Assembly: GCA_900468625.1 (NCBI GenBank)
Contig: UBUL01000027.1
Span: forward strand, 1-64,000
DNA length: 64,000 nucleotides
DNA from: Hyphomicrobiales bacterium
GTDB taxonomy: Bacteria > Pseudomonadota > Alphaproteobacteria > Rhizobiales > Rhizobiaceae
Direction: 5' to 3'
Shown: positions 1 through 64,000 of the stretch, piece by piece
Position numbering within the stretch: the first letter of the stretch is position 1
Layout: each line of letters begins with the position of its first letter
Program-made: the position numbers and the translations under genes
The notes under the pieces: generated by a model
The model's input: the letters and a program-made list of their open reading frames with translations, nothing else
Database searches by the model: none
What the model was told of the DNA's origin: nothing

Positions 1-171
1 TCATCGACGCGTGGAACGCCTAGTTCGATAAGTAAAGCAGGTTTCAAGGAGACTCTCAGTCGCTATCAGATGAATGAAGAAGTGAAGAACACATCCGATC
101 CCAATATTGATGTCAGAGGTCGACGCAAGAATATCCTGGTTTATAGCCCTCCCGGAAATACAACTATCTAA
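1..171 (+). CDS. possible 3' end of a gene entering from the left
   Basis: Frame 1 is open from the first base to a TAA at 169-171 and would give a 56-residue C-terminal tail ending PPGNTTI. An internal ATG at 70 would give only 33 residues. I recognise no family. The composition looks protein-like (mixed charged and hydrophobic residues), but the segment is too short to be sure, and a short competing frame (ending IDAWNA at 23) is also open at the left edge. It is either the end of a gene truncated by the window or chance. Confidence 0.25.
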   Translation, partial: SSTRGTPSSISKAGFKETLSRYQMNEEVKNTSDPNIDVRGRRKNILVYSPPGNTTI

Positions 172-331
172 TAGTATCGTTGAAGTCGCTTTCTAAGCAA
201 CGTTTGTAATCCGACAAGATAATTCAGCGCGTCACCTCTGTATTGAGTAAAGTTAGTTCTAAATCAACAAATCGGGCGAACTCTTATGGATACCCGACCC
301 GCGCGGTCGTCCTCAGGAGCTGGAGGTTCGA

Positions 332-2167
332 ATGAAGCGCCCGAGTGTCAAGCAGACCCTTATTGCAGTTTTGTCCGTCATCAGTGTCTTCCTCATCGTG
401 CTGTCCTATAGTTCCCTCAGCACGATCTCGGCGCTGAACGGCAATACGCAGCAAATCGGTGGCTTTTGGATGAAGCGCCTTGTCACCGCGAGAGACATCA
501 AGGGAAACTTCTCTGATCTGGAGCTGGCTTACGCTCGCTACCTGTTGGTGGCATCGCCAGAAAAGCGGGCCGCGGCAGCAAAGTTGATCGATGACATGGA
601 TTCTGCGGTGAAGGGCGCCATAGATGAATATGTAAAAGGTGTCCGCACCGATCGGGGCCGCGAACTGATCAACGAGGTCAACTCGGAACTTAAGAAGTAC
701 AATGAACTCGCCGAACAGCTCGTCCTACTGCAGGACGGTGGCAAGGGCGCCGAGGCAGTCAGTTTTTTCCGAGATAGGATGGAGCCGCAATCTGATCTCC
801 TGGGCCAGAAGATTGCAGACCTGGTGGCTTTCATCCTGGGCCAGGCTGAAACCTACGTGATCGGAAGCAGCGCTACGGCAAGCTCAGCGTTTACGGAAAC
901 AGCAATAATCGCAGCTCTTGCGATCCTGGTTGCCTTTGCCGGCAGCGTATTTGCGATGTTGGGTATCGCAAATCCGATCCGGCGGATTGCCGCCGCCATG
1001 AAAATTCTTTCCGATGGCGATCTGCAAAGTACCATTCCCTACGCCGGCCGCGCAGATGAGATTGGCGCGATGGCCGCTGCAGTGGAGGTGTTCCGACAAA
1101 ACGCAATAAATGTTCTTCGATTGGAGCAGGAGGCATTCACATCGCGGAGCCACGCGGAGTCGGCTCGTGCAACAGAACAGGAGCGTATCGAGAAAGAAAC
1201 GCGACAGCTGCGGTTCGCCACGACAACCTTGGGCGAGGGATTGAAGCGCCTGGCTGGCGGTGATGTCTCCTTCGAGTTGATAGAGCCGTTCGCCCCGGAT
1301 TACGAGCAATTGCGCGCGGATTTCAATGCCTCCCTCAAACAGCTCGGTTCAACGATCGGTGCCGTACTGAAGACGGTGCATAGCATCGACAGCGGAACGC
1401 GCGAAATCGCATCGGGAGCACAAGACCTTTCCAAGCGTACGGAACAACAGGCGGCCTCCTTGGAAGAGACGGCGGCCGCCCTCGATGAGATCACAGCTAA
1501 CGTTACGACAGCCTCCAAGCGAACCGACGAGGCTCGCAACGTCGCACAGAAGGCCAATGTCAGTGCCGAACGTTCCGCGTCGGTGGTTTCTGAAGCCGAA
1601 CAAGCGATGAGGCGTATCGAAAAAAGCTCGCAGCAGATTTCCAATATTATCAGTGTTATCGACGAAATCGCTTTCCAGACAAACCTGCTGGCGCTTAACG
1701 CAGGCGTCGAAGCTGCCCGTGCTGGGGACGCGGGTAAGGGCTTTGCGGTTGTCGCTCAAGAGGTTCGCGAACTCGCGCAGCGGGCGGCAACAGCGGCCAA
1801 GGAGATCAAGGGCCTCATTGAGAAGTCCTCAGTCGAAGTCGACAATGGGGTGAAACTTGTTCTTGAGACGGGCCAGTCGCTCAAATCGATCAGTGACCAT
1901 GTATCTGAGATTAATCAGCTGATGGCGGCGATCGCGACTTCAGCGCGCGAGCAGTCCACCGGACTTGCCGAAATCAACACTGCGGTCAACCAAATGGATC
2001 AATCCACTCAACAGAACGCGGCGATGGTTGAGCAATCGACCGCGGCGGCCGCATCTTTGTCGAATGAGGCGAGCAGGTTGCGCGATCTCGTCAACCAATT
2101 TCAGATTGACGGCAACACCGACCAGTCCTTCGCACTCAGAAGTACGGCACGGATCAGGGCAGCATAA
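332..2167 (+). CDS. methyl-accepting chemotaxis protein
   Basis: Transmembrane chemoreceptor of 611 residues that would signal through CheW/CheA to the flagellar motor. The sequence shows an N-terminal membrane helix (about 8-30), a helical periplasmic region of about 155 residues resembling the four-helix-bundle MCP sensor, a second membrane helix (about 188-212), HAMP-like segments, and a long cytoplasmic coiled coil. The hairpin tip is canonical ([20 protein letters not shown], about 449-468) and Gln/Glu-rich methylation helices surround it ([18 protein letters not shown]). A strong GGAGG lies just upstream of ATG 332. It stands alone, with no che genes nearby. It lacks the C-terminal pentapeptide seen in the second receptor of this window. 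The ligand cannot be predicted. Confidence 0.93.
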   Translation: MKRPSVKQTLIAVLSVISVFLIVLSYSSLSTISALNGNTQQIGGFWMKRLVTARDIKGNFSDLELAYARYLLVASPEKRAAAAKLIDDMDSAVKGAIDEYVKGVRTDRGRELINEVNSELKKYNELAEQLVLLQDGGKGAEAVSFFRDRMEPQSDLLGQKIADLVAFILGQAETYVIGSSATASSAFTETAIIAALAILVAFAGSVFAMLGIANPIRRIAAAMKILSDGDLQSTIPYAGRADEIGAMAAAVEVFRQNAINVLRLEQEAFTSRSHAESARATEQERIEKETRQLRFATTTLGEGLKRLAGGDVSFELIEPFAPDYEQLRADFNASLKQLGSTIGAVLKTVHSIDSGTREIASGAQDLSKRTEQQAASLEETAAALDEITANVTTASKRTDEARNVAQKANVSAERSASVVSEAEQAMRRIEKSSQQISNIISVIDEIAFQTNLLALNAGVEAARAGDAGKGFAVVAQEVRELAQRAATAAKEIKGLIEKSSVEVDNGVKLVLETGQSLKSISDHVSEINQLMAAIATSAREQSTGLAEINTAVNQMDQSTQQNAAMVEQSTAAAASLSNEASRLRDLVNQFQIDGNTDQSFALRSTARIRAA

Positions 2168-2290
2168 GTTGAAGGTGGATGCGATCAGGCCTTTACCGTG
2201 CGGTCGGATGAAGAGCGTGGGAAGGCGACGGAAGAGGACCGTGCGGGCATTCGCCGCGACCTTGGATTTTTCCATGCCGTCACGTAGTCG

Positions 2291-2755
2291 CTAGAAAGCG
2301 TTCCCCATCGGGATAAGATGGCAAGGCTTGTCGAAATTGATGTCGTCGGCCTCATCGCATGGTGTCGCTTGGCACGTAATTGGGCTCTTCCTCAATTTGT
2401 GTGGTTCATCTGCCGTTAGGGACAGTGTCGCTATGGGCGGGGATGCGAACGAAATCGAAATGGCGCCTAGACTACTATGGATCGACCGATGGTAGGAGCC
2501 GACGATATCAAGCGCGAGGTAGCGCTCGAGTTCCCTTAAGGTCAGTGCCACATGCCGCTTGGAATTGTAGTCGCCGAGCTCTCTTTCATTGCTGAACGCT
2601 GTGCCGAGCAGCAGATGTAGCCTCCCCATCTGCGTGCCGATCAGGCGCTCAATGTGCCCACCAAAGCGCGGCTCCCCCCGCGGTCGCCATTCGATCGCGA
2701 TTCCGGCGTCCTGGCATCCTCTCTGCAACGCCCGCAAGGCAAACCCGGTCAGTTC
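2291..2755 (-). pseudogene. remnant of Mu/TniA-type DDE transposase
   Basis: The minus strand reads residues typical of the catalytic-core end of integrase-like transposases of the Mu/TniA class: a RALQRGCQDAGIAIEWRP segment, then FGGHIERLIGTQMGRLH containing the final Glu of a DDE triad, then LRELERYLALDIVGSYHRSIHSSL. The first two Asp residues and the whole N-terminal DNA-binding part are missing. After about 2465 the frame no longer resembles the family, which suggests a frameshift or deletion. The longest ATG/TTG-initiated stretch is 2737-2291, but recognisable frame continues to about 2755. It is a dead fragment lying against the 3' end of the SDR gene, so it marks an old insertion or rearrangement point. 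Confidence 0.7.
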
Positions 2756-2792
2756 GGATTGGCATCATCGGGACGCACCTGCGCTTCAATTG

Positions 2793-3569
2793 TCATTGGT
2801 GCTGCAGCACGCTCAGGCCGCCGTCGATCGTCAAGCAGGTGGCGTTCATGAAGGGGCACTCGTCTGAAATCATGAATACGGCAGCAAGCGCAATTTCCCG
2901 GGGGGTGGCGATGCGCCTGCCGGGATGCAGTTTCAAGGTCTCTATCTTTGCCTTTTCCGGATCGGAAAAACTGCTCCAATAGTCGATGACTTTCTGCGTT
3001 TCGACATAGCCAGGTGCCAGGGCATTCACGCGCACATTTTTTGCCGCATATTCGATCCCCAGCGACTTAGTCATGCCAAGCAGAGCATGCTTGGCGAGAG
3101 GATAGGGGAACGTGTGCGGAATGATAGTGAAAGCATGGGTCGAGGCGATGTTGAGGATAACCCCGCCATCGCGGGCGATCATATCAGGCAGAACGGAGCG
3201 GCAGCAATTCCAGGCACCCTTGAGGTTGATGTCGAAGCAGCGGTCCCAATCCTCGTCCGCCAGCTGCAGCGGCTCGGCAAAGACGTTGACACCGGCATTG
3301 TTGACCAGCGCATTGATGCTGCCGATCTCCGCCGCTGCTTTACCAACGGCCTCGCCGATGGCGACGGCATCGGCGATATCGGCCGCCTGATAGCCGACGA
3401 CGGCTCCTCCCTCCTTCAGCTTGGCAGCAGTCGCTTCGAGAAGGGCTTCATCGCGGTCGATGAGAAAGACATGCGCGCCTTCGGCGATAAAAACCTCGGT
3501 GATTGCCAGGCCGATCCCCTGTGCGGCGCCGGTAATGAAGACTCTTTTTCCTGAAAGGCGATTTGGCAT
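2793..3569 (-). CDS. SDR-family NAD(P)-dependent sugar dehydrogenase
   Basis: Classical short-chain dehydrogenase of 258 residues. It has the TGxxxGIG nucleotide loop (residues 13-20), an acidic residue after the second strand (LIDRD, about 37-40) that favours NAD over NADP, NNAG at 90-93, catalytic Ser143, and YPLAK with Tyr156 and Lys160. AGGAA precedes the ATG. It lies 53 bp downstream of an aldose 1-epimerase on the same strand and is divergent from an arabinose-type ABC transporter. A plausible role is oxidation of an imported aldose such as L-arabinose or D-galactose to its lactone, the first step of the non-phosphorylative route. Substrate is inferred from context only; the fold and cofactor site are clear. 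Confidence 0.85.
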   Translation of the reverse strand: MPNRLSGKRVFITGAAQGIGLAITEVFIAEGAHVFLIDRDEALLEATAAKLKEGGAVVGYQAADIADAVAIGEAVGKAAAEIGSINALVNNAGVNVFAEPLQLADEDWDRCFDINLKGAWNCCRSVLPDMIARDGGVILNIASTHAFTIIPHTFPYPLAKHALLGMTKSLGIEYAAKNVRVNALAPGYVETQKVIDYWSSFSDPEKAKIETLKLHPGRRIATPREIALAAVFMISDECPFMNATCLTIDGGLSVLQHQ

Positions 3570-3622
3570 TCGGTGTTCCTCGTTCGGCTTGATCCGAAAT
3601 TTCAGCGATGAGCGGTCGCGGG

Positions 3623-4516
3623 CTATTCCGGATATTTTCGCGGCCGCAGGTGGATCGACCCTGCAAGGCTTTCCCCGGGCTGCAGGATTTTCAGATCCCC
3701 CAGATCCGGAAGGTTATGGCCGTTCGCAAGGTGGGACATCGGCTCGAAGCAGAAATAGTCGTGGCGAAAGGCTGGGTTGAGGTCTGTGTCGGGGACGAAG
3801 ATGAAGGCGTGCCTGATCGATGCGTCGGCAGTCAGCCGCAGACTGGCGTGCCTCTCCGGCCAGACAATCCGCGCTTCGCCGCTCCATCCCTCGAAGCCGT
3901 TGTTGACCCAGCGGCGAGGAAGTGGCGACGGGCGGGAAAAATCGAGATCTGCCGGAACAGCGGTGCGTTCTCCCGGCAAAAAGCCCTCGGTCTCCGTCCA
4001 AAATCGCTGCGCCGGTGCGAAAAGCGTCGTTTGCGGAGTCATCGGGAAATAGGGATGCCAGCCAAGCCCGAATGGCAGCGCCTCCGCGCCGGTATTCTCC
4101 ACACTCATCTGCAGCGTCAGCCCTTCGGATGACAGGGCGATGGTCTGCCTCGCATCGTAACTGTAGGGCGTATTTTCCCTTCGATGGCGGAAGCCGATCT
4201 GCAGTTCGTTGCCGCTGCGGGAGAGAATGGACCATTCCCCCTGCCAGCCGTCGCCATGCAGATAATAAGGGTCCGATGCCGTGTTCGGCCGAAGCTGGTG
4301 GTCGCGTCCTTCGAATGTGAAGCGGTTGTTGCGGATGCGGTTGCCGAAGGGGAGCAGCGGATAGCAGGCGGACGCGGGCGCACTTGCATCGTCCGGCGCC
4401 GGTCTCAGAAGCGCGATTTTGTTACCATCCACCGCCCAGGAATAGTCGAGCAATATGCCGCCCGAGGTTGATACGCGAACCGAAAACAAGCCGTCGTGCA
4501 AATCGATAATGCTCAT
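3623..4516 (-). CDS. aldose 1-epimerase family protein
   Basis: Mutarotase of 297 residues interconverting alpha and beta anomers of aldoses in the cytoplasm. The galactose-mutarotase fold is supported by NRIRNNRF near the start of the sugar cleft, LHGDG (His87), GWHPYF (catalytic-type His154) and FCFEPMSH (Glu258, the presumed base). It is the first gene of a minus-strand pair with the downstream dehydrogenase and faces the araFGH-type transporter. Supplying the correct anomer to the dehydrogenase fits this arrangement. Family assignment is firm. It belongs to the GalM/YphB-like group, so the exact sugar is not determined. Confidence 0.88.
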   Translation of the reverse strand: MSIIDLHDGLFSVRVSTSGGILLDYSWAVDGNKIALLRPAPDDASAPASACYPLLPFGNRIRNNRFTFEGRDHQLRPNTASDPYYLHGDGWQGEWSILSRSGNELQIGFRHRRENTPYSYDARQTIALSSEGLTLQMSVENTGAEALPFGLGWHPYFPMTPQTTLFAPAQRFWTETEGFLPGERTAVPADLDFSRPSPLPRRWVNNGFEGWSGEARIVWPERHASLRLTADASIRHAFIFVPDTDLNPAFRHDYFCFEPMSHLANGHNLPDLGDLKILQPGESLAGSIHLRPRKYPE

Positions 4517-4717
4517 TGAACGGCTGCCATCCCCTCGCCATCAAGGCCGATCCCGAATGGTCGGGCACCCTATAGTCGCACCCCTTAATGTCAACAGATA
4601 GATAGGATTTAATTTTCCCCCGATGCCGGTTTCTCACGAGTTGCCGTCGTGCTTTTCGCAATAACGTCCCGCTTTCTTCTGTGATGCTCGATTTCTGTCG
4701 GCAAAGTGGAATAAATA

Positions 4718-4745
4718 ATCATACACAAACATTGACTGGTATGAT
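4718..4745. promoter_or_regulatory. inverted repeat at the araF promoter, candidate GntR operator
   Basis: ATCATAC at 4718-4724 and its exact reverse complement GTATGAT at 4739-4745 are separated by 14 bp and straddle the -35 element of the predicted araF promoter. The placement would suit repression by the FCD-type GntR protein encoded at the end of this locus; that link is inference. Confidence 0.45.
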
Positions 4746-4760
4746 GTTTTTTCCTATTCA
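4732..4760 (+). promoter_or_regulatory. predicted sigma70-type promoter of the araFGH operon
   Basis: TTGACT (4732-4737) and TATTCA (4755-4760) are spaced by 17 bp, 48 bp upstream of the araF ATG. A GGGAGAGA Shine-Dalgarno element precedes the ATG at 4809. Confidence 0.55.
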
Positions 4761-4808
4761 CAGCTTGCTGCCGACAAATGGCAGAGCGAGATTTTAGGGA
4801 GAGAGATC

Positions 4809-5792
4809 ATGCGCTTTTTCAAAGCAGCCATCCTTGCGGGCGCGTTTGCCGTTCTGGCCGCCGGCTCGGCGCTTGCCGAGGATGTCAAAATCGGATTCAT
4901 CGTCAAGCAGCCGGAGGAGCCCTGGTTCCAGGATGAGTGGAAATTTGCCGATCAGGCTGCCAAGGAGAAGGGCTTCACACTCGTCAAGATCGGCGCCGAA
5001 GATGGGGAGAAGGTTCAGTCGGCGATCGACAATCTCGGCGCGCAGGGTGCGCAGGGCTTCATCGTCTGCACGCCGGACGTCAAGCTCGGCCCTGGCATCG
5101 TCGCCAAGGCTGCCGCCAACCAGTTGAAGCTGATGACCGTCGACGACCGTCTCGTCAATGCCGAAGGCAAGCCGCTCGAGGATGTGCCGCATATGGGCAT
5201 CTCCGCCACCAAGATCGGCGAGACCGTTGGGCAGGCGATAATCGATGAAATCAAGAAGCGCGGCTGGGACATGAAGAATGTCGGCGCGATCCGCGTCTCC
5301 TACGATCAGCTGCCGACAGCCGTCGACCGCGTCGAGGGTGCGATCTCGGTCATGAAGGCCTCAGGCTTCCCGGCCGCGAATATCTATGACGCGCCGCAGG
5401 CAAAGACCGACACGGAAGCAGCGCTCAACGCCGCGACCACGGTTCTCAACAAGCATGCCGATATCAAGTACTGGGTTGCCTTCGGCCTCAACGATGAAGC
5501 CGTGCTCGGTGCGGTCCGCGCCTCGGAATCGGTCGGCATTCCCGCCACCAACATGGTCGGCGTCGGTATCGGCGGTGCGGATTCGGCGATCAACGAGTTC
5601 AAGAAGCCTGCCGCGACCGGCTTCTTCGGCACGGTCATCATCTCGCCGAAGCGCCACGGCTACGAGACCGCGCTCGATATGTATGACTGGATTGCCAACG
5701 GCAAGGAGCCGCCGAAGCTGACGCTGACCTCCGGTTCCCTAGCGCTGCGCGGCGATTACGAAAAGGTTCGCAAGGATCTCGGCATCGAATGA
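4809..5792 (+). CDS. araF: L-arabinose-type ABC transporter, periplasmic binding protein
   Basis: Periplasmic sugar-binding protein of 327 residues with a signal peptide cleaved after about residue 23 (GSALA/ED). The mature start closely follows the E. coli AraF pattern: KIGFIVKQPEEPWFQDEWKF, then DGEKVQSAID, GFIVCTPDVKLG, DDRLVNAEGKP, a KIGE segment, and FGLNDEAVLGAVRA. The length matches AraF (about 329). It delivers arabinose or a related pentose/galactose to the AraG/AraH complex. It is the first gene of the operon and is followed by a repeat-hairpin spacer that could keep its transcript level above that of the membrane components. Assignment to the AraF subfamily is by extended sequence similarity, not just fold. 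Confidence 0.92.
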   Translation: MRFFKAAILAGAFAVLAAGSALAEDVKIGFIVKQPEEPWFQDEWKFADQAAKEKGFTLVKIGAEDGEKVQSAIDNLGAQGAQGFIVCTPDVKLGPGIVAKAAANQLKLMTVDDRLVNAEGKPLEDVPHMGISATKIGETVGQAIIDEIKKRGWDMKNVGAIRVSYDQLPTAVDRVEGAISVMKASGFPAANIYDAPQAKTDTEAALNAATTVLNKHADIKYWVAFGLNDEAVLGAVRASESVGIPATNMVGVGIGGADSAINEFKKPAATGFFGTVIISPKRHGYETALDMYDWIANGKEPPKLTLTSGSLALRGDYEKVRKDLGIE

Positions 5793-5838
5793 TCATCCCA
5801 CAAGGATGATCATCGAATGATCATCCCACAAGGATGAT
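5783..5838. repeat. two perfect 28-bp tandem repeats overlapping the araF stop
   Basis: Units 5783-5810 and 5811-5838 are identical. The first unit contains the last codons and TGA stop of araF, so the second is a duplicated copy of the gene's end. Each unit also contains an internal ATCATCC/GGATGAT inverted repeat with a short loop. Confidence 0.9.
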
Positions 5839-5842
5839 ATCC

Positions 5843-5868
5843 GTCCGGCGGCATCGTTGCCGCCGGAC
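5843..5868 (+). terminator. strong intercistronic hairpin between araF and araG
   Basis: GTCCGGCGGCA and TGCCGCCGGAC form a perfect 11-bp stem with a TCGT loop. No long T-run follows (TTCTCTC). It is better read as an attenuator or 3'-end stabilising hairpin for the binding-protein message than as a complete terminator. Confidence 0.7.
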
Positions 5869-5888
5869 CTTCTCTCGATGGAGCAAGC

Positions 5889-7394
5889 ATGGCTTTCCTT
5901 GAATTCAAGGGCATTTCCAAGGGCTATCCGGGTGTCCAGGCACTGGCCGACGTCTCTTTTGATGTGGAAAGGGGCGCGGTGCATGGGCTGATGGGCGAAA
6001 ACGGCGCCGGCAAATCGACGCTGATCCGCATCCTTTCCGGTGATCAGGCGGCGGATGCGGGCAGCATCGTCATCGATGGGGTGGAGCAGCATTACAGTTC
6101 CGTCCGCGATGCCTTTCATGCCGGCGTCGTCGTCATCCATCAGGAGCTGCAGCTGGTGCCGGAACTGACCGTCGCCGAGAATCTCTGGCTCGGCCGCTTT
6201 CCCGGGAAGGCTGGCGTGATAGACGGCAAGACGCTCGTCGAGACCGTTCGCACCAAACTCAAGGAAATCGGCATCGATGTCGATCCCGCCGCCAAGGTTT
6301 CCTCGCTGTCGATCGGTGCGCGCCAGATGGTGGAGATCGCCAAGGCCGTCATGGTCGATGCGCGGGTGATCGCGCTTGACGAACCGACCTCGTCGCTCTC
6401 CTCCCGCGAAAGCGAAATCCTGTTTTCCCTGATCGACCGGCTGAGAGCCAACGGCACCGTCATTCTCTATGTTTCGCATCGCCTGGATGAAATCTTCCGG
6501 CTCTGCGACAGCCTCACCGTTTTGCGCGATGGCAAGCTTGCGGCGCATCATCCTGACATCGCCGATACGACGCGGGATCAGATCATCGCGCAAATGGTCG
6601 GCCGGGAGATCAGCAATATCTGGAACTGGCGCGAGCGGCCGCTCAGCGAGGTGCGCCTCGAGGTCAAGCAACTGTCGGGCTCGAAGCTTCGCAATCCCAT
6701 CAGCTTTTCCGTCCGCAAGGGCGAAATTCTGGGCTTCTTCGGCCTGATCGGCGCCGGGCGAAGCGAGATGGCACGCCTTCTCTATGGCGCCGATCATCGT
6801 CTCCAGGGCAGCGTCTCGATTGACGGCATTGCCGTCGCGCCGAACGATCCGAAGGCTGCCATCAGCGCCGGCATGGTTCTCTGCCCCGAGGACCGCAAGT
6901 TCGACGGCATCATTCAAGGGCGGTCGATCGAGGAAAACATTACCATCTCGTCAAGGCGGCATTTCTCGCCCTTCGGCGTCCTCAATCCGAAAAAGGAAGC
7001 CTCCGTCGCCGATCAGTTCATCGCCAAACTCAGGGTCCGCACGCCCTCGCGCCGGCAGGATATCGTCAATCTGTCGGGCGGCAATCAGCAGAAGGTCATC
7101 CTCGGCCGCTGGCTTTCCGAACAGGGTGTCAAGGTACTTGTCATCGACGAGCCGACGCGCGGTATCGATGTCGGTGCCAAGTCGGAAATTTACGAAATCC
7201 TCTATGAGCTGGCAGCCGGCGGGATGGCGATCATTGTCATTTCCAGCGAGCTTCCCGAGGTCATGGGTATTTCGGATCGCATCATGGTCATGTGCCAGGG
7301 CCGAGTTGCCGCCAATGTCGCGCGTCCCGATTTCGACGAACGCGCCATTCTGACTGCGGCCCTGCCCGACAAGAATGCCGCCGGCACAATCTAA
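5889..7394 (+). CDS. araG: L-arabinose-type ABC transporter, duplicated ATP-binding protein
   Basis: Sugar-class ATPase of 501 residues with two nucleotide-binding domains. The first has a complete Walker A (GENGAGKST, 36-44), a variant signature (LSIGARQM) and Walker B with ALDEPTSSLSSRE. The second lacks a canonical Walker A and has GLIGAGRSEMARLLYG instead, followed by LSGGNQQK and VIDEPTRGIDVGAK. This asymmetry is normal for AraG/RbsA/MglA proteins. It energises import through AraH. It starts 96 bp after araF, behind the repeat and hairpin, and ends just before araH. Family is certain; the arabinose assignment follows from the adjacent AraF. Confidence 0.93.
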   Translation: MAFLEFKGISKGYPGVQALADVSFDVERGAVHGLMGENGAGKSTLIRILSGDQAADAGSIVIDGVEQHYSSVRDAFHAGVVVIHQELQLVPELTVAENLWLGRFPGKAGVIDGKTLVETVRTKLKEIGIDVDPAAKVSSLSIGARQMVEIAKAVMVDARVIALDEPTSSLSSRESEILFSLIDRLRANGTVILYVSHRLDEIFRLCDSLTVLRDGKLAAHHPDIADTTRDQIIAQMVGREISNIWNWRERPLSEVRLEVKQLSGSKLRNPISFSVRKGEILGFFGLIGAGRSEMARLLYGADHRLQGSVSIDGIAVAPNDPKAAISAGMVLCPEDRKFDGIIQGRSIEENITISSRRHFSPFGVLNPKKEASVADQFIAKLRVRTPSRRQDIVNLSGGNQQKVILGRWLSEQGVKVLVIDEPTRGIDVGAKSEIYEILYELAAGGMAIIVISSELPEVMGISDRIMVMCQGRVAANVARPDFDERAILTAALPDKNAAGTI

Positions 7395-7410
7395 TTCAGG
7401 AATGGTAGTG

Positions 7411-8367
7411 ATGAATTCGTTGAAAAAGCTTCTTCTCGGCGAACAGGGTCTGGTGGTGATCTTCGCGATCGCGTTCATGATCGTCTCGCTCTTCGTTCCG
7501 AGCTTCCTGACGGAGCGTAACATGCTCGGTCTGCTGCAGTCGGTCGTGACCATCGGCATCGTCGCCTGCACCATGATGTTCTGCCTTGCCTCGCGCGACT
7601 TCGACCTGTCTGTCGGCTCGACCGTCGCCTTCTCGGGAATGATCGCCGTTATGGTGTCGAACTCGACCGGCTCCATCCCGGTCGGCCTGCTGGCGGCACT
7701 GATCTGCGGCGGCCTCGTCGGCGTCGTTAATGGCGTCGTCATCGCCAAGTTCCGCATCAACGCTCTGATCACCACGCTCGCCACCATGCAGATCGTACGC
7801 GGTCTGGCCTTGATCGCCTCGGACGGGCGCGCCGTCGGCATCAACGATCCGGCCTTCTATCAGCTGGCGCTGTCGCGCTTTCTGACGGTGCCGACGCCGA
7901 TCTGGATCATGGTGCTGCTGTTCATCGTCTTCGGCTTCGCGCTCAATCGCACTGTTTTCGGCAAGAACACGCTTGCGATCGGCGGCAATCCTGAGGCGTC
8001 GCGCCTTGCCGGCGTCAATGTCGTCAACATGCGGATCTGGATCTTTGCCTTGCAGGGGCTTGTCTGTGCCATCGCCGGCATTCTGCTCGCTTCCCGCATC
8101 ACCTCGGGTCAGCCGAATGCGGCAACCGGGCTCGAATTGTCCGTCATCTCCGCCTGCGTGCTCGGCGGCGTGTCGCTGGCGGGTGGCCGAGCGGCGATGA
8201 CGGGCGTCATTGTCGGCGTTCTCATTATGGGTATCGCCGAAAACGTGATGAACCTGCTCAACATCCAGGCCTTTTATCAATATCTCGTGCGCGGCTGCAT
8301 TCTGCTGATCGCCGTTCTGCTTGACAATCTGCGCTCATCGGCGGCAGGGCATCGCGCCCGCTTATGA
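7411..8367 (+). CDS. araH: L-arabinose-type ABC transporter, permease
   Basis: Hydrophobic permease of the BPD_transp_2 sugar class, 318 residues from the chosen ATG 7411, which has AGGA at a 9-bp spacing. Upstream in-frame ATGs at 7375 and 7402 lack this or overlap the araG stop. About ten membrane segments are apparent. Typical sugar-permease stretches are visible: RDFDLSVGSTVAFSG, VNGVVIAKFRINALITTLATMQIVRGL, NPEASRLAGVNV and ACVLGGVSLAGGRAAM. The length matches AraH (about 328). It forms the membrane channel for the AraF/AraG importer. Nothing looks defective. Confidence 0.92.
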   Translation: MNSLKKLLLGEQGLVVIFAIAFMIVSLFVPSFLTERNMLGLLQSVVTIGIVACTMMFCLASRDFDLSVGSTVAFSGMIAVMVSNSTGSIPVGLLAALICGGLVGVVNGVVIAKFRINALITTLATMQIVRGLALIASDGRAVGINDPAFYQLALSRFLTVPTPIWIMVLLFIVFGFALNRTVFGKNTLAIGGNPEASRLAGVNVVNMRIWIFALQGLVCAIAGILLASRITSGQPNAATGLELSVISACVLGGVSLAGGRAAMTGVIVGVLIMGIAENVMNLLNIQAFYQYLVRGCILLIAVLLDNLRSSAAGHRARL

Positions 8368-8474
8368 CGACCAGATTCCTTGGGAGAAGTTTGCCGGGCG
8401 TGCAGTTGCGCATTGATGCCTCGGCGTGGTGCTGCTCATGATTGCCGCCGGGCAAGCGGAAGGGAGTGCAGGTG

Positions 8475-9251
8475 ATGACTACGCGTTTGGGGTCTTTGCG
8501 CACGACGCAGGGTGGGGGCACGCCTGAACAGGGGAGGCGCACCGTGCGCGAGGAACTGTTGAAGAAACTCATCGGACAGATCGTATCTGGTGCCCTTGCG
8601 GAGGGTTTGATCCTCCCCAATGAAGCCGAGCTCTCGGAGGTCTATGGCGTTAGCCGCACCAGCCTGCGTGAAGCCATGCAATATCTCTCGGCGCTCGGAA
8701 TGGTCCGCTCGCGCACCCGCGCCGGCACGACGGTGCTGCCGCGGGAAAACTGGAACTATCTGGATCCGCTGGTTCTCGACGCCACGCTGGCGCTTAGCAA
8801 TGACCGCCGCTTCTATGATTCCCTCCTAGACGCGCGACAGGTGCTGGAGCCTGCGGCCGCCGCACAGGCTGCTGCCAATGCCACCGCAAAGCAGCTCGCA
8901 CAGATCGCCGAGGCTTTCGAGGATATGGTCGCCGCCAATGCCCGTGACAACGAGGCATGGAGCCAGGCGGACCTGGAGTTTCACACCGCCATCATCAATG
9001 CTAGCGGCAATTGGGTCTTCCGCCAGTTTGCTGCCGCCATCCGGGCGGCTCTGCTGGCAAGCTTCCGCCTGACCAACAGGGCCAGCCAATCGCACGAATA
9101 TGCCATCGCCCGGCATCAGGATGTTTTGGATGCGATCCGCATGCGCCGTCCAGACGCTGCCCGCTTTGCCATGGAGCAGCTTATCGGAACGGCCAGAATG
9201 GAGCTGAGCGATGCTCTGCGCGCCGCCAAGCCCAAGGAACAATCGAATTAA
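8475..9251 (+). CDS. GntR-family regulator, FadR/FCD subgroup
   Basis: DNA-binding regulator of 258 residues from ATG 8475 (AGGGAG 8 bp upstream; the longer frame from 8442 has no such site). The N-terminal winged helix reads LILPNEAELSEVYGVSRTSLREAMQYLSALGMVRSRTRAGT, a standard GntR recognition module. The C-terminal FCD domain is helical, with metal/ligand-type residues in DARQVLEPAAA, DLEFHTAI and HQDVLDAI. It lies 107 bp downstream of araH on the same strand, so it probably controls this sugar locus in response to the transported sugar or its acid derivative. The inverted repeat at the araF promoter is a candidate site. Effector unknown. Confidence 0.88.
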   Translation: MTTRLGSLRTTQGGGTPEQGRRTVREELLKKLIGQIVSGALAEGLILPNEAELSEVYGVSRTSLREAMQYLSALGMVRSRTRAGTTVLPRENWNYLDPLVLDATLALSNDRRFYDSLLDARQVLEPAAAAQAAANATAKQLAQIAEAFEDMVAANARDNEAWSQADLEFHTAIINASGNWVFRQFAAAIRAALLASFRLTNRASQSHEYAIARHQDVLDAIRMRRPDAARFAMEQLIGTARMELSDALRAAKPKEQSN

Positions 9252-9811
9252 ATTCGCGTCGCTTTCCGGCAAGTCGACCTGGATCGGAAAGTCAGGCGGG
9301 TTTTCCATAACACGCATCGGAGGCAAAAGGGTGCCCCTGTTTGGACGTTAAGCGAGACTACAACCGGTCTCCTCGCTTGAATTAAATATCGGGAGCCTCA
9401 AAAGCAGCGCTATGCCTTCTTCTTGCGCACAGAGTCTGCGACCGTCACCTACTTAGGGATATGCTTGAGGCCGAAAAAAGGCGTTGGCGATGGTGCGACA
9501 GGGCATAGGCTTAGCCTTTTCACGCATAACGAGCAGGATGGCCGCGTCGTCAACTAAAGGTACATTAGTGGGTAAATTCCCGCGGCGGTTGATCCTGATG
9601 GGAATAGAAATCGCGAGCCACGAGGTCTGGCGCCACTACTCTTCCGCAACGAAAATTGACATTTGGTGGAACATTTACGGAGTTTCGCCGTACTTTATCG
9701 AAGGGGCGCAAGGCTTATCGCCGCCGATGGGATCCAAATTCCGAGATAAAGCTACTTGCACCGGGTGGAACCCGATTGAGAACAATCGTCAGCTTTAAAA
9801 GGAGGAGTGCT
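9252..9811. other. gene-poor stretch with a hairpin and possible gene debris
   Basis: No convincing gene. An imperfect hairpin at 9350-9377 (AAGCGAGAC pairing with GTCTC..CGCTT with a 2-base bulge) may end the gntR transcript. On the minus strand near 9412-9480 a frame reads FFGLKHIPK, a stop, then VTVADSVRKKKA and a stop, which looks like the broken end of an old gene. A 104-codon plus-strand frame at 9484-9798 has no family features or ribosome site and is not accepted. Confidence 0.4.
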
Positions 9812-10015
9812 GTGCCAAAGACCGCAAGAATTCCCCGCGTCGTTTCACACGACGAGCACGTCGTTACGGCGAAGGAAGCGCTCGAGGCTTCCTTTTTCAG
9901 GCTGGAGCAGGAGGTCGAGATCCGCTTGGTAGCCGCAGCTCTGCGTGCTGGATGGCCGGCAGACGAAGCATTGGATGCGATCGATCAGCTCCGGGCGGAA
10001 GAAAGTGGACAATGA
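9812..10015 (+). CDS. small hypothetical protein
   Basis: Sixty-seven residues from a GTG at 9812, chosen because GGAGGAG lies immediately upstream (9801-9807). The protein begins VPKTARIPRVV and is mostly an amphipathic helix pattern (EALEASFFRLEQEVEIRLVAAALRAGWPADEALDAIDQLRAEE). No signal peptide or membrane segment. A longer upstream extension of the same frame to 9656 has no ribosome site. Function unknown. The helical, acidic nature and good translation signal suggest a real small cytoplasmic protein. Confidence 0.55.
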   Translation: MPKTARIPRVVSHDEHVVTAKEALEASFFRLEQEVEIRLVAAALRAGWPADEALDAIDQLRAEESGQ

Positions 10016-10254
10016 GCCGCCAAAGAACGATGCACCTGTTTTCGCCGCGGCGCGTCAATGCCTACGGGCCGCTTCCCCCGATATCGTAGGGATGCAGCTG
10101 TGATCCATATTTGTCTTATGCCGGTGCATGAAGGCCCACGGTGTTGCCATGATGCGGCAATTCTATAAAACCTCCGGGTGGAGCACGGGTGCCCTATCGA
10201 TGCGAACTAACGAAACTCGTTTAATGACGAATATCAACGGATGAGACAATTAAA

Positions 10255-10761
10255 ATGACGAATTTTTTGGAAAAATGGTCCTCCAGGAAGTCTGACAAGC
10301 CGAAGACGGGCACACGCAGCGCCGTCGATGCTTTCCGCGTCAGGGTCGCCGAGCAGAAGGCATGTCTGGCCGAGTTTGAAGCCGATGCCGCCGGTTTCAA
10401 CAAGTGGCGGTCAACCTGGTTTCAGCGCGTGCCCGGCGGCTTCGGCGTGACTATCGGCCGGGACGCGATCGATGCGGGCCAGGGGCTAAACTATGTTGTC
10501 GTAGAAACCATCGCACAGGTCGCGGAGTTCCTTGACGATCTTCTCCAGCATGCCGATAGCGATGTTTCGTTTCAGACGGCGCTTGAGGAAAATCGTGCGC
10601 GTCGCGCAGAGCTTCTGAACAGCGCCAAGGCGAAGACCAAAGCGCCTGCAACGAAGGCAGCTGCTCGCAAGCCGGCGACCGCGAAGGCAACGGAAGCAAA
10701 ACCGGCGTCGGACCGGACCGAAGCTGACAAGCCGAAGCGCGGGCGCAAGGCAAGGGTATAA
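10255..10761 (+). CDS. hypothetical protein with Ala/Lys-rich tail
   Basis: A 168-residue protein of two parts. Residues 1-120 form a mixed, probably folded domain (FNKWRSTWFQRVPGGFGVTIGRDAI) followed by a helical segment. From about residue 122 the chain becomes a low-complexity tail dominated by Ala, Lys, Thr and Pro (KAKTKAPATKAAARKPATAK), ending PKRGRKARV. Such tails resemble histone H1-like nucleoid proteins, but the N-terminal domain is not one I recognise, so DNA or RNA binding is only a guess. Single gene, followed closely by a terminator-like hairpin. Confidence 0.65.
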   Translation: MTNFLEKWSSRKSDKPKTGTRSAVDAFRVRVAEQKACLAEFEADAAGFNKWRSTWFQRVPGGFGVTIGRDAIDAGQGLNYVVVETIAQVAEFLDDLLQHADSDVSFQTALEENRARRAELLNSAKAKTKAPATKAAARKPATAKATEAKPASDRTEADKPKRGRKARV

Positions 10762-10775
10762 GACATCCGGCACGA

Positions 10776-10799
10776 AGAGGCCTGCGCATGCAGGCCTCT
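10776..10799 (+). terminator. hairpin downstream of the Ala/Lys-rich protein gene
   Basis: AGAGGCCTGC (10776-10785) pairs perfectly with GCAGGCCTCT (10790-10799) across a GCAT loop, 14 bp after the stop codon. Only a short T-poor tail follows, so termination may be partial or Rho-assisted. Confidence 0.6.
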
Positions 10800-10990
10800 C
10801 TGACGCTTTACGAGTTCTCTGGGCTGTCGGCGTGTAAGTTTGCGCCGCCTGGATCTCGGTCCGGTCTGGGCCAAAATACGCGCTCAGTTAAGCCAAGCGT
10901 TGAGACATGTATGCGGGTGGGCATGCGCGGAGCCTCGTGATGATGTAACCTCAAGCGCTAAAGACAGGAGCTTGCTTGAGGAATCGCAAC

Positions 10991-12139
10991 ATGGCTGACG
11001 AGGAGACAGTCATCATAGGCGCAGGGCCGGCCGGGTTGGCATGCGCCGCAGCGCTCCGTGCAAGAGGCCGCCGTTCCATTATCCTTGAAGCGACGAACAG
11101 GCTGGGCGCCTCGTGGCGGAGACACTACGATCGCCTTCACCTCCATACTGACAAAAGTCACTCAGCGCTTCCGGGAAGGCCGATGCCCGCCGACTATCCA
11201 AAATATCCGTCGCGACTGCAGGTCGTCGACTACCTCGAAAGCTATGCGTGGGCGAACGACCTTCACATTCTCACTGACAAGACCGTCGCATGCATAGCCA
11301 AAAAGACGGACTGGATTGCCGAGACTACCGATGGCGATGTGTTCCAGGCGACAGCTGTCGTAATCGCGACCGGTCTCTCGAGGACACCTGTCAGACCGCA
11401 TTGGACTGGTCAGGATAATTTTCCAGGGGCCATCATTCACTCTTCCGAATACCGTAACGCTTCCGCCCTCGGCGCGGGTCGAATCCTAATAGTCGGCTTC
11501 GGAAACTCCGCAGGAGAGATTGCGCTGGAATGTGCCGAAGCGGGTCTTGATGTCGCCATGTCGGTCCGCGGTCCGGTCAATATCGTTCCGAGGGAGATGT
11601 TTGGTGTGCCAAGCGCGACGATCGCCATCGTTCAACAGCGATTTCCGTACAGAATGATCGACGCATTTAACGCGCCCTTTCTGCATCTACGCTATCGCGA
11701 TATCGAGGAGCTGGGTCTCAAGCGCTGCCGGCAAGGCCCTCTGACCAGGATGATAGAGCAAGGTCGGACTCCCTTGATCGACATTGGTACCATCGCGAAG
11801 ATCAGGGATGGTCGGATCAGGGTGTATCCTGGCATCGAATTGTCGGAGGGTGCGAACGTCTTCTTCGCCAATGATCGGTCTGCGGAATTCGATGCGATTG
11901 TGTTGGCGACAGGCTATACGCCGTCTCTGGAGACGCTTTTGCCTAACTTGACAGAACGGTTTTCGAATGCGGGAAAGCCGGCACGGGGCGAGCTTCAACC
12001 GGGGAATGACGGTCTGTACTTCTGCGGCTTTAACCCCGCCACGACAGGCCTGCTTCGCCAGATTGGCATCGAGGCGTCGCAAATCGCAAACTCGATCGCG
12101 GCGGTTGGCACGCAAGCTGTTTTATTTCGACGGAGTTGA
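10991..12139 (+). CDS. flavin-containing monooxygenase (YUCCA/FMO-like)
   Basis: FAD- and NADPH-binding oxygenase of 382 residues. From ATG 10991 (GAGGA 8 bp upstream, preferred over an in-frame TTG at 10976) it shows the FAD loop GAGPAG (10-15), the class-B monooxygenase fingerprint FxGxxxHxxxY at residues 144-154, a second nucleotide loop VGFGNSAGE (168-176) with the GNSA signature of plant YUCCA enzymes, and LATGYTPSL near the C terminus. The compact length agrees with YUCCA-like and bacterial group-B flavoprotein monooxygenases. Substrate cannot be read from sequence; oxidation of a soft nucleophile or decarboxylation of an indole-pyruvate-type acid are options. No pathway neighbours. Confidence 0.82.
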   Translation: MADEETVIIGAGPAGLACAAALRARGRRSIILEATNRLGASWRRHYDRLHLHTDKSHSALPGRPMPADYPKYPSRLQVVDYLESYAWANDLHILTDKTVACIAKKTDWIAETTDGDVFQATAVVIATGLSRTPVRPHWTGQDNFPGAIIHSSEYRNASALGAGRILIVGFGNSAGEIALECAEAGLDVAMSVRGPVNIVPREMFGVPSATIAIVQQRFPYRMIDAFNAPFLHLRYRDIEELGLKRCRQGPLTRMIEQGRTPLIDIGTIAKIRDGRIRVYPGIELSEGANVFFANDRSAEFDAIVLATGYTPSLETLLPNLTERFSNAGKPARGELQPGNDGLYFCGFNPATTGLLRQIGIEASQIANSIAAVGTQAVLFRRS

Positions 12140-12366
12140 AATGGCAAAAATCGCATAGATTGGCGTCGTTTCGCGATCTCGAGCAGGACGATCCAAAACG
12201 CAGTCTAAATGCGCGGCGATGACCTCGTGATCGCTTCCTGGAGATGATGACAGCAACAGTACGGATGTGAACGAGCTCTTGCGCAGCACTCCCCCTTAGA
12301 CCAGCAGGCTGGAACAATATTCCAGTTTGGCAGTTAATCATGAGTGAAATTAAGGAGGATACGCAA

Positions 12367-12657
12367 ATGCGAAAGATTATTATTGCCTGCGCGGCCGCTA
12401 TCACCATCGGTGCTGCTTTGCCTGCGGCCGCTGAAGAGGTCATCGTCGACGGGCCTTCCTATGATCAAGGCTATCGTCACCATCGTCATCACCATCCTTA
12501 TGTCGCGCTAAGTGATCGGGGCATCGCTGTCGGATCGGTTCGCGATCGCGACCGTTACGATCGCTATAATGACCGCGGTCGATGCATGACACGGAGCGTC
12601 ACCCGCACGGATGAAAACGGCGATCAGGTTACCAGAACCATGCGGCGCTGTGAATAA
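12367..12657 (+). CDS. small exported His/Arg-rich protein
   Basis: Ninety-six residues from ATG 12367, which has a strong AAGGAGG (12352-12358); the in-frame ATG at 12340 lies upstream of that site. A signal peptide (KIIIACAAAITIGAALPAAAEE) predicts a mature periplasmic protein of about 74 residues. The mature part has a histidine cluster (YRHHRHHHPYV), a repeated RDRDRYDRYNDRG segment and two cysteines (RCMT and RRCE) that could form a disulfide. The His cluster could bind metal. Function unknown. Single gene. Confidence 0.7.
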   Translation: MRKIIIACAAAITIGAALPAAAEEVIVDGPSYDQGYRHHRHHHPYVALSDRGIAVGSVRDRDRYDRYNDRGRCMTRSVTRTDENGDQVTRTMRRCE

Positions 12658-12675
12658 AGCGGCAATGCGCGTTCA

Positions 12676-12837
12676 CTAAAGCTTGTCGCATCTAAATGGC
12701 CTCATACCTTGCGCCTTAAAGTAGTTTCGACACTCTTCGACGTCGATCTCTTCCTCAATCGCAAGGATATTTGACGGCCTCGGCGAAGCTCCACCGTCGC
12801 ACAGGCTTCGCCAGCAAGCATATATTCGGTCCACCAT
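12676..12837 (-). CDS. possible small hypothetical gene
   Basis: Fifty-three codons from an ATG at 12837, with AGGA about 10 bp upstream on the minus strand. The frame extends to an alternative start at 12897. The end reads IEEEIDVEECRNYFKAQGMRPFRCDKL, which looks like true protein rather than a shadow frame, since nothing is coded opposite. It has no recognised domain. It may be a remnant of a longer gene. Confidence 0.3.
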   Translation of the reverse strand: MVDRIYACWRSLCDGGASPRPSNILAIEEEIDVEECRNYFKAQGMRPFRCDKL

Positions 12838-13505
12838 CAAACGACATCCTGTCCCGCAAGCGGCGTCAAGCAGGCCGGTGGTCCCGTCTGACGTCACGAC
12901 TTCTGGCTACAAAAATAGCTCTCCTACGCCGTTCCCGGTGGAAGAATCGATGAGACCGACACGCAATGGTGGAATGATGGACTGCCGGAACATCGCCGTG
13001 GAGGCCCTTGGCTGCTGGAGAGAGCATAACCGGCTCAGTTCCGCGCGGAAACCAACACGCGGCCGAAGTAGGCGAAGACCTCCTTGACGTGTTCCCCTCA
13101 TCATAGGTCATTTGCGTCCGGTCCTTACAACGTTGCAGCTCAATGAATGGCGCCTGTTCCACCATAGATGCCTGAAAGCCGCCTGTATGGAAGCTGCCCC
13201 AAATCGGTCATTCCGTTCAGACAGGCCGGTGTCCGCTACGGAGGAATTTCAAACGAATAGCGTTTGCAATAACAGGGCCGACAGTTCGATTTCGTTCAAG
13301 AGCTTAGATCATCTTCCGAAGGCGCTTAGTGCTGCCGCGGAGCATCTCCATGTCAGCCACTGTTTGATAAGCTGGGGCACCAGAGTGGCTGTCACTTTTT
13401 CATTTCAAAGATGTCGCTTCCGGTGGCAATACGAGTAGCGGACGGAGTTGCGTTGGGCCTAAGACCGATTTCAGAGGTTGTAGTATATGCAAAGAAGAAT
13501 CTGAT
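12838..13505. other. gene-poor region
   Basis: Only short frames without ribosome sites or family features are present on either strand. The sequence just before 13506 does not continue the glucanase frame that follows, so a recombination junction lies close to that point. Confidence 0.45.
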
Positions 13506-14111
13506 ATGTTGGATTGGAATGCCGATACAATAGGCTTCTACGTCGATGGCCAGCTTACGGGAACGAAGCCCACGCCGAGCGATATGCATGGGCCAATGTA
13601 TCTCCTGGCCGATCTGGCAACGCAGGACGATCCCAATAACAATGCAGATATTACCAAAGCGCCGATTTCAGAGCAGATCGATTATATGCGCGTGTATTCT
13701 CACCTTCCCGCTACCACCCCGACGCCTCCCGTAACCGTTCCTCCGCCAGTGGGCGACGGAACCACGATCGGCACCGGAGCGGACAAACTCGTTTTGTCGA
13801 TCAGTGAGGATGCCTATCTTGGCGACGCCCAGTACAGGGTTACCGTCGACGGAATACAAATCGGTGACATACAGACAGCGCACTCTCTTCACGGCTCTGG
13901 CCAGTCAGATCACTTGGTGGTGCAGGGTGATTGGGACAAAGGTGCCCATGACGCGAGCGTGACGTTCCTGAACGACGCGTGGGACGGAACACCTACCACC
14001 GACCGAAATCTGTATTTGGATGGTGCTACCTACAACGGCACGGATGTCTCCGGTGCGCAACATGCTTTGATGGGTGTCAGCGCGTTTCACTTCCAATTCT
14101 TCGATGTCTAA
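13506..14111 (+). pseudogene. 5'-truncated GH16 glucanase with carbohydrate-binding domain
   Basis: The frame codes for 201 residues. It opens inside the last part of a glycoside-hydrolase family 16 beta-sandwich (DWNADTIGFYVDGQLTGTKPTP, then MYLLADLATQ and IDYMRVYS), so the signal or secretion region and the catalytic ExDxxE motif are absent. A Pro/Thr linker (PATTPTPPVTVPPPVGDG) follows. The end is a calcium-dependent xylan-binding-type module (LVLSISEDAYLGDAQYRVTVDG, HGSGQSDHLVVQGDWDKG, FLNDAWDGTPTTDRNLYLDG). Rhizobial exopolysaccharide-cleaving glycanases share this architecture. The ATG at 13506 lacks a convincing ribosome site, so this is probably a deletion remnant rather than a working protein. 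Confidence 0.75.
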
Positions 14112-14454
14112 AGCCGGTGGCGATCACTGGTGTTGCGCTCAGATGATTGGCGACTTGTCATAGCTGCTTTCTAAGCGCTGTCCCGCGGCCACGGCACAGC
14201 ATTCCATTGTGAATCCGTTGAGCTGAACCTCATGAAATTCCGGAGGCCGCCTGAATAATTCTCTTTACATAGTCATATGTGTTTGATTTCGACTGAAATG
14301 GAGAACGATCCATCGTTGTCATTCTCAATCGGGAAATTATAGTGTGCAGGAGGAACAGGCTTTCGACTGTCGAATGTCCCATCGCCGGGAATCTCGGTTG
14401 TGCGGCTTTCGGTCGATTGGCCCGTTATGACAATGTGCACAAGGCAATTCCCAT
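14112..14454. other. intergenic region upstream of the metB-like gene
   Basis: No gene is supported. The stretch is AT-richer around 14255-14300 and should hold the promoter of the following gene, but I see no clear -35/-10 pair. AAGG at 14441-14444 lies 10 bp before the next ATG. Confidence 0.4.
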
Positions 14455-15612
14455 ATGTCGAAAGATAGAGATTTCAGAACGATCGCGGCTGCCAACGGCA
14501 TTGCGAGCGACACGTCCCATCGTGCTGTGACGCCGCCTCTTTACTTATCGAGCAACTTCGCGTTCCGACAGTTCGAACAATCGCAGCCATACGAATACTC
14601 AAGAACATCCAACCCCACGCGCGATCTCCTTGCCGACACATTGGCGAAGCTGGAGTGCGGCGCGGGAGCCGTCGTCACGTCTTCCGGCATGGCCGCCGTC
14701 AATCTTGTTCTCAGTCTCCTGAGGCCGGGCGACAGGGTCGTGGCGCCGCATGATTGCTATGGCGGAACCTACCGGCTGTTGGCAGCCTTGAAGGACAAGG
14801 GCCATTTCGATCTGGAGTTTGTCGATCAGAACAATAAGGACGCCCTGGCAGGGGCCTTGGGCCGCGGCGCATCGCTTGTCTTCGTGGAAACACCCAGCAA
14901 TCCGCTCATGCGCATCGTCGATATCCAGGCCGTGTCCCGGCTGGCGAAATGCGCGGGCGCGCGTCTTGCCGTCGACAACACGTTTCTGTCGCCGGCGCTG
15001 CAGCGGCCGATTTTGCTCGGAGCCGACTTCGTTATTCATTCTACGACGAAATATCTCAACGGACACTCGGATGTGGTGGGAGGCGCGGTCGTCGCGGCAA
15101 ATTCGAGCGATGTCGAAGAGCTTAAAGGCTGGGCAAACATGATCGGAGCGACGGGCGCTCCCTTCGATTCCTATCTGACACTACGGGGCATCCGAAGCCT
15201 GTTTGCCCGGATCGAACGCCAGCAGCTGACCGCGGGAGCCGTCGCTCGTTTTCTTGCTCAACATCCACGGGTCAGGGCTGTCCATTATCCCGGCTTGCCG
15301 TCTCATCCCGGTCATGAGCTTGCGGCGCGGCAGCAATCCGGCTTCGGCGCCATGCTGAGCTTCGAGCTTCATGAAGGATTGGAAGCCGTACGGCGCTTCG
15401 TGACTGCATTGAGGGTCTTCACGCTTGCCGAATCCCTGGGCGGCGTTGAAAGCCTCATCGCTCATCCAGCCAGCATGACTCACGTCGGCATGGGAGAGGA
15501 GGCTCGCTGCGCCGCCGGCATAAGCGAAGGATTGCTCAGGGTTTCCATTGGCCTGGAAGCCGAAGAAGATCTCCTATCCGATCTCACAGCCAGTCTTGGC
15601 GAAGTCGGATAG
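14455..15612 (+). CDS. metB: PLP-dependent cystathionine gamma-synthase/lyase family enzyme
   Basis: Cys/Met-metabolism PLP enzyme of 385 residues, the usual family length. Visible motifs are YSRTSNPT (phosphate/PLP contacts from the partner subunit), SSGMAAVN, the DNTF loop with the PLP-ring aspartate at about 174, and HSTTKYLNGHSDVVGG with the Schiff-base Lys199. The C-terminal SLGGVESLIAHPASMTH and EGLLRVSIGLE are typical of MetB/MetC enzymes. It would act in transsulfuration between cysteine and homocysteine. Sequence alone does not separate gamma-synthase from gamma-lyase; the MetB-like reading is favoured by overall similarity. Single plus-strand gene convergent with nsrR. Confidence 0.8.
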   Translation: MSKDRDFRTIAAANGIASDTSHRAVTPPLYLSSNFAFRQFEQSQPYEYSRTSNPTRDLLADTLAKLECGAGAVVTSSGMAAVNLVLSLLRPGDRVVAPHDCYGGTYRLLAALKDKGHFDLEFVDQNNKDALAGALGRGASLVFVETPSNPLMRIVDIQAVSRLAKCAGARLAVDNTFLSPALQRPILLGADFVIHSTTKYLNGHSDVVGGAVVAANSSDVEELKGWANMIGATGAPFDSYLTLRGIRSLFARIERQQLTAGAVARFLAQHPRVRAVHYPGLPSHPGHELAARQQSGFGAMLSFELHEGLEAVRRFVTALRVFTLAESLGGVESLIAHPASMTHVGMGEEARCAAGISEGLLRVSIGLEAEEDLLSDLTASLGEVG

Positions 15613-15668
15613 CTTACCGGCATGACAAGCCATGCGCATGCCGATGCGGATAAGGAGGGATGCCGCCG

Positions 15669-16142
15669 CTAGCTTGTCACCGCATTCGGCACGGGATCGG
15701 GGTCCGCCAGGCCCAGAAGCTGGCGCAGCGCGACGGTCGGTCCGACGAGGTCCCGCAGCGTGTAGCCGTCCAGGACCTCGAGAAAGGCTGCGGCCGCGGC
15801 AGCAAGCGCGCGCTTGAGCACACAGGCGGGCAATACCACGCAGGCATTGCCGCCTTCGGCTTCCATGCAAGGGACCAGCGCGAAGTCCGGCTCGCAGGCC
15901 CGAACGATATCTCCGACCCTGATGGCCGATGCGTCACGGGCCAGGCGCATTCCCCCCTGGCGTCCCCGTATGGTCTCGATCAGGCCCTTCCTGCCGAGTT
16001 CGTTGGTGATCTTCATGAGATGCGCCTTGGAGATGCCGTAAGCCGCCGCCACCTCATCGATCGTCGATAGGTCTTCGCCCGTGCGGAGGCCGAGATACAT
16101 CATCAGCCGCAATGCATAGTCGGAATAAACTGTCAGCCGCAT
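15669..16142 (-). CDS. nsrR: Rrf2-family NO-sensing regulator, NsrR-like
   Basis: Regulator of 157 residues from the ATG at 16142 (AGGAA upstream), within the range for Rrf2 proteins. The start MRLTVYSDYALRLMMYLGL and the helix-turn-helix IDEVAAAYGISKAHLMKITNELGRKGLI are characteristic of NsrR. Three cysteines, C92, C101 and C107, form the expected iron-sulfur ligand set (C-x8-C-x5-C). NsrR proteins lose repression when NO destroys the cluster. It sits 75 bp downstream of the flavohaemoglobin gene on the same strand, so the two probably form an operon in which the sensor controls its own detoxification enzyme. Confidence 0.85.
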   Translation of the reverse strand: MRLTVYSDYALRLMMYLGLRTGEDLSTIDEVAAAYGISKAHLMKITNELGRKGLIETIRGRQGGMRLARDASAIRVGDIVRACEPDFALVPCMEAEGGNACVVLPACVLKRALAAAAAAFLEVLDGYTLRDLVGPTVALRQLLGLADPDPVPNAVTS

Positions 16143-16217
16143 GAATTCTTTCCTGATTCCATTGCAGCATAATAGCAATCAGGCGGCGGAGCGAACTCCT
16201 GCCGCCTGATGCTCTTC

Positions 16218-17426
16218 TTATGCCGCCAAATCGTCGGCCGGACCGAAGAACTCGTAATGGATTCTGTCTTTCGGGACGCCGGCCCTGTCCAGTCCATTGA
16301 CGAAGGTCGCAAGAAACGGCTTTGGCCCACACAGATAGATGTCGGCCTCCTTCAGCGGCGTGTTCTCGGCGAGCCACTCAAGGGTGACGAAGCCTTCCTG
16401 GTCGTAGTGAACACCCTTCCGATCGTCGGAATGCGGCGCACGATAGAAGATCGCCGACTTCATGCCGTCGCGGCCGAAAACGAGCTTGCGAACATGCTCG
16501 CCCATCGCGTGAACCTTGCCGTCTTCGGCTCCGTGGACGTAGTAGACATTCGCATTGCTTTCTTTCGCTGCGATGGTTTCGAGCATGCTGACCATCGGCG
16601 TCAGGCCGACGCCGCCGCTCAGCAAGACGACCGGTCGCGCCGTATTCTCCTTGAGGAAGAAATCGCCCGCCGGTGGCGCAACTTCGAGCACATCGCCGAC
16701 GACCACCTTGTCATGCAGATAGTTCGAAATCACACCCGAGGGCTCGCGTTTGACCGAAATTCTGTAGGTCTCGCCGTTCGGAGCGGAGGAGATGCTGTAG
16801 TTGCGGCGATATTCACCCTTTCCCGGCACGGCGATCCGGAAGGTCAGATATTGGCCCGGGAGATGGCGCAGGACCGGCCTGCCATCTTCAGGCTTGAGGA
16901 CGAAGGAGGTGATGATGTCGCTTTCGCGGCGCTTGTCGGCAACGCGGAAACGGCGCCACCCGCTCCATCCGCCTTCAGCAGCGCTTAGCTCGTCATAGAC
17001 CTGTTTTTCCCTGCCGATCAGGATATCCGCCAGGAACCAGTAGGCCTCGCCCCAGGCTGCAAGCACCTCGTCGGTTGCGGCGTCGCCCAGCACCTGCTTG
17101 ATGGCTGCGAGCAGCGCGTTGGCGACATGCGGATAATGATGCTCCTCAATCTGAAGACCGACATGCTTTTGTACGATCCGCTCGACCGCAGGCCCGAGGA
17201 CGGCGAGGTTGTTGATATTCTGCGCATAAGCGAGGATCGCCTGCGCCAGCGCCTTCGTCTGACCACCGCCTTCGCCTTGGTGGGACTGGTTGAAAAGGTT
17301 GCGAACCCCATCGTCCTTGAAAAGCAGTAGATACATGGCGGCGGTGATCTCGGTGCCGTGGGCTGCAAGCGCGGGTACGGTGGCCTGCACGATTGCCTTG
17401 GTTGCAGCGCTCAGTTCTCTAGCCAT
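16218..17426 (-). CDS. hmp: flavohaemoglobin, nitric oxide dioxygenase
   Basis: Converts NO to nitrate with O2 and NAD(P)H in the cytoplasm. At 402 residues it matches the family. The start at 17426 (GGAG upstream) is chosen because an upstream extension of the frame is unlike any globin. Globin domain: B10 Tyr32, distal Gln56, proximal His88. Reductase: RRNYSISS for FAD binding, LLSGGVGLTPM and YLCGPKPFLATF for NAD binding, ending in YEFFGP. It is transcribed ahead of the nsrR-like gene from a promoter with a palindrome between -35 and -10, which fits NO-induced derepression. Confidence 0.94.
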   Translation of the reverse strand: MARELSAATKAIVQATVPALAAHGTEITAAMYLLLFKDDGVRNLFNQSHQGEGGGQTKALAQAILAYAQNINNLAVLGPAVERIVQKHVGLQIEEHHYPHVANALLAAIKQVLGDAATDEVLAAWGEAYWFLADILIGREKQVYDELSAAEGGWSGWRRFRVADKRRESDIITSFVLKPEDGRPVLRHLPGQYLTFRIAVPGKGEYRRNYSISSAPNGETYRISVKREPSGVISNYLHDKVVVGDVLEVAPPAGDFFLKENTARPVVLLSGGVGLTPMVSMLETIAAKESNANVYYVHGAEDGKVHAMGEHVRKLVFGRDGMKSAIFYRAPHSDDRKGVHYDQEGFVTLEWLAENTPLKEADIYLCGPKPFLATFVNGLDRAGVPKDRIHYEFFGPADDLAA

Positions 17427-17440
17427 TTCGGATCTCCATG

Positions 17441-17476
17441 AATTTGGTAGTGGCGGGGATTTTGGTAGTGGCGGGG
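17441..17476. repeat. 18-bp tandem duplication in the hmp leader
   Basis: Units 17441-17458 and 17459-17476 differ at a single position. They fall between the predicted hmp transcription start and its Shine-Dalgarno sequence, so the RNA carries two C-rich copies. Confidence 0.85.
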
Positions 17477-17478
17477 GC

Positions 17479-17507
17479 GATGTATGCTTTAAAACATATA
17501 TCTGCAA
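17479..17507 (-). promoter_or_regulatory. hmp promoter with embedded NsrR-type palindrome
   Basis: Read on the minus strand, TTGCAG (17507-17502) and TACATC (17484-17479) are 17 bp apart. The interval 17479-17502 is a 24-bp inverted repeat whose 12-bp arms differ at only two paired positions (arms GATGTATGCTTT and AAAACATATATC on the plus strand). An AT-rich dyad of this kind over the core promoter resembles known NsrR sites; binding itself is inference. Confidence 0.6.
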
Positions 17508-17630
17508 TGTATCTTTTTGTGTTGCAGTCGCCCTGTGCGGTTCTGTCACATGCGGATACCGTGGGTGAGCAGGAGGCGCGACAGCCGGACCGGCAAACGC
17601 ATGGCGCCGCCTTCCAACCATTGCACGTCT

Positions 17631-19937
17631 TCACTGCACGTAGATGGGAACGATCGCTGAGGTTTCGTCGCGGTATGGCAAGCGGATCTGGAAACGATGC
17701 TGGCCGCTCTCGATCGGCCAGAACACGGGCCGGTCGGGATCGGTAACCGCAAACGGCTGGCCATCGACGTACCAGACGATCTGCGGGACATGGGGTTTTA
17801 CATCCGCCTTCAACGCTAGGCGGTTGTACTCGGCCGGCTGTTCCGGATTGCGCCAGATCTGGCTGTTGCGGGCCGGTGTTGAAATGGCGAGGTGTATTTG
17901 CGGGCTGGATCCCTCGCGGCCGACAGCCGGGTCCTTCGAGGTCGCCCATGGACCAGTCTCGGCTGGCGCCGCGCCGGCATTTGCATCCGGATGCGAGGCC
18001 GTCTTGGCCATTTCCGGCATCTCGCCCGGTTTCAGCCATTCCACCAATGTCTGGCCGCAGGTCTCGTCGCTTGCCTGCCCGCTGACGAGGCAAACGTCCA
18101 CAGGCTTGCGTTCCGGCGGCGTTGGAAAGCGAGCTTCGGCAAGATCGCCAGGCTTGTTGCCATGGACGCGGTCGATGATCGCATGAACGAGGTGGGCGGC
18201 GCTGCCGGCGCCCGTCATCCGGTTCATAGTGCCGTTGTCCCCGCGCCCGACCCAGACGCCGACGATCACCTTTTGCGAATAGGCTATCGCCCAGGCATCC
18301 CGATAGCCTTGCGACGTGCCGGTCTTGACGGCGACCGGAAACGGATATTCGAGGGACCCGTAACGATGGAAACTCGGAAGCCGGGCCTGCGGATCGGACA
18401 GGAAGGAGGTGATCAGCCGGGCCGTATCAAGTGAGATGGCCCGCACCGGCGGATGCTGTGGCTGCTCGCGTGCCCAGAGCAGGTCTTGTAACTGCCCATC
18501 GTTGGCGAGAGCTCCATAGGCGCGCATCAGACTGTCAAGGCGCGTCGGCAGCGAGCCGATTGCCATGGACAGCCCGAAATGATCGGCGGGAACCTCCAGA
18601 TCGTGAAGGCCGAGATCGCGCAGAAAGCGGAACGTGGTTTCAAGGCCGATGCTGCGCAGCAGGTTGGTGGCGGGCACATTGCGGGAATTGGCGAGCGCCT
18701 GGCGCGGCAACATGGGTCCTAGGAATTCCCGGTCGGCGTCGCCGATGCCCGAGGCACCCTCCGGCAGGTCCAGCAGCATGTCGGTCGGCTTCAGCACGCC
18801 GCGCTCGAAACCCAGCGCATAGACGAAGGGCTTCAGGGTCGAGCCGGGGGATCGCGGTGTCCGCGTGTAGTCGAAGGCGCCGGCATGATTGCCGTAATAA
18901 TTGCTCGATCCGACCTGGGCCAATACCTCGCCGGTTTGCCGCGATACCACCATGGCTGCGACCTGCTGCGCGCCGGCGGGACGCCAGATGCCGAGATATT
19001 GCCGTGAGAGTGCCGTGACGTCGGCCTGAAGCCCGAGATCGATCGTCGTGTGGATCAGCGGCGCATTCGCCGAAGCAGCGGTTATCTGGCCGCTCTCGAT
19101 GAGATCGTCATAGCGCAGTATCACATGCAGTGCATCAGGGCGGCGCGGCAGGTCGGGCATCCGCACCTCGTTCAGCTGATGGTGCGCGATCTCGGCTTCG
19201 TCGGTCCCGATGACCTTCTCTTTCAGCAGCACGTCCAGCATCTGATGGCCGCGCTGAATGGCCCGGCGCAGTCCGTCGGGTCGCAGCGGATTCATTCGCG
19301 TCGGCGATTGCGGGATGGCAGACAGCAGGGCGATTTCAGCCCAGGAAAGGTCCGACACCGGCTTGTCGAAATAAAATCGTGCCGCGTGGGCAATCCCATG
19401 GCTACCATTGCCATAGGGTGCCAGCCGCAAATATTGCGCCAGCACGGCATTGCGGCCGTAGCGCAATGTCAACGCGACGCCGGTGCCGGCCTCCAGGGCC
19501 TTGTGGAGGAGAGTGCGCGATTCCGGCTGCTGCATGCGCGCAACCTGCATGGCAATGGTGGAAGCGCCGGAGCGGCGCCGGACGGAGCTGAGGTTTTGCC
19601 AGGCCGCCCGGCCGACCGCGTAGAGATCGACGCCGGCATGCTCAAAAAACCGGCGGTCTTCGAGAGCGAGCGTTGCCTTGACGAAGCGATCGGGCAATCG
19701 CTCCAGCGGCCAATAGCCATAATCGATGCGTCCGTACTCGCTATGGCCGATCTGCGCGAGGAACGCACCGCTGCGATCATAGAGGATGGGCGTCGGCCGT
19801 GGCGCGATGAGCTGTGCCCGCTGCGCGACAGTGCAGGCATAGGCAATCGCGCCGGCGGCGGCAGCCAGCAAAGTCAAAGCCACGAGTTTTGATCGGCGGG
19901 TTTTCAACAATGTCATTGCCCGGCTAATGGATTGCAA
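17631..19937 (-). CDS. pbpC: penicillin-binding protein 1C, bifunctional PG synthase
   Basis: Class A penicillin-binding protein of 768 residues. Membrane anchor at about 18-38. The GT51 glycosyltransferase has LEDRRFFEHAGVD with Glu93 and STIAMQVAR. The transpeptidase has SPGSTLKP (Ser366, Lys369), a SRN triad and KTGTSQGYRDAW. A C-terminal PBP1C-specific domain ends IVWYVDGQPFAVTDPDRPVFWPIESGQH. The start is a TTG at 19937 with AAGGA 6 bp upstream; ATG 19916 lacks a site. It lies 22 bp after the alpha-2-macroglobulin gene, the same pairing as yfhM-pbpC in E. coli. PBP1C is thought to act in cell-wall repair at sites of damage. Confidence 0.93.
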   Translation of the reverse strand: MQSISRAMTLLKTRRSKLVALTLLAAAAGAIAYACTVAQRAQLIAPRPTPILYDRSGAFLAQIGHSEYGRIDYGYWPLERLPDRFVKATLALEDRRFFEHAGVDLYAVGRAAWQNLSSVRRRSGASTIAMQVARMQQPESRTLLHKALEAGTGVALTLRYGRNAVLAQYLRLAPYGNGSHGIAHAARFYFDKPVSDLSWAEIALLSAIPQSPTRMNPLRPDGLRRAIQRGHQMLDVLLKEKVIGTDEAEIAHHQLNEVRMPDLPRRPDALHVILRYDDLIESGQITAASANAPLIHTTIDLGLQADVTALSRQYLGIWRPAGAQQVAAMVVSRQTGEVLAQVGSSNYYGNHAGAFDYTRTPRSPGSTLKPFVYALGFERGVLKPTDMLLDLPEGASGIGDADREFLGPMLPRQALANSRNVPATNLLRSIGLETTFRFLRDLGLHDLEVPADHFGLSMAIGSLPTRLDSLMRAYGALANDGQLQDLLWAREQPQHPPVRAISLDTARLITSFLSDPQARLPSFHRYGSLEYPFPVAVKTGTSQGYRDAWAIAYSQKVIVGVWVGRGDNGTMNRMTGAGSAAHLVHAIIDRVHGNKPGDLAEARFPTPPERKPVDVCLVSGQASDETCGQTLVEWLKPGEMPEMAKTASHPDANAGAAPAETGPWATSKDPAVGREGSSPQIHLAISTPARNSQIWRNPEQPAEYNRLALKADVKPHVPQIVWYVDGQPFAVTDPDRPVFWPIESGQHRFQIRLPYRDETSAIVPIYVQ

Positions 19938-19959
19938 GATCCTTCCGCACTCGATATCG

Positions 19960-22900
19960 CTATTTCACCACCACGATCCGCGTTGCCGCACTCGTTCCGT
20001 CGACACCCTTTTGGTAGATCGTCTCGGCAAGCGCCTGGGGCTGCGTATAGGTGCCGGGAATGAGGGCGCGCATACGATAGGCGAATGTGTAATTGCCCTT
20101 CGGTAGCCTGTCATAGGCGCAGAAGACCTGGTCATCGTTGTAAGAGGTCCAATCCGCCGTCAAAGTCGGTGCCATGGCGGGCGTCGCCTCCGCTGGCGCG
20201 GTGGCGATGTTCGGATTGAGGGGATCGAGTCCAGCCGCAAGCGGCAGGGTGAGCGCGACATGCGTGCGGTCTTCGGACACGACAAGATCGACCCTTTCCT
20301 CCACCACATCTCCGACCTTCAACGCGATCGTGCCGTTGGCATCGGGGGCGAGCTTCTCCAGGGGCGCGTTGCCGGCAGGGACGCGGTAAAGCGTGCGGGT
20401 GAGGGCAAAACCTTCGCTATGAGCTTGCGCCTTGTAGCCAGGCTCGGCGGAGAGATAGCTCGTTTCGACCAAGGCAAGCACCGGCGCTGTGCCATTGTTG
20501 TGAATGGTCACTGCGCTCGGGTCCGAGATGACCTGCCGCAACACAGGCGCATTGGCGTCGAGCGTCAGGGACTGAACGTTGCCGTTCTGCGTCACGGTCA
20601 GCGGCAGGGGCGTTGTCGGTCGCTGCCACGCAGTTGCAAGCGCGCGGATCGCGGCCGCGGTGGCATTGGTCGAGCCCCAGCCGTCGCCCTCGCCCAATTG
20701 CAAGAGGGCATTTTTGAGAGCGGGATAGCGCGGATCGGCCTCGGAGGTCAAAGCCGCTGCGCGCACCATTTCGGCAAGGCTGCGGGTCTCCGAGGGCAGG
20801 ATCTGCGGATTGCCCTCATCCTGCGCCTGACCGTTATAGACCAGCTCGCCATTGCGGGAGAGAATGCGGATGCGTGACCACATCGCCTCTGTCAGGTTGC
20901 CGACCAGACGCTGATCGGCATCGGGTGCGGCCGCTGCGGCCGCCGTCATTCGGGCAACGCTCACATTCGGCATCTGGGCCGCTGAGCGTGCGAATTCGGC
21001 CGTATAGGCCGGATCGAGCTTGCCGCCATCGGCAAGTGCTGTCAGGGCCTCGACCCGCTCGCGGAGTTCATTGCCGCTCAGCAGATGCGGATAATCCGAC
21101 CGCAGCGAGAGTTTAAGCACATTGGCAAGGCGCTCCGTCAAAGCCTTGTCGGTGGGCTCGCCAGCCTTGTCCGCGGCAACCAGAAACGAATAGGTCCAGG
21201 CCGTCAGCGAGACATTGCCTTTGCTGTGAGGCCAGAACCCGACAAGCCCGTCCGCATCGATCGCCTGACCGATTGCCAGCACGGTGTTGTGAACGTCGTT
21301 GTCGATGCGCTTGTCCAGCTTCGCCGCCGCAAGGAGGGGAGCAAAACTCTTGAAGGCAAGGCCGGATGAGGCCAGCGACATGCGTTGCTCCGTCGATCCA
21401 TATGGAGACTCGACCAGGCCGTTCAGACCGGCGACCAGCTTGATCAAAGCCGGGTCGGAGGCCAGCGTCATGACACGCTGGAACGATTCCGGGCGCATTG
21501 CTTCCTGCGGTCCCGGCAGGACCTTTTCGCTGCCGGCCGGTATTTCGACGATCTCGTAATGTCTGGCCGGGATACTGTCGGGCTTTACGGGGAGCGTAAT
21601 TTCCACGGCATCCCGGGAGTGGTCCGCAAGACGCTCGACCTCAAACCGCAGGCGCACGTCGTCCTTACCGGGTTTTTGCTCCGGCACCGAGGCCTGCACG
21701 GCGATATGAGCCGGCTTGTTCTGTTCCCAGGCGAAGGAAATATCCTTGCTGTCCGTAAGCGCCAAGCCATCGGAAGCAATGGTTGCAGCACCCTGGCCGC
21801 CGCCGCCCTCGACGACACGGGCGATCATGCCGGCCTCAAATCGATCGCCTGTGCGAAGGAAGCGGGGCAGGGCGGCCTGCGCCACGATTTCCTGGCGGAT
21901 CAGCATTTCGCCGGTGCCGTAGCCGAAGCGGTCGGGGCCGCTGACTGCTTTGGCCCGCAGTTTGAACACTGTCAGCGAATCCGGAAGCTTCACCTTGATC
22001 TTGGCCGTGCCGTCCGAACCGATTTTCACATCGGGAAGGTAGATTGGAACCGGCGTGAAATTCTTTCGGACGGAGATATTGTTGTCGGTCCCCCAATCCT
22101 CCCGCTCGTCGCCCCCCGGCACCTCGTCGAGAGGGATGATGCCGAAGGCCATGTTGCGGGTGTCGCGCAAGGCCATCGTGGATTTGCGCTTGACGATGAA
22201 GTTCGGCAGGGGATCCAGCGGCTGCTCGGTTGCAAGCGACAACACGGCCTGGTCGATCATCCAGAACGTGGCGTCACCCGCGATCGGCTGACCGAGATCG
22301 TCCGCCAGATGCAGCGTGACTTCCACCTCGTCGCCCGGGCGGGCTTTTTTCGGATAATCCATGGTGACGGTAACGGTGTTCTTCACCGGCTTGACCGTTA
22401 CCGTCTTGGTCGCAGCGATCGTGACCGGCTTGCCCTGGTCGAAGGGGGCGCTCGGGGCGGGGGTGCTGTTCTCCAGCCGTCCGCGCATGATGAGGAAATG
22501 AACCGGAACCTCCGGCATCTGCTCCTTGCGGACCGGCAACGCATAATGGCCGTAGCCATCGGCGATATCGACCCAATCATAATGGAACTTGCCTTCCGGC
22601 TCTTCGACGATGGCGAGAGCGCGGGCGGACTGGAATGGAGACTGGATCAGAAGATTGGCAGTCTCGCCCGGGATATAGCTGTCCTTGTCTGTCGTAACGA
22701 CAGCCGTGCGCGCGGGCGGCTGCGCCCATGTAACCGGCGTCGAGCCGCCGACAAAGAAGTCGACGCTCACCTGCTGCCGGCGTCCGACACGGTCGCTTGC
22801 CTCGAGCTGGATGATGTAGACGCCCGCCTCCTTTGCCTCCAAGGCGAGTGTCTGGATATCCTTTGTGCTGGTGATCTTGCGTTCCAGCACCGTCTCGTCT

Positions 22901-25900
22901 ATCTCCTGCGTCACATATTTCGCAGAGCCCTGGCTGAAGTCGCTTGCCTGCAGCGTCGATGTCCAGTTGCGATGGATCAGGCGCGCGGTCATCTCGAGCC
23001 CCTCGACTGGAGCGCCATTGCCGTCGACAGCCAGTATTTGCGGCTCGACGGCACCAGGCTTCTGCACATACCGCGCCACTTTCAGGCCGAGCACGAAGGG
23101 CGGGACCGCATAGACATCGGTGATGCTGCGTACCTGCAGGTCGTCATCGCCCGTGACCGTCGCCTCGATCATATAGCGTCGGGGCTGCGCCGTGGGTTCG
23201 ATCGTCGTGTCGAAGCTGATGCGCGAGGCGCCGCCGGCATCGGTGCCGCCATCCCGTTCGAGCGCGGGGGAGGATTTGAACTCGCCTCCGCCGGAATACC
23301 GGGAATCCGTCGAAAAGAGAAAGCCGTCATGGCCTGGAGGCGTCCAATTATAGGGATACTGCACGGCTCGCCAGCGGATGGGGCGGTCCGCGAGCAATCC
23401 GCCGGCAAAGTAGCGTGCGATCAGATCGACGTTGAAGGAAGCGTCGAGCGGCACGGTTTGCGGATTGTTGAGGACGACCTCGAAAGTCGGCAGCCGATAG
23501 GCTTCCTTCTTGAAGGAGACGCTGCCGCATTGAAGTGTCTTGTCGCCTGTATCGCCGCTATCGGCAGCAGCGGCCTGGCCGCTAACAGCCTGAGCGTCCT
23601 GCGTCCCGCCGTCGTCGCCGCCGTTGCTGCCTAGATTGTCGTTTGAGCCGTCGCCGTCATCGGGTTTCTGTGCCGGTTGATCGTCGTTTTCGGCCTTCGT
23701 CGGATCATTCGGCTCGAAATGGACCTCATAGTCGCCCGTCGCCGGCGTGGCCGCATCGAACTTGTGATAGAAGGCGCCGAATTCATCCAGCTGCACTGGT
23801 ATCCGCCATTCCTGCTTGTCCGGGCCGGTAATCACAAGCTGGCCGCCGGCCTTGGCAAGGCTCAAATGCCCGCCGAGATAGCTGCGGACATAGCCCTTGA
23901 TGTGCACGGGTTCTTCAGGGCGATAAATCGGCCGCTCGGTAAAGACATGGCAGAGAGTGCGGGCTTGTTCGTCGCGGCCCTCGTCCGGATTGGTGGTCCA
24001 ATCGAGCCAGGACGTCGAGGGCTTGGTCCAGTTGTTCAGAGCATATTGGGCCGGGGCGTGATCAGGGTCGATCACCAGCGTATCCAGTCCCTTCGTCACG
24101 ATGACGCGGCGTATCCTGGCTTCGCCACGGTTGTCGAGATCCCAGGAAAAGAAGCCCTGCGCATCCGTCATCCCCGTTGCAAGCGTGACAAATTTGCCGT
24201 CCTGCAATCCATCCAGCCGGATTTGGGCAGCGTCGACCGGCTTGCCGCTGGCAAGCGAGGTGACTGCGAAGCGTACGCGGTCCGGTTCCTCCACCGCGCT
24301 CAGGGTCAGATCGGTAACCTGAACGCGCAGCCAATGGCGGGCTTGGTCGTCCACCGCACGCAGCCCGATGAGATAGGTTCCGGGTTGGTCGGCGCCGACA
24401 ATCTTGGCAAAGAACGGCTTCAGGTCGAGACCGAACTTGGTGTCCACGCCGCCTTTATGGATCGGCAGATCTACAAACTGGGATATGGCGGGCGAACCCA
24501 GAGCCTTAATTCGTGCTGCAACCGCATCGGCCGAGATATCGTCCACATTTGCCCATTTCTGTGGTTCCTTGCCGGGCAAGGGCGGTGCATCGTCGTCCTT
24601 CGTGTCTAGCCCCACCTGCGGGAAGGGCCAGAAATCGCGCGATAATGGGTCGATCGCATGGACCCGTATGTCAGCCCGGTCGTAGCCGCGTCCGCGCAAG
24701 GGAACAAGTTGCGGACCGAAGCGTTCGACGATGCCCTGAGATGCATCCCAGGCGAGAGACGCGGGTTCCGGCGAGAACGCGAATTTCCGGCTGAAACCGG
24801 TGGCCAACGGACGGTCACGGTCATCTTTCAAGGCGCCGGCCGCGATGTTCAGCGTATAGACCTTATCCGTGAGAAAGCGGCCATGGACATAGAGACGCCC
24901 ATTGCTTGCCTGCGCCGTCAGGTCGTCGACAGGTGGAGTGATACGCAAGGCGTCGCGTGCCGAGAACTGCTCCCCGGCGACGGGATTGCCCGAAAAGCGG
25001 AAGATCAGGCTGCGAGCCTTGCTCGAGCGAAAGGTGCGCGCGCCATTTCCGTCGTCGACGGGATTGCCATTGTCATCGACCGTTTCGCTGGAACCGCTGC
25101 TCGTGGCGCCCGACGTGCAGCGCATGATGCCATCGACTGTCGCCGTGTCGAAACCTCGGCCGCAATCCGAACTCGCCATAGTAAAGGGAACAGCGGTGCG
25201 TACGCGCAGTTCGAAGGTCTGATCGGAAAGATCGGGCGTATCGGCAAGCTTCAGCCGCACAAGGGCGACACGGCCGTCGGGCACGGCGGTATGGAACTTT
25301 ACGACATAAGATTGCTGGTCGCCGCGGGCGCTGCGCTCGATCGGCTGGACATCGAAGTCCTGCGCCCCCACCATCAGGCCGCCTTCATCACCTATCCCGG
25401 GAGAAGGACGCAGTTCGATCGATAGAAGGCGTTTCAATGCGGCGACATCGACGGGCTCGGCAAAAGTCAGCGTGATCTGGTCAAGGTCATTGACCGGATC
25501 GGCATCGGCGGCAGGCTGGGTGGATACCGGCAAGGGCAGCAGCGGTATCAGTTCGGCTTCGCTGCCGGTCTCGCCGCCACCGCCCGTCATCTTCACCTTG
25601 ATCCGATCGAGCGGCTTCCATTTGTCGGCGGGCCGGAATTGCAAGGCGCGCGGACCAAGCCATTGCCAGGCGCCGGCGGCTTGCGGCTCCATTGTGACAA
25701 AACGCTCGGGCGAATCCTCGGGACCGCCCGCTGCCGGACCGATGTCAGCGGCGAAGAAAATCGTCACAGGGTCATAGGCGCGCAGAAATCTTTCGGGCAC
25801 GATTTTGACGCCGTCGGCCCGGTTCAGAACATCGAGGCTTAGCGGCGCAGCAGGTTGCTGCGCCTGCACGGCTGCGATCGGTGCGGAAGAAGCCACAGAC

Positions 25901-25938
25901 AGGGCAATGAGAAATGCGATCTTTTTCATTGGCTTCAC
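19960..25938 (-). CDS. bacterial alpha-2-macroglobulin lacking the thioester cysteine
   Basis: Large exported protein of 1992 residues with a signal peptide (residues 1-26, AVQAQ) and no lipobox, so probably periplasmic. The family is shown by FTERPIYRPEEPVHIKGY, VTTDKDSYIPGETANLLIQSPF, the GDATFWMIDQAVLSL segment and the SPYGSTEQRMS motif in the thioester domain. In trapping-type proteins the last reads PYGCxEQ; here position 1515 is Ser, so no internal thioester can form. An Asp/Gly/Ser-rich linker lies at about 748-803. GTG 25938 overlaps the upstream stop by 4 bp (ATG 25929 is an alternative). The paralogue type is close to E. coli MagD, which lacks the thioester, but this copy is paired with pbpC. 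Confidence 0.9.
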   Translation of the reverse strand: MKPMKKIAFLIALSVASSAPIAAVQAQQPAAPLSLDVLNRADGVKIVPERFLRAYDPVTIFFAADIGPAAGGPEDSPERFVTMEPQAAGAWQWLGPRALQFRPADKWKPLDRIKVKMTGGGGETGSEAELIPLLPLPVSTQPAADADPVNDLDQITLTFAEPVDVAALKRLLSIELRPSPGIGDEGGLMVGAQDFDVQPIERSARGDQQSYVVKFHTAVPDGRVALVRLKLADTPDLSDQTFELRVRTAVPFTMASSDCGRGFDTATVDGIMRCTSGATSSGSSETVDDNGNPVDDGNGARTFRSSKARSLIFRFSGNPVAGEQFSARDALRITPPVDDLTAQASNGRLYVHGRFLTDKVYTLNIAAGALKDDRDRPLATGFSRKFAFSPEPASLAWDASQGIVERFGPQLVPLRGRGYDRADIRVHAIDPLSRDFWPFPQVGLDTKDDDAPPLPGKEPQKWANVDDISADAVAARIKALGSPAISQFVDLPIHKGGVDTKFGLDLKPFFAKIVGADQPGTYLIGLRAVDDQARHWLRVQVTDLTLSAVEEPDRVRFAVTSLASGKPVDAAQIRLDGLQDGKFVTLATGMTDAQGFFSWDLDNRGEARIRRVIVTKGLDTLVIDPDHAPAQYALNNWTKPSTSWLDWTTNPDEGRDEQARTLCHVFTERPIYRPEEPVHIKGYVRSYLGGHLSLAKAGGQLVITGPDKQEWRIPVQLDEFGAFYHKFDAATPATGDYEVHFEPNDPTKAENDDQPAQKPDDGDGSNDNLGSNGGDDGGTQDAQAVSGQAAAADSGDTGDKTLQCGSVSFKKEAYRLPTFEVVLNNPQTVPLDASFNVDLIARYFAGGLLADRPIRWRAVQYPYNWTPPGHDGFLFSTDSRYSGGGEFKSSPALERDGGTDAGGASRISFDTTIEPTAQPRRYMIEATVTGDDDLQVRSITDVYAVPPFVLGLKVARYVQKPGAVEPQILAVDGNGAPVEGLEMTARLIHRNWTSTLQASDFSQGSAKYVTQEIDETVLERKITSTKDIQTLALEAKEAGVYIIQLEASDRVGRRQQVSVDFFVGGSTPVTWAQPPARTAVVTTDKDSYIPGETANLLIQSPFQSARALAIVEEPEGKFHYDWVDIADGYGHYALPVRKEQMPEVPVHFLIMRGRLENSTPAPSAPFDQGKPVTIAATKTVTVKPVKNTVTVTMDYPKKARPGDEVEVTLHLADDLGQPIAGDATFWMIDQAVLSLATEQPLDPLPNFIVKRKSTMALRDTRNMAFGIIPLDEVPGGDEREDWGTDNNISVRKNFTPVPIYLPDVKIGSDGTAKIKVKLPDSLTVFKLRAKAVSGPDRFGYGTGEMLIRQEIVAQAALPRFLRTGDRFEAGMIARVVEGGGGQGAATIASDGLALTDSKDISFAWEQNKPAHIAVQASVPEQKPGKDDVRLRFEVERLADHSRDAVEITLPVKPDSIPARHYEIVEIPAGSEKVLPGPQEAMRPESFQRVMTLASDPALIKLVAGLNGLVESPYGSTEQRMSLASSGLAFKSFAPLLAAAKLDKRIDNDVHNTVLAIGQAIDADGLVGFWPHSKGNVSLTAWTYSFLVAADKAGEPTDKALTERLANVLKLSLRSDYPHLLSGNELRERVEALTALADGGKLDPAYTAEFARSAAQMPNVSVARMTAAAAAAPDADQRLVGNLTEAMWSRIRILSRNGELVYNGQAQDEGNPQILPSETRSLAEMVRAAALTSEADPRYPALKNALLQLGEGDGWGSTNATAAAIRALATAWQRPTTPLPLTVTQNGNVQSLTLDANAPVLRQVISDPSAVTIHNNGTAPVLALVETSYLSAEPGYKAQAHSEGFALTRTLYRVPAGNAPLEKLAPDANGTIALKVGDVVEERVDLVVSEDRTHVALTLPLAAGLDPLNPNIATAPAEATPAMAPTLTADWTSYNDDQVFCAYDRLPKGNYTFAYRMRALIPGTYTQPQALAETIYQKGVDGTSAATRIVVVK

Positions 25939-28900
25939 TTCGATCCCGAGGGCTTCAAACCGGCATTCTGCAGATAATCATTGACGACTTCGGGCGGCGG
26001 ACCCGCGGGTGGGGGTGACAATCCGACCACGGCGGGCCTGACGACCAGCGTTGGCGCATCGGTCGGGGCACGCGCTTCCAGCAGATAATTGCCTGGTTCG
26101 AGCGGCTTCAGCTGATTGACGCCCTCACCGAGGACCTGACCCTTTTCGTCGAGCAGGCGACCGGCGGCGAGATCCGGATCGGAGCGCAGACCAACGCCGA
26201 TATTTCCCTTGCTCTTGACCTCAAAGCCGAAAAGAACCGTTGCTCCGGGTGCAAGCACAGTTGGGGCACCGACCCCCTCGGAGAGAGGAATGACCGGTGT
26301 TGCCGTCAGATCCAGCGTACCGGACAAAGGCCCCTCGTGGGTCGAGTAGAGCCTGAGCACCGCCTCGCCGGCCGCGACATAGCGATGAAATTCAGCGCCC
26401 ATCGGGAATGGCTGCAGATCGCGGCGGCCATTCTGTTCGAGATCAACGATGACCGGTGCATCGGTGCTGACATCGAGGACCATCGGCTGGACCGGATCGA
26501 GACGGAAGGCCATCGCCTGCCCCTGGAGCATTGCATTTTGCGGCAGACCGACCGGCTTCGGCTCGGGCTGCGGCCAGGGCGATTTGCCTTCCCGTTCCAG
26601 CCACAGCACCACCAGTCCCGCGCCATGGTCGAGGATCACTTGGCCAGCGCCTGACGCTGCAATGTTCTGGCCACGCAGCACCTTGCCATCGTTTGCGATA
26701 AAGGTTGCCGTGCCGCCGGAAACCTTCAAGAGATCCCCTCTCATCGCATCCACGGCGATTGCCTCGGACCCGGCCGTACCGAAGAATCGGCGCAGAACCT
26801 GACCGGCGCCAAGCGTTACGGCCTGTCCGGGCGACAGGCTGACGCGGACAGAGGCTGCTTCCCTCGTGACGTTGACGAGCCGGAGTTCCTTGGCCGATGT
26901 CGTGATGTTGCGTGAGAGCGGTGCGGCGCCGGACCAGACGTTCAGCAGTTCGGGATCCGAAGAACCGGAAACCACGGCAATGCCGGGCGCCAGATCAAGC
27001 GTCAGTCGCTTCACCCCCGCCGGCAACCTGACCGGCCGCGCGCTGAGCGCCGGTATGATTGCGGCATAGGTGCCGTCGAGCACGATCGCGTCGAGCTCAG
27101 CTGCGTCGATGGGCTTCAGCCGCATCTGCAGACTCTCATCGCCTCCGGCATTCCATACATGCAAATCTTGGCCATTGGCCAAGGCGACAGCGCTATCGAC
27201 GCTGACGCCCATGCCGCGCCCGGCGCCGAGGCCGGGCTGGCCAAAGGTGGAGTCAGCAAGCCACAGACGGGTCTTGCCCGGTAAGGAGGCCGTGGCAGGG
27301 ACGACGGCTCGATCCCCTGCGGCAAGCGTCAGCGCAATCTCCCCCTCGAGTTTAGCGGGAGTTGCCCGCACCGGGCTGTTCTTGCGGGTGACCAGCCATA
27401 AGCGATCCGATTGCGGAGCAAACAGCCCCGATGCGGCGGCGCCAAGCGGATGATCCATGCTTGCTCCCGCAAGCAGATCTCCGGCCGTCTCAAACTCAAT
27501 CAGGCCCGCCGATGGCACATGCACGAGCGCGACATTCAAGGTAAGGCCGAGACCGTCGATCGTTAGCGGCTCTAAGGAAATATCGCCGAGCGCGCGCATG
27601 TCGCGGGAGATGCTGCGCGCGCCAATTTTTATCGAGGCCGAACTGCCATCAAGGGTCCATACCGAAGCGCGCCATTGCGGTCCATCCGCCGAGGCAGGCC
27701 AAGCAAGAACGGGCGTGTGGCCATGGGCAAAGGCTTGCGGCTTCCAGGCGCCATCGGCTCCCCGGGTCTCGACGGATAGAACCAGTTCGCTTGTGGACTG
27801 CGCCGCGACGAGTGCGAGCCGATCCTTCTCGCCGGCGGACAGGGGGAATGCGAAGACGGAGCTTCCGCTGACTTCGGTAGTCCCGCCGTCGGCAAGCGCC
27901 GGCTGCTCCAATTCCTGCGGCAAAGCGAGCTGGACCTCGATATTCGAGCTATTGGCCTGATCGCCGCTGCCATCTTGCTGATCGCCATCATTTGACGAGG
28001 CCTGCTGATCGTCTGAACCGTTATCCGCCTGGCCGCCCGTCGTTGCGGGTGCAGCCGCCGTCTCGAGGCTAAGCGTATAAGAGCCGGCAGGGAGGCGGCG
28101 GGAAAGCGCGATATTCCAATCGTCGCTGCGGCCGGAGAGGCGTTCGATCACGCCGCCCTTGGCGTCCTTCAGTACACCTTTCATCTCGCTGCGGCCGAAG
28201 GTGCCGAGGCTGACGACGCGGTCTCTTTCCACATCGAAGGAAAGCACGGCCGGCAGGTCGACGAAGCGCGTTTCGCCGGGCTGCAGATCCTTTACGTTCA
28301 GGGTGATCTCATAGTCCAGCCGGTCGTCATGAGCGAGGCTGCTGAGGTCGATGCGATAGTGCCCAGCCTTCAGCCTGGTGCTGAATTGCGGCGCGGCGAC
28401 AAATCTCGCGATCTGATCCTTCTCGTCGCGGATCAGTGTGGCGATCATCCCCTCGGTCAAATCGATGCTGATATCGGCGTCTGCGGCGAGTTCGAATGTC
28501 CAACTGTCGGGGGTGCGAATGTCGCTTTTGCTCTGTGGCTCGCGCCACTGGAATTTCTGAACCTGATTGAAAGCCAGCGGATGCGGCCCGTGACCCTGCG
28601 GTTGCGGCGGGTCCATGACGGATGTCAGCCGGGCGACAAAACGCGCGTCGATTTCACGCGGTTGGATCACGAGACGATAGCGCCCCGGTGCCAGATCCAT
28701 ACTGAGCGTGGAGAGAGGACCGGGAGCCGTCAGCGGCCAGCCATCCGCATCCTCCAGACGCGCGGCAAGGTCGCCGCCAAGCGCGTAGAGCTCAAGCTTG
28801 TAGGATCCGGCTTTCGCGATCTCTATCGGCACAACGGCGCCGCTCGAACTCGACAGAACGCCTCGGCTGCTGCTGTCGGGAACCAGAGCTGGCGTCGGCG

Positions 28901-31547
28901 CCAGCAAGGCTTGCATGGCGCCGACACCGAGATGGCCGGATGAATTCTGTGCCGAGACATCGATCTGATAGGTTCCGGCGCGCAAATAGGTCAGCAGCAG
29001 AGCATTGTGGCCATCGCCATTGTCGGATGCTTCTCCCAGAGACGGCACGATCGACGTGCCGAGATCGAGAGACGTCTGCAAACGCCCGAAAGTTTCGATA
29101 CGATAAAGACCGCCTTCCTTCACGTTAAGCTGATAGGTTTTACGGCCATTTTCGGGGAGATCGAAGAATTGCTTTTGGCCGGCGTTCAACGGGGATGCCG
29201 CGATCGGTCGCCCACTCTTGCGCGGAGCACTCGCATCCGGCCGCCAGCTGACGCCTATGGCGCGGGAGGCGGAAATGGCAGGAAAACGCAGCGTTAGCCT
29301 CCGTCCCCCCGCATCGGCATGCTCGTTGCTGACGGCGAAGGCGACGGGGGCATTGCGCATATCAAAGGCGGAAATGATGCCACCAGGTGGGGCATGGACG
29401 TCGATGCGCAGATCAGCCGGCGACGCCGGGCGCGCAAGGGCAGCCTCGCCGTCATCGGATTTGTCCGAGCCTGGCGGCACCGGCTCCGGAGCGGCGGACT
29501 TCGGCTGATCCGCTCCGGTTTGCGGTGTTGGGCCTGCCGATTGCCAGAGTGCCAGCGGCCGGGTTTCAAGATCGGCAGGCAGCGCGACGGCACGCGGCCC
29601 GGTCAAGAGCGTGGGAGCCGCGTTGGTGATGATCTCCAGGCTCGTGGCCGATCGGGCTTCCTGGACGCCATAGGAAATCGTCGTGCGCGCCGGCGCAGCC
29701 GGCTGGACCGGCGGCACAAGACCTGGAGTCCCGAGCGTAAGATCGATGATGCCGCTCGCATTCGCATTGGGCACGAGGCGGAGCAAATAATAGCCGGCAT
29801 CCAGATCATAGCGATCGGGCACGCGGCCGTCCGCACGCGGGGCATTGCCAAGAAGAACCGGACTGATTTCGGAGTGCAGGGCAACACCCGAAGCATGGAC
29901 GGCGATCTGGCCTGCCTGCGTCATCTCGAACAGGAGCGATGTCGGTCCACGCAGATTGAAACGTCGTCTCCAAGCCTGGCCCGCACCAAGGCGAGGCATG
30001 TCGGAGGCAACGACGCTTGCTCTGCCGCCATTGTCCTGGCGGATGAGCAAGGAGGTCGCAGGAATTTCGTCCCCGCCTTCGCCCGCCACGTCGAGGCTGA
30101 TGAGATTGGGCACAGAGCCGTCGAATTGGGTCTGATTGCCGAAACGCAGCCCGCGAACCTGAAAGCGCTGGCCTTCATATCCAGATATTTCGACGATGCC
30201 GGGTTGGCCATCCGCCGGCAATGCCAGCATTGCGACCGGCTCGCGGTTCGACTTGCCGATTGCCGCACTTCGGAAAGAAGGAGCAGGATTGGAAATCCGC
30301 GCTGCGCGAAGCATAGCCGATGCCGATTGCGGTAGATCGAGACGGAATCGGTCGAAATCGGCAGGCGCCTCGAAACGCATCGAACCAAAAGGCCCGATTA
30401 CGCCTTCGGCGATCCCGGCCGCGAGCGACATCGTGACGCCGGTGCGGATATGAAACGGCTCGGCGGTATCCGAATTTGCCCAGGCAAGCTTCTCGCCGCC
30501 ATAGGCGGTCACAAGGTAACGCCCAGGTTCAACCATGCCGGCCAACGTGGCTCGCGTCATCGAAAGGCCCGGCTTCAGCTCGAAGACCGAGATCGTCGGT
30601 GAAAGCTGGACGATGCCGCCTCCATTGCGCCACAGCCGCAAATCGTGAAGCGAGCGTCCAACGGCCTCTACGTCGATACGTCCGGAATCGGGAACGTCGA
30701 TCCAGAAAGACCTTTGCTGGAGATCGCCGAGATCAGCATCGATCGGGACGTCGGCACTTAGGACGGTATCGGGCCGTTCAAGCTCCTGGTAGGACTGCGC
30801 TTTGAGTTCGACCTTGCCGCTTGCTCCCTTGGCGCCAAAAACACGTATCTTGTAGGTGCCCTTATCCAGCAGGGTGTCGATCCGTCCGTCGCCGACGCCT
30901 GGCACCCCCATTTGCTCTCCAGGCCCCGTCATCATGTCGATGAGCTGCAGCGCGACACCGGAGCTGCTATGGGTACTGATGGCGACCCGACCTGGCCGGT
31001 CGACCGTCATCAGCGTGCTTCCGTCTTGATCGGCGGGGAGCCGATCCAATGCCAGATGGGGCTGGGCTGCGGGCTCTGGGGATGGATAGGTGGAGGAGGA
31101 TTGTGCAATTGCAGCGGGCGGCGGTGTTACCCGATACTGCCCTCCGGGGACTTGCGTTTCTGCCGCGGTCGATGCTGAGGGCTCCGGGGATCGCTCGGAA
31201 GTCGGCGGGCTCAGCTCGGCAATTCGCGCCTGATAGATTGTCATCAAGCACTTCGCCAGGTGATCCGGATCGGGATCCGTGCATGACTTATTTCGGTCGG
31301 ATAGCCAGCGGCGCTGTTGCTGCTTCAATTCCGTCAGCTTTGCCGGATTGCCGCTGAGATCGTTTGCCGCCTGCCTGTAGGACGCGGCTAAGGCCGTGTC
31401 CTGGGCGATCAAGTTGGGATAGGCGCAAATCGTCTTTTCAATCGCGGTCTGTGCCTTGCCGCAATCAAAGGATTGCGCTTGGCAAACTGGTGGGAAAAGA
31501 CCAAAACCGAGAGCAACAAGCAGGCGCAAGCGAGACGCGGGGGCCAT
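25935..31547 (-). CDS. giant exported protein with N-terminal LprI-like domain
   Basis: 1870 residues, predicted signal peptide (LLVALGFGLFPPVCQAQ). Residues about 26-115 match the DUF1311/LprI lysozyme-inhibitor-like domain: FDCGKAQTAIEKTICAYPNL, LKQQQRRWLSDRN, and cysteines suited to disulfides. The remaining 1700 residues are not a family I know. They contain at least ten spaced motifs of the form L-x-x-G-x-Y-x-L/I, such as LLDKGTYKIRVFG, LAPGRYRLVIQ and LPAGSYTLSLET, which resemble strands of pre-peptidase-C-type beta-sandwiches. A Gly/Asp/Ser/Gln-rich linker lies at about 1165-1200. First gene of the operon with the macroglobulin and PBP1C, so a role in envelope protection is inferred. 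Confidence 0.8.
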   Translation of the reverse strand: MAPASRLRLLVALGFGLFPPVCQAQSFDCGKAQTAIEKTICAYPNLIAQDTALAASYRQAANDLSGNPAKLTELKQQQRRWLSDRNKSCTDPDPDHLAKCLMTIYQARIAELSPPTSERSPEPSASTAAETQVPGGQYRVTPPPAAIAQSSSTYPSPEPAAQPHLALDRLPADQDGSTLMTVDRPGRVAISTHSSSGVALQLIDMMTGPGEQMGVPGVGDGRIDTLLDKGTYKIRVFGAKGASGKVELKAQSYQELERPDTVLSADVPIDADLGDLQQRSFWIDVPDSGRIDVEAVGRSLHDLRLWRNGGGIVQLSPTISVFELKPGLSMTRATLAGMVEPGRYLVTAYGGEKLAWANSDTAEPFHIRTGVTMSLAAGIAEGVIGPFGSMRFEAPADFDRFRLDLPQSASAMLRAARISNPAPSFRSAAIGKSNREPVAMLALPADGQPGIVEISGYEGQRFQVRGLRFGNQTQFDGSVPNLISLDVAGEGGDEIPATSLLIRQDNGGRASVVASDMPRLGAGQAWRRRFNLRGPTSLLFEMTQAGQIAVHASGVALHSEISPVLLGNAPRADGRVPDRYDLDAGYYLLRLVPNANASGIIDLTLGTPGLVPPVQPAAPARTTISYGVQEARSATSLEIITNAAPTLLTGPRAVALPADLETRPLALWQSAGPTPQTGADQPKSAAPEPVPPGSDKSDDGEAALARPASPADLRIDVHAPPGGIISAFDMRNAPVAFAVSNEHADAGGRRLTLRFPAISASRAIGVSWRPDASAPRKSGRPIAASPLNAGQKQFFDLPENGRKTYQLNVKEGGLYRIETFGRLQTSLDLGTSIVPSLGEASDNGDGHNALLLTYLRAGTYQIDVSAQNSSGHLGVGAMQALLAPTPALVPDSSSRGVLSSSSGAVVPIEIAKAGSYKLELYALGGDLAARLEDADGWPLTAPGPLSTLSMDLAPGRYRLVIQPREIDARFVARLTSVMDPPQPQGHGPHPLAFNQVQKFQWREPQSKSDIRTPDSWTFELAADADISIDLTEGMIATLIRDEKDQIARFVAAPQFSTRLKAGHYRIDLSSLAHDDRLDYEITLNVKDLQPGETRFVDLPAVLSFDVERDRVVSLGTFGRSEMKGVLKDAKGGVIERLSGRSDDWNIALSRRLPAGSYTLSLETAAAPATTGGQADNGSDDQQASSNDGDQQDGSGDQANSSNIEVQLALPQELEQPALADGGTTEVSGSSVFAFPLSAGEKDRLALVAAQSTSELVLSVETRGADGAWKPQAFAHGHTPVLAWPASADGPQWRASVWTLDGSSASIKIGARSISRDMRALGDISLEPLTIDGLGLTLNVALVHVPSAGLIEFETAGDLLAGASMDHPLGAAASGLFAPQSDRLWLVTRKNSPVRATPAKLEGEIALTLAAGDRAVVPATASLPGKTRLWLADSTFGQPGLGAGRGMGVSVDSAVALANGQDLHVWNAGGDESLQMRLKPIDAAELDAIVLDGTYAAIIPALSARPVRLPAGVKRLTLDLAPGIAVVSGSSDPELLNVWSGAAPLSRNITTSAKELRLVNVTREAASVRVSLSPGQAVTLGAGQVLRRFFGTAGSEAIAVDAMRGDLLKVSGGTATFIANDGKVLRGQNIAASGAGQVILDHGAGLVVLWLEREGKSPWPQPEPKPVGLPQNAMLQGQAMAFRLDPVQPMVLDVSTDAPVIVDLEQNGRRDLQPFPMGAEFHRYVAAGEAVLRLYSTHEGPLSGTLDLTATPVIPLSEGVGAPTVLAPGATVLFGFEVKSKGNIGVGLRSDPDLAAGRLLDEKGQVLGEGVNQLKPLEPGNYLLEARAPTDAPTLVVRPAVVGLSPPPAGPPPEVVNDYLQNAGLKPSGSK

Positions 31548-32189
31548 GGATAACTCGTTTTTTAGATGCCGGCACGCTAGTCAATATGAGCTAACTTCGA
31601 TCAAGACAAGAGTGCCGCTGCGGCGTTGAAACCTCGAGGCGAGAGAATCGTCCTGAATGCCGCCGGGGCCGATCGCTGGCTGGAAAATCATGCCAGGTCA
31701 GTCCGGCCATCGATCTCCTTGGCGGCTTTCGCATCGAGGCTGAAGGATATCGCCGAGAATATAGCCGCCCCAGCATGCCAACGCGTTCAAAAGTCGAGTG
31801 TTCTGTCGGCGTCTTTGCGATGGATTTGAGTAAGAATACTTGTCGTCATCAATTAAGGTATTGAGTATTTCGGCCTACATTTTTGTATTTTGTACATTAG
31901 TTTTCGCTGCTTTTTATAGGGAAATATTGTTCAAATTCGCCTGCTGGCGGGAGCATGAGCCGGACAGTAACTAATCCATATATTTTTAGGGGGCGCTATT
32001 AATTCCGTTTCAATAAAGACCGGCTAACTTCGGCTCTGATTGGGCAGGGCATGACGCGCCTGTGGTCGGGCGGCGCCTCGACGGCTCACGGGCTGCTTTT
32101 CTTTCAGAAATTACACCATAAGAGCTCCAGAAATATGGGTTTCGGCGAAGCGGGTTAGCGTTACGGCACCCGAATGTAGGTGAGCAATT
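31548..32189. other. divergent intergenic region, AT-rich core
   Basis: Separates the macroglobulin operon from the second chemoreceptor. A 67-codon frame at 31626-31829 has no support. The segment 31840-32000 is clearly AT-rich with T-runs and should contain promoters for one or both sides. I cannot fix a -35/-10 pair with confidence. Confidence 0.45.
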
Positions 32190-34529
32190 ATGATTTTTTC
32201 TCTTCGCAATATACTTGTTGGAATTTTCCTTTTGCTCAGCATCGCTTTGTGTGTGCTGACAGGGTCGTCCATGCTCCATGCCTATCGCGGCGAAAGCACC
32301 TATGCCGATGTCTCAAGGCTCACAATGCTCGACCGCGCGCTCTTCCAAACGCTCGCCAACTTTCGCAACGAGCGAGGCGACGGGTCATCGCTCGCCAGCC
32401 TCGAGCTTGGTGCGCAAGATGCGACGCTCGCCTTGTTGAAAACGGACAGGACTATCGTTGACAAGTATATGGTCGACGCAAAATCGGTTTCCGCAAACAT
32501 TGACGGCGCAACGCTCAAAGCGCCGATTGCCGACGTCATGAGCGCATATGATCGGGTCGTAGCATTCCGTTCAAAGCTCGATGGCGAAGTCGTCAAGAAG
32601 CTCGCCGATCGCGACCCGACCCTGCAGGCCACGACGTTGGACATCGGCCAGCAGTTCCTGACTGCTCTTGAAGCAGGTTCGGCCGCGATTGAAAGCGAGA
32701 TCCGCGCGAATGATCCCTCAATGACGGCACTTATTCAGATCCGTGCGCTGACATGGTACACGCGCGCGACAGCGGGTGCCGCAAACCTGTCGTTCGTCAA
32801 CACGCTCGCTTCCGGGCAGGCGATGAAGCCTGAGGACGTCAGCAAGATCCAGCAGTTCGATTATACTGCAAACTTCACCTGGGGACAGATCGGCACGCTG
32901 GTCAATCATCCGGCGACACCGCAGGTGGTCAAGGACGCCTACAAAGTCGCCAGCACGACCTATTTCAGCGGTGATTTCGCGACAAAACACAACGCGTTGC
33001 TTGCCAGGTTCGCAGCCGGTGAGAAGAAGGCCATGTCCCTCGACGACTGGCGCCCTCTTGGTAACGCCGCCCTTCTGACCATCACGAACACCGCCGCGGC
33101 AGCCGCGGATGGCATGGTCGCCACGGCGGCCGCCAGCCAGAATGATGCATTCGTCAGCCTGATCGCTTACGGGCTCACCTTCCTCGTCGCGGCGATTCTG
33201 AGCATCACGGGCATCTGCGTCATCGTTTTCCGCGTTACCAAGCCCGTCGGAGCGCTGACCCATTCCATGACCGAACTCGCCCAAGGCAACCTCTCCGTCT
33301 TAATCGGTGGCGTCGAACGGCGCGACGAGATCGGTGCCATGGCGCGTTCCGTACAGGTGTTTCAGCAGGCAGCCTTGCGTAACAAGGCGCTCGAAGCGGA
33401 AGCCGCCGAGGCGCGCGTTGCATCGGAGAATGAACGCGTCGAGGTCCAGCGCCGTGCCGAAGCGGAGGCCGAAGAGAGGCTGCTGCAGGCAACGGGTTCA
33501 CTTGCGACAGGACTTCGTCATCTCGCATCCGGCGACCTGCGTTGTGAGATCGAAACGCCCCTGGCTGCGCAATTCGAAGCCCTGCGTCACGACTTCAATT
33601 CATCGGTCAGCCAGCTTCGCGCCGCCATGACGCAGGTCGGCCAGGCCGCGTCGCTCGTCAACAGCGGCAGCTACGAGATCTCGCAGGCTTCCGATAACCT
33701 CTCCAAGCGCACCGAGCAGCAGGCCGCATCGCTGGAAGAAACGGCGGCCGCACTTGAAGAGGTTACGGCCAATGTCCAGTCGACCTCCAAGCGGACCGGC
33801 GATGCACGCGATCTGGTTCGCGGCGCGCGGCTGCGGGCAGAAAATTCCAGCCAGGTCGTCAGCAATGCCGTCAACGCCATGGGCAGGATCGAGCACTCGT
33901 CCAAACAAATCAGCCAGATCATCAGCGTGATCGATGAGATCGCCTTCCAGACCAATCTGCTCGCGCTCAACGCCGGCGTCGAGGCGGCGCGTGCGGGTGA
34001 AGCCGGCAAGGGCTTTGCCGTGGTCGCCCAGGAAGTGCGCGAGCTTGCCCAGCGCTCGGCTAATGCCGCCAAAGAGATCAAGGCTCTGATCGGCAATTCC
34101 GAAGTTGCCGTCGGCGAGGGTGTGAAGCTCGTCAACGACACCGGCGAGGGCCTTGCCGTTATCGCCGACCTGGTCCTGCAGATCAATCAGCATATGGATG
34201 CAATCGCCACTGCCGCTCAGGAACAGTCGATGGGTCTTTCGGAGATCAACAGCGCCGTCAATCACATGGACCAGGCGACACAGCAAAATGCCGCCATGGT
34301 CGAAGAGATGAACGCGGCCGGCGCAGGCTTGGCCGAAGAGAGCAAGCGCCTTGGCGAACTCCTCAGCGCATTCCGCACAGGCGAAGCCGAGCGTATGGCG
34401 CCGCAGGCAAGACCCGCCGCCCGGCCTGTCTCGGCCCCGGCAACGGGCCGGCTTGCTGCACGCGCCGCTCCCGTCACAAAGGGCAATGCCGCGCTCAAGC
34501 ATCTCCAGCAGGAGTGGTCTGAGTTCTGA
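32190..34529 (+). CDS. methyl-accepting chemotaxis protein with C-terminal docking pentapeptide
   Basis: Chemoreceptor of 779 residues, longer than the first by its sensor. Membrane helices lie at about 7-28 and 323-348, enclosing an all-helical periplasmic region of roughly 290 residues that is about twice a simple four-helix sensor and may be bimodular. HAMP ([21 protein letters not shown]) is followed by a second HAMP-like segment, the methylation helices ([21 protein letters not shown]) and the canonical tip ([20 protein letters not shown]). After a flexible Ala/Pro-rich tail the protein ends QEWSEF, fitting the xWxxF CheR/CheB-tethering pattern. GTGAGC-type spacing precedes ATG 32190. 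Ligand unknown. Confidence 0.93.
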
Positions 34530-34668
34530 TCGGCCTGACGCCAAGATAGGCTTCGCAGCCTTGCGGCCGTTACCTCGGCGATTGTCTCGCTTGCCCGGAA
34601 GCCGGTCTCTGGATGATCGCCGAAGATGTTGGGAGGCGGGCTTGGTTTCTCGTCGAGAGACGGATTCA

Positions 34669-34695
34669 GATTTCAGGTCGAACAGACCTGAAATC
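34669..34695. terminator. perfect hairpin between convergent genes
   Basis: GATTTCAGGTC and GACCTGAAATC form an 11-bp perfect stem with a 5-base loop (GAACA). It lies between the stop of the chemoreceptor and that of the convergent gntR gene, so it may act on both transcripts. There is no strong T-run. Confidence 0.55.
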
Positions 34696-34809
34696 ATCCG
34701 GCTGATCTTGCCTGGATAGAGCCGTATCACGTCCGCTTCCGCGATCCACGATTGGCGGCCCTGATCGCACGGCGCCGGCCATTCATCAGCGCTCGGCCTG
34801 GTGGCAACG

Positions 34810-35565
34810 TCAGCGCAGCCCGGAGCGATCGGTCGGCAATGAAGCGTCTGCGGAAATATCCGTTCGCTTTCCAAAAACGATGCCGAGATAGGTCTCGCCC
34901 GAACGGACGACATGATTTCGCATCAACCGTTCCGCCAAATCGGCATCGCCGGCTACGATCGCTTTGGCGATATTTGTGTGTTCATCAAAGGCTTTCTGCC
35001 GTTCCGCAGGGTCGAGATGAATGACGCGGCGAATACTGGCGTCGTAAAATTGCTGACGCTCGATGAGTTTGGCAAGATATCCGCAGCGAGAACTGCGATG
35101 AACCTGATCGTGAAACGTCTCGTTGAGTGCAATCAGCCTATCGGCGTCTGCGGATGCCGTTGCCTTTTCCATGATATCCACGGTGGCAAGAAGCTCGGTT
35201 CCCGATCGCTTGTCTATCCGTTTGGCGGCAAGGTGAGCGATCATTGATTCAAGTGCCGCGCGCGCAAGGATCATCTCCTCTGCCCACTGCGTCCCGAAGC
35301 GGATGGCAACGCCCCGGCGCGGCAGGGTCTCCACCAGCCCCTCCGTTTCGATCTGGCGCAATGCTTCCTTGATGGGCGTGGTGCTGACGCCGAATTGCTC
35401 CGCCAGCTGCCGTTCATTGATCCTGTCGCCGGTGGCAAAAGCACCCGACAGGATGGCGCTTCTGATCGCGCGGTAGACATGATCCCGCACGGTAACGTGA
35501 AAGGCCGGATCGATCCTTTCAAAGGCTGCGATGCGGTCTGCCCCCTGCCTCTTCGTTTCGATCAT
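34810..35565 (-). CDS. GntR-family regulator, FCD subgroup
   Basis: Regulator of 251 residues. Winged helix: INERQLAEQFGVSTTPIKEALRQIETEGLVETLPRRGVAIR. The FCD ligand-binding domain has LARAALESMIAHLAA, LNETFHDQVHRSS and DEHTNIAKAI, which supply the usual Asp/His metal-binding positions. It is divergent from an ACS-family MFS transporter, so it very probably regulates that gene in response to a sugar acid. A TCTGGTATATCAGA near-palindrome 40 bp upstream of its start is a good operator candidate for both genes. Confidence 0.87.
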   Translation of the reverse strand: MIETKRQGADRIAAFERIDPAFHVTVRDHVYRAIRSAILSGAFATGDRINERQLAEQFGVSTTPIKEALRQIETEGLVETLPRRGVAIRFGTQWAEEMILARAALESMIAHLAAKRIDKRSGTELLATVDIMEKATASADADRLIALNETFHDQVHRSSRCGYLAKLIERQQFYDASIRRVIHLDPAERQKAFDEHTNIAKAIVAGDADLAERLMRNHVVRSGETYLGIVFGKRTDISADASLPTDRSGLR

Positions 35566-35905
35566 ATCCTTGAATCTCGTTGACGTGTCTTCGTGAGTGT
35601 GACATCTGGTATATCAGATTTCAGATTCTTGTCGATATCAGAATTCGGCAGGTAAGGATCGTCAGAAGAGGTTGAGGAGCCTTGAGGAGGATGTGCGACG
35701 CAAGGAGATCTATCACCTTTGCCAGCATTTCAGCGGCAGGTTGCTGCGGCTTGAGGCTCGCGCGCACCGGGTCGTCCATCGTTGAGGCATAAAGTCTGGT
35801 TCGAGCACGGCTGGCTGCGCTCGAACGGCGTGCTCCCCTATCAAAGTTGAATGCGCAACCATTGCAGGGCGTTGCAGGACACAGACATCCCGAAAGGTTC
35901 TCTAG
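35566..35905. other. divergent intergenic region between gntR and MFS gene
   Basis: No gene is seen. It contains the palindrome described separately and the start region of the MFS gene (AAAGG about 8 bp before ATG 35906). Confidence 0.45.
35605..35618. promoter_or_regulatory. candidate GntR/FCD operator
   Basis: TCTGGTATATCAGA is an inverted repeat in which only one paired position fails. The TGGTATAyCA core is typical of FadR-subgroup operators. It lies close to the gntR start. Confidence 0.5.
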
Positions 35906-37258
35906 ATGACAACATATGTTTCCGAACCCATTGCCATATCCCGCAGCGGCTACCAAAGGTTCATCGTACTTGCACTCATTACCGTCATTCTGGCCGTCAG
36001 CACCGGAGACCGGGCAACCCTTTCCATCGCCGGCCCCGGCATCTCCAAGGATCTGGGCATCAGCGCCGTAAACATGGGCTGGCTCTTTTCGGCATTCTCA
36101 TGGAGCTACTTCATTGCGCAGGTGCCATCGGGCTATATCGTCGATAGGACGGGCGCGAAGACTGCCATGTTGATTTCATTGGCCGGATGGTCGATCGCGA
36201 TCACCCTCGTCAGCGGAGTCGGCTATTTTGCCTACCCGGTGGTCGCGCTATATGTCTTGAGGTTTGTGCTTGGACTGCTGGAAGGGCCGGTAACGCCGGC
36301 CTCCGCGCGCATCATTGCCGCATGGTTCCCCTCGGACGAGCGAGGCGTTGCCGGCGCAATCTTCAACTCGGCCCAGTATCTTTCTCTTGCCGTCTTTACG
36401 CCTCTGATGGGCGCGCTGTTCCATTATCTCGGCTGGCAGCACATCTTCTCCGTCATGGGTGCGATCGGTTTGCTCTTGGCAGTCGTCTGGTGGCTGGCCT
36501 ATTTCGCGCCTGGCCGCCATCCGCGGGTGACGAAGGAGGAGATCGCCTACATCAAGGCCGGCGGGGCATTGACCGACGTGGGCGGAGAGAAAGTCAAAGG
36601 CGACCAACCGCAGGTTTCTGCCCGTCAGGTCGCCCGGCAGATCCTGACGAACCGCATGCTGCTCGGGATATTCCTGGCTCAATATTGTATTTCGACGCTT
36701 TCGACATTCTTTATTTCCTGGTTTCCGAGCTATCTGGTTCAGGAACGGCACTTCTCCATGCTTCAGGCTGGGTTCGTAGCATCCCTGCCGGCGATCTTCG
36801 GATGCATCGGCGGTGTCTCGACCGGATTTTTCTCCGACTGGCTGTTGCGAAAATCGGGCTCACTCAGCCTTGCCAGGAAGATTCCGATCACCATCGGCCT
36901 TGGCTTGAGCGCCACGATCATCCTGTGCAACTACACGGATGCGAACGCCATTGTCGTTGCGATCATGTGTGCCGCCTTCTTCGGCAAGGGCTTCGGAGCG
37001 TTGGGGTGGACCGTCGTTGCCGACACCGCGCCCAAGGAAGCGATCGGCTTGACAGGCGGGCTGTTCAACGCCGCAGGCAGTATCGGCGGGGTCATTACGC
37101 CGGTCGCAATCGGCTACATCATAGACGGAACCGGCTCCTTCCATGGTGCGCTCCTTTATGTCGGGCTGCATGTCATCGGGGCGGTCGTCAGCTATTGGGT
37201 GCTGGTGGGGCGAATTGAGCGGTTCAAGATTTCGAAAGTACTGCCCGGTCCAGCCTAA
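35906..37258 (+). CDS. MFS transporter, anion:cation symporter family (hexuronate/glucarate type)
   Basis: Inner-membrane transporter of 450 residues with about 12 membrane helices. ACS-family features are visible: GDRATLSIAGPGISKDLGIS in the first loop, GWLFSAFSWSYFIAQVPSGYIVDRTGAK (the MFS DRxG loop), LRFVLGLLEGPVTPASARIIAAWFP, SERG-like ERGVAGAIFN, and ISWFPSYLVQERHFSMLQAGF in the second half. Members such as GudP, ExuT and DgoT import glucarate, hexuronates or galactonate with protons. The divergent GntR gene and the following hexuronate/aldarate genes support a sugar-acid substrate. It is convergent with the lactonase gene and followed by a strong terminator. Confidence 0.88.
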   Translation: MTTYVSEPIAISRSGYQRFIVLALITVILAVSTGDRATLSIAGPGISKDLGISAVNMGWLFSAFSWSYFIAQVPSGYIVDRTGAKTAMLISLAGWSIAITLVSGVGYFAYPVVALYVLRFVLGLLEGPVTPASARIIAAWFPSDERGVAGAIFNSAQYLSLAVFTPLMGALFHYLGWQHIFSVMGAIGLLLAVVWWLAYFAPGRHPRVTKEEIAYIKAGGALTDVGGEKVKGDQPQVSARQVARQILTNRMLLGIFLAQYCISTLSTFFISWFPSYLVQERHFSMLQAGFVASLPAIFGCIGGVSTGFFSDWLLRKSGSLSLARKIPITIGLGLSATIILCNYTDANAIVVAIMCAAFFGKGFGALGWTVVADTAPKEAIGLTGGLFNAAGSIGGVITPVAIGYIIDGTGSFHGALLYVGLHVIGAVVSYWVLVGRIERFKISKVLPGPA

Positions 37259-37380
37259 GACGATGCGGCTGCCTTTGTCTCTACCGGACATGGCATGATC
37301 CCGTGCGATGGATGTCCTTGAAAAGTCCTTCTCGAGTGGCGGGAAAGCTCCGCTCCACTTTAGAAGCGGAGGCAGAACGA

Positions 37381-37426
37381 CCACTCCGTCCCACAAAGGG
37401 GCGGAGTGGCCGGGATCTTTGTTTTT
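37381..37426 (+). terminator. Rho-independent terminator after the MFS gene
   Basis: CCACTCCG pairs with CGGAGTGG (37381-37409) and is extended by CCC/GGG around an ACAAA loop, then a T-rich tail at 37417-37426. It lies between convergent genes and fits the plus-strand transcript best. Confidence 0.75.
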
Positions 37427-37428
37427 CG

Positions 37429-38601
37429 TCAGGGCAGAGTGACGATTTCGACCCAGTTTGCGCCAGCATGGACAGGATAACGGTCGATCGGTGTGAGCGC
37501 GCCGTTCGTCTGGTCGATGGCATAGACGGCGATCTTGTCGGATTTTTCGCCTGTCGCCACAAGGAAGCGGCCCGACGGATCGATGCGGATGCCGCGAGGC
37601 TGCTTCTCGGTCGGATAATTGGTGACACAGGTGAGGTTTCCGCTCTCGTCCGCAACGTGGAACAGGGCGATCTTGCTGGTGGTTCGCTCGGTTGTGTAAA
37701 GGAATTTGCCGTTCGGAGTGATGCCGATATCGGCAGCCCAGACCTTCGGCTTGCCGTCGTCGGCAGGTGCGGCCGCCGGCGCCGTGGCGTTGAATGGGGG
37801 TGGTGGCGGTGGGGCAATGCCCGGGGACAGGCCGGCATCGTCCGGAACCGATGCGACGCTTTCGACCTCGCTGAGCGTCCCCTTCGCGGGGTCGAGGCTG
37901 TAGTGGATGACATGGCCGGTCAGTTCGGTAACGACATAGACCGATTTCCCGTCCGGAGAGAAAATGATGTGGCGAGGCCCGAAGCCGGGCTTGGTGGCGA
38001 TCGCAGGCGGATTGTTCGGCTCCAGCATGCCGGTTTCGGGATTGAGTACGAACTGCAGCACGGTATCCGAGCCGAGATTGGTCGCAAAGACATATTTGCC
38101 CGTGGGGTCGCTGACGATCGAATGAGCATTGCGGCCGGTCAAAATCATCTGGCGGGCGCCATCCGTCACGCGGCCATCCGCGCCGATCGGCAAGACCGCG
38201 ATCTTGTTTCCTCCGTAGGAGGCGGTAAGGAGCAGGCGCCCGGACGGATCTGTCGATACGTAAGGCATGCTGTCGGGCAGGGCCGCAACCGCCTCCTGCG
38301 TCAGATTTCCGGTTGCGGGATCGATCGCCAGCGTCAGCACCCGATAGGGTTGCGAGCGCACGACGGCATAGAGATGTTTCCTGTCGGGGCTGACGGTCAT
38401 CGGCATGACCATGCTGCCGGCGTCGATGCCTGCAACCGGCGTCAGGGTGCCTGCCGTTTCGTCCATGCTGTAGCTGTCGATCTTCCCGTCCGTTGCCGCT
38501 GAGACATAGACGAAAGTCCTTGCAAGCGCACTGTCCGTCGCCATGAGCACTGCCGAGGCGGCGATGACCGAGGCAAAAATTCCAGATGATAACCGAACCA
38601 C
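37429..38601 (-). CDS. exported lactonase-family beta-propeller protein
   Basis: Seven-bladed propeller of the lactonase/6-phosphogluconolactonase (Pgl) family, 390 residues. The start is GTG 38601 with AGGAGGAGGA just upstream; the longer frame would place that site inside the coding region. A signal peptide (IAASAVLMATDSALA) predicts export, unlike cytoplasmic Pgl. Repeated blades include TVSPDRKHLYAVV, YVSTDPSGRLLLTASYGGNKIAVLPI, FGPRHIIFSPDGKSVYVVTEL, GITPNGKFLYTTER and GIRIDPSGRFLVATGEKSD. A Pro/Ala insertion (GIAPPPPPPFNATAPAAAPAD) interrupts one blade. Last gene of the gntR-uxuA-kdgD operon; hydrolysis of an aldono- or aldarolactone is the likely role. Confidence 0.82.
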   Translation of the reverse strand: MVRLSSGIFASVIAASAVLMATDSALARTFVYVSAATDGKIDSYSMDETAGTLTPVAGIDAGSMVMPMTVSPDRKHLYAVVRSQPYRVLTLAIDPATGNLTQEAVAALPDSMPYVSTDPSGRLLLTASYGGNKIAVLPIGADGRVTDGARQMILTGRNAHSIVSDPTGKYVFATNLGSDTVLQFVLNPETGMLEPNNPPAIATKPGFGPRHIIFSPDGKSVYVVTELTGHVIHYSLDPAKGTLSEVESVASVPDDAGLSPGIAPPPPPPFNATAPAAAPADDGKPKVWAADIGITPNGKFLYTTERTTSKIALFHVADESGNLTCVTNYPTEKQPRGIRIDPSGRFLVATGEKSDKIAVYAIDQTNGALTPIDRYPVHAGANWVEIVTLP

Positions 38602-38674
38602 GAGAGTTCCTCCTCCTACCAAAAGGGTGATCGCCGGCGTCGCCTGCGATCATTTGCACATGTTTGCCTGTAAT

Positions 38675-39592
<918 letters not shown>

Positions 39593-39621
39593 CTACTATC
39601 GATTGGTATGGGCAATGGCTC

Positions 39622-40596
39622 TCAGGCGCCTTCGAGCGACTGAACAAGGGCGGCGATGTAGCCGTAGCAGAAAGCGAAGGCGACGCCGGTGGGATCCCGG
39701 CCGCTGATCGTGGGCACATGATCGGGCATCAGCATGTATTGATAGCCGACTTCCTTATAGACCCTGGCGGAGCGGACCATGTCCATGTCGCCCTCGTCCG
39801 GGAAGGTCTCCATGAAGGACAGCTTGCCGCCGCGGATGTTGCGGAAATGCACGTTGAAGAGCTTGCCCCGCGTGCCGAACCAGCGGATGATATCGTCGAT
39901 CTCCTCGCGCGGATTGTCGAGCATCTCGCCGACCGATCCCTGGCAGAAGTTGAGGCCGTGATAGGGGCTTTCGCGCATCAGCACGAATTTCTTCAGGCCC
40001 TCCACGGTGCCAAGGACGCGTGTGACGCCGCGGTAGCCGGGCGGCGTATAGGGATCGTGCGGGTGGCAGGCGAGACGGACGCGGTTGCTTTCCGCCACGG
40101 GAACGACGCGCTCCAGGAAATAGTCGATCCGCTCCCAGTTCTCGTCTTCCGACAGCACGCCGGCAAGGCCGGGTGCCGCCTGGTGATCCGCCTTGTCCCA
40201 GCGGAAGCTTGCATTCAGCGAACCGCCGCGTCCCGGCTCGTCCGGAGTGCGGGGGATGCCGATCAGGTTGAGATTGTACTTCGCAGCCGGGATGCCGGCT
40301 GTGGCGACATTTTCGATGAGCTTGCAGACGGCGTCGATCTGCCGGTCCCGCTCAGGCCCCGCGAGCAGGATATCTGGATAGGAGGCCCGCTCGATCGGGT
40401 TGGAGGGCAGGGGCAATTGGATCATATCCAGAATAAGCCCGAAGCTTTCGATCTTGTCGCGGAAGCGCTCAAGATCGGAGAGCGTCCAGCTCTCGGGCCT
40501 TCCCGGCGGGTCCGCGCAAATGTGCTTGAGCCCCAATTGCGCGAAAACGCGGTAGTCATCGTCGTCCCGCGCATCGACCTGCGTCCCTACATACAC
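39622..40596 (-). CDS. uxuA: mannonate dehydratase-like enzyme
   Basis: TIM-barrel dehydratase of the UxuA family, 324 residues, short compared with about 394 in E. coli but common in alphaproteobacterial forms. Motifs are KYNLNLIG, VRLACHPHDPY, GLNFCQGSVGEM, FNVHFRNIRGG and YMLMPDHVPTISG, which carry the His, Cys and Asp residues expected at the metal site. UxuA turns D-mannonate into 2-keto-3-deoxygluconate in glucuronate breakdown. It is the second gene after gntR. Its pathway product differs from the kdgD substrate, so either two routes meet here or this member has another substrate. Confidence 0.85.
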   Translation of the reverse strand: MYVGTQVDARDDDDYRVFAQLGLKHICADPPGRPESWTLSDLERFRDKIESFGLILDMIQLPLPSNPIERASYPDILLAGPERDRQIDAVCKLIENVATAGIPAAKYNLNLIGIPRTPDEPGRGGSLNASFRWDKADHQAAPGLAGVLSEDENWERIDYFLERVVPVAESNRVRLACHPHDPYTPPGYRGVTRVLGTVEGLKKFVLMRESPYHGLNFCQGSVGEMLDNPREEIDDIIRWFGTRGKLFNVHFRNIRGGKLSFMETFPDEGDMDMVRSARVYKEVGYQYMLMPDHVPTISGRDPTGVAFAFCYGYIAALVQSLEGA

Positions 40597-40626
40597 TGAG
40601 CGTCTCTCCCATAAGATTGTTCGATA

Positions 40627-40644
40627 TCATATGACATAATATGA
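40627..40644. promoter_or_regulatory. inverted repeat upstream of uxuA
   Basis: TCATAT (40627-40632) and ATATGA (40639-40644) are exact reverse complements 6 bp apart in the 68-bp gap between gntR and uxuA. It could be an additional regulator site or internal promoter control. Confidence 0.4.
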
Positions 40645-40664
40645 ATTTCAAAAGGTGTCGAGTG

Positions 40665-41375
40665 CTATTGCTGCCCGGCGAGCATGCGATATCGCCGCTG
40701 GCTTGCCATCATATGCGCGCGCATCGCCTGGCGCGCACGTTCGGGATCCTGATCCGCGATCGCCGCCAGGATTTCGCCGTGCTCGGCATGGACCTTGGCG
40801 AGATAGGCGGGATCATTGGCTTCGGGCAGGTTTGGAAATTGCCTGCGGGGAATGGTTCGTGCACCGAAATGCCTAAGCACATCGACGTAGAAACGGTTGT
40901 TCGTGGCAGCGGCGACCGCCATGTGAAATTCGTAATCCGCCTCGACCGTTGATTGGCCTTGGTCGATGAGGGTTGCCATCTTCCGGTTGGCAGCGCCGAT
41001 CGCCGCCTCTTGCTCTGCCGTGCGGCGGTAGGCGGCGATTGCGGCTGCTTCGCCCTCGGTCGCCATGCGAAACTCCAGCAATTCCAGGGTTTCCGGGATG
41101 CTTTTGATCTCTACTGGGGTAAGCATCAGCCTTGAGCGTTCCGTGAGGTCGGCGACAAAAACACCCTTGCCCTGGATTGGCTCGACGAGGCCGGCGGCCC
41201 GCAGATCCGCGATCGCCTCGCGTATGACCGTGCGGCTGACACCGAAAGTCGCTTCAAGCCGCGGTTCCGTCGGCAGCTGATCGCCGGTCCGCAGCTTGCC
41301 GGTCTCGATCTGCGCGCGAAGCTGATCGATGACTTGCTGCGCCAGTCTTTGCCGGCTCCGGCCGAGTGTCGTCAT
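40665..41375 (-). CDS. GntR-family regulator, FCD subgroup
   Basis: Regulator of 236 residues. Winged helix: LRTGDQLPTEPRLEATFGVSRTVIREAIADLRAAGLVEPIQGKGVFV, which matches the UxuR/ExuR-like FCD type. The C-terminal FCD domain has LLEFRMATEGEAAAIAA, DYEFHMAVAAAT and HGEILAAIADQD. It starts the minus-strand operon with uxuA, kdgD and the lactonase, and faces the five-gene ABC transporter. Control of both by a hexuronate or aldonate effector is the natural reading. The regulator gene's own upstream region contains an ATACGTAT-centred palindrome. Confidence 0.88.
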   Translation of the reverse strand: MTTLGRSRQRLAQQVIDQLRAQIETGKLRTGDQLPTEPRLEATFGVSRTVIREAIADLRAAGLVEPIQGKGVFVADLTERSRLMLTPVEIKSIPETLELLEFRMATEGEAAAIAAYRRTAEQEAAIGAANRKMATLIDQGQSTVEADYEFHMAVAAATNNRFYVDVLRHFGARTIPRRQFPNLPEANDPAYLAKVHAEHGEILAAIADQDPERARQAMRAHMMASQRRYRMLAGQQ

Positions 41376-41468
41376 TCCTGGTCCTCTGGTTCATTTGCAT
41401 CAAGCTGTCCGCACGGTCTTGCAAACCTCGGCGATCTTCGATAAATCATAATACGACATCTGAATAAC

Positions 41469-41482
41469 ATGATACGTATTAT
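41469..41482. promoter_or_regulatory. palindrome upstream of the ABC transporter, candidate GntR operator
   Basis: ATGATACGTATTAT has a perfect ATACGTAT centre and flanks with one mismatched pair. It lies 25 bp before the binding-protein ATG in the divergent region with gntR, and a related ATAATACGAC lies a little upstream. Confidence 0.5.
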
Positions 41483-41506
41483 ATAGTAATCGAGGGAGGA
41501 AGCATA

Positions 41507-43102
41507 ATGAAGCACTTTTCGAAGGCCATGCTTATCGGTGGTGCAATCGGCATGCTGACATTGGCAGCGCCGCAGCTTCAGGCTGCCACGCCAAAAGATC
41601 AACTGGTGATCGGCACGTCGCTCGCGCAGGTGCTTTCCCTCGACCCTCAGCAGGCCACCGAACCCAAGGCGCTCGAAATCCTTGCCAATCTCTACGATCG
41701 CCTTGTCGCGACGACCGCGGACGGCAGGATCGTGCCGCAGCTGGCGGAGAGCTGGGCTGATGACGGCAAGTCTTTGACGCTGAAATTGCGGGATGCCGCT
41801 TTCGTTTCCGGCAATCCGGTTACCGCCAATGATGTCGTCTTCTCGCTGACCCGGCTGATGAAGCTCAACCAGTCGGGTTCCTCCTATTTCAAGCGCATCG
41901 GCTATTCCGCTGAAACGATCGCCAATCAGATCCATGCGGTCGATGCCAAGACCGTGCGTATCGACCTGACGGACAAGGTAACGGCTGATGGGCTGCTCTA
42001 TCGGCTGGCACTGGGCGTTTCGAGCATCGTCGACAGTGCCGAAGTGCAGAAGCATATGGCAAACGACGATTCCGGAAACGCGTGGCTGCGCACCCATTCG
42101 GCAGGCTCCGGGCCGTTCACGCTCAACAAATGGACCCCGAACGAGATCGTCATTCTCGATGCCAACAAGACCTATGTCGGTGGCGCGCCGAAGATGCGGC
42201 GCGTCATCATCCGCCATGTGCCGGAAAGTCAGGTCGAACGGCTGATGCTCGATCGCGGCGATATCGATATCGGCAACGCGCTGTCCAAGTCCGATCTCGA
42301 GACCTTCGAGACCAAGGGCAATTTCGTCATCCAGCGCGTGCCGACGGGTGGCTTCTATGTGCTGGCCATGAACGCTGGCAACCAATATCTCGCCAACCCC
42401 AAGGTTCGCGAAGCCATCGCCTATGGCATCGACTACAAGGGCATCGAGAAGACCATCATGGGTCCCTACGGCCGGGCCAGAAACATTCCCGTTCCGGAAA
42501 ATTTCGAATACGCGCTGCCGAATCCGGACTGGCACCTCGATGTCGCCAAGGCAAAACAGTTGCTCGCGGAAGCGGGTTTCAAGGACGGCTTTTCGCTGAC
42601 GCTCAAGACAATCTCGCAGACGCCGCGCATCGATCTGGCAACCGCCATCCAGGCTTCGCTTGGCCAGATCGGCATCAAGGTCGAGATACAGCAGGGCAAT
42701 GGTTCCGAGATCATCGCCGCCCACCGCGCGCGCAATTTCGACCTGCTGCTGCCGCAGACCAGCGCGCTGATGCCGAATGTTCTGGGCTCCATGGATGATT
42801 TCGCCAACAATCCCGACAACCGGCTCGAGGCCAATAATGCCGGCAACTTCGCCTGGCGTTCGGCATGGGATATCCCCGGATTGACGGCATTGGCCGAAAA
42901 GACCTCGGTGGAGCCCGATGCCAAGAAGCGGACAGAGCTCTATACCCAGATGCAGCAGATGTTCGTCGACCTGAAGCCGGCGCTGCTGCCGCTCTTCGAA
43001 CGGTTCGAGCCGCTCGTTCTTTCCGCCAGGGTCAAGGGCTATCTTGGACATCCCAACCAGATGACCCGTCTTGAGAACGTGACCAAGGCCGACGCCGAGT
43101 AA
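41507..43102 (+). CDS. ABC transporter substrate-binding protein, family 5
   Basis: Periplasmic binding protein of 531 residues with a signal peptide ending QLQA/AT (about residue 26). The family 5 (DppA/OppA class) pattern is visible: LDPQQATEPKALEILANLYDRLV, IVPQLAESWADDGKSLTLKLRDAAFVSGNPVTANDVVFSLTR, GSGPFTLNKW, NPKVREAIAYGIDY and LAEAGFKDGFSLTL. A GGAGG-type site precedes the ATG. Family 5 proteins bind peptides, but in rhizobia many bind oligosaccharides or opines. The facing gntR-uxuA-kdgD operon suggests a uronic-acid-containing ligand; this is inference. Confidence 0.9.
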   Translation: MKHFSKAMLIGGAIGMLTLAAPQLQAATPKDQLVIGTSLAQVLSLDPQQATEPKALEILANLYDRLVATTADGRIVPQLAESWADDGKSLTLKLRDAAFVSGNPVTANDVVFSLTRLMKLNQSGSSYFKRIGYSAETIANQIHAVDAKTVRIDLTDKVTADGLLYRLALGVSSIVDSAEVQKHMANDDSGNAWLRTHSAGSGPFTLNKWTPNEIVILDANKTYVGGAPKMRRVIIRHVPESQVERLMLDRGDIDIGNALSKSDLETFETKGNFVIQRVPTGGFYVLAMNAGNQYLANPKVREAIAYGIDYKGIEKTIMGPYGRARNIPVPENFEYALPNPDWHLDVAKAKQLLAEAGFKDGFSLTLKTISQTPRIDLATAIQASLGQIGIKVEIQQGNGSEIIAAHRARNFDLLLPQTSALMPNVLGSMDDFANNPDNRLEANNAGNFAWRSAWDIPGLTALAEKTSVEPDAKKRTELYTQMQQMFVDLKPALLPLFERFEPLVLSARVKGYLGHPNQMTRLENVTKADAE

Positions 43103-43122
43103 GCAATCGAAGGCAGCCGATC

Positions 43123-44151
43123 ATGAAGGAACTGTCCGTAGCCGAATTCGGCCGACGCATCGCGCATCTGATCGTCAGCCTCTTCATCCTCCTGTTGGTC
43201 ACCTTCGTGATCGGCCGTGTTCTGCCGGCCGATCCTGTGGGGGCGATCGTCGGCGAGCTGGCCGATCCTGCCGCCTATGCGGCGGTGCGCCAGCGGCTCG
43301 GATTGGATCTTCCCGTATACGAGCAGTTCTTCATCTATCTCAAGGGTCTTGCCCATGGCGACTTCGGCACGGCAATCCTGACGGGAAATCCCGTCTCCGC
43401 CGATCTCGCCCAGGCCTTTCCGGCGACGTTCGAGCTTGCGACGCTCGCCGTCGTCATTTCGACCTTCGTCGGCGTGCCGCTCGGTCTTGTCGCAGCGCTG
43501 TTCCGTGACCGGCTGATCGACAAGATCGCGCGCGTCGTCTCCCTCGTCGGCCATTCCATCCCGGTCTTCTGGTTCGGAATCGTCGGGCTTGTCGTCTTCT
43601 ATGCAGGCCTGAACTGGGTCGGTGGTCCGGGCCGCGTCGATGTCTACTACGAGGGCATCGTCACGCCACGAACCGGCCTCTTGCTGGTGGACAGCCTCCT
43701 GCAGGGCGAGACGGATATCTTCTGGAATGCGCTAGGCCACATTATCTTGCCTGCCTTCATTCTCGCCTATGCGGCGGTCGCCTATATCACCCGCATGACC
43801 CGCAGCTTCACCCTGGAGCAGCTCGGTCAGGATTATGTGATCGCGGCTCGCGCCAAGGGCGTCGGACCGGCGCGAACGATCGTTGGCCATGTTCTCCCCA
43901 ATATCGCCGTGCAGCTCATCACCATCCTCGCCATCTCCTATGGCGGGCTGCTCGAGGGCGCGGTGGTGACGGAAATCGTCTTCTCCTGGCCGGGGATCGG
44001 CCAATACATGACGAATGCCCTGATGATCGGCGACATGAATGCCATTCTTGCGGCGACCATCATTGTCGGATTCTTTTTCATGCTTTTGAATTTCCTGGCG
44101 GATATCGCCTATGCGGTCTTCGATCCGCGCACCAGGGAGGCCGCCCGATGA
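43123..44151 (+). CDS. ABC transporter permease, DppB class
   Basis: First permease of the importer, 342 residues with about six membrane helices. DppB features: VTFVIGRVLPADPVGAIVGELADPAAYAAVRQRLGLDLPVYEQFFIYLKGLAHGDFG, and the ATPase-contacting EAA loop YVIAARAKGVGPARTIVGHVLPN. It lies 20 bp downstream of the binding protein and overlaps the second permease by 4 bp (ATGA), so translation is coupled. It forms the channel together with the next gene product. Confidence 0.92.
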   Translation: MKELSVAEFGRRIAHLIVSLFILLLVTFVIGRVLPADPVGAIVGELADPAAYAAVRQRLGLDLPVYEQFFIYLKGLAHGDFGTAILTGNPVSADLAQAFPATFELATLAVVISTFVGVPLGLVAALFRDRLIDKIARVVSLVGHSIPVFWFGIVGLVVFYAGLNWVGGPGRVDVYYEGIVTPRTGLLLVDSLLQGETDIFWNALGHIILPAFILAYAAVAYITRMTRSFTLEQLGQDYVIAARAKGVGPARTIVGHVLPNIAVQLITILAISYGGLLEGAVVTEIVFSWPGIGQYMTNALMIGDMNAILAATIIVGFFFMLLNFLADIAYAVFDPRTREAAR

Positions 44152-45050
44152 GCGATACGATCCATGCGGAGATAACCGTCCGCCCGCCGAACATGATGAG
44201 CCGCATGATGGGCACCCTGAAAAGCGCCGGCGGCAAGCTCGCGCACGAGCCGCTCGGCCTCACAGGCTTCATCATTCTTGCCCTGCTGTGCCTGATCGCG
44301 ATCTTCGCGCCGCTTCTGGCGCCGTATGATCCGAATGTGCAGGTGCTTTCGGATGCGCTGAAACCGCCAAGTCTTGCGCATCTGGCCGGAACCGACGAGT
44401 TCGGCCGCGATATTCTCAGTCGGCTGATCTTCGGCACGCGCATCACCATCCAGACGGTGCTGTCGATTTCGGTGATCGTCGGGCCGATCGGCCTTCTGAT
44501 CGGCGTGGTCGCCGGCTTTTTCGGCGGTCGTATCGATGCGCTGCTGATGCGCGCCACCGATATCGTGCTCTCGTTTCCGTCGCTGATCCTGGCGCTCGCC
44601 TTTGCCGCCGCACTCGGCGCCGGCCTGACGACGGCGATCATCGCCATCTCGCTGACTGCCTGGCCGCCGATTGCAAGACTGGCGCGCGCCGAGGCGCTCG
44701 TCGTCAGGAACACCGATTATGTCGCCGCCGCCGGGCTTTATGGAGCCTCGAGGCTGCGGATCCTGTTCTTCTACATCGCGCCGATGTGCGTCCCCTCGGT
44801 CATCGTTCGCCTGACGCTCAACATGGCCGGCATCATCCTGACAGCGGCGTCCCTCGGCTTCCTTGGGCTTGGCGCCCAGCCGCCGGCGCCGGAATGGGGC
44901 GCGATGATTTCCAACGGACGCAAATACATGCTCGATTTCTGGTGGGTCGCCGTCATGCCCGGCATTGCGATCCTTCTGGCAAGTCTGGCCTTCAACATCG
45001 TCGGCGACACGCTGCGCGACATTCTGGATCCCCGCCATGCCAGATCGTGA
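44148..45050 (+). CDS. ABC transporter permease, DppC class
   Basis: Second permease, 300 residues. The N-terminal cytoplasmic segment leads to a membrane helix (GFIILALLCLIAIFAPLLAPYDPN) and the DppC-type HLAGTDEFGRDILSRLIFGTRITI. The EAA loop reads ALVVRNTDYVAAAGLYGASRLRILFFYIAP. The C terminus WWVAVMPGIAILLASLAFNIVGDTLRDILDPRHARS is diagnostic of this class. Its last 14 bases overlap the next gene's start. Confidence 0.92.
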   Translation: MSDTIHAEITVRPPNMMSRMMGTLKSAGGKLAHEPLGLTGFIILALLCLIAIFAPLLAPYDPNVQVLSDALKPPSLAHLAGTDEFGRDILSRLIFGTRITIQTVLSISVIVGPIGLLIGVVAGFFGGRIDALLMRATDIVLSFPSLILALAFAAALGAGLTTAIIAISLTAWPPIARLARAEALVVRNTDYVAAAGLYGASRLRILFFYIAPMCVPSVIVRLTLNMAGIILTAASLGFLGLGAQPPAPEWGAMISNGRKYMLDFWWVAVMPGIAILLASLAFNIVGDTLRDILDPRHARS

Positions 45051-45876
45051 GCCCATCCTTTCCGTGCAGGGCCTGAACGTCCGGTTCGGTCGCAATTCGC
45101 TTGCGGCGGTCTCCGATGTCAGTTTCGATGTCGGACGCGAGCGCGTCGGGATCGTCGGCGAATCCGGCTCCGGAAAATCGACGACGGGGCGTGCGGTCAT
45201 GCGCCTGCTGCCGCCAAGCGCAAGCATCACGGCCAAAGGCATGGCGCTCGACGGCGTCTCCTTGCTCGACAGGTCGGAGCGACAGATGGGCGCCCTGCGC
45301 GGCAAGGATATTGCTTTGATCATGCAGGACCCGCGCTATTCCCTTAATCCGGTGCTGACCGTCGGTAAGCAGGTCGCCGAGGCCGCACGGCTGCATTTGG
45401 GTTTGCGTGGCGGCAAAGCGCGCGATGCTGCGCGCGCCATGCTCGAGCGCGTCCGTATCAGCGATCCGGACCGCGTGATGGCGCTCTACCCCCATCAGAT
45501 CTCGGGCGGGATGGGGCAGCGCGTCATGATCGCCATGATGCTCCTGGCAAAGCCGAAGCTCGTCATCGCCGACGAGCCGACATCCGCCCTCGATGTCAGC
45601 GTGCGCAAGGATGTGCTCACTCTGCTCGACGAGCTGGTGCGCGAGAACAATTCCGGGCTGCTGCTCATCAGCCACGATATCCGCATGGTCGCGGCCTTCT
45701 GCGAGCGCATCATCGTCATGTATTCCGGCTGCATCGTCGAGACCCTGACGCGCCTGGAAGATGCGCAGCATCCTTATACGCGCGGGCTGATGTCCGCCTT
45801 GCCGGACCCGCGCAGGCCGGTGCGCCGCCTGGCCGTGCTCGACCGGGCAAAGTTCGATCTGGAGACCAGCCGATGA
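45037..45876 (+). CDS. ABC transporter ATP-binding protein, DppD class
   Basis: ATPase of 279 residues. The ATG at 45037, overlapping the permease end by 14 bp, is chosen because the frame upstream is only a shadow of the permease. Walker A is GESGSGKST, the signature reads ISGGMGQRVMIAMML, Walker B is LVIADEPTSALDVS, and the switch is LLISHDIRM. The signature has Gly-Met-Gly in place of the common GQxQR spacing, a mild variant. It ends HPYTRGLMSALPDPRR, the oligopeptide-class tail, but is shorter than typical DppD (about 330). It overlaps the next ATPase gene by 4 bp. Confidence 0.9.
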   Translation: MPDREPILSVQGLNVRFGRNSLAAVSDVSFDVGRERVGIVGESGSGKSTTGRAVMRLLPPSASITAKGMALDGVSLLDRSERQMGALRGKDIALIMQDPRYSLNPVLTVGKQVAEAARLHLGLRGGKARDAARAMLERVRISDPDRVMALYPHQISGGMGQRVMIAMMLLAKPKLVIADEPTSALDVSVRKDVLTLLDELVRENNSGLLLISHDIRMVAAFCERIIVMYSGCIVETLTRLEDAQHPYTRGLMSALPDPRRPVRRLAVLDRAKFDLETSR

Positions 45877-46610
45877 TTAGCGTACGCGATCTCGATGTCG
45901 TCTTTACCTCCGGCAAGACAAAGAACCATGTCGTCAGAGGGGTAAGCTTCGATGTCGGCAGGGGAGAAACGCTCGGCATTGTCGGCGAGTCTGGATGCGG
46001 CAAGTCGACCGTGCTGCGCTGCTTGGCCGGCATGGAAAAAGGGTGGTCCGGCGATATAGGACTCGCCGGCAAGGTCGTCGGCAAGACCCGCACGCGAGAT
46101 GAGCTGCGGCATGCCCAGATGGTGTTTCAGGATCCCTACGGCTCGCTGCATCCGCGCCACCGCATCGGCACGGCGCTCGCCGAACCGCTGCGTGCCATGG
46201 GACATGACGATGGCTGGGCAAAGGTCGAAAAGGCATTGCGCCAGGTCGGCCTGCCGCCGGCCTTCGCCAACCGCTACCCGCATGAGCTTTCCGGCGGACA
46301 GCGCCAGCGCGTCGCGATCGCCCGGGCCTTGATCCTCTCGCCGCCGATCCTGCTGCTCGACGAGCCGACCTCGGCGCTCGACGTGTCGATCCAGGCCGAA
46401 ATCCTCAACCTCCTGGCAGATCAGCGCGACGAGCGCTCCCTGACCTATGTCCTCGTCAGCCATGATCTGGCCGTTATCGCCCATATGTGCGATCGGGTGC
46501 TGATCATGAAGGGCGGCACCTTCGTCGACGAGTTGAGCAAGGCGGATTTGCAGGCAGGCACGACGCATGACGCCTATACGCGCGAGCTGTTCGAGGCGAG
46601 CTTCCTTTGA
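45873..46610 (+). CDS. ABC transporter ATP-binding protein, DppF class
   Basis: Second ATPase, 245 residues. Walker A is GESGCGKST, the signature is LSGGQRQRVAIARAL, Walker B is ILLLDEPTSALDVSIQ, and the switch is VLVSHDLAV. The MVFQDPYGSLHPRHRIG Q-loop region is typical of DppF. The protein stops soon after HDAYTREL, without the long extension found in many DppF proteins. It completes a binding-protein, two-permease, two-ATPase importer expressed as one overlapping operon. Confidence 0.9.
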   Translation: MISVRDLDVVFTSGKTKNHVVRGVSFDVGRGETLGIVGESGCGKSTVLRCLAGMEKGWSGDIGLAGKVVGKTRTRDELRHAQMVFQDPYGSLHPRHRIGTALAEPLRAMGHDDGWAKVEKALRQVGLPPAFANRYPHELSGGQRQRVAIARALILSPPILLLDEPTSALDVSIQAEILNLLADQRDERSLTYVLVSHDLAVIAHMCDRVLIMKGGTFVDELSKADLQAGTTHDAYTRELFEASFL

Positions 46611-46764
46611 GGTGCACGTAGGCGGCAGCGGTGGTTCGGATCACGCGCAAAATCACTGCACGCTCTACATGAGATCATTTGAAATCGCTTATCGAAAGTC
46701 GCGCTGAAAATCATCCCAGCCGGCGACGCGTTCCGCTGATCCTGGCAACGAAGCCGCCTTTGCC

Positions 46765-46819
46765 AGACTAAAGTCCAATTCATGAGAGGACCTTAGTCCG
46801 ACGGCACATTCTTTAGTCC
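46765..46819 (+). promoter_or_regulatory. three dyad elements upstream of the glycan operon
   Basis: AGACTAAAGTCC (46765-46776), GGACCTTAGTCC (46788-46799) and CTTTAGTCC (46811-46819) are related dyads built on AGTCC half-sites, spaced about 20-23 bp apart, i.e. two helical turns. The same three elements occur in the same order before the convergent operon at 56.5 kb. This is a candidate multi-site activator or repressor region; the regulator is not identified. Confidence 0.55.
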
Positions 46820-46957
46820 TATTGCCATGGATTGCCCTGACCTTTGCGCCAGTTGTTTCCTGCGATGGAAGCGGCGCGACATCCGACCGCTATCGCAATG
46901 CATGCGGAGAAGGTCGATGAGCATGAACGGCGTCCCCGAAAGCGGCATCCCCGTCCC
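46812..46957 (+). repeat. leader module copy A (inverted with 56329-56474)
   Basis: This 146-bp segment aligns without gaps to the reverse complement of 56329-56474, with about 20 differences by hand count (roughly 86% identity). It covers the third dyad, the leader region, the Shine-Dalgarno GGAGAAGG and the first codons of the small leader gene. Confidence 0.8.
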
Positions 46958-47042
46958 TTCACCTGCCGATGCTTCCGACGGCGACGGGATCATCGGGTTC
47001 GTCGGCCTCGTCGCCAATGGTGGCAATGACTGTGGGAGCTGA
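46917..47042 (+). CDS. small leader peptide of the glycan operon
   Basis: Forty-one codons (start ATG 46917 or 46923) behind GGAGAAGG. The peptide begins MSMNGVPESGIPVPSPADASDG and closely matches the start of the peptide encoded before the convergent operon (MNMNGVLESGIPAPATAAVSDG). Its stop at 47040 overlaps the start of the glycosyltransferase gene by 17 bp, which suggests translational coupling. It is hydrophilic at first and then Gly/Val/Ile-rich (IIGFVGLVANGG), with no signal peptide. Conservation of the frame at both sites supports real translation; function is unknown. Confidence 0.5.
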   Translation: MSMNGVPESGIPVPSPADASDGDGIIGFVGLVANGGNDCGS

Positions 47043-48027
47043 GCGAAGCGCCACGGTTGCGGTAGTCGTACCGATGTTCAACGCCGAACGAACAATTGGC
47101 GCGACCTTGGCCAGCATCTGCCGCCAGACACATCAAGCGCTTGACATCGTCATTGTCGATGATGGTTCGTCGGATCGGTCATTGTCGATCGTGGACGAAT
47201 ACGCAATGCGGGACCCACGAATCCGCATCGTTCGACAGGCCAATAGCGGTGTCGCCGCAGCTCGTAACAATGGCGCGGCTGCGACCGATGCCGAGTTTCT
47301 CGCATTTATCGATGCCGACGATTTATGGGCTCCGTCAAAGATCGCCCTTCAATGGCAAGCTCTGGAAGCGGGCGGCCCATCGGTTGGATTGGCCTATTGC
47401 TGGTACGCCCTCATCGACGAGCACAGCCGCGTTTTTTCCCTCCATAACCGGCCGAGTGCCGAGGGACATGTGCTTCAGCGCATGTGCAGAAACAATTTCG
47501 TCGGTAACGGCAGCTCGATGCTCATGCGCCGTTCCGCCTTCGAAAAGGCCGGGCAATTCGACCCGTCGCTCAGGGCACGCAATGCCCAGGGCTGCGAGGA
47601 TCTTCTGATCTGCCTCAGAATTGCGGAGAGCTACGAGTTTCGCGTTATACAGCAACACCTGGTCGGCTATCGCATGACGAACACGAACATGTCGAGCGAC
47701 GTCAAGCGGATGCTCGCTTCGTGCGAAATCGTCCTTGCCGAATACCGCGAAAAATATCCTCAGTATGGCAGCGACCTCGACGCTCATCTGGTCGACATGC
47801 TCCACTGGCTTGTCGTAAGGGCGTTTGTCAGCGGACGATTTTTCGACGGCTGGGAGCTGTTGAAGCGATTTCTGGCATTGGAGCCGCGCCTGGCAATTTC
47901 GAACCTGCCGAACATGCTCGACGTATATTGCCGCGCCAGACTGGTTCCCGACTGGCTCAAGGCTCGGCTGAGGGGCTTGCAAAGAAACGCCGAGTTGCGG
48001 CCGCTCTATACGGAGACGATCCAATGA
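47026..48027 (+). CDS. glycosyltransferase family 2
   Basis: GT-A fold transferase of 333 residues from ATG 47026 (ATG 47017 is possible). Motifs are VVVPMFNAERTIGATLASICRQTHQALDIVIVDDGSSDRS for the nucleotide-sugar site, SGVAAARNNGAAATDAEFLAFIDADDLW for the DxD metal site, and NFVGNGSSMLMRRSAFEKAGQFD, GCEDLLICLRIAE for the acceptor side. It would add a sugar from a nucleotide donor to a growing glycan at the cytoplasmic membrane face. First large gene of a six-gene, tightly overlapping plus-strand operon. Confidence 0.9.
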   Translation: MTVGAERSATVAVVVPMFNAERTIGATLASICRQTHQALDIVIVDDGSSDRSLSIVDEYAMRDPRIRIVRQANSGVAAARNNGAAATDAEFLAFIDADDLWAPSKIALQWQALEAGGPSVGLAYCWYALIDEHSRVFSLHNRPSAEGHVLQRMCRNNFVGNGSSMLMRRSAFEKAGQFDPSLRARNAQGCEDLLICLRIAESYEFRVIQQHLVGYRMTNTNMSSDVKRMLASCEIVLAEYREKYPQYGSDLDAHLVDMLHWLVVRAFVSGRFFDGWELLKRFLALEPRLAISNLPNMLDVYCRARLVPDWLKARLRGLQRNAELRPLYTETIQ

Positions 48028-49844
48028 GGTCGGGCAATTCCCTCCTCATGCGGCTGCAACGGCTCTTCCGGCTGGCGGAGGCGCCTGCCTGGGCAGGACC
48101 AACCATCGTCGGGCTCGGCCTTGCCGCCGCGGTTCTCGAGGGTGCAGGTCTCTTTCTCTTCATTCCCCTCATTCAAAGCCTCGGCGCCGCAACGGCGCAG
48201 CAGGGAGAATGGCAGCGAGTTTTCGACCGCCTTCTGGCGGCTGTTCCGCAAAGCCATTTGACGGCATTCCTGGTGGGCGTGCTGTGCGTCAGCATCCTCC
48301 TCAAGAATGCCGTCCATCTCATCAATACCTGGGTGACCCGGTATATCGACGGTCTCGTTGCACATCGGCTGAGGGCAAGGGTATTCGACCAGACGATCAG
48401 CTCGTGCATCGACTACCGGGTGGACAACAAGCGCTCGGATATCATTACGACGATCGCCAACAACACCTGGAAGGTCAGTCAGGCCTTAAGCCTCGCCTAC
48501 CGCTTGATGATCTGTTTCTGCACCTTCGTCGTCTTCATGCTGCTGATGCTCTTGATTTCCGTTCGGCTGACCTTTTTCTCGATGACGCTCCTGCTTATCG
48601 GGGCCATGGCCATTCGTCTGGCCACGCGGCGTGCGGACGAGACCGGCAAGGCCGTCGTCGAGGAAAACAAGCAGTTCGGCTTGAGGATGTGGGAGAGCAT
48701 CAACGCGCTGCAATTGATCCGCGCTTTCGCCCAGGAGGACTATGAGCGCAATCGCTTCCGCAAGATTTCCGACAATGTGCGGCGACGCCTTCTGAAGCTC
48801 GATATGCTGTGGGCGACACCAGGGCCTGTCTCGGAAATCTCGATTACGATCCTGATCGGCGCGCTCGTCCTGGTCGCTCAATCGGTAGGCCTGGGCATTG
48901 CGGTGCTGGCCGCGTTTCTCTCGCTGCTGTATCGTCTTCAAGGCCCGACGCGGGAACTGCTGCAGTCGAAGATCGCGCTCGACGGGCTCGCCGGCAGCAT
49001 AGACGATGTCGATGACTTCCTCCGCACGACGGCGAGGCCCTTTCTCTCAGACGGGCGCGTGCAGGCCCCCGCCTTCGGACAAGCCGTCGAATTCCGCAAT
49101 GTCTCTTTCCGCTATGCGCCCGGACAGCCGCTCGCACTGGAGGATGTCTCCTTCAGCATTCCCGCCGGCAAGACCACAGCGATCGTCGGCGAGTCGGGGG
49201 CGGGAAAATCCACGGTGATGGCTCTGCTCTTCCGCTTCATGGATCCGACTTCCGGTGCGATCGTCGCAGACGGAACGCCTCTACCGGAATTCGATCTTCG
49301 CAGTTGGCGCAAGCGCCTGTCGCTGATGTCGCAGGAGGTCCACCTCTTCAATGACGCAATTTCGGCGAACATCGCCTATGGCGATCTGAAGGCCGGACCA
49401 GCCGACATCCGCAAGGCTGCCGAAATCGCCAAGGCGGACGATTTCATCCGGCTACTCCCGGATGGCTACGAGACACGGATCGGCGATCAGGGAATGCGCC
49501 TGTCGGGCGGGCAAAGGCAGCGCGTAGCGCTCGCCCGAACGATCCTTCGAAATCCCGATATTCTGCTTCTGGATGAGGCGACGAACGCGCTCGACGCCGA
49601 AACCGAACAGGCGTTTCAGCTTGCGCTCGACGAGTACTCGCACAACCGCACCGTCGTCGTGATCGCTCACCGGCTCTCGACCGTTCTGGCGGCCGATCAG
49701 ATCATCGTCATGACGAAGGGTCGCGTGGTCGAGGCCGGCTCGCCGGACGAGCTCTTCGAACGGCAGGGACATTTTTCCAGGCTCCACGAATTTCAGCACG
49801 GCCGCAGCAGGCGGGAGTTGGGTGATGAGTTACAAGCTTATTGA
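48024..49844 (+). CDS. ABC exporter, fused membrane and ATPase domains
   Basis: Type IV half-transporter of 606 residues, starting at ATG 48024 in an ATGA overlap. Six membrane helices precede the ATPase. Walker A GESGAGKST is at about 390, the signature LSGGQRQRVALARTIL at about 493, and Walker B ILLLDEATNALDAETE at about 513. The D- and H-loop regions are intact (VIAHRLSTV). MsbA and PglK flippases share this layout. In a glycosyltransferase operon lacking Wzx, it is the obvious candidate for flipping the lipid-linked glycan across the inner membrane. Confidence 0.9.
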   Translation: MRSGNSLLMRLQRLFRLAEAPAWAGPTIVGLGLAAAVLEGAGLFLFIPLIQSLGAATAQQGEWQRVFDRLLAAVPQSHLTAFLVGVLCVSILLKNAVHLINTWVTRYIDGLVAHRLRARVFDQTISSCIDYRVDNKRSDIITTIANNTWKVSQALSLAYRLMICFCTFVVFMLLMLLISVRLTFFSMTLLLIGAMAIRLATRRADETGKAVVEENKQFGLRMWESINALQLIRAFAQEDYERNRFRKISDNVRRRLLKLDMLWATPGPVSEISITILIGALVLVAQSVGLGIAVLAAFLSLLYRLQGPTRELLQSKIALDGLAGSIDDVDDFLRTTARPFLSDGRVQAPAFGQAVEFRNVSFRYAPGQPLALEDVSFSIPAGKTTAIVGESGAGKSTVMALLFRFMDPTSGAIVADGTPLPEFDLRSWRKRLSLMSQEVHLFNDAISANIAYGDLKAGPADIRKAAEIAKADDFIRLLPDGYETRIGDQGMRLSGGQRQRVALARTILRNPDILLLDEATNALDAETEQAFQLALDEYSHNRTVVVIAHRLSTVLAADQIIVMTKGRVVEAGSPDELFERQGHFSRLHEFQHGRSRRELGDELQAY

Positions 49845-51048
49845 GATCGAGTTGTCGCAGCCTCTGGCACCGATCGAACTCTCGGCCGAACAGACCGGTA
49901 TCGGCCTGGTGGCGCGGTGGCAAGGCCGGCTGCTCGCATTCGAAATGATCGAGCGGCCCGCGGGATCGACACTGACGGTCGGAAATCTGAAAGCTCTTGC
50001 CGGCGAGAGGTTTGCCCAGCGCATCCTCGTTGCAAAGCTGGAGGAGGAGCTGACGGCGCAGTCACCAGCGCAGGATATGCCGCTGCCGAACCTCAGCATC
50101 GCAATCTGCACCAAGGATCGCGCGCAGCGCCTTTGTCGCTTGCTGCGCTCGCTCGATCAGCTTCGCGGTGAATCTCCCTTCCAGTTCACCGAGATCATCG
50201 TAGTCGATAATGCCTCGGTGGACACGGCCACGCGCGAAGCCGTCGAGAGCTTCCGCGATATACGCTACGTTTTCGAACCGAAGGCGGGGCTGGATTTCGC
50301 CCGAAATGCCGCCCTTCATGCGGCCTGGGGCGATATTGTCGCCTATCTGGACGATGATGTCGTGGTGGATCGCAATTGGCTTGCAGGCCTTGCCAAGGCG
50401 TGCCGCGACAACCCCGGCGTCGGCGGCTTCACCGGCCTCGTGCTGCCGTTTCGTCTCGACACGCAAGCGCAGGTCTTTTTCGAACGGCGCGGAGGGTTTG
50501 GCCGCGGCTTTGCGCGCAGGGAGTTTCACAAGGCGCGCTTTGACAACCCGCTCCATCCCGTCGGTGCCGGCATCCTCGGAGCTGGCTGCAACATGGCCTT
50601 CGACCGTAAATTGCTGATCGAGCTTGGCGGCTTCGATGAAGCGCTCGATACGGGAGCGCCACTGCCCGGAGGCGGCGATCTCGATATATTCTACCGCGTT
50701 CTGCGCTCTGGACGCCCGATCATCTATGAGCCGGAATATGCCGTTTATCACGAGCATCGCGAAACCATGCCGCAGCTCAGGCGGCAATACTGGACCTGGG
50801 GCCTCGGCATGATGGCATTTCTCGTCAAAAGCTATCGCACCGATGATGAAATGCGGGCACGCCATCGCGCCATGGTCCGTTGGTGGTTCTTCGACCAGTT
50901 GAAGGCGCTTGCCCGCGCTGCTCGCCGGTTGCGTGGCCATGAGCTGCGCTTCGGTATCGCGGAGCTGTGGGGCGGAATCTATGGCCTTGCCGGCGAATAT
51001 GATCGCTCACGCGCCCGTATCCGGTCGATCCAGGAGCGCAATTCATGA
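49825..51048 (+). CDS. glycosyltransferase family 2 with N-terminal extension
   Basis: 407 residues from ATG 49825 (GGAG at 8 bp). About 88 residues of unfamiliar sequence precede the GT2 core (LSIAICTKDRAQRLCRLLRSLDQ, IIVVDNASVD, GLDFARNAALHAAWGDIVAYLDDDVVVD, FTGLVLPFRLDTQAQVFFERRGGFGRGF, GAGCNMAFDRKLL, GGDLDIFYRVL). The YLDDDVVVD stretch holds the metal-binding Asp residues. It resembles the next gene in both extension and core, so the two appear to come from an old duplication. Overlaps the exporter gene by 20 bp. Confidence 0.88.
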   Translation: MSYKLIEIELSQPLAPIELSAEQTGIGLVARWQGRLLAFEMIERPAGSTLTVGNLKALAGERFAQRILVAKLEEELTAQSPAQDMPLPNLSIAICTKDRAQRLCRLLRSLDQLRGESPFQFTEIIVVDNASVDTATREAVESFRDIRYVFEPKAGLDFARNAALHAAWGDIVAYLDDDVVVDRNWLAGLAKACRDNPGVGGFTGLVLPFRLDTQAQVFFERRGGFGRGFARREFHKARFDNPLHPVGAGILGAGCNMAFDRKLLIELGGFDEALDTGAPLPGGGDLDIFYRVLRSGRPIIYEPEYAVYHEHRETMPQLRRQYWTWGLGMMAFLVKSYRTDDEMRARHRAMVRWWFFDQLKALARAARRLRGHELRFGIAELWGGIYGLAGEYDRSRARIRSIQERNS

Positions 51049-52355
51049 GGGCAGAACGTCTTGAGGTGAGGCATGTCGATCTGGCGGCCGCCGATATCGG
51101 TAGCGATCGCGAGCCCGCATTGTCGGTCTTCTGGTGGAAAGACCTGCCGCTGGGAGCACGGGCATCCCTCAAGGACGAGCTACCTTACGGGGCCTCTCAA
51201 TTGCGCCAGCTTGCCGCCGAATATGCGGCTGCGCAACTTCAAGCACGCAGCATCGGGCTCGGCGCACCGTTGCGTGCCACCTATGAAGGATGGCCAAAGC
51301 CCGCGCTCTCGCTTGAGGCGGCGCTTGATGCACAAAATCCGGTAGAGACGCTCGACGCGATCGCAAAGCCATCCTGCGCCTCGGCGCAGGACATGTCCGT
51401 GGTCATCTGCACCCGCGATCGCGGTCCGGCTCTGAGCAAATGCCTGGCCAGCCTTGCAGCGCAGCGCAGCCCTCCGGGCGAGATCGTCGTCGTCGACAAT
51501 TCTCAGGATGGGAATGCGAGGGACATCTGCGGGCAATTCCCCGATTTTCGCTATGCCCACGAACCTCGTTCCGGCCTAAGCCGAGCCCGAAACACCGGCG
51601 TTCAAACAAGCCGGTTTGAGATCGTCGCCTTCACAGACGACGACGTCGAAGCCCATCCTGGCTGGACCGCAGAAATCGCAGGCGTCTTTGCCGAGCGGGA
51701 TGTGGAGGCGTTTACGGGTCTGGTGTTGCCGGCGCGTCTCGATACGGCGGCACAATGCTTCTTTCAGTTCACGATGGGCGGTTTCGGCTCGACCTTCGTG
51801 CCGCTTAGCTTCGACAGACGCTTCTTCGAGGAGACGCGGCCCAGCGGAGCGCATGTCTGGAAGATCGGTGCGGGTGCCAACATGGCTTTTCGGCGATCGG
51901 TATTCGAGCGGGTCGGCCTTTTCGACGAACGCCTCGGCGCGGGTGCGGCGGGATGCTCCGAAGATTCAGAGCTTTGGTACCGGCTGCTGGCGGCCGGTGG
52001 CGCGTGCGTCTACGAGCCCCGCGCCGTCGTCTTCCATCACCACCGCAGCGACTGGGCGGGTCTCAAGCGGCAGATCAGAGCCTACATGAAGGGCCACGTC
52101 GCAGCTCTGGTGGCGCAGTACGACAATTTCGGCGATCGCGGAAACATCGTGCGCATCGGCAGGCAGCTGCCGGTCTATTTCGCCAAGACCTTCGTCAAGG
52201 CGCTTTTCGAAGGGCCGCCGGGCAGGCTCGGGATTTTGGCGGCCGAAGTACAGGGATGGCTCGCCGGCCTGCAGTTTCTCCTGCGCTTCGGCTGGAGAAT
52301 GCGGCGTACCCCGATGGGTGGTGTAACCGTGACTGCCGACAAGGAAACAGCGTGA
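51045..52355 (+). CDS. glycosyltransferase family 2 with N-terminal extension
   Basis: 436 residues, starting in an ATGA overlap. A leader region of about 110 residues (including LSVFWWKDLPLGARASLKDELPYGASQLRQLAAEY) precedes MSVVICTRDRGPALSKCLASLAAQ, IVVVDNSQDG, GLSRARNTGVQTSRFEIVAFTDDDVEAHPGW, FTGLVLPARLDTAAQCFFQFTMGGFGSTF and GAGANMAFRRSVF. The metal motif is TDDDVEAHP. Paired with its upstream paralogue, it probably adds a different sugar or linkage. The C-terminal basic helices may sit on the membrane. Confidence 0.88.
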   Translation: MRAERLEVRHVDLAAADIGSDREPALSVFWWKDLPLGARASLKDELPYGASQLRQLAAEYAAAQLQARSIGLGAPLRATYEGWPKPALSLEAALDAQNPVETLDAIAKPSCASAQDMSVVICTRDRGPALSKCLASLAAQRSPPGEIVVVDNSQDGNARDICGQFPDFRYAHEPRSGLSRARNTGVQTSRFEIVAFTDDDVEAHPGWTAEIAGVFAERDVEAFTGLVLPARLDTAAQCFFQFTMGGFGSTFVPLSFDRRFFEETRPSGAHVWKIGAGANMAFRRSVFERVGLFDERLGAGAAGCSEDSELWYRLLAAGGACVYEPRAVVFHHHRSDWAGLKRQIRAYMKGHVAALVAQYDNFGDRGNIVRIGRQLPVYFAKTFVKALFEGPPGRLGILAAEVQGWLAGLQFLLRFGWRMRRTPMGGVTVTADKETA

Positions 52356-53095
52356 TGATCAAGAAGGCACCACTTCGCCGGTTTCTATCCGGGAATCCTT
52401 ATCCGAACGGGCTGACGGACGGTTTGTTCTACCGCGAAAAGATGCGCGCCATCCATCGCGTGGCACCGGCGGAAACCGGCGGCACCGGACGGGTGCTGGA
52501 AATCGGCGGCGGTCGCAGCGGTCTTGCCAGCATTCTCTATCCGCAAGCCGAAATCGTCACGCTCGATATCGACCCCGAATTGGCCGACCACCAGCCCTCC
52601 TGGGCGAACTCGACCTTCATTTGCGGCGACGCCTGTTCGCTGCCGATGGACGACGACAGTTTCGATATCGTCACGATGTTCGACGTGCTTGAGCATATCG
52701 AGGAAGACCGCCGCGCCGCGCAGGAGGCGCTGCGGGTAGTAAGGCCGGGCGGATATGTCCTGATTTCCACTCCCGAGATCAACTGGCATTACCCATATTT
52801 CAGCGTCATGAAACGCCACTGTCCGCATGAAAGCGAATTGATGCGCGCGTGGGGCCATGTCAGGCGAGGATACCGGGATCCGGAACTTGCAGCCCTTTTC
52901 GACAGGCAACCGGAAAAGCGCGCGACATTCATCAACGCCGCCACAGCTTTTTTCCATGATGTTTCATTTTCCCGCTTTGGCCGCCGGCGCCGCAAGGTGC
53001 TTTACGCGCTGGCGGCACCCGTGACCTTCCTCGGCTACCTGATGCACCGACCGTCCACGCGCGGCACCGAGACCGCCTTTGCCTGGCGCAAATGA
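52355..53095 (+). CDS. SAM-dependent methyltransferase, class I
   Basis: 246 residues from ATG 52355 (a GTG at 52352 is an alternative; AAGGA lies upstream). Motif I is VLEIGGGRSGLAS, motif II EIVTLDIDPELAD, then CGDACSLPMDDDSFDIVTMFDVLEHIEEDRRAAQEALRVVRPGGYVLISTPE, the classic Methyltransf_11 pattern. It sits between glycosyltransferases with 4-bp-type overlaps, so O-methylation of a sugar or capping of the glycan chain is likely. Confidence 0.87.
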   Translation: MIKKAPLRRFLSGNPYPNGLTDGLFYREKMRAIHRVAPAETGGTGRVLEIGGGRSGLASILYPQAEIVTLDIDPELADHQPSWANSTFICGDACSLPMDDDSFDIVTMFDVLEHIEEDRRAAQEALRVVRPGGYVLISTPEINWHYPYFSVMKRHCPHESELMRAWGHVRRGYRDPELAALFDRQPEKRATFINAATAFFHDVSFSRFGRRRRKVLYALAAPVTFLGYLMHRPSTRGTETAFAWRK

Positions 53096-54321
53096 GGGAG
53101 CATCGGATACCAAAGGTGATCGCCCTTTTCCCATGGGGAGACGTGATCGAAGAATTTCTCGAGCCGATCGGGCTCGAACTTCAGGATTTCGTCGAGCAGA
53201 TGACGGGAGGCTGGCTGTTCGGCTATGCGGCGGCGCTGGTCTCGGTTGGTCACAAGCCGATCATCGTCTGTGCATCCGAGCGGGTGAGCAGGATTGAGTG
53301 CTACGAACATTCGGGCACAGGCACACCGATCTGGGTCGCACCGGCAAGGCGATCCCGGCAGGGTCATTCCGCCGCCGCCTATAGCCTGCGGCGCTGGTCT
53401 CGAACGCCGCTTCCCGCCTTCCGCGAGATACTTTCTCGCTCCGGATGCGATCTGCTTCTTGCTCAGGAGTACGAATATACGCGTTTCGATGCGCTGGCAT
53501 GGCTGGCGTGCAGCCTAAACCTGCCCCTCTTTGCCACCTTTCAGGGCGGAGATCGCACACTGTCCTGGATCGAGGCCGCCGCAAGACAGCTCTCGCTGCG
53601 CGCTTGCCACGGTCTGATCGTTGCCTCCGCCGCAGAGCGCAGCCGTCTCGCTAAGGCTTATCCGCGCATTGCTCCCAATGTGGCGAATATTCCCAATCCG
53701 CTGGATAGCCGTGAATGGCAGGCGATGGATCGCAGCGAAGCGCGAGCAAATCTCGGCCTGCCGCAGGATTGCTTCATCGCTCTCAATCACGGCCGCATCG
53801 ATATCCGCCGCAAGGGGCTTGATGTCCTTCTGAAAGCCTGGACGCGCTTCTCGGGCGGTCCTTCCACCCAGCTGGTAATCATCGGCTCGGGCCAGGACAA
53901 TGACGCTTTCGCAAGGCTGCTTCGTGAAAGCGGCCTGGCGAATGTGCAATGGTTAACCGGCTACATGACGGAGCGGCCCCTGATCCGGCGCTGGCTGTCG
54001 GCGGCCGACGTCCATGTCACAGCGTCGCGCATCGAAGGCATGCCGGTTGCGCCATTGGAAGCCATGGCCTGCGGCCTCCCCGTCATCGCTTCGGATGCAC
54101 AGGGTCTGCCTGATATTCTCGTCGACGGCGAGGCCTCGGGCGGCCTGATGGTGAGACGGGAACAGCCCGAAGACATTGTGCAGGCCCTGGCAAGATTGAG
54201 AGGCGACGAAACTCTTCGGGCACAGCTGGGCGCGGCTGCCCGACGGCGGGTGGCGGAAAATTTCTCGATCGAAGCGGTCGGCGCCGCTCTCGACGAGTTT
54301 CTGACAACGGCAAGCAGCTAA
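53092..54321 (+). CDS. glycosyltransferase family 4
   Basis: GT-B fold retaining-type transferase of 409 residues. The N-terminal domain contains HSGTGTPIWVAPARR and DLLLAQEYEYTRFDALAWLA. The C-terminal donor-binding domain has NHGRIDIRRKGLDVLLKAWTRF, LVIIGSGQDNDAFARLLRESGL and VHVTASRIEGMPVAPLEAMACGLPVIASDAQGLPDILVDGEASGGLM with the conserved Glu pair of GT4. It closes the plus operon, 3 bp before the convergent galE-like gene stop. Confidence 0.9.
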   Translation: MREHRIPKVIALFPWGDVIEEFLEPIGLELQDFVEQMTGGWLFGYAAALVSVGHKPIIVCASERVSRIECYEHSGTGTPIWVAPARRSRQGHSAAAYSLRRWSRTPLPAFREILSRSGCDLLLAQEYEYTRFDALAWLACSLNLPLFATFQGGDRTLSWIEAAARQLSLRACHGLIVASAAERSRLAKAYPRIAPNVANIPNPLDSREWQAMDRSEARANLGLPQDCFIALNHGRIDIRRKGLDVLLKAWTRFSGGPSTQLVIIGSGQDNDAFARLLRESGLANVQWLTGYMTERPLIRRWLSAADVHVTASRIEGMPVAPLEAMACGLPVIASDAQGLPDILVDGEASGGLMVRREQPEDIVQALARLRGDETLRAQLGAAARRRVAENFSIEAVGAALDEFLTTASS

Positions 54322-54324
54322 GGA

Positions 54325-55299
54325 TCACATCCGGCTGCTATGCCAGGCAAGTGCCGTCTCGATGATCCGGTCGATGCTGGAACGGCGAGGCACCCATCCA
54401 AGCTCACGCCTGGCCTTATCGGCCGCGGCGACGAGGGCGGGTGGATCGCCGGGTCTGCGGGAACCAAAGGCAACGGCAAGGCTTTGTCCGGAAATGCGGC
54501 CGACGGCATCGGCCAATTCCCTAACGGTCGTTCCGTTGCCGGTGCCGAGGTTGTAGACATGTACCCCCTCGTCCCGCAACAGTTTTTCGCCGCCAAGAAC
54601 ATGCGCCTCGGCGAGATCGCTGACATGGATGTAGTCGCGGACGGCGGTGCCGTCGCGCGTGTCGAAGTCGGTGCCATTGATGGTGAAGGTTCGGCCAGAC
54701 CTGATCGCCGCCTCTATAGCGAGCGGAACGACATGAGTCTCCGGCTCGTGCCGCTCGCCGATCTCGCCATCGGGGTCGCAGCCGGCCGCATTGAAATACC
54801 GCAGCATCACCGCATTGAGACCGCGGGCACGCGAGAAATCCTCCACCATCCGCTCGATCATGAATTTCGACCACCCATAGGGATTGATCGGCCATTGCGG
54901 ATGGGTCTCGTCGATCGGGGTACGGGTCGGAATGCCGTAGGATGCGCAAGTGCTTGAAAAAATCAGCCTATTGACGCCTGCTTTCAGCATTTCCTCGATG
55001 AGAACCAGCGTCCCGAAACTATTGTTCCGATAATAGAGCTCTGGAAACTCGACGGATTCGCCGACATAGGCGTAGGCCGCGAAATGGGCGACCACATCCG
55101 GGCGGTACTGGCGCAGCGCCGCCGCAACCGTCCCGGCGTCGGCAATGTCGCCCTCGACCAGCGGTCCCCATTTGACCGCATCGCGCCAACCACGGGACAG
55201 ATTGTCATAGGTGACGACCGACCACCCGGCCTCGGCGAAGGCCTTGCAGCAATGCGATCCGATATAGCCGGCTCCGCCGGTGACAAGGACCGTTCTCAT
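54325..55299 (-). CDS. galE: UDP-sugar 4-epimerase (GalE-like; possibly UDP-xylose 4-epimerase)
   Basis: Extended SDR epimerase of 324 residues with bound [14 protein letters not shown] (6-16), [23 protein letters not shown] with Thr117, and YGWSK with Tyr141 and Lys145 form the active site; [26 protein letters not shown] is GalE-typical. GalE interconverts UDP-glucose and UDP-galactose. Because the gene overlaps (4 bp) a UDP-xylose synthase gene, it may instead make UDP-L-arabinose from UDP-xylose, as the uxs/uxe pair described in Sinorhizobium meliloti does. Sequence inspection cannot separate these. Confidence 0.85.
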
Positions 55300-56267
55300 T
55301 CGGCAGCGATCGCGTGCGGGACGGTCGACAGCAGATCCTCGAAATATGCGATCGTTTCGCCAAGCCCGGCCCTCAGTTGAACCTTCGGCTTCCAGCCGAG
55401 TTCGCGCGATGCAACCTCGATATCCGGCTGCCGCTGCCGAGGGTCATCGGCGGGCAGGGGCAGGTATTTTATCGTCGAGCTGCTTCCGGTCAGCTCTATC
55501 GCGAGGTTGGCAAGCTCCAGCATCGTGAACTCCGCCGGATTGCCGAGATTGATCGGGCCGGTCACCTCATCCTTTGTCCCCATCAGCCGCACCAGACCAT
55601 CGATGAGGTCGTCGACATAGCAGAACGATCGTGTCTGCTGGCCGCTGCCGTAAACCGTTATCGGCTTGTTCTGCAGCGCCTGTACGATGAAGTTGGAAAC
55701 GACGCGGCCGTCATCGGGGCGCATTCGCGGACCATAGGTGTTGAAAATGCGCGCCACCTTGATGCGCAGCCGGTGCTGACGCCAGTAATCGAAGAACAGG
55801 GTCTCGGCGCAGCGCTTGCCTTCGTCGTAACAGGAGCGCAGTCCTATCGGATTCACCCGGCCCCAATAATCCTCCTGCTGGGGATGAATTTCGGGATCGC
55901 CATAGACTTCTGATGTCGAGGCCTGAAGGACCTTGGCACCGACCCGCTTGGCGAGGCCGAGCATGTTGATAGCGCCATGAACGCTGGTCTTGGTCGTCTG
56001 CACCGGATCGAACTGATAGTGAACCGGGCTCGCCGGACAGGCGAGATTATAGATCTCGTCGACCTCCACATAGAGGGGAAAGGTGATGTCGTGGCGAACG
56101 ATTTCGAAGGACTTGTTGTCAAGCAGGTGGAAGATATTGCTTTTCCGTCCTGTAAAGAAATTGTCAGCGCAGATGACCTCGTGTCCTTCCAGCAAAAGCC
56201 GTTCGCACAGGAATGAGCCGAGAAAGCCCGCGCCGCCGGTAACCAGGATTCGCTTCGTCTGCTGCAT
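55296..56267 (-). CDS. uxs: UDP-glucuronate decarboxylase (UDP-xylose synthase)
   Basis: Extended SDR enzyme of 323 residues. It oxidises UDP-glucuronate at C4, loses CO2 and gives UDP-xylose. [10 protein letters not shown] (9-18), [25 protein letters not shown] (the UXS-specific cleft), [12 protein letters not shown] with Thr118 and Glu120, and SCYDEGKR with Tyr147 and Lys151 are all present, as is [22 protein letters not shown]. First full gene of the minus operon. Its ATG is 6 bp after the stop of a small leader peptide. It supplies a pentose donor to the convergent glycosyltransferases. Confidence 0.93.
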
Positions 56268-56273
56268 GGCCGG

Positions 56274-56369
56274 TTATCTCGCAGCCGACAGCGTGACATT
56301 GCTGCCATCGGAAACTGCGGCAGTAGCCGGGGCCGGGATGCCGCTTTCAAGGACGCCGTTCATATTCAT
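56274..56369 (-). CDS. small leader peptide upstream of uxs
   Basis: Thirty-one codons from ATG 56369 behind GGAGAAGG. The peptide starts MNMNGVLESGIPAPATAAV and is clearly related to the leader peptide of the convergent operon in its first 20 or so residues, then diverges (NVTLSAAR). The stop lies 6 bp before the uxs ATG. It has no signal peptide. Conservation of both the start site and the encoded residues at two places argues for translation; function unknown. Confidence 0.5.
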   Translation of the reverse strand: MNMNGVLESGIPAPATAAVSDGSNVTLSAAR

Positions 56370-56474
56370 CGACCTTCTCCGCATGCATTGCGATGGCGAT
56401 CGGGCATTCCGCCGCTTCCATCGCCGGAAACAACTGGTGCAAAGGCCGAGGCAATCCATGGCATTAGGACCAAA
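56329..56474 (-). repeat. leader module copy B (inverted with 46812-46957)
   Basis: Reverse-complement partner of the module before the plus-strand glycosyltransferase operon. The two copies point at each other and enclose the whole 9.4-kb glycan cluster. Confidence 0.8.
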
Positions 56475-56521
56475 GAAGGCATCTTCAGACCGAGGTCTGA
56501 TCATGGGCCAGACTTTAGTCT
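56467..56521 (-). promoter_or_regulatory. three dyad elements upstream of the uxs operon
   Basis: On the minus strand: AGACTAAAGTCT (56521-56510, a perfect 12-bp palindrome), a dyad TCAGACC-N2-GGTCTGA at 56500-56485, and TTTGGTCC (56474-56467). Order and spacing match the set before the plus operon. The first two sites are better palindromes here than in the other copy. Confidence 0.55.
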
Positions 56522-56686
56522 GATGGCGGTCGAAAGCATGAGGGCCACTTCATGGAGAGTTCAGGCGACGCGCCGAAACACTGCGCGATGATATCCCTTC
56601 CACGGAATCTGCTCGACATCCGGATGCGGATCTTTTCGATCTGCAGCATCAGCATGCCGACGGGAGCCAGCCAAACAACCGGCGGA

Positions 56687-57304
56687 TCAGGTCAGCAATC
56701 CGTTGAGGACGAGATCGATATGCGCTTCCAAATAGGTGGCTTTATCCAGGCTCCGCCGCTCGTCGAAAAGAAGCTTGAAGAACAGGAAGGCTATGGCCGG
56801 CGCCACGATTGCGTCGGAAAACGCAGCCGGCGCCCGCCGGAACTCGCCATTTCTCATGCCTTCCTCGATAAGGGACTGCATCTGTCGCTCGAGAGGATCG
56901 ATAAATACGTCGTGATGCCTATCGACGACCTGAGGGAAGCGCGAACCTTCGGCGATGACGAACCTCATCAGTTCCCGCAATTTGCGATCGTTGACTATGA
57001 GATCGTAGATCAGCTCGATATTTCCCTGAAGCCGCTCCGTGGCGGTTCCCTTCAGCTCATTCGCGCTTGCCAGCAGATTTTCGAGCGGCCCCGAAATGTG
57101 TCGGATCATCGCTTCGAAAAGCTGCTCCTTGGTCTCGAAGTAAACATAGATCGTACCCTTGGTTACTCCGATTCTGGCGGCAATATCCTCGACCCGCGTT
57201 GCGACGTAGCCGCGCTCGACGAACTCTTCGAACGCCGCATCCAGAATCTGCACGGGGCGGCGAGCCTTTTGCTCCGCACGCGTCAGCTTTTTCAGATCGG
57301 TCAT
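56687..57304 (-). CDS. TetR-family repressor of the RND efflux operon
   Basis: Regulator of 205 residues. The helix-turn-helix is ILDAAFEEFVERGYVATRVEDIAARIGVTKGTIYVYFETKEQLFEAMI, a standard TetR N terminus. The C-terminal domain is helical (LRELMRFVIAEGSRFPQVVDRHHDVFIDPLERQMQSLI) and resembles the AcrR/TetR_C type. It is divergent from the efflux operon with two dyads in the intergenic region, one over the operon's -35. Classic drug-responsive repression is expected; the inducer is unknown. Confidence 0.9.
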   Translation of the reverse strand: MTDLKKLTRAEQKARRPVQILDAAFEEFVERGYVATRVEDIAARIGVTKGTIYVYFETKEQLFEAMIRHISGPLENLLASANELKGTATERLQGNIELIYDLIVNDRKLRELMRFVIAEGSRFPQVVDRHHDVFIDPLERQMQSLIEEGMRNGEFRRAPAAFSDAIVAPAIAFLFFKLLFDERRSLDKATYLEAHIDLVLNGLLT

Positions 57305-57323
57305 GATTCCACCTTCAGCGCAA

Positions 57324-57341
57324 TTGACGCATCGGCGTCAA
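57324..57341. promoter_or_regulatory. candidate TetR operator, proximal to tetR
   Basis: TTGACG and CGTCAA are exact inverted half-sites separated by 6 bp. It lies 20 bp upstream of the tetR start. Confidence 0.45.
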
Positions 57342-57352
57342 GATAATTTCTA

Positions 57353-57381
57353 TTGACTAACGAGTCAGTCAATAATATTCC
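57353..57381 (+). promoter_or_regulatory. efflux operon promoter with overlapping TetR operator
   Basis: TTGACT (57353-57358) and TATTCC (57376-57381) are 17 bp apart, 29 bp before the first adaptor ATG. The inverted pair TTGACT/AGTCAA (57353-57372, 8-bp spacer) covers the -35 element, a position that would block RNA polymerase when bound. Confidence 0.55.
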
Positions 57382-57410
57382 TCCCGCCAACGGATGCAAG
57401 AGGTCAAATC

Positions 57411-58487
57411 ATGAAAACTATCCTTGTCATCGCATGGCTGGGTGCGAGTGCCATCGCGCTGTCCTCATGCGAAAAGCAGGCCGAGAGTGAAGCAAAGCCG
57501 AAGAACGTGGAGACCGCCGTGGCCAAGGTCACGCCGCTCGTCGAAAACAACGCCATCACCGGCGAGATCAGCGCACGCGTCGAAAGCGACCTCTCCTTCC
57601 GGGTCAGCGGGCGCATTGTCGAACGTCTCGCCGATGTCGGCTCATTGGTGAAGCGGGGGCAGGTGCTTGCCCGTATGGACGCCGAAGAACAGAAAGCCGA
57701 TCTGGAGGTTGCCACCGCGAACCTGCAATCGGCGCTCGCTCAGCAGACACAGGCCCAGCTCGCCTTCGACCGGCAGCAGAACCTCTTCAGGACACAGGTG
57801 ACGACCCGCGCGGCACTTGATCAGGCCCAGGAAGCTCTGCTGACTGCCCAGGGAAGCGTGAAATCGGCACAAGCTCAACTCGACACCGCACAGGACGCGC
57901 TCTCTTATACCGAACTGCGCGCCGATGCCGATGGCGTCATCACCGCCCGAAACGCCGAAGTAGGGCAGGTCGCGCAAGCGGCGCAACTGGTCTTTACGCT
58001 TGCGCATGACGGTCCTCGAGATGCCGTCTTCAACGTCTTCGAGTCGCTTTATCTGGGGCGCAACCTTGAAAGCCAAGTTGCCGTCAGCCTGCTTTCGTCG
58101 CCGTCCCGCAAAATAGAGGCGCCGGTGCGCGAAATCTCGCCCACGATCGACCCGTCGACCGGGACGATCAGGGTCAAGGTCGGGCTCGAAGGGGCGCCGG
58201 ACATGCAGCTCGGCGCTCCCGTGGTCGGCCTTTTTCGGTCCGTAGCACGAGATGCGATCGAATTGCCCTGGTCGGCCATGACTTCAAAAAGCGGGAAGCC
58301 GGCCGTCTGGATCATCGATCCCGCGTCGTCGAGCGTATCGCTGCACCAAATCGATGTCTCTGGCTATGAGACGGGCCGCTTTGCAGTGCGGGCGGGCGTA
58401 TCTCCGGGTGAGATCGTCGTCGTCGACGGTGCGAAATTCCTGCGACCGGGCCAAGTCGTCACCTACGACAAGGGAGCTGTAAAATGA
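57411..58487 (+). CDS. RND efflux periplasmic adaptor (lipoprotein) 1
   Basis: Membrane-fusion protein of 358 residues. Its lipoprotein signal has the lipobox ALSSC (Cys20), so it is anchored to the inner membrane. The biotinyl-lipoyl-like half-motif RVSGRIVERLADVGSLVKRGQVLARMD is followed by a Gln/Ala-rich alpha hairpin (about 85-150) and the second half-motif LRADADGVITARNAEVGQVAQAAQLVFTLAH, then the beta-barrel. It links the pump to an outer-membrane channel. It overlaps the second adaptor by 4 bp. Confidence 0.92.
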   Translation: MKTILVIAWLGASAIALSSCEKQAESEAKPKNVETAVAKVTPLVENNAITGEISARVESDLSFRVSGRIVERLADVGSLVKRGQVLARMDAEEQKADLEVATANLQSALAQQTQAQLAFDRQQNLFRTQVTTRAALDQAQEALLTAQGSVKSAQAQLDTAQDALSYTELRADADGVITARNAEVGQVAQAAQLVFTLAHDGPRDAVFNVFESLYLGRNLESQVAVSLLSSPSRKIEAPVREISPTIDPSTGTIRVKVGLEGAPDMQLGAPVVGLFRSVARDAIELPWSAMTSKSGKPAVWIIDPASSSVSLHQIDVSGYETGRFAVRAGVSPGEIVVVDGAKFLRPGQVVTYDKGAVK

Positions 58488-59554
58488 ACATCCGTATCAC
58501 GGTCGGCCTTGCGGTCCTTGGATCATTGCTGCTGACCTCTTGCCAGAAGCAGGAAGAAGCTCACTACGAGCCGCCGCGCCCCGTACTTTCCGTTGTCGCC
58601 CAGTCCACTGCGGCCTCCGCGCTGACACTGCCGGGGACGATCGAGGCGAAGATCGAGACACAGCTCGCATTTAGGGTTCTGGGGCGAGTCATAGCGCGCA
58701 AGGTCAGCGTCGGCGACCTCGTCAAGAAGGGCGATGTCGTTGCCGCGATCGATCCGCTTTCACTGGAGCTTGCGGTCAAGAGTTCGCAATCAGAGCTTTC
58801 GAACGCGCAGGCGCAGCTGGTCAACGCGACATCCACCGAAGAGCGCCAGCGGTCCTTGCTCGAGAGCAAATCGGGAAGCGAGGCGGCCTACGAAGAGGCG
58901 GAACTTGGGCGCAGGAGCGCGAGTGCTTCGGTTGCCAAGGCCCAGGCCAATTTGGACAAGGCCGAAGAGCAGCTGGGCTACGCGCAGCTTCGCGCGGAAT
59001 TCGACGGTGTCGTGACGGCGACTTCCGCAGAAGTGGGTCAGGTCGTTTCCGCCGGCCAAAGCATTGTCACCGTCGCCCGCCCGGACCAGCGTGACGCCAT
59101 CATCGACATACCGGTGGCAAGTTTCGACGGTCTCAAGGTGGGATCGCCCTTCGAGGTCGCCCTCCAGCTGGATCCGAGCATCCGTGCGGGCGGTGTCGTC
59201 CGAGAGATCGCGCCGGAGGCAGAGGCTACGACGCGCACACGCCGCACGAAAATCACGCTCATCGATCCGCCGGCTGCGTTTCGCCTCGGCTCGGTCGTCA
59301 CCGCGACTGCGACCGTCGTTGCGGACCCGATGATCCTGCTGCCGTCGTCATCCGTCCTGATGAAGGATGGAAAGCCGAACGTCTGGGTGGTCGATACCGC
59401 GGCCCGCAAGATCTCCATTCGCGCGGTCAAGATCGACGGGGATCTCGTCGAGGGCGGTTCCGTGAGGATCGCCGAAGGCATCAACCCCGGCGAACGTATC
59501 GTCATTGCCGGCGTTCACAAGCTTGCCGACGGCCAGGCCGTCAGGGTAGATTAA
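58484..59554 (+). CDS. RND efflux periplasmic adaptor (lipoprotein) 2
   Basis: Second membrane-fusion protein, 356 residues, with lipobox LLTSC. It shares the architecture of the preceding gene (RVLGRVIARKVSVGDLVKKGDVVAAIDP, an alpha hairpin, LRAEFDGVVTATSAEVGQVVSAGQSIVTVA, a beta-barrel) but is only moderately similar. Two non-identical adaptors before one pump is the arrangement of TriABC in Pseudomonas, where both are required. Here they are translationally coupled, so a heteromeric adaptor ring is likely. Confidence 0.92.
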   Translation: MNIRITVGLAVLGSLLLTSCQKQEEAHYEPPRPVLSVVAQSTAASALTLPGTIEAKIETQLAFRVLGRVIARKVSVGDLVKKGDVVAAIDPLSLELAVKSSQSELSNAQAQLVNATSTEERQRSLLESKSGSEAAYEEAELGRRSASASVAKAQANLDKAEEQLGYAQLRAEFDGVVTATSAEVGQVVSAGQSIVTVARPDQRDAIIDIPVASFDGLKVGSPFEVALQLDPSIRAGGVVREIAPEAEATTRTRRTKITLIDPPAAFRLGSVVTATATVVADPMILLPSSSVLMKDGKPNVWVVDTAARKISIRAVKIDGDLVEGGSVRIAEGINPGERIVIAGVHKLADGQAVRVD

Positions 59555-59568
59555 GGAAAGATCCCCCC

Positions 59569-62500
59569 GTGAAAAAATTCAACCTGTCCGACTGGGCGCT
59601 CGAGCATCGTTCGCTCGTCTGGTACTTCATGATCGTTTTCATTCTGGCCGGCGCGTTTTCCTATATCGGGCTGGGCCGCGAAGAAGATCCGGCCTTCACC
59701 ATCAAGACCATGATCATTCAGGCGCAGTGGCCTGGCGCATCGGCCGAGGAGGTGACCAAGCAGGTCACCGACCGCATCGAAAAGAAGCTCGAGGAACTGG
59801 ATTCACTCGATTATACCAAGAGCGAGACGGTTGCGGGCCAGACGACGATTTTCGTGGAGCTTCTGCCGACGACCAAGGCCAAGGATGTCAACGCCATCTG
59901 GATGCGGGTCCGCAACATGATCGGCGACATCAAGGGCGATTTTCCAAGCGGTGTGGTCGGACCGTTTTTCAACGACAGCTTCGGCGACGTCTATGGCAAT
60001 ATCTATGCCTTTACCAGCGATGGGCTGACGCAGCGTCAGCTTCGCGATCTGGTCGAGGATGCGCGTGCGAAAGTGCTGACGGTTCCCAATGTCGGCAAGG
60101 TGGATATCATCGGCGCCCAGGACGAGGCCATCTATCTCGAGTTCTCCACCCGAAAGATTGCAGCTCTCGGGCTCAACCAGCAATCCGTCATCGACACGCT
60201 TCAGGCGCAGAATGCCGTCACGCAGTCCGGTTTCGTCGATGCCGGTCCCGAGCGCATCGCCTTGCGGGTGAGCGGTCAGTTCACATCCGAGGAAAGCCTC
60301 AGATCGATCAATCTTCGTGTCAACGATCGCTTCTTTCCGTTGACAGACGTCGCGACGATCAAACGCGGCTATGTCGATCCTCCCTCGTCCCTGTTCAGAT
60401 ATAATGGCCAGCCCGCCATCGGGCTTGCGATCGGCATGAAGACCGGGGCGAATCTGCTTGAATTCGGCAAGGCGCTCGACAAGGAAATCGAGCAGGTCAC
60501 CGCCCATCTTCCGATCGGCGTCGACGTCCAGCGCGTTTCCGATCAGCCTGCCGTCGTCGACGATGCGGTATCGGGCTTCACGCGCGCGCTGTTCGAGGCG
60601 ATCGTCATCGTGCTTGCGATCAGCTTCATCAGCCTCGGCGTCCGGGCTGGCCTCGTGGTTGCCATCTCCATTCCGCTCGTGCTGGCAATCACCTTTCTCG
60701 TCATGGCCTATACCGGCATTTCCATGCAGCGTATTTCGCTTGGAGCGCTGATCATCGCCCTTGGCCTTCTCGTTGACGACGCCATGATCGCCGTCGAAAT
60801 GATGGTTGCCCGACTGGAAGTAGGCGACGATCTGAGAAAGGCGGCGACCTACGTCTATACCTCGACCGCCTTTCCGATGTTGACGGGTACGCTTGTGACG
60901 GTCGCGGGCTTTATCCCCGTCGGTCTCAACACCAGTGCTGCCGGCGAATTCACGTTTACTCTCTTCGTGGTCATCGCCGTTTCGCTCCTGGTGTCATGGA
61001 TCGTCGCGGTGTTGTTTACGCCGCTGCTCGGCGTGACGATCCTTCCGAAGAGCATGAAATCGCATCATGATCAGAAAGGCCGCTTTGCGCGCGCCTTTGC
61101 ATGGCTACTGAACCTCGCCCTGCGTTGGCGCTGGATAACCATTGGCGCGACCGTGGCCACGTTTGCCCTCTCCATCGGCGGAATGAGCCTGGTGCAGCAG
61201 CAGTTCTTCCCTTCCTCCGACCGACCCGAACTGATCGTCGACTGGAACCTGCCGCAGAACAGCTCGATTTCGGAGACGAACAAGCAGATGGCCAGATTCG
61301 AACGCGAGATGCTGGCGAACAATAAGGACATCGATCATTGGACTAGCTATGTCGGACAGGGCGCTCCCCGCTTCATCCTGTCCTTCGATGTCCAGACACC
61401 CGACGTCTCCTTCGGTCAGACGGTGATCGTCACCAAGGGGCTCGACGTTCGCGACAAGGTCAAAGCCGAACTGCAGGATTATCTGACCAAGACCTTCCCC
61501 GGAACGGATGCGTTCGTGAAGCTGCTCGACATCGGCCCTCCGGTCGGCAAGCCGGTGCAGTACCGCATCAGCGGGCCTGACATCCAGAAGGTCCGGGATA
61601 TGGCCCAGCAATTTGCCGGTATCGTCGGCCAGCATCCCTTACTGTCCAACATGACCTTCGACTGGAACGAACCGTCTCGCGTCGTCAAGGTCGACGTTCT
61701 TCAGGACAAGGCGCGGCAATTGGGAGTATCGTCGCAGGATATCGCAACGGCTCTCAACGGCATTGTCGAAGGAACGGCGGCGACCAATATTCGCGACGGT
61801 ATCTATCTGATCAATGTGATCGGCAGGGCACAGACGGGCGAGCGCGGTTCGATCGAGACGCTGCAGAACCTCCAGCTGGCTGGTTCCAACGGCAAGTCCG
61901 TACCCCTCTCGGCGGTTGCCAATTTCCGCTATGAGCTGGAACAGCCGACGATCTGGCGGCGGACGCGCATACCGACCATCACCATCAAGGCTGCCGTCGT
62001 GGGATCGACGCAGCCCGCGACGATCGTCACCGAACTGCAGCCGAAGGTCGATGAATTCCGCAAGAGCCTTCCAAGTGGCTACCATATCGTCGATGGCGGT
62101 TCGGTCGAGGAAAGCGCGAAAGCGCAGGGGCCGATCGTGGCGGTCGCGCCGCTGATGCTGTTCATCATGGCAACGATCCTGATGATACAGCTGCAAAGTT
62201 TCAGCAGGCTCTTTCTGGTGTTCGCCGTCGCTCCCACAGCGCTTATCGGCGTGGTGACCGCACTTCTCTTCAGCAACGCGCCCATGGGGTTCGTCGCAAT
62301 CCTTGGCGTGCTTGCCCTCATAGGCATCTTGATCCGCAACTCGGTGATCCTCGTCGTGCAGATCGAGCACCTTCGAAGCGAGGGCGTGCCGGCCTGGCAA
62401 GCCGTCATCGAAGCGACGGAGCATCGAATGCGGCCCATCATGCTGACGGCCGCCGCGGCAACGCTTGCGCTCATTCCGATCTCCAGGGAGATATTCTGGG

Positions 62501-62619
62501 GACCGATGGCCTATGCGATGATGGGCGGCATCGTCGTCGGCACGCTCCTGACGCTGCTTTTCCTCCCCGCCTTGTATGTTGCCTGGTTCCGCATTCCACG
62601 CGACCCCCTGCAGCACTGA
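59569..62619 (+). CDS. RND-family efflux pump
   Basis: Proton-driven inner-membrane pump of 1016 residues with 12 membrane helices and two large periplasmic loops. The proton-relay pair Asp403-Asp404 lies in GLLVDDAMIAVEMM (helix 4). The hydrophobe/amphiphile efflux class is seen in EEDPAFTIKTMIIQAQWPGASAEEVTKQVTDRIE and in GILIRNSVILVVQIEHLRSEG. It starts 14 bp after the second adaptor. It would expel amphiphilic toxicants, lipids or plant compounds; the substrate cannot be predicted. No outer-membrane factor gene is nearby. Confidence 0.94.
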   Translation: MKKFNLSDWALEHRSLVWYFMIVFILAGAFSYIGLGREEDPAFTIKTMIIQAQWPGASAEEVTKQVTDRIEKKLEELDSLDYTKSETVAGQTTIFVELLPTTKAKDVNAIWMRVRNMIGDIKGDFPSGVVGPFFNDSFGDVYGNIYAFTSDGLTQRQLRDLVEDARAKVLTVPNVGKVDIIGAQDEAIYLEFSTRKIAALGLNQQSVIDTLQAQNAVTQSGFVDAGPERIALRVSGQFTSEESLRSINLRVNDRFFPLTDVATIKRGYVDPPSSLFRYNGQPAIGLAIGMKTGANLLEFGKALDKEIEQVTAHLPIGVDVQRVSDQPAVVDDAVSGFTRALFEAIVIVLAISFISLGVRAGLVVAISIPLVLAITFLVMAYTGISMQRISLGALIIALGLLVDDAMIAVEMMVARLEVGDDLRKAATYVYTSTAFPMLTGTLVTVAGFIPVGLNTSAAGEFTFTLFVVIAVSLLVSWIVAVLFTPLLGVTILPKSMKSHHDQKGRFARAFAWLLNLALRWRWITIGATVATFALSIGGMSLVQQQFFPSSDRPELIVDWNLPQNSSISETNKQMARFEREMLANNKDIDHWTSYVGQGAPRFILSFDVQTPDVSFGQTVIVTKGLDVRDKVKAELQDYLTKTFPGTDAFVKLLDIGPPVGKPVQYRISGPDIQKVRDMAQQFAGIVGQHPLLSNMTFDWNEPSRVVKVDVLQDKARQLGVSSQDIATALNGIVEGTAATNIRDGIYLINVIGRAQTGERGSIETLQNLQLAGSNGKSVPLSAVANFRYELEQPTIWRRTRIPTITIKAAVVGSTQPATIVTELQPKVDEFRKSLPSGYHIVDGGSVEESAKAQGPIVAVAPLMLFIMATILMIQLQSFSRLFLVFAVAPTALIGVVTALLFSNAPMGFVAILGVLALIGILIRNSVILVVQIEHLRSEGVPAWQAVIEATEHRMRPIMLTAAAATLALIPISREIFWGPMAYAMMGGIVVGTLLTLLFLPALYVAWFRIPRDPLQH

Positions 62620-62632
62620 CGAGGGCGGTCCG

Positions 62633-63853
62633 ATGTCACAGGTTGGACGAAGGGGCTTTGCCGTGCTCATAACCCTGTCGGTATTGGCAGGTTGCGCAGG
62701 GCGGCTGGAGAATGTTCTCCAGCCGGTCGCAGCGGCAGGGCCAGGCACGAATACCGTGGACATGATGGTGGCGACCACCCGTCGCCCGACGGACAAACCG
62801 GGCGAACTTTACTCAGGCGAGCGCGGAACGGCGATTTCCTTCAACGATATCGTCGTTTCCATTCCTGCGGATCGAAACCGCAAGATCGGCGAAGTGCAAT
62901 GGCCGTCGCATGTGCCGGCCAATCCCGGAAAGGAATTCGCCGTCCTGAAGGCCGGGAGAGTGTCATCCGAGCGCGACATTTTCGAATGGTTCGGCAAGAA
63001 CCGCAACGCCAAGCGACAGGTCGTCATCTTCGTGCACGGCTTCAACAATACCTATTCCGACGCAGTCTTTCGCTTTGCGCAGATCATGCACGATTCCGGA
63101 ACGGACGCCGCGCCGATCCTTTTCACCTGGCCCTCACGCGGCAATGTCTTCGATTACCTCTACGACAAGGAGAGCACGAATTTCTCACGTCGGGCGCTGG
63201 AGGACATGATCCTGCAGGCTGCCAAGAGCCCCGATGTCGGGGAGGTTACGATCCTCGCCCATTCCATGGGGTCCTGGCTGACCGCCGAGGCGTTGCGCGG
63301 CGTTGCCATGCGCAACAAGACAATTCCGCCGAAAGTGAAGAATGTCATTTTGGCATCGCCTGACATCGACATCGACGTATTCCGCCGGCAGATGATCGAG
63401 ATGGGGCCGCAGCGTCCGCACGTCACGATCTTTTCCTCGACCAAGGATAAGGCGCTGCAGGTTTCGCGATGGCTCTCCGGTGGCGTCAATCGTGTCGGCG
63501 GCTTCGATTCGACCCCCTATGCCGCAGATTTGGCCAAACTCGGGATCACCGTGATCGACACGAGTTCCGTCAAGCCGGACGATGCGCTGGGCCACAATAC
63601 ATTTGCGGACAATCGCGACATGGTCCAGCTGCTCGGACGGCGGCTGGCAGGGCAGTCGCTGGATACGGGGCAAGTCTCGCTTGCGGATCAAGTTGGCCTG
63701 GCGGCGGTGCGAACCGCGGACCTGGCGGGCTCTGCGGCGAAAGTCGCAGTCGCAGGTCCCATGTCGCTTATCAGCGACGATGCGAGGCAGGTGTTGAAAC
63801 AGCAACTTTCCTCGCGCGCGCCTTCCGTCGTCGATGGGCACATTTCCTACTGA
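62633..63853 (+). CDS. lipoprotein alpha/beta-hydrolase, DUF900 family
   Basis: 406 residues from ATG 62633 (GAGGG 7 bp upstream, 13 bp after the pump gene). A lipoprotein signal with lipobox LAGC (Cys21) places it in the envelope. The DUF900 core is VVIFVHGFNNTYSDAVFRFAQIM (oxyanion HG), FTWPSRG, ILAHSMGSWLTAEALR with nucleophile Ser211, and NVILASPDIDIDVFRRQM with a likely catalytic Asp. The His of the triad is probably in the GHNTFADNRDMV region. Last gene of the efflux operon, perhaps processing a pump substrate or envelope ester; this is inference. Confidence 0.87.
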   Translation: MSQVGRRGFAVLITLSVLAGCAGRLENVLQPVAAAGPGTNTVDMMVATTRRPTDKPGELYSGERGTAISFNDIVVSIPADRNRKIGEVQWPSHVPANPGKEFAVLKAGRVSSERDIFEWFGKNRNAKRQVVIFVHGFNNTYSDAVFRFAQIMHDSGTDAAPILFTWPSRGNVFDYLYDKESTNFSRRALEDMILQAAKSPDVGEVTILAHSMGSWLTAEALRGVAMRNKTIPPKVKNVILASPDIDIDVFRRQMIEMGPQRPHVTIFSSTKDKALQVSRWLSGGVNRVGGFDSTPYAADLAKLGITVIDTSSVKPDDALGHNTFADNRDMVQLLGRRLAGQSLDTGQVSLADQVGLAAVRTADLAGSAAKVAVAGPMSLISDDARQVLKQQLSSRAPSVVDGHISY

Positions 63854-64000
63854 GCATTCGCCGTTTTTCATCCTGAGGCTTTAGGTCTCAAGCAAGCAAG
63901 CGCGTTTGTTGCATAATCGACACGCTACCCCAAAAACGAGCGCAAGTAACGGCAGCATTCCCACTACTTTATGATGCATAATTTGGAATTCTGCTATCCA

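Follow-up and report, generated by a model that had tools for sequence, protein, structure and literature searches.

A stretch of 64,000 nucleotides from a Hyphomicrobiales bacterium (contig UBUL01000027.1, hereafter the window) holds a cluster of predicted glycan genes enclosed by two inverted copies of one short sequence, which raises the question of whether these copies are a pair of matching switches or the ends of a mobile block. The initial annotation placed the copies at 46812-46957 and 56329-56474 and counted about 20 differences in 146 bases; a gap-free reverse-complement alignment revealed exactly 20 of 146. The full inverted repeat spans 219 bp and has 44 differences (80% identity). 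Its local alignment score of 222 far exceeds the maximum of 36 among 1000 dinucleotide shuffles, so that the similarity is significant against shuffled sequence. A search of the genome with one arm retrieved the other at E 9.3e-51, and since the next match has an E of only 0.25, no third copy was found.

The two operons between the arms converge, as previously claimed, with operon A on the forward strand (47026-54321) and operon B on the reverse strand (56267-54325). Operon A encodes, in order, a family 2 glycosyltransferase (GT2), a HepA/MsbA-like ABC exporter, two further GT2 enzymes, a methyltransferase and a family 4 glycosyltransferase (GT4), and operon B a member of the UDP-glucuronate decarboxylase family followed by a GalE-type epimerase. 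Jointly, they would make and export a pentose-containing surface glycan, with xylose and perhaps arabinose as the predicted sugars. From family searches, an epimerase of either the galactose or the arabinose type is possible.

Table 1. Positions of the module copies, their elements and the enclosed genes in the window.
Feature	Position	Strand	Remark
Module copy A, promoter and leader ORF	46764..46982	+	left arm of the inverted repeat
Tandem dyad operator A	46765..46799	+	AGACTAAAGTCC-N11-GGACCTTAGTCC
Conserved core A	46810..46831	+	TCTTTAGTCCTATTGCCATGGA
Leader ORF A	46917..47042	+	41 codons, overlaps start of first gene
GT2, first gene of operon A	47026..48027	+	start re-read at ATG 47026; listed ORF from 46969
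ABC exporter with fused ATPase, HepA/MsbA-like	48024..49844	+	start re-read at 48024; family search used 48069-49844
GT2, operon A	49822..51048	+	
GT2, operon A	51045..52355	+	ortholog in same 18 genomes as module pair
SAM methyltransferase	52352..53095	+	start approximate
GT4, last gene of operon A	53092..54321	+	
GalE-type UDP-sugar 4-epimerase, last gene of operon B	54325..55299	-	NCBIfam galE above cut-off
UDP-glucuronate decarboxylase (UDP-xylose synthase) family, first gene of operon B	55296..56267	-	
Leader ORF B	56274..56369	-	31 codons; first base of stop lies 9 nt ahead of first gene
Module copy B	56304..56522	-	right arm of the inverted repeat
Conserved core B	56455..56476	-	TCTTTGGTCCTAATGCCATGGA
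Tandem dyad operator B	56487..56521	-	AGACTAAAGTCT-N11-AGACCTCGGTCT

In each module copy, a tandem pair of dyads (RGACnnAnGTCY, 11 bp apart) is followed by a conserved promoter-like core and a leader ORF of 29-41 codons that ends where the first gene starts. The core contains candidates for a third half-site and a -10 region and may possibly serve as the promoter. Among 148 genomes of the genus, the module pair is present in 18, exactly those that carry the cluster, and in all of them the two copies are inverted at a spacing of 9.64-9.66 kb. The cluster GT2 ortholog occurs in the same 18 genomes (75-100%). R. freirei PRF 81, a symbiotic laboratory strain, is among the carriers of the block. 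A single-core pattern match with one mismatch in genome G138, which is without this ortholog, was set aside as chance. The 219-bp arm matched seven of 72,556 plasmid records, all from Rhizobium and at two places each. In the contig scan, one pattern match fell in Zobellia, and a few chance matches are expected by estimate. Recurrence of the module at other polysaccharide operons was not found; the sole further copies seen precede an EAL-domain gene in two genomes. As far as titles and the beginnings of abstracts go, the open-licence PMC literature searched, including passages of PMC3557214, PMC5936775 and PMC7902896, does not name this module, its operator or the two-component system described below.

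A genus-wide search revealed the tandem dyad in 48 of the 148 genomes (17 with the block and 31 further), compared to none for a reversed-pattern control. Outside the modules there are 42 distinct sites, 24 of which lie near one NarL-type two-component system (TCS) of a response regulator (RR) and a histidine kinase (HK), counted as neighbours within the fetched 8.5 kb of the site at 78% identity or more. Another 12 lie near a Tyr-rich small secreted protein, two precede the EAL gene, and four lie near none of these. One of the four (L359) is cut by a contig end. In a neighbour control, 96 background loci (2.3-5.2 kb each, from a few flank families only) gave no match at E 1e-20; at 1e-5, the limit used for the sites, eight matched the RR over a short part of 50-95 residues, whereas matches to the HK, EAL or Tyr-rich proteins were absent from all of them. 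At the RR loci the N11 tandem is matched with a median of 3.5 mismatches; 76 unrelated loci have five or more (mode 8). These are the 78 background loci minus two (L114 and L144) that contain the window's own modules and matched well. Six of the 18 TCS loci have five or more mismatches at N11, and the TCS-linked dyads of the tropici group are more degenerate at site 2 (GGACCGAAGCCC).

The RR has a receiver and a GerE domain, and the kinase a HisKA_3 domain; the best NCBIfam match of the RR is NarL, below its cut-off. A NarL site is a 7-2-7 dyad with a 2-bp centre. Similar to NarL/FixJ-family regulons, the dyads described here have a 2-bp centre (GGACC-TA-GGTCC) and recur in the neighbourhood of a cognate RR and HK, but they differ in site sequence, and the predicted targets are surface and secreted products. 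It is most likely that this system controls both operons through the predicted binding sites. The RR was assigned to the dyads solely by neighbourhood, and a TetR gene adjoins copy B in the window, both of which leave room for another regulator, either a different LuxR-type protein or this TetR, to bind the dyads with the NarL-type locus as a mere co-target. We regard this as rather unlikely, given the 24 sites beside the NarL-type TCS and a strong RR homolog, one per genome, in each of the 18 block genomes surveyed; moreover, the TetR flank of the window, where found in other block genomes, sits away from the block. The initial proposal that shared upstream DNA places both operons under the same control is therefore favoured as far as sequence goes, in that the pair is kept and homogenised and its shared operator lies mostly near the NarL-type TCS.

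Downstream of the core, the leader ORF is preceded by a strong Shine-Dalgarno sequence, and its frame is open in 35 of 36 copies. The offset between the leader stop and the following start is -8 or -9 in 18/18 B copies and +1 or +14 in 16/18 A copies; these 34 of 36 copies were placed by a script that assumed an ATG or TTG start codon at the conserved position. In the two EAL copies a leader of 69/70 codons terminates on the EAL start codon, through the sequences TAATG and ATGA. This conserved location of the stop beside the gene start suggests translational coupling of the first gene to the leader. Alternatively, the leader could be an RNA attenuator or a riboswitch, or encode a functional small protein: the two operons resemble each other over a stretch of about 85 bp that comprises leader and N-terminal codons, and the A copies, taken by themselves, give a better fold than their column-shuffled controls (z -2.9). 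However, the consensus fold of all 36 copies (z -1.1) or of the B copies (z -1.2) is no better than column shuffles and shows little covariation, and an Rfam search of 46500-56800 gave no family at gathering score. A small protein is not favoured by the pN/pS of 0.83, with frame +2 lower at 0.51; clear purifying selection on the leader amino acids was not found, and the frame is kept but the amino acids are not. These alternatives are thus unlikely. One sub-threshold Rfam match (48043-48134, minus strand) lies outside the modules.

The initial annotation also suggested that the block might be inverted or transferred by way of the inverted copies, a proposal that received no support in the genomes and loci compared. 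In more distant relatives the end points of similarity nearly coincide with the module boundaries (46764 and 56523), and the genes flanking the block differ between most genomes, as would be expected of modules that bound an element able to invert or transport the 9.7-kb block. However, none of the eight block genes searched encodes a recombinase, the block is in the opposite orientation in 0/10 genomes with a shared flank, and 12 loci with another block's flank contain no clean empty site; in the loci compared, the recombinase, empty sites or flipped alleles of a composite transposon or invertible element were not found. In addition, the similarity extends 54-122 bp beyond the A-side edge in 8/17 relatives, and where both window flanks share a contig, as in five relatives, they are separated by 107-152 kb. 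Among the matches listed, the 20 kb left of the block are scattered over 15 relatives in pieces of at most 9.2 kb; neighbouring DNA is likewise shuffled in pieces of similar size. Altogether, a mobile or invertible element appears very improbable. The nearest empty-site candidate, a G004 locus in which the D flank lies close to DNA resembling the G072 U flank, was given no weight because it rests on a parDE-like toxin-antitoxin pair read by eye.

Comparison of the module copies among genomes revealed how the pair is maintained. Within the module, A and B of one genome are 0.10-0.18 apart, whereas A-A or B-B comparisons across two clades give 0.21-0.31 (16 of the 18 genomes compared); just outside the module, the A-B distance of one genome is 0.55-0.61. 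A tree with all A (left) copies in one clade was rejected (lnL 166 lower, p-AU 1.4e-6). Copies A and B of one genome have 17 private states in common versus 3.1 in permuted pairs (0/20000 as high), or 13 versus 2.8 when a 5-column deletion is counted once (17/20000 as high). For example, both copies carry a 5-bp deletion in G004 and five private bases in G134. These derived states, common to the copies within a genome and absent from orthologs, indicate that A and B evolve in concert, and we infer that gene conversion keeps them alike. The exchange appears to be intermittent, because its own B is the nearest relative of A in only 4/18 genomes, the A/B label is slightly, not significantly, clustered on the tree (62/500 shuffles as low), and A-A and B-B distances in the larger clade (0.11-0.18) are about as small as those of own A-B. 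Purifying selection on shared regulatory sites, acting with no gene conversion, would fit the concentration of most invariant columns in the operator dyads and core and the larger clade, where A and B of the same genome do not lie closer together than A-A or B-B pairs, but is scarcely tenable against the genome-specific changes common to both copies, the rejected all-A clade and 13 to 17 shared private states versus about 3 expected.

Altogether, we propose that a single expression module is present twice, as the inverted repeats, and opens each of the two convergent operons. The genes of a NarL-family RR and its HisKA_3 kinase lie elsewhere in the genome; this RR is the most likely protein to bind the dyads and would turn on both operons together, presumably by activation rather than repression, as well as the small secreted-protein genes and, in two species, the EAL gene. 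The leader stop at the gene start would couple translation of each first gene to the leader, and gene conversion would keep the two copies alike. We consider this model as a whole probable; its basis in sequence covers the repeat, the conservation of the pair, the concerted evolution, the genus-wide operator with its neighbours and the stop-start geometry. More tentatively, the promoter and coupled leader may be a portable unit, a standard NarL-type on-switch copied to new genes, with the glycan copies converted and the expression of supply and polymer genes kept together.

In the arabinose-containing polysaccharide (APS) system, Uxs1 is a decarboxylase-type and Uxe an epimerase-type enzyme. 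The APS operon of Sinorhizobium meliloti, uxs1-uxe-apsS-apsH1-apsE-apsH2 with CuxR, likewise has a decarboxylase-type and then an epimerase-type gene serving a dedicated surface glycan (passages of PMC7902896). Compared to the operon in these passages, the present locus has two convergent operons, twin modules, a HepA/MsbA-like exporter and a methyltransferase, and a predicted NarL-type TCS in place of the AraC-type protein. The link to c-di-GMP, made there by CuxR, is loose here, through the EAL gene with the same module in two genomes. In synthetic bicistronic designs, a short leader cistron is coupled to the target gene; as outlined in parts of PMC5995908, a standard promoter and short translated leader precede different genes in a similar way, whereas the module is natural, duplicated and homogenised within the genome, with coupling predicted.

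Co-regulated operons are known as a kind, and the variant here is the use of duplicated, homogenised promoter-leader modules. Among bacterial repeats, rRNA operons and tuf genes evolve in concert. Similar to these, the module copies within a genome are more alike than orthologs of another clade, but here the homogenised unit, about 220 bp long, is a regulatory module and not a gene, which makes it a clear bacterial case of regulatory DNA in concerted evolution, and a natural parallel to bicistronic expression designs. The analysis also defines a candidate regulon in which one TCS and a 35-bp element would connect the production and export of the glycan with small secreted proteins and, in two species, with a gene for an EAL-domain protein, and which concerns an uncharacterised surface glycan of the Rhizobium tropici-rhizogenes group. 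If the portable-unit reading is true, the supply enzymes and polymer machinery of this glycan would be unable to diverge in expression.

Two convergent operons of a glycan cluster of ~9.7 kb are enclosed by an inverted repeat of 219 bp, whose arms, termed module copies A and B, differ at 44 positions. The initial annotation had described inverted 146-bp segments with about 20 differences; alignment of these segments gave exactly 20 mismatched positions, and the repeat has a local alignment score of 222, against a maximum of 36 in 1000 dinucleotide shuffles. A search of the own genome found only these two copies, the second at E 9.3e-51 and the next match at E 0.25. Solved relatives of the decarboxylase in operon B carry the name UDP-glucuronic acid decarboxylase 1 (best E 2.5e-127). 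The enzymes of the block suggest a glycan with xylose and perhaps arabinose or galactose as well. The four glycosyltransferases would assemble this glycan, which would then be methylated and exported through the ABC protein. The nearest described system we found is the APS operon of S. meliloti, which has uxs1-uxe as its first genes and whose expression is driven by CuxR, a regulator responsive to c-di-GMP (PMC7902896).

Features of the glycan cluster and its left neighbourhood in the window
Feature	Position	Strand	Content
Left neighbourhood	26700-46640		gene order broken up into scattered, operon-sized pieces in close relatives
Module copy A	46764-46982	+	left arm of the inverted repeat
Operon A		+	GT2, HepA/MsbA-like ABC exporter, GT2, GT2, methyltransferase, GT4
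Surveyed GT2	51045		glycosyltransferase used for the ortholog survey
Operon B		-	UDP-glucuronate decarboxylase, GalE-type epimerase
Module copy B	56304-56522	-	right arm of the inverted repeat

Among 148 genomes of the genus, a 22-bp core pattern (≤1 mismatch) has matches in 19, of which 18 possess both copies as an inverted pair at a spacing of 9.64-9.66 kb; the nineteenth (G138) has a single match and lacks the cluster. Orthologs of the surveyed GT2 (75-100% identity, limit E 1e-60) occur in exactly the 18 genomes with the module pair, and relatives of 40-47% in 48 other genus genomes (rows G153 and below). An exact-pattern scan of genome_contigs found 23 stretches, one from Zobellia and 22 from the Rhizobium group, the latter comprising R. 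freirei, hainanense, multihospitium, miluonense, lusitanum, rhizogenes, calliandrae, mayense and dioscoreae, in addition to two Rhizobium sp. and one record named Rhizobiales bacterium. Seven plasmid records, all of Rhizobium, carry the module at two places each.

Alignment of the 36 copies from the 18 genomes revealed that the best-kept parts are two dyads, typically AGACTAAAGTCC and GGACCTAGGTCC, separated by 11 bp and followed by the conserved core TCTTTGGTCCTAATGCCATGGA. Past the core come ~85 bp of leader, then a ribosome site of the GGAG type and an ATG. Of the 36 copies, 35 keep the leader frame open and 34 have its ATG at the aligned place; copy B of G018 has a shifted frame served by a nearby ATG, and copy A of G146 has ATA at this place, with a GTG two codons further. 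The B leaders have 29-31 codons, with a stop that begins 8 or 9 nt before the first-gene ATG (18/18). The A leaders have 36-41 codons, with a stop that begins 1 or 14 nt past the first-gene start (assigned to the ATG or TTG at the conserved place) in 16/18, the remaining two copies being left unplaced by the script. Predicted pairing with the 16S end averages -6.4 (A) and -6.6 kcal/mol (B) for the leaders, and is weaker for the first genes (-4.6 for A, including the two misplaced rows, and -4.2 kcal/mol for B). The leader pN/pS is 0.83 in frame 0, 0.92 in frame +1 and 0.51 in frame +2, and the amino acids are not clearly constrained. As the stop-start geometry is kept, this geometry rather than the peptide looks to be selected, and the leader is probably coupled translationally to the first gene. 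The RNA fold z is -1.1 for all copies, -1.2 for B and -2.9 for A alone, with little covariation, and an Rfam search gave no family at gathering score.

Inside the module, the mean distance between copies A and B of one genome is 0.10-0.18, depending on part and clade, compared to 0.21-0.31 for A-A or B-B between the two main clades (11 and 5 genomes; G146 and G035 omitted). Past about codon 20, the own A-B distance climbs to 0.55-0.61, against between-clade values of 0.33 (A-A) and 0.25 (B-B). Within the larger clade, A-A and B-B distances (0.11-0.18) are not farther than own A-B, and the own partner is the nearest copy in 4/18 genomes for A and 5/18 for B; in G108, a 68-bp operator-core stretch is identical in both. 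The best tree has 10 changes of A/B label (shuffles, 12.3; 62/500 equally low), and forcing all A copies together is 166 lnL units worse (p-AU 1.4e-6). Private states common to A and B of one genome number 17, against 3.1 in permuted pairings (0/20000 as high). A single 5-bp deletion in G004 accounts for five of them; counting it once leaves 13 against 2.8 (17/20000 as high). They stem from 6 of the 18 genomes. Together, the distances, tree and shared private states indicate that sequence exchange between the copies is real, though intermittent. Gene conversion would explain this likeness most simply, with repeated re-duplication into the same pair of sites as a possible alternative.

The suggestion that the copies could mediate inversion or transfer of the block is not supported by the loci compared. 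Nine different settings of B-side flanking genes are seen across 17 genomes, with G024 cut by a contig end; in the ten genomes with a common B-side flank (groups of 7 and 3), this flank is always on the B side, and none carries a flipped block. Both window flanks are on one contig in five relatives (G020, G021, G108, G109 and G125), at a distance of 107-152 kb from each other. The D flank of the G108 group also occurs without the block in other genomes, and its neighbour varies across the 12 loci fetched. As a control, the 20 kb on the left side of the block is similarly scattered over contigs in 15 relatives, in pieces of up to 9.2 kb among the matches listed, the longest ending with a dpp-type transporter. 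Ordinary rearrangement of accessory replicons can account for the flank settings, and the block has its edges at the modules because these are the ends of the functional unit. In G024, G035 and G134 (L041, L104 and L105), the contig breaks off within a few hundred bases of a module's outer edge, a possible sign of a repeat next to the block. A small gene pair that by eye resembles a toxin-antitoxin of the parDE type is found close to the D flank in G004 (L212, C27), where the block is absent, and near the block in G072 (U flank, L096).

The two dyads with their 11-bp spacer form a predicted 35-bp operator, matched in the window only at the two modules. With ≤3 mismatches, this tandem dyad occurs in 48/148 genus genomes (17 carry the block), compared to 0/148 for the reversed pattern; a looser pattern matches in 18/18 block genomes (73 matches on both strands, versus 6 reversed). 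By our count, the listing at ≤3 mismatches has 75 rows, with 28 in modules and 42 distinct other sites; all 42 were fetched with ~4 kb of DNA to either side, or less at a contig end. A NarL-type response regulator with its HisKA_3 kinase is present at 24 of the 42 (at least 78% identity to the G066 pair), a Tyr-rich small secreted protein at 12, an EAL-domain protein at two and none of these at four. The four proteins had no match at E 1e-20 in 96 other loci, which are shorter and come from a few flank families; at 1e-5, eight gave a short partial regulator match. The Tyr-rich genes lie at L244-L247, L252, L253, L258, L263, L341, L346, L352 and L355, and a Pfam search with one such protein gave no match. 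In L302, L304 and L305, a short protein or reading frame starting MPFRK lies downstream of the dyad, near a Tyr-rich gene.

At both EAL sites (L248, G083:C2:1301985; L249, G036:C78:63384), the dyad sits within a diverged third module copy, with 55 and 56 identities over 72 aligned columns and scores of 53 and 58 against ≤29 in 200 shuffles. A leader of 69 or 70 codons, alike by eye, follows in each and ends as TAATG and ATGA on the EAL start, which was set to the longest-ORF start.

Each of the 18 block genomes has one strong homolog of the response regulator (57-61% identity), with a kinase and a gene for a Gly/Asn-rich protein next to it in the four loci with frames listed. The tandem dyad at these 18 loci has 3 mismatches in nine, 4 in three and at least 5 in six, versus at least 5 in 76 unrelated loci. 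The NarL-type regulator is a candidate binder of the element, as predicted from gene neighbourhood, and the proposal that shared upstream DNA gives both operons the same control stands. Overall, the module pair is real, conserved and informative.
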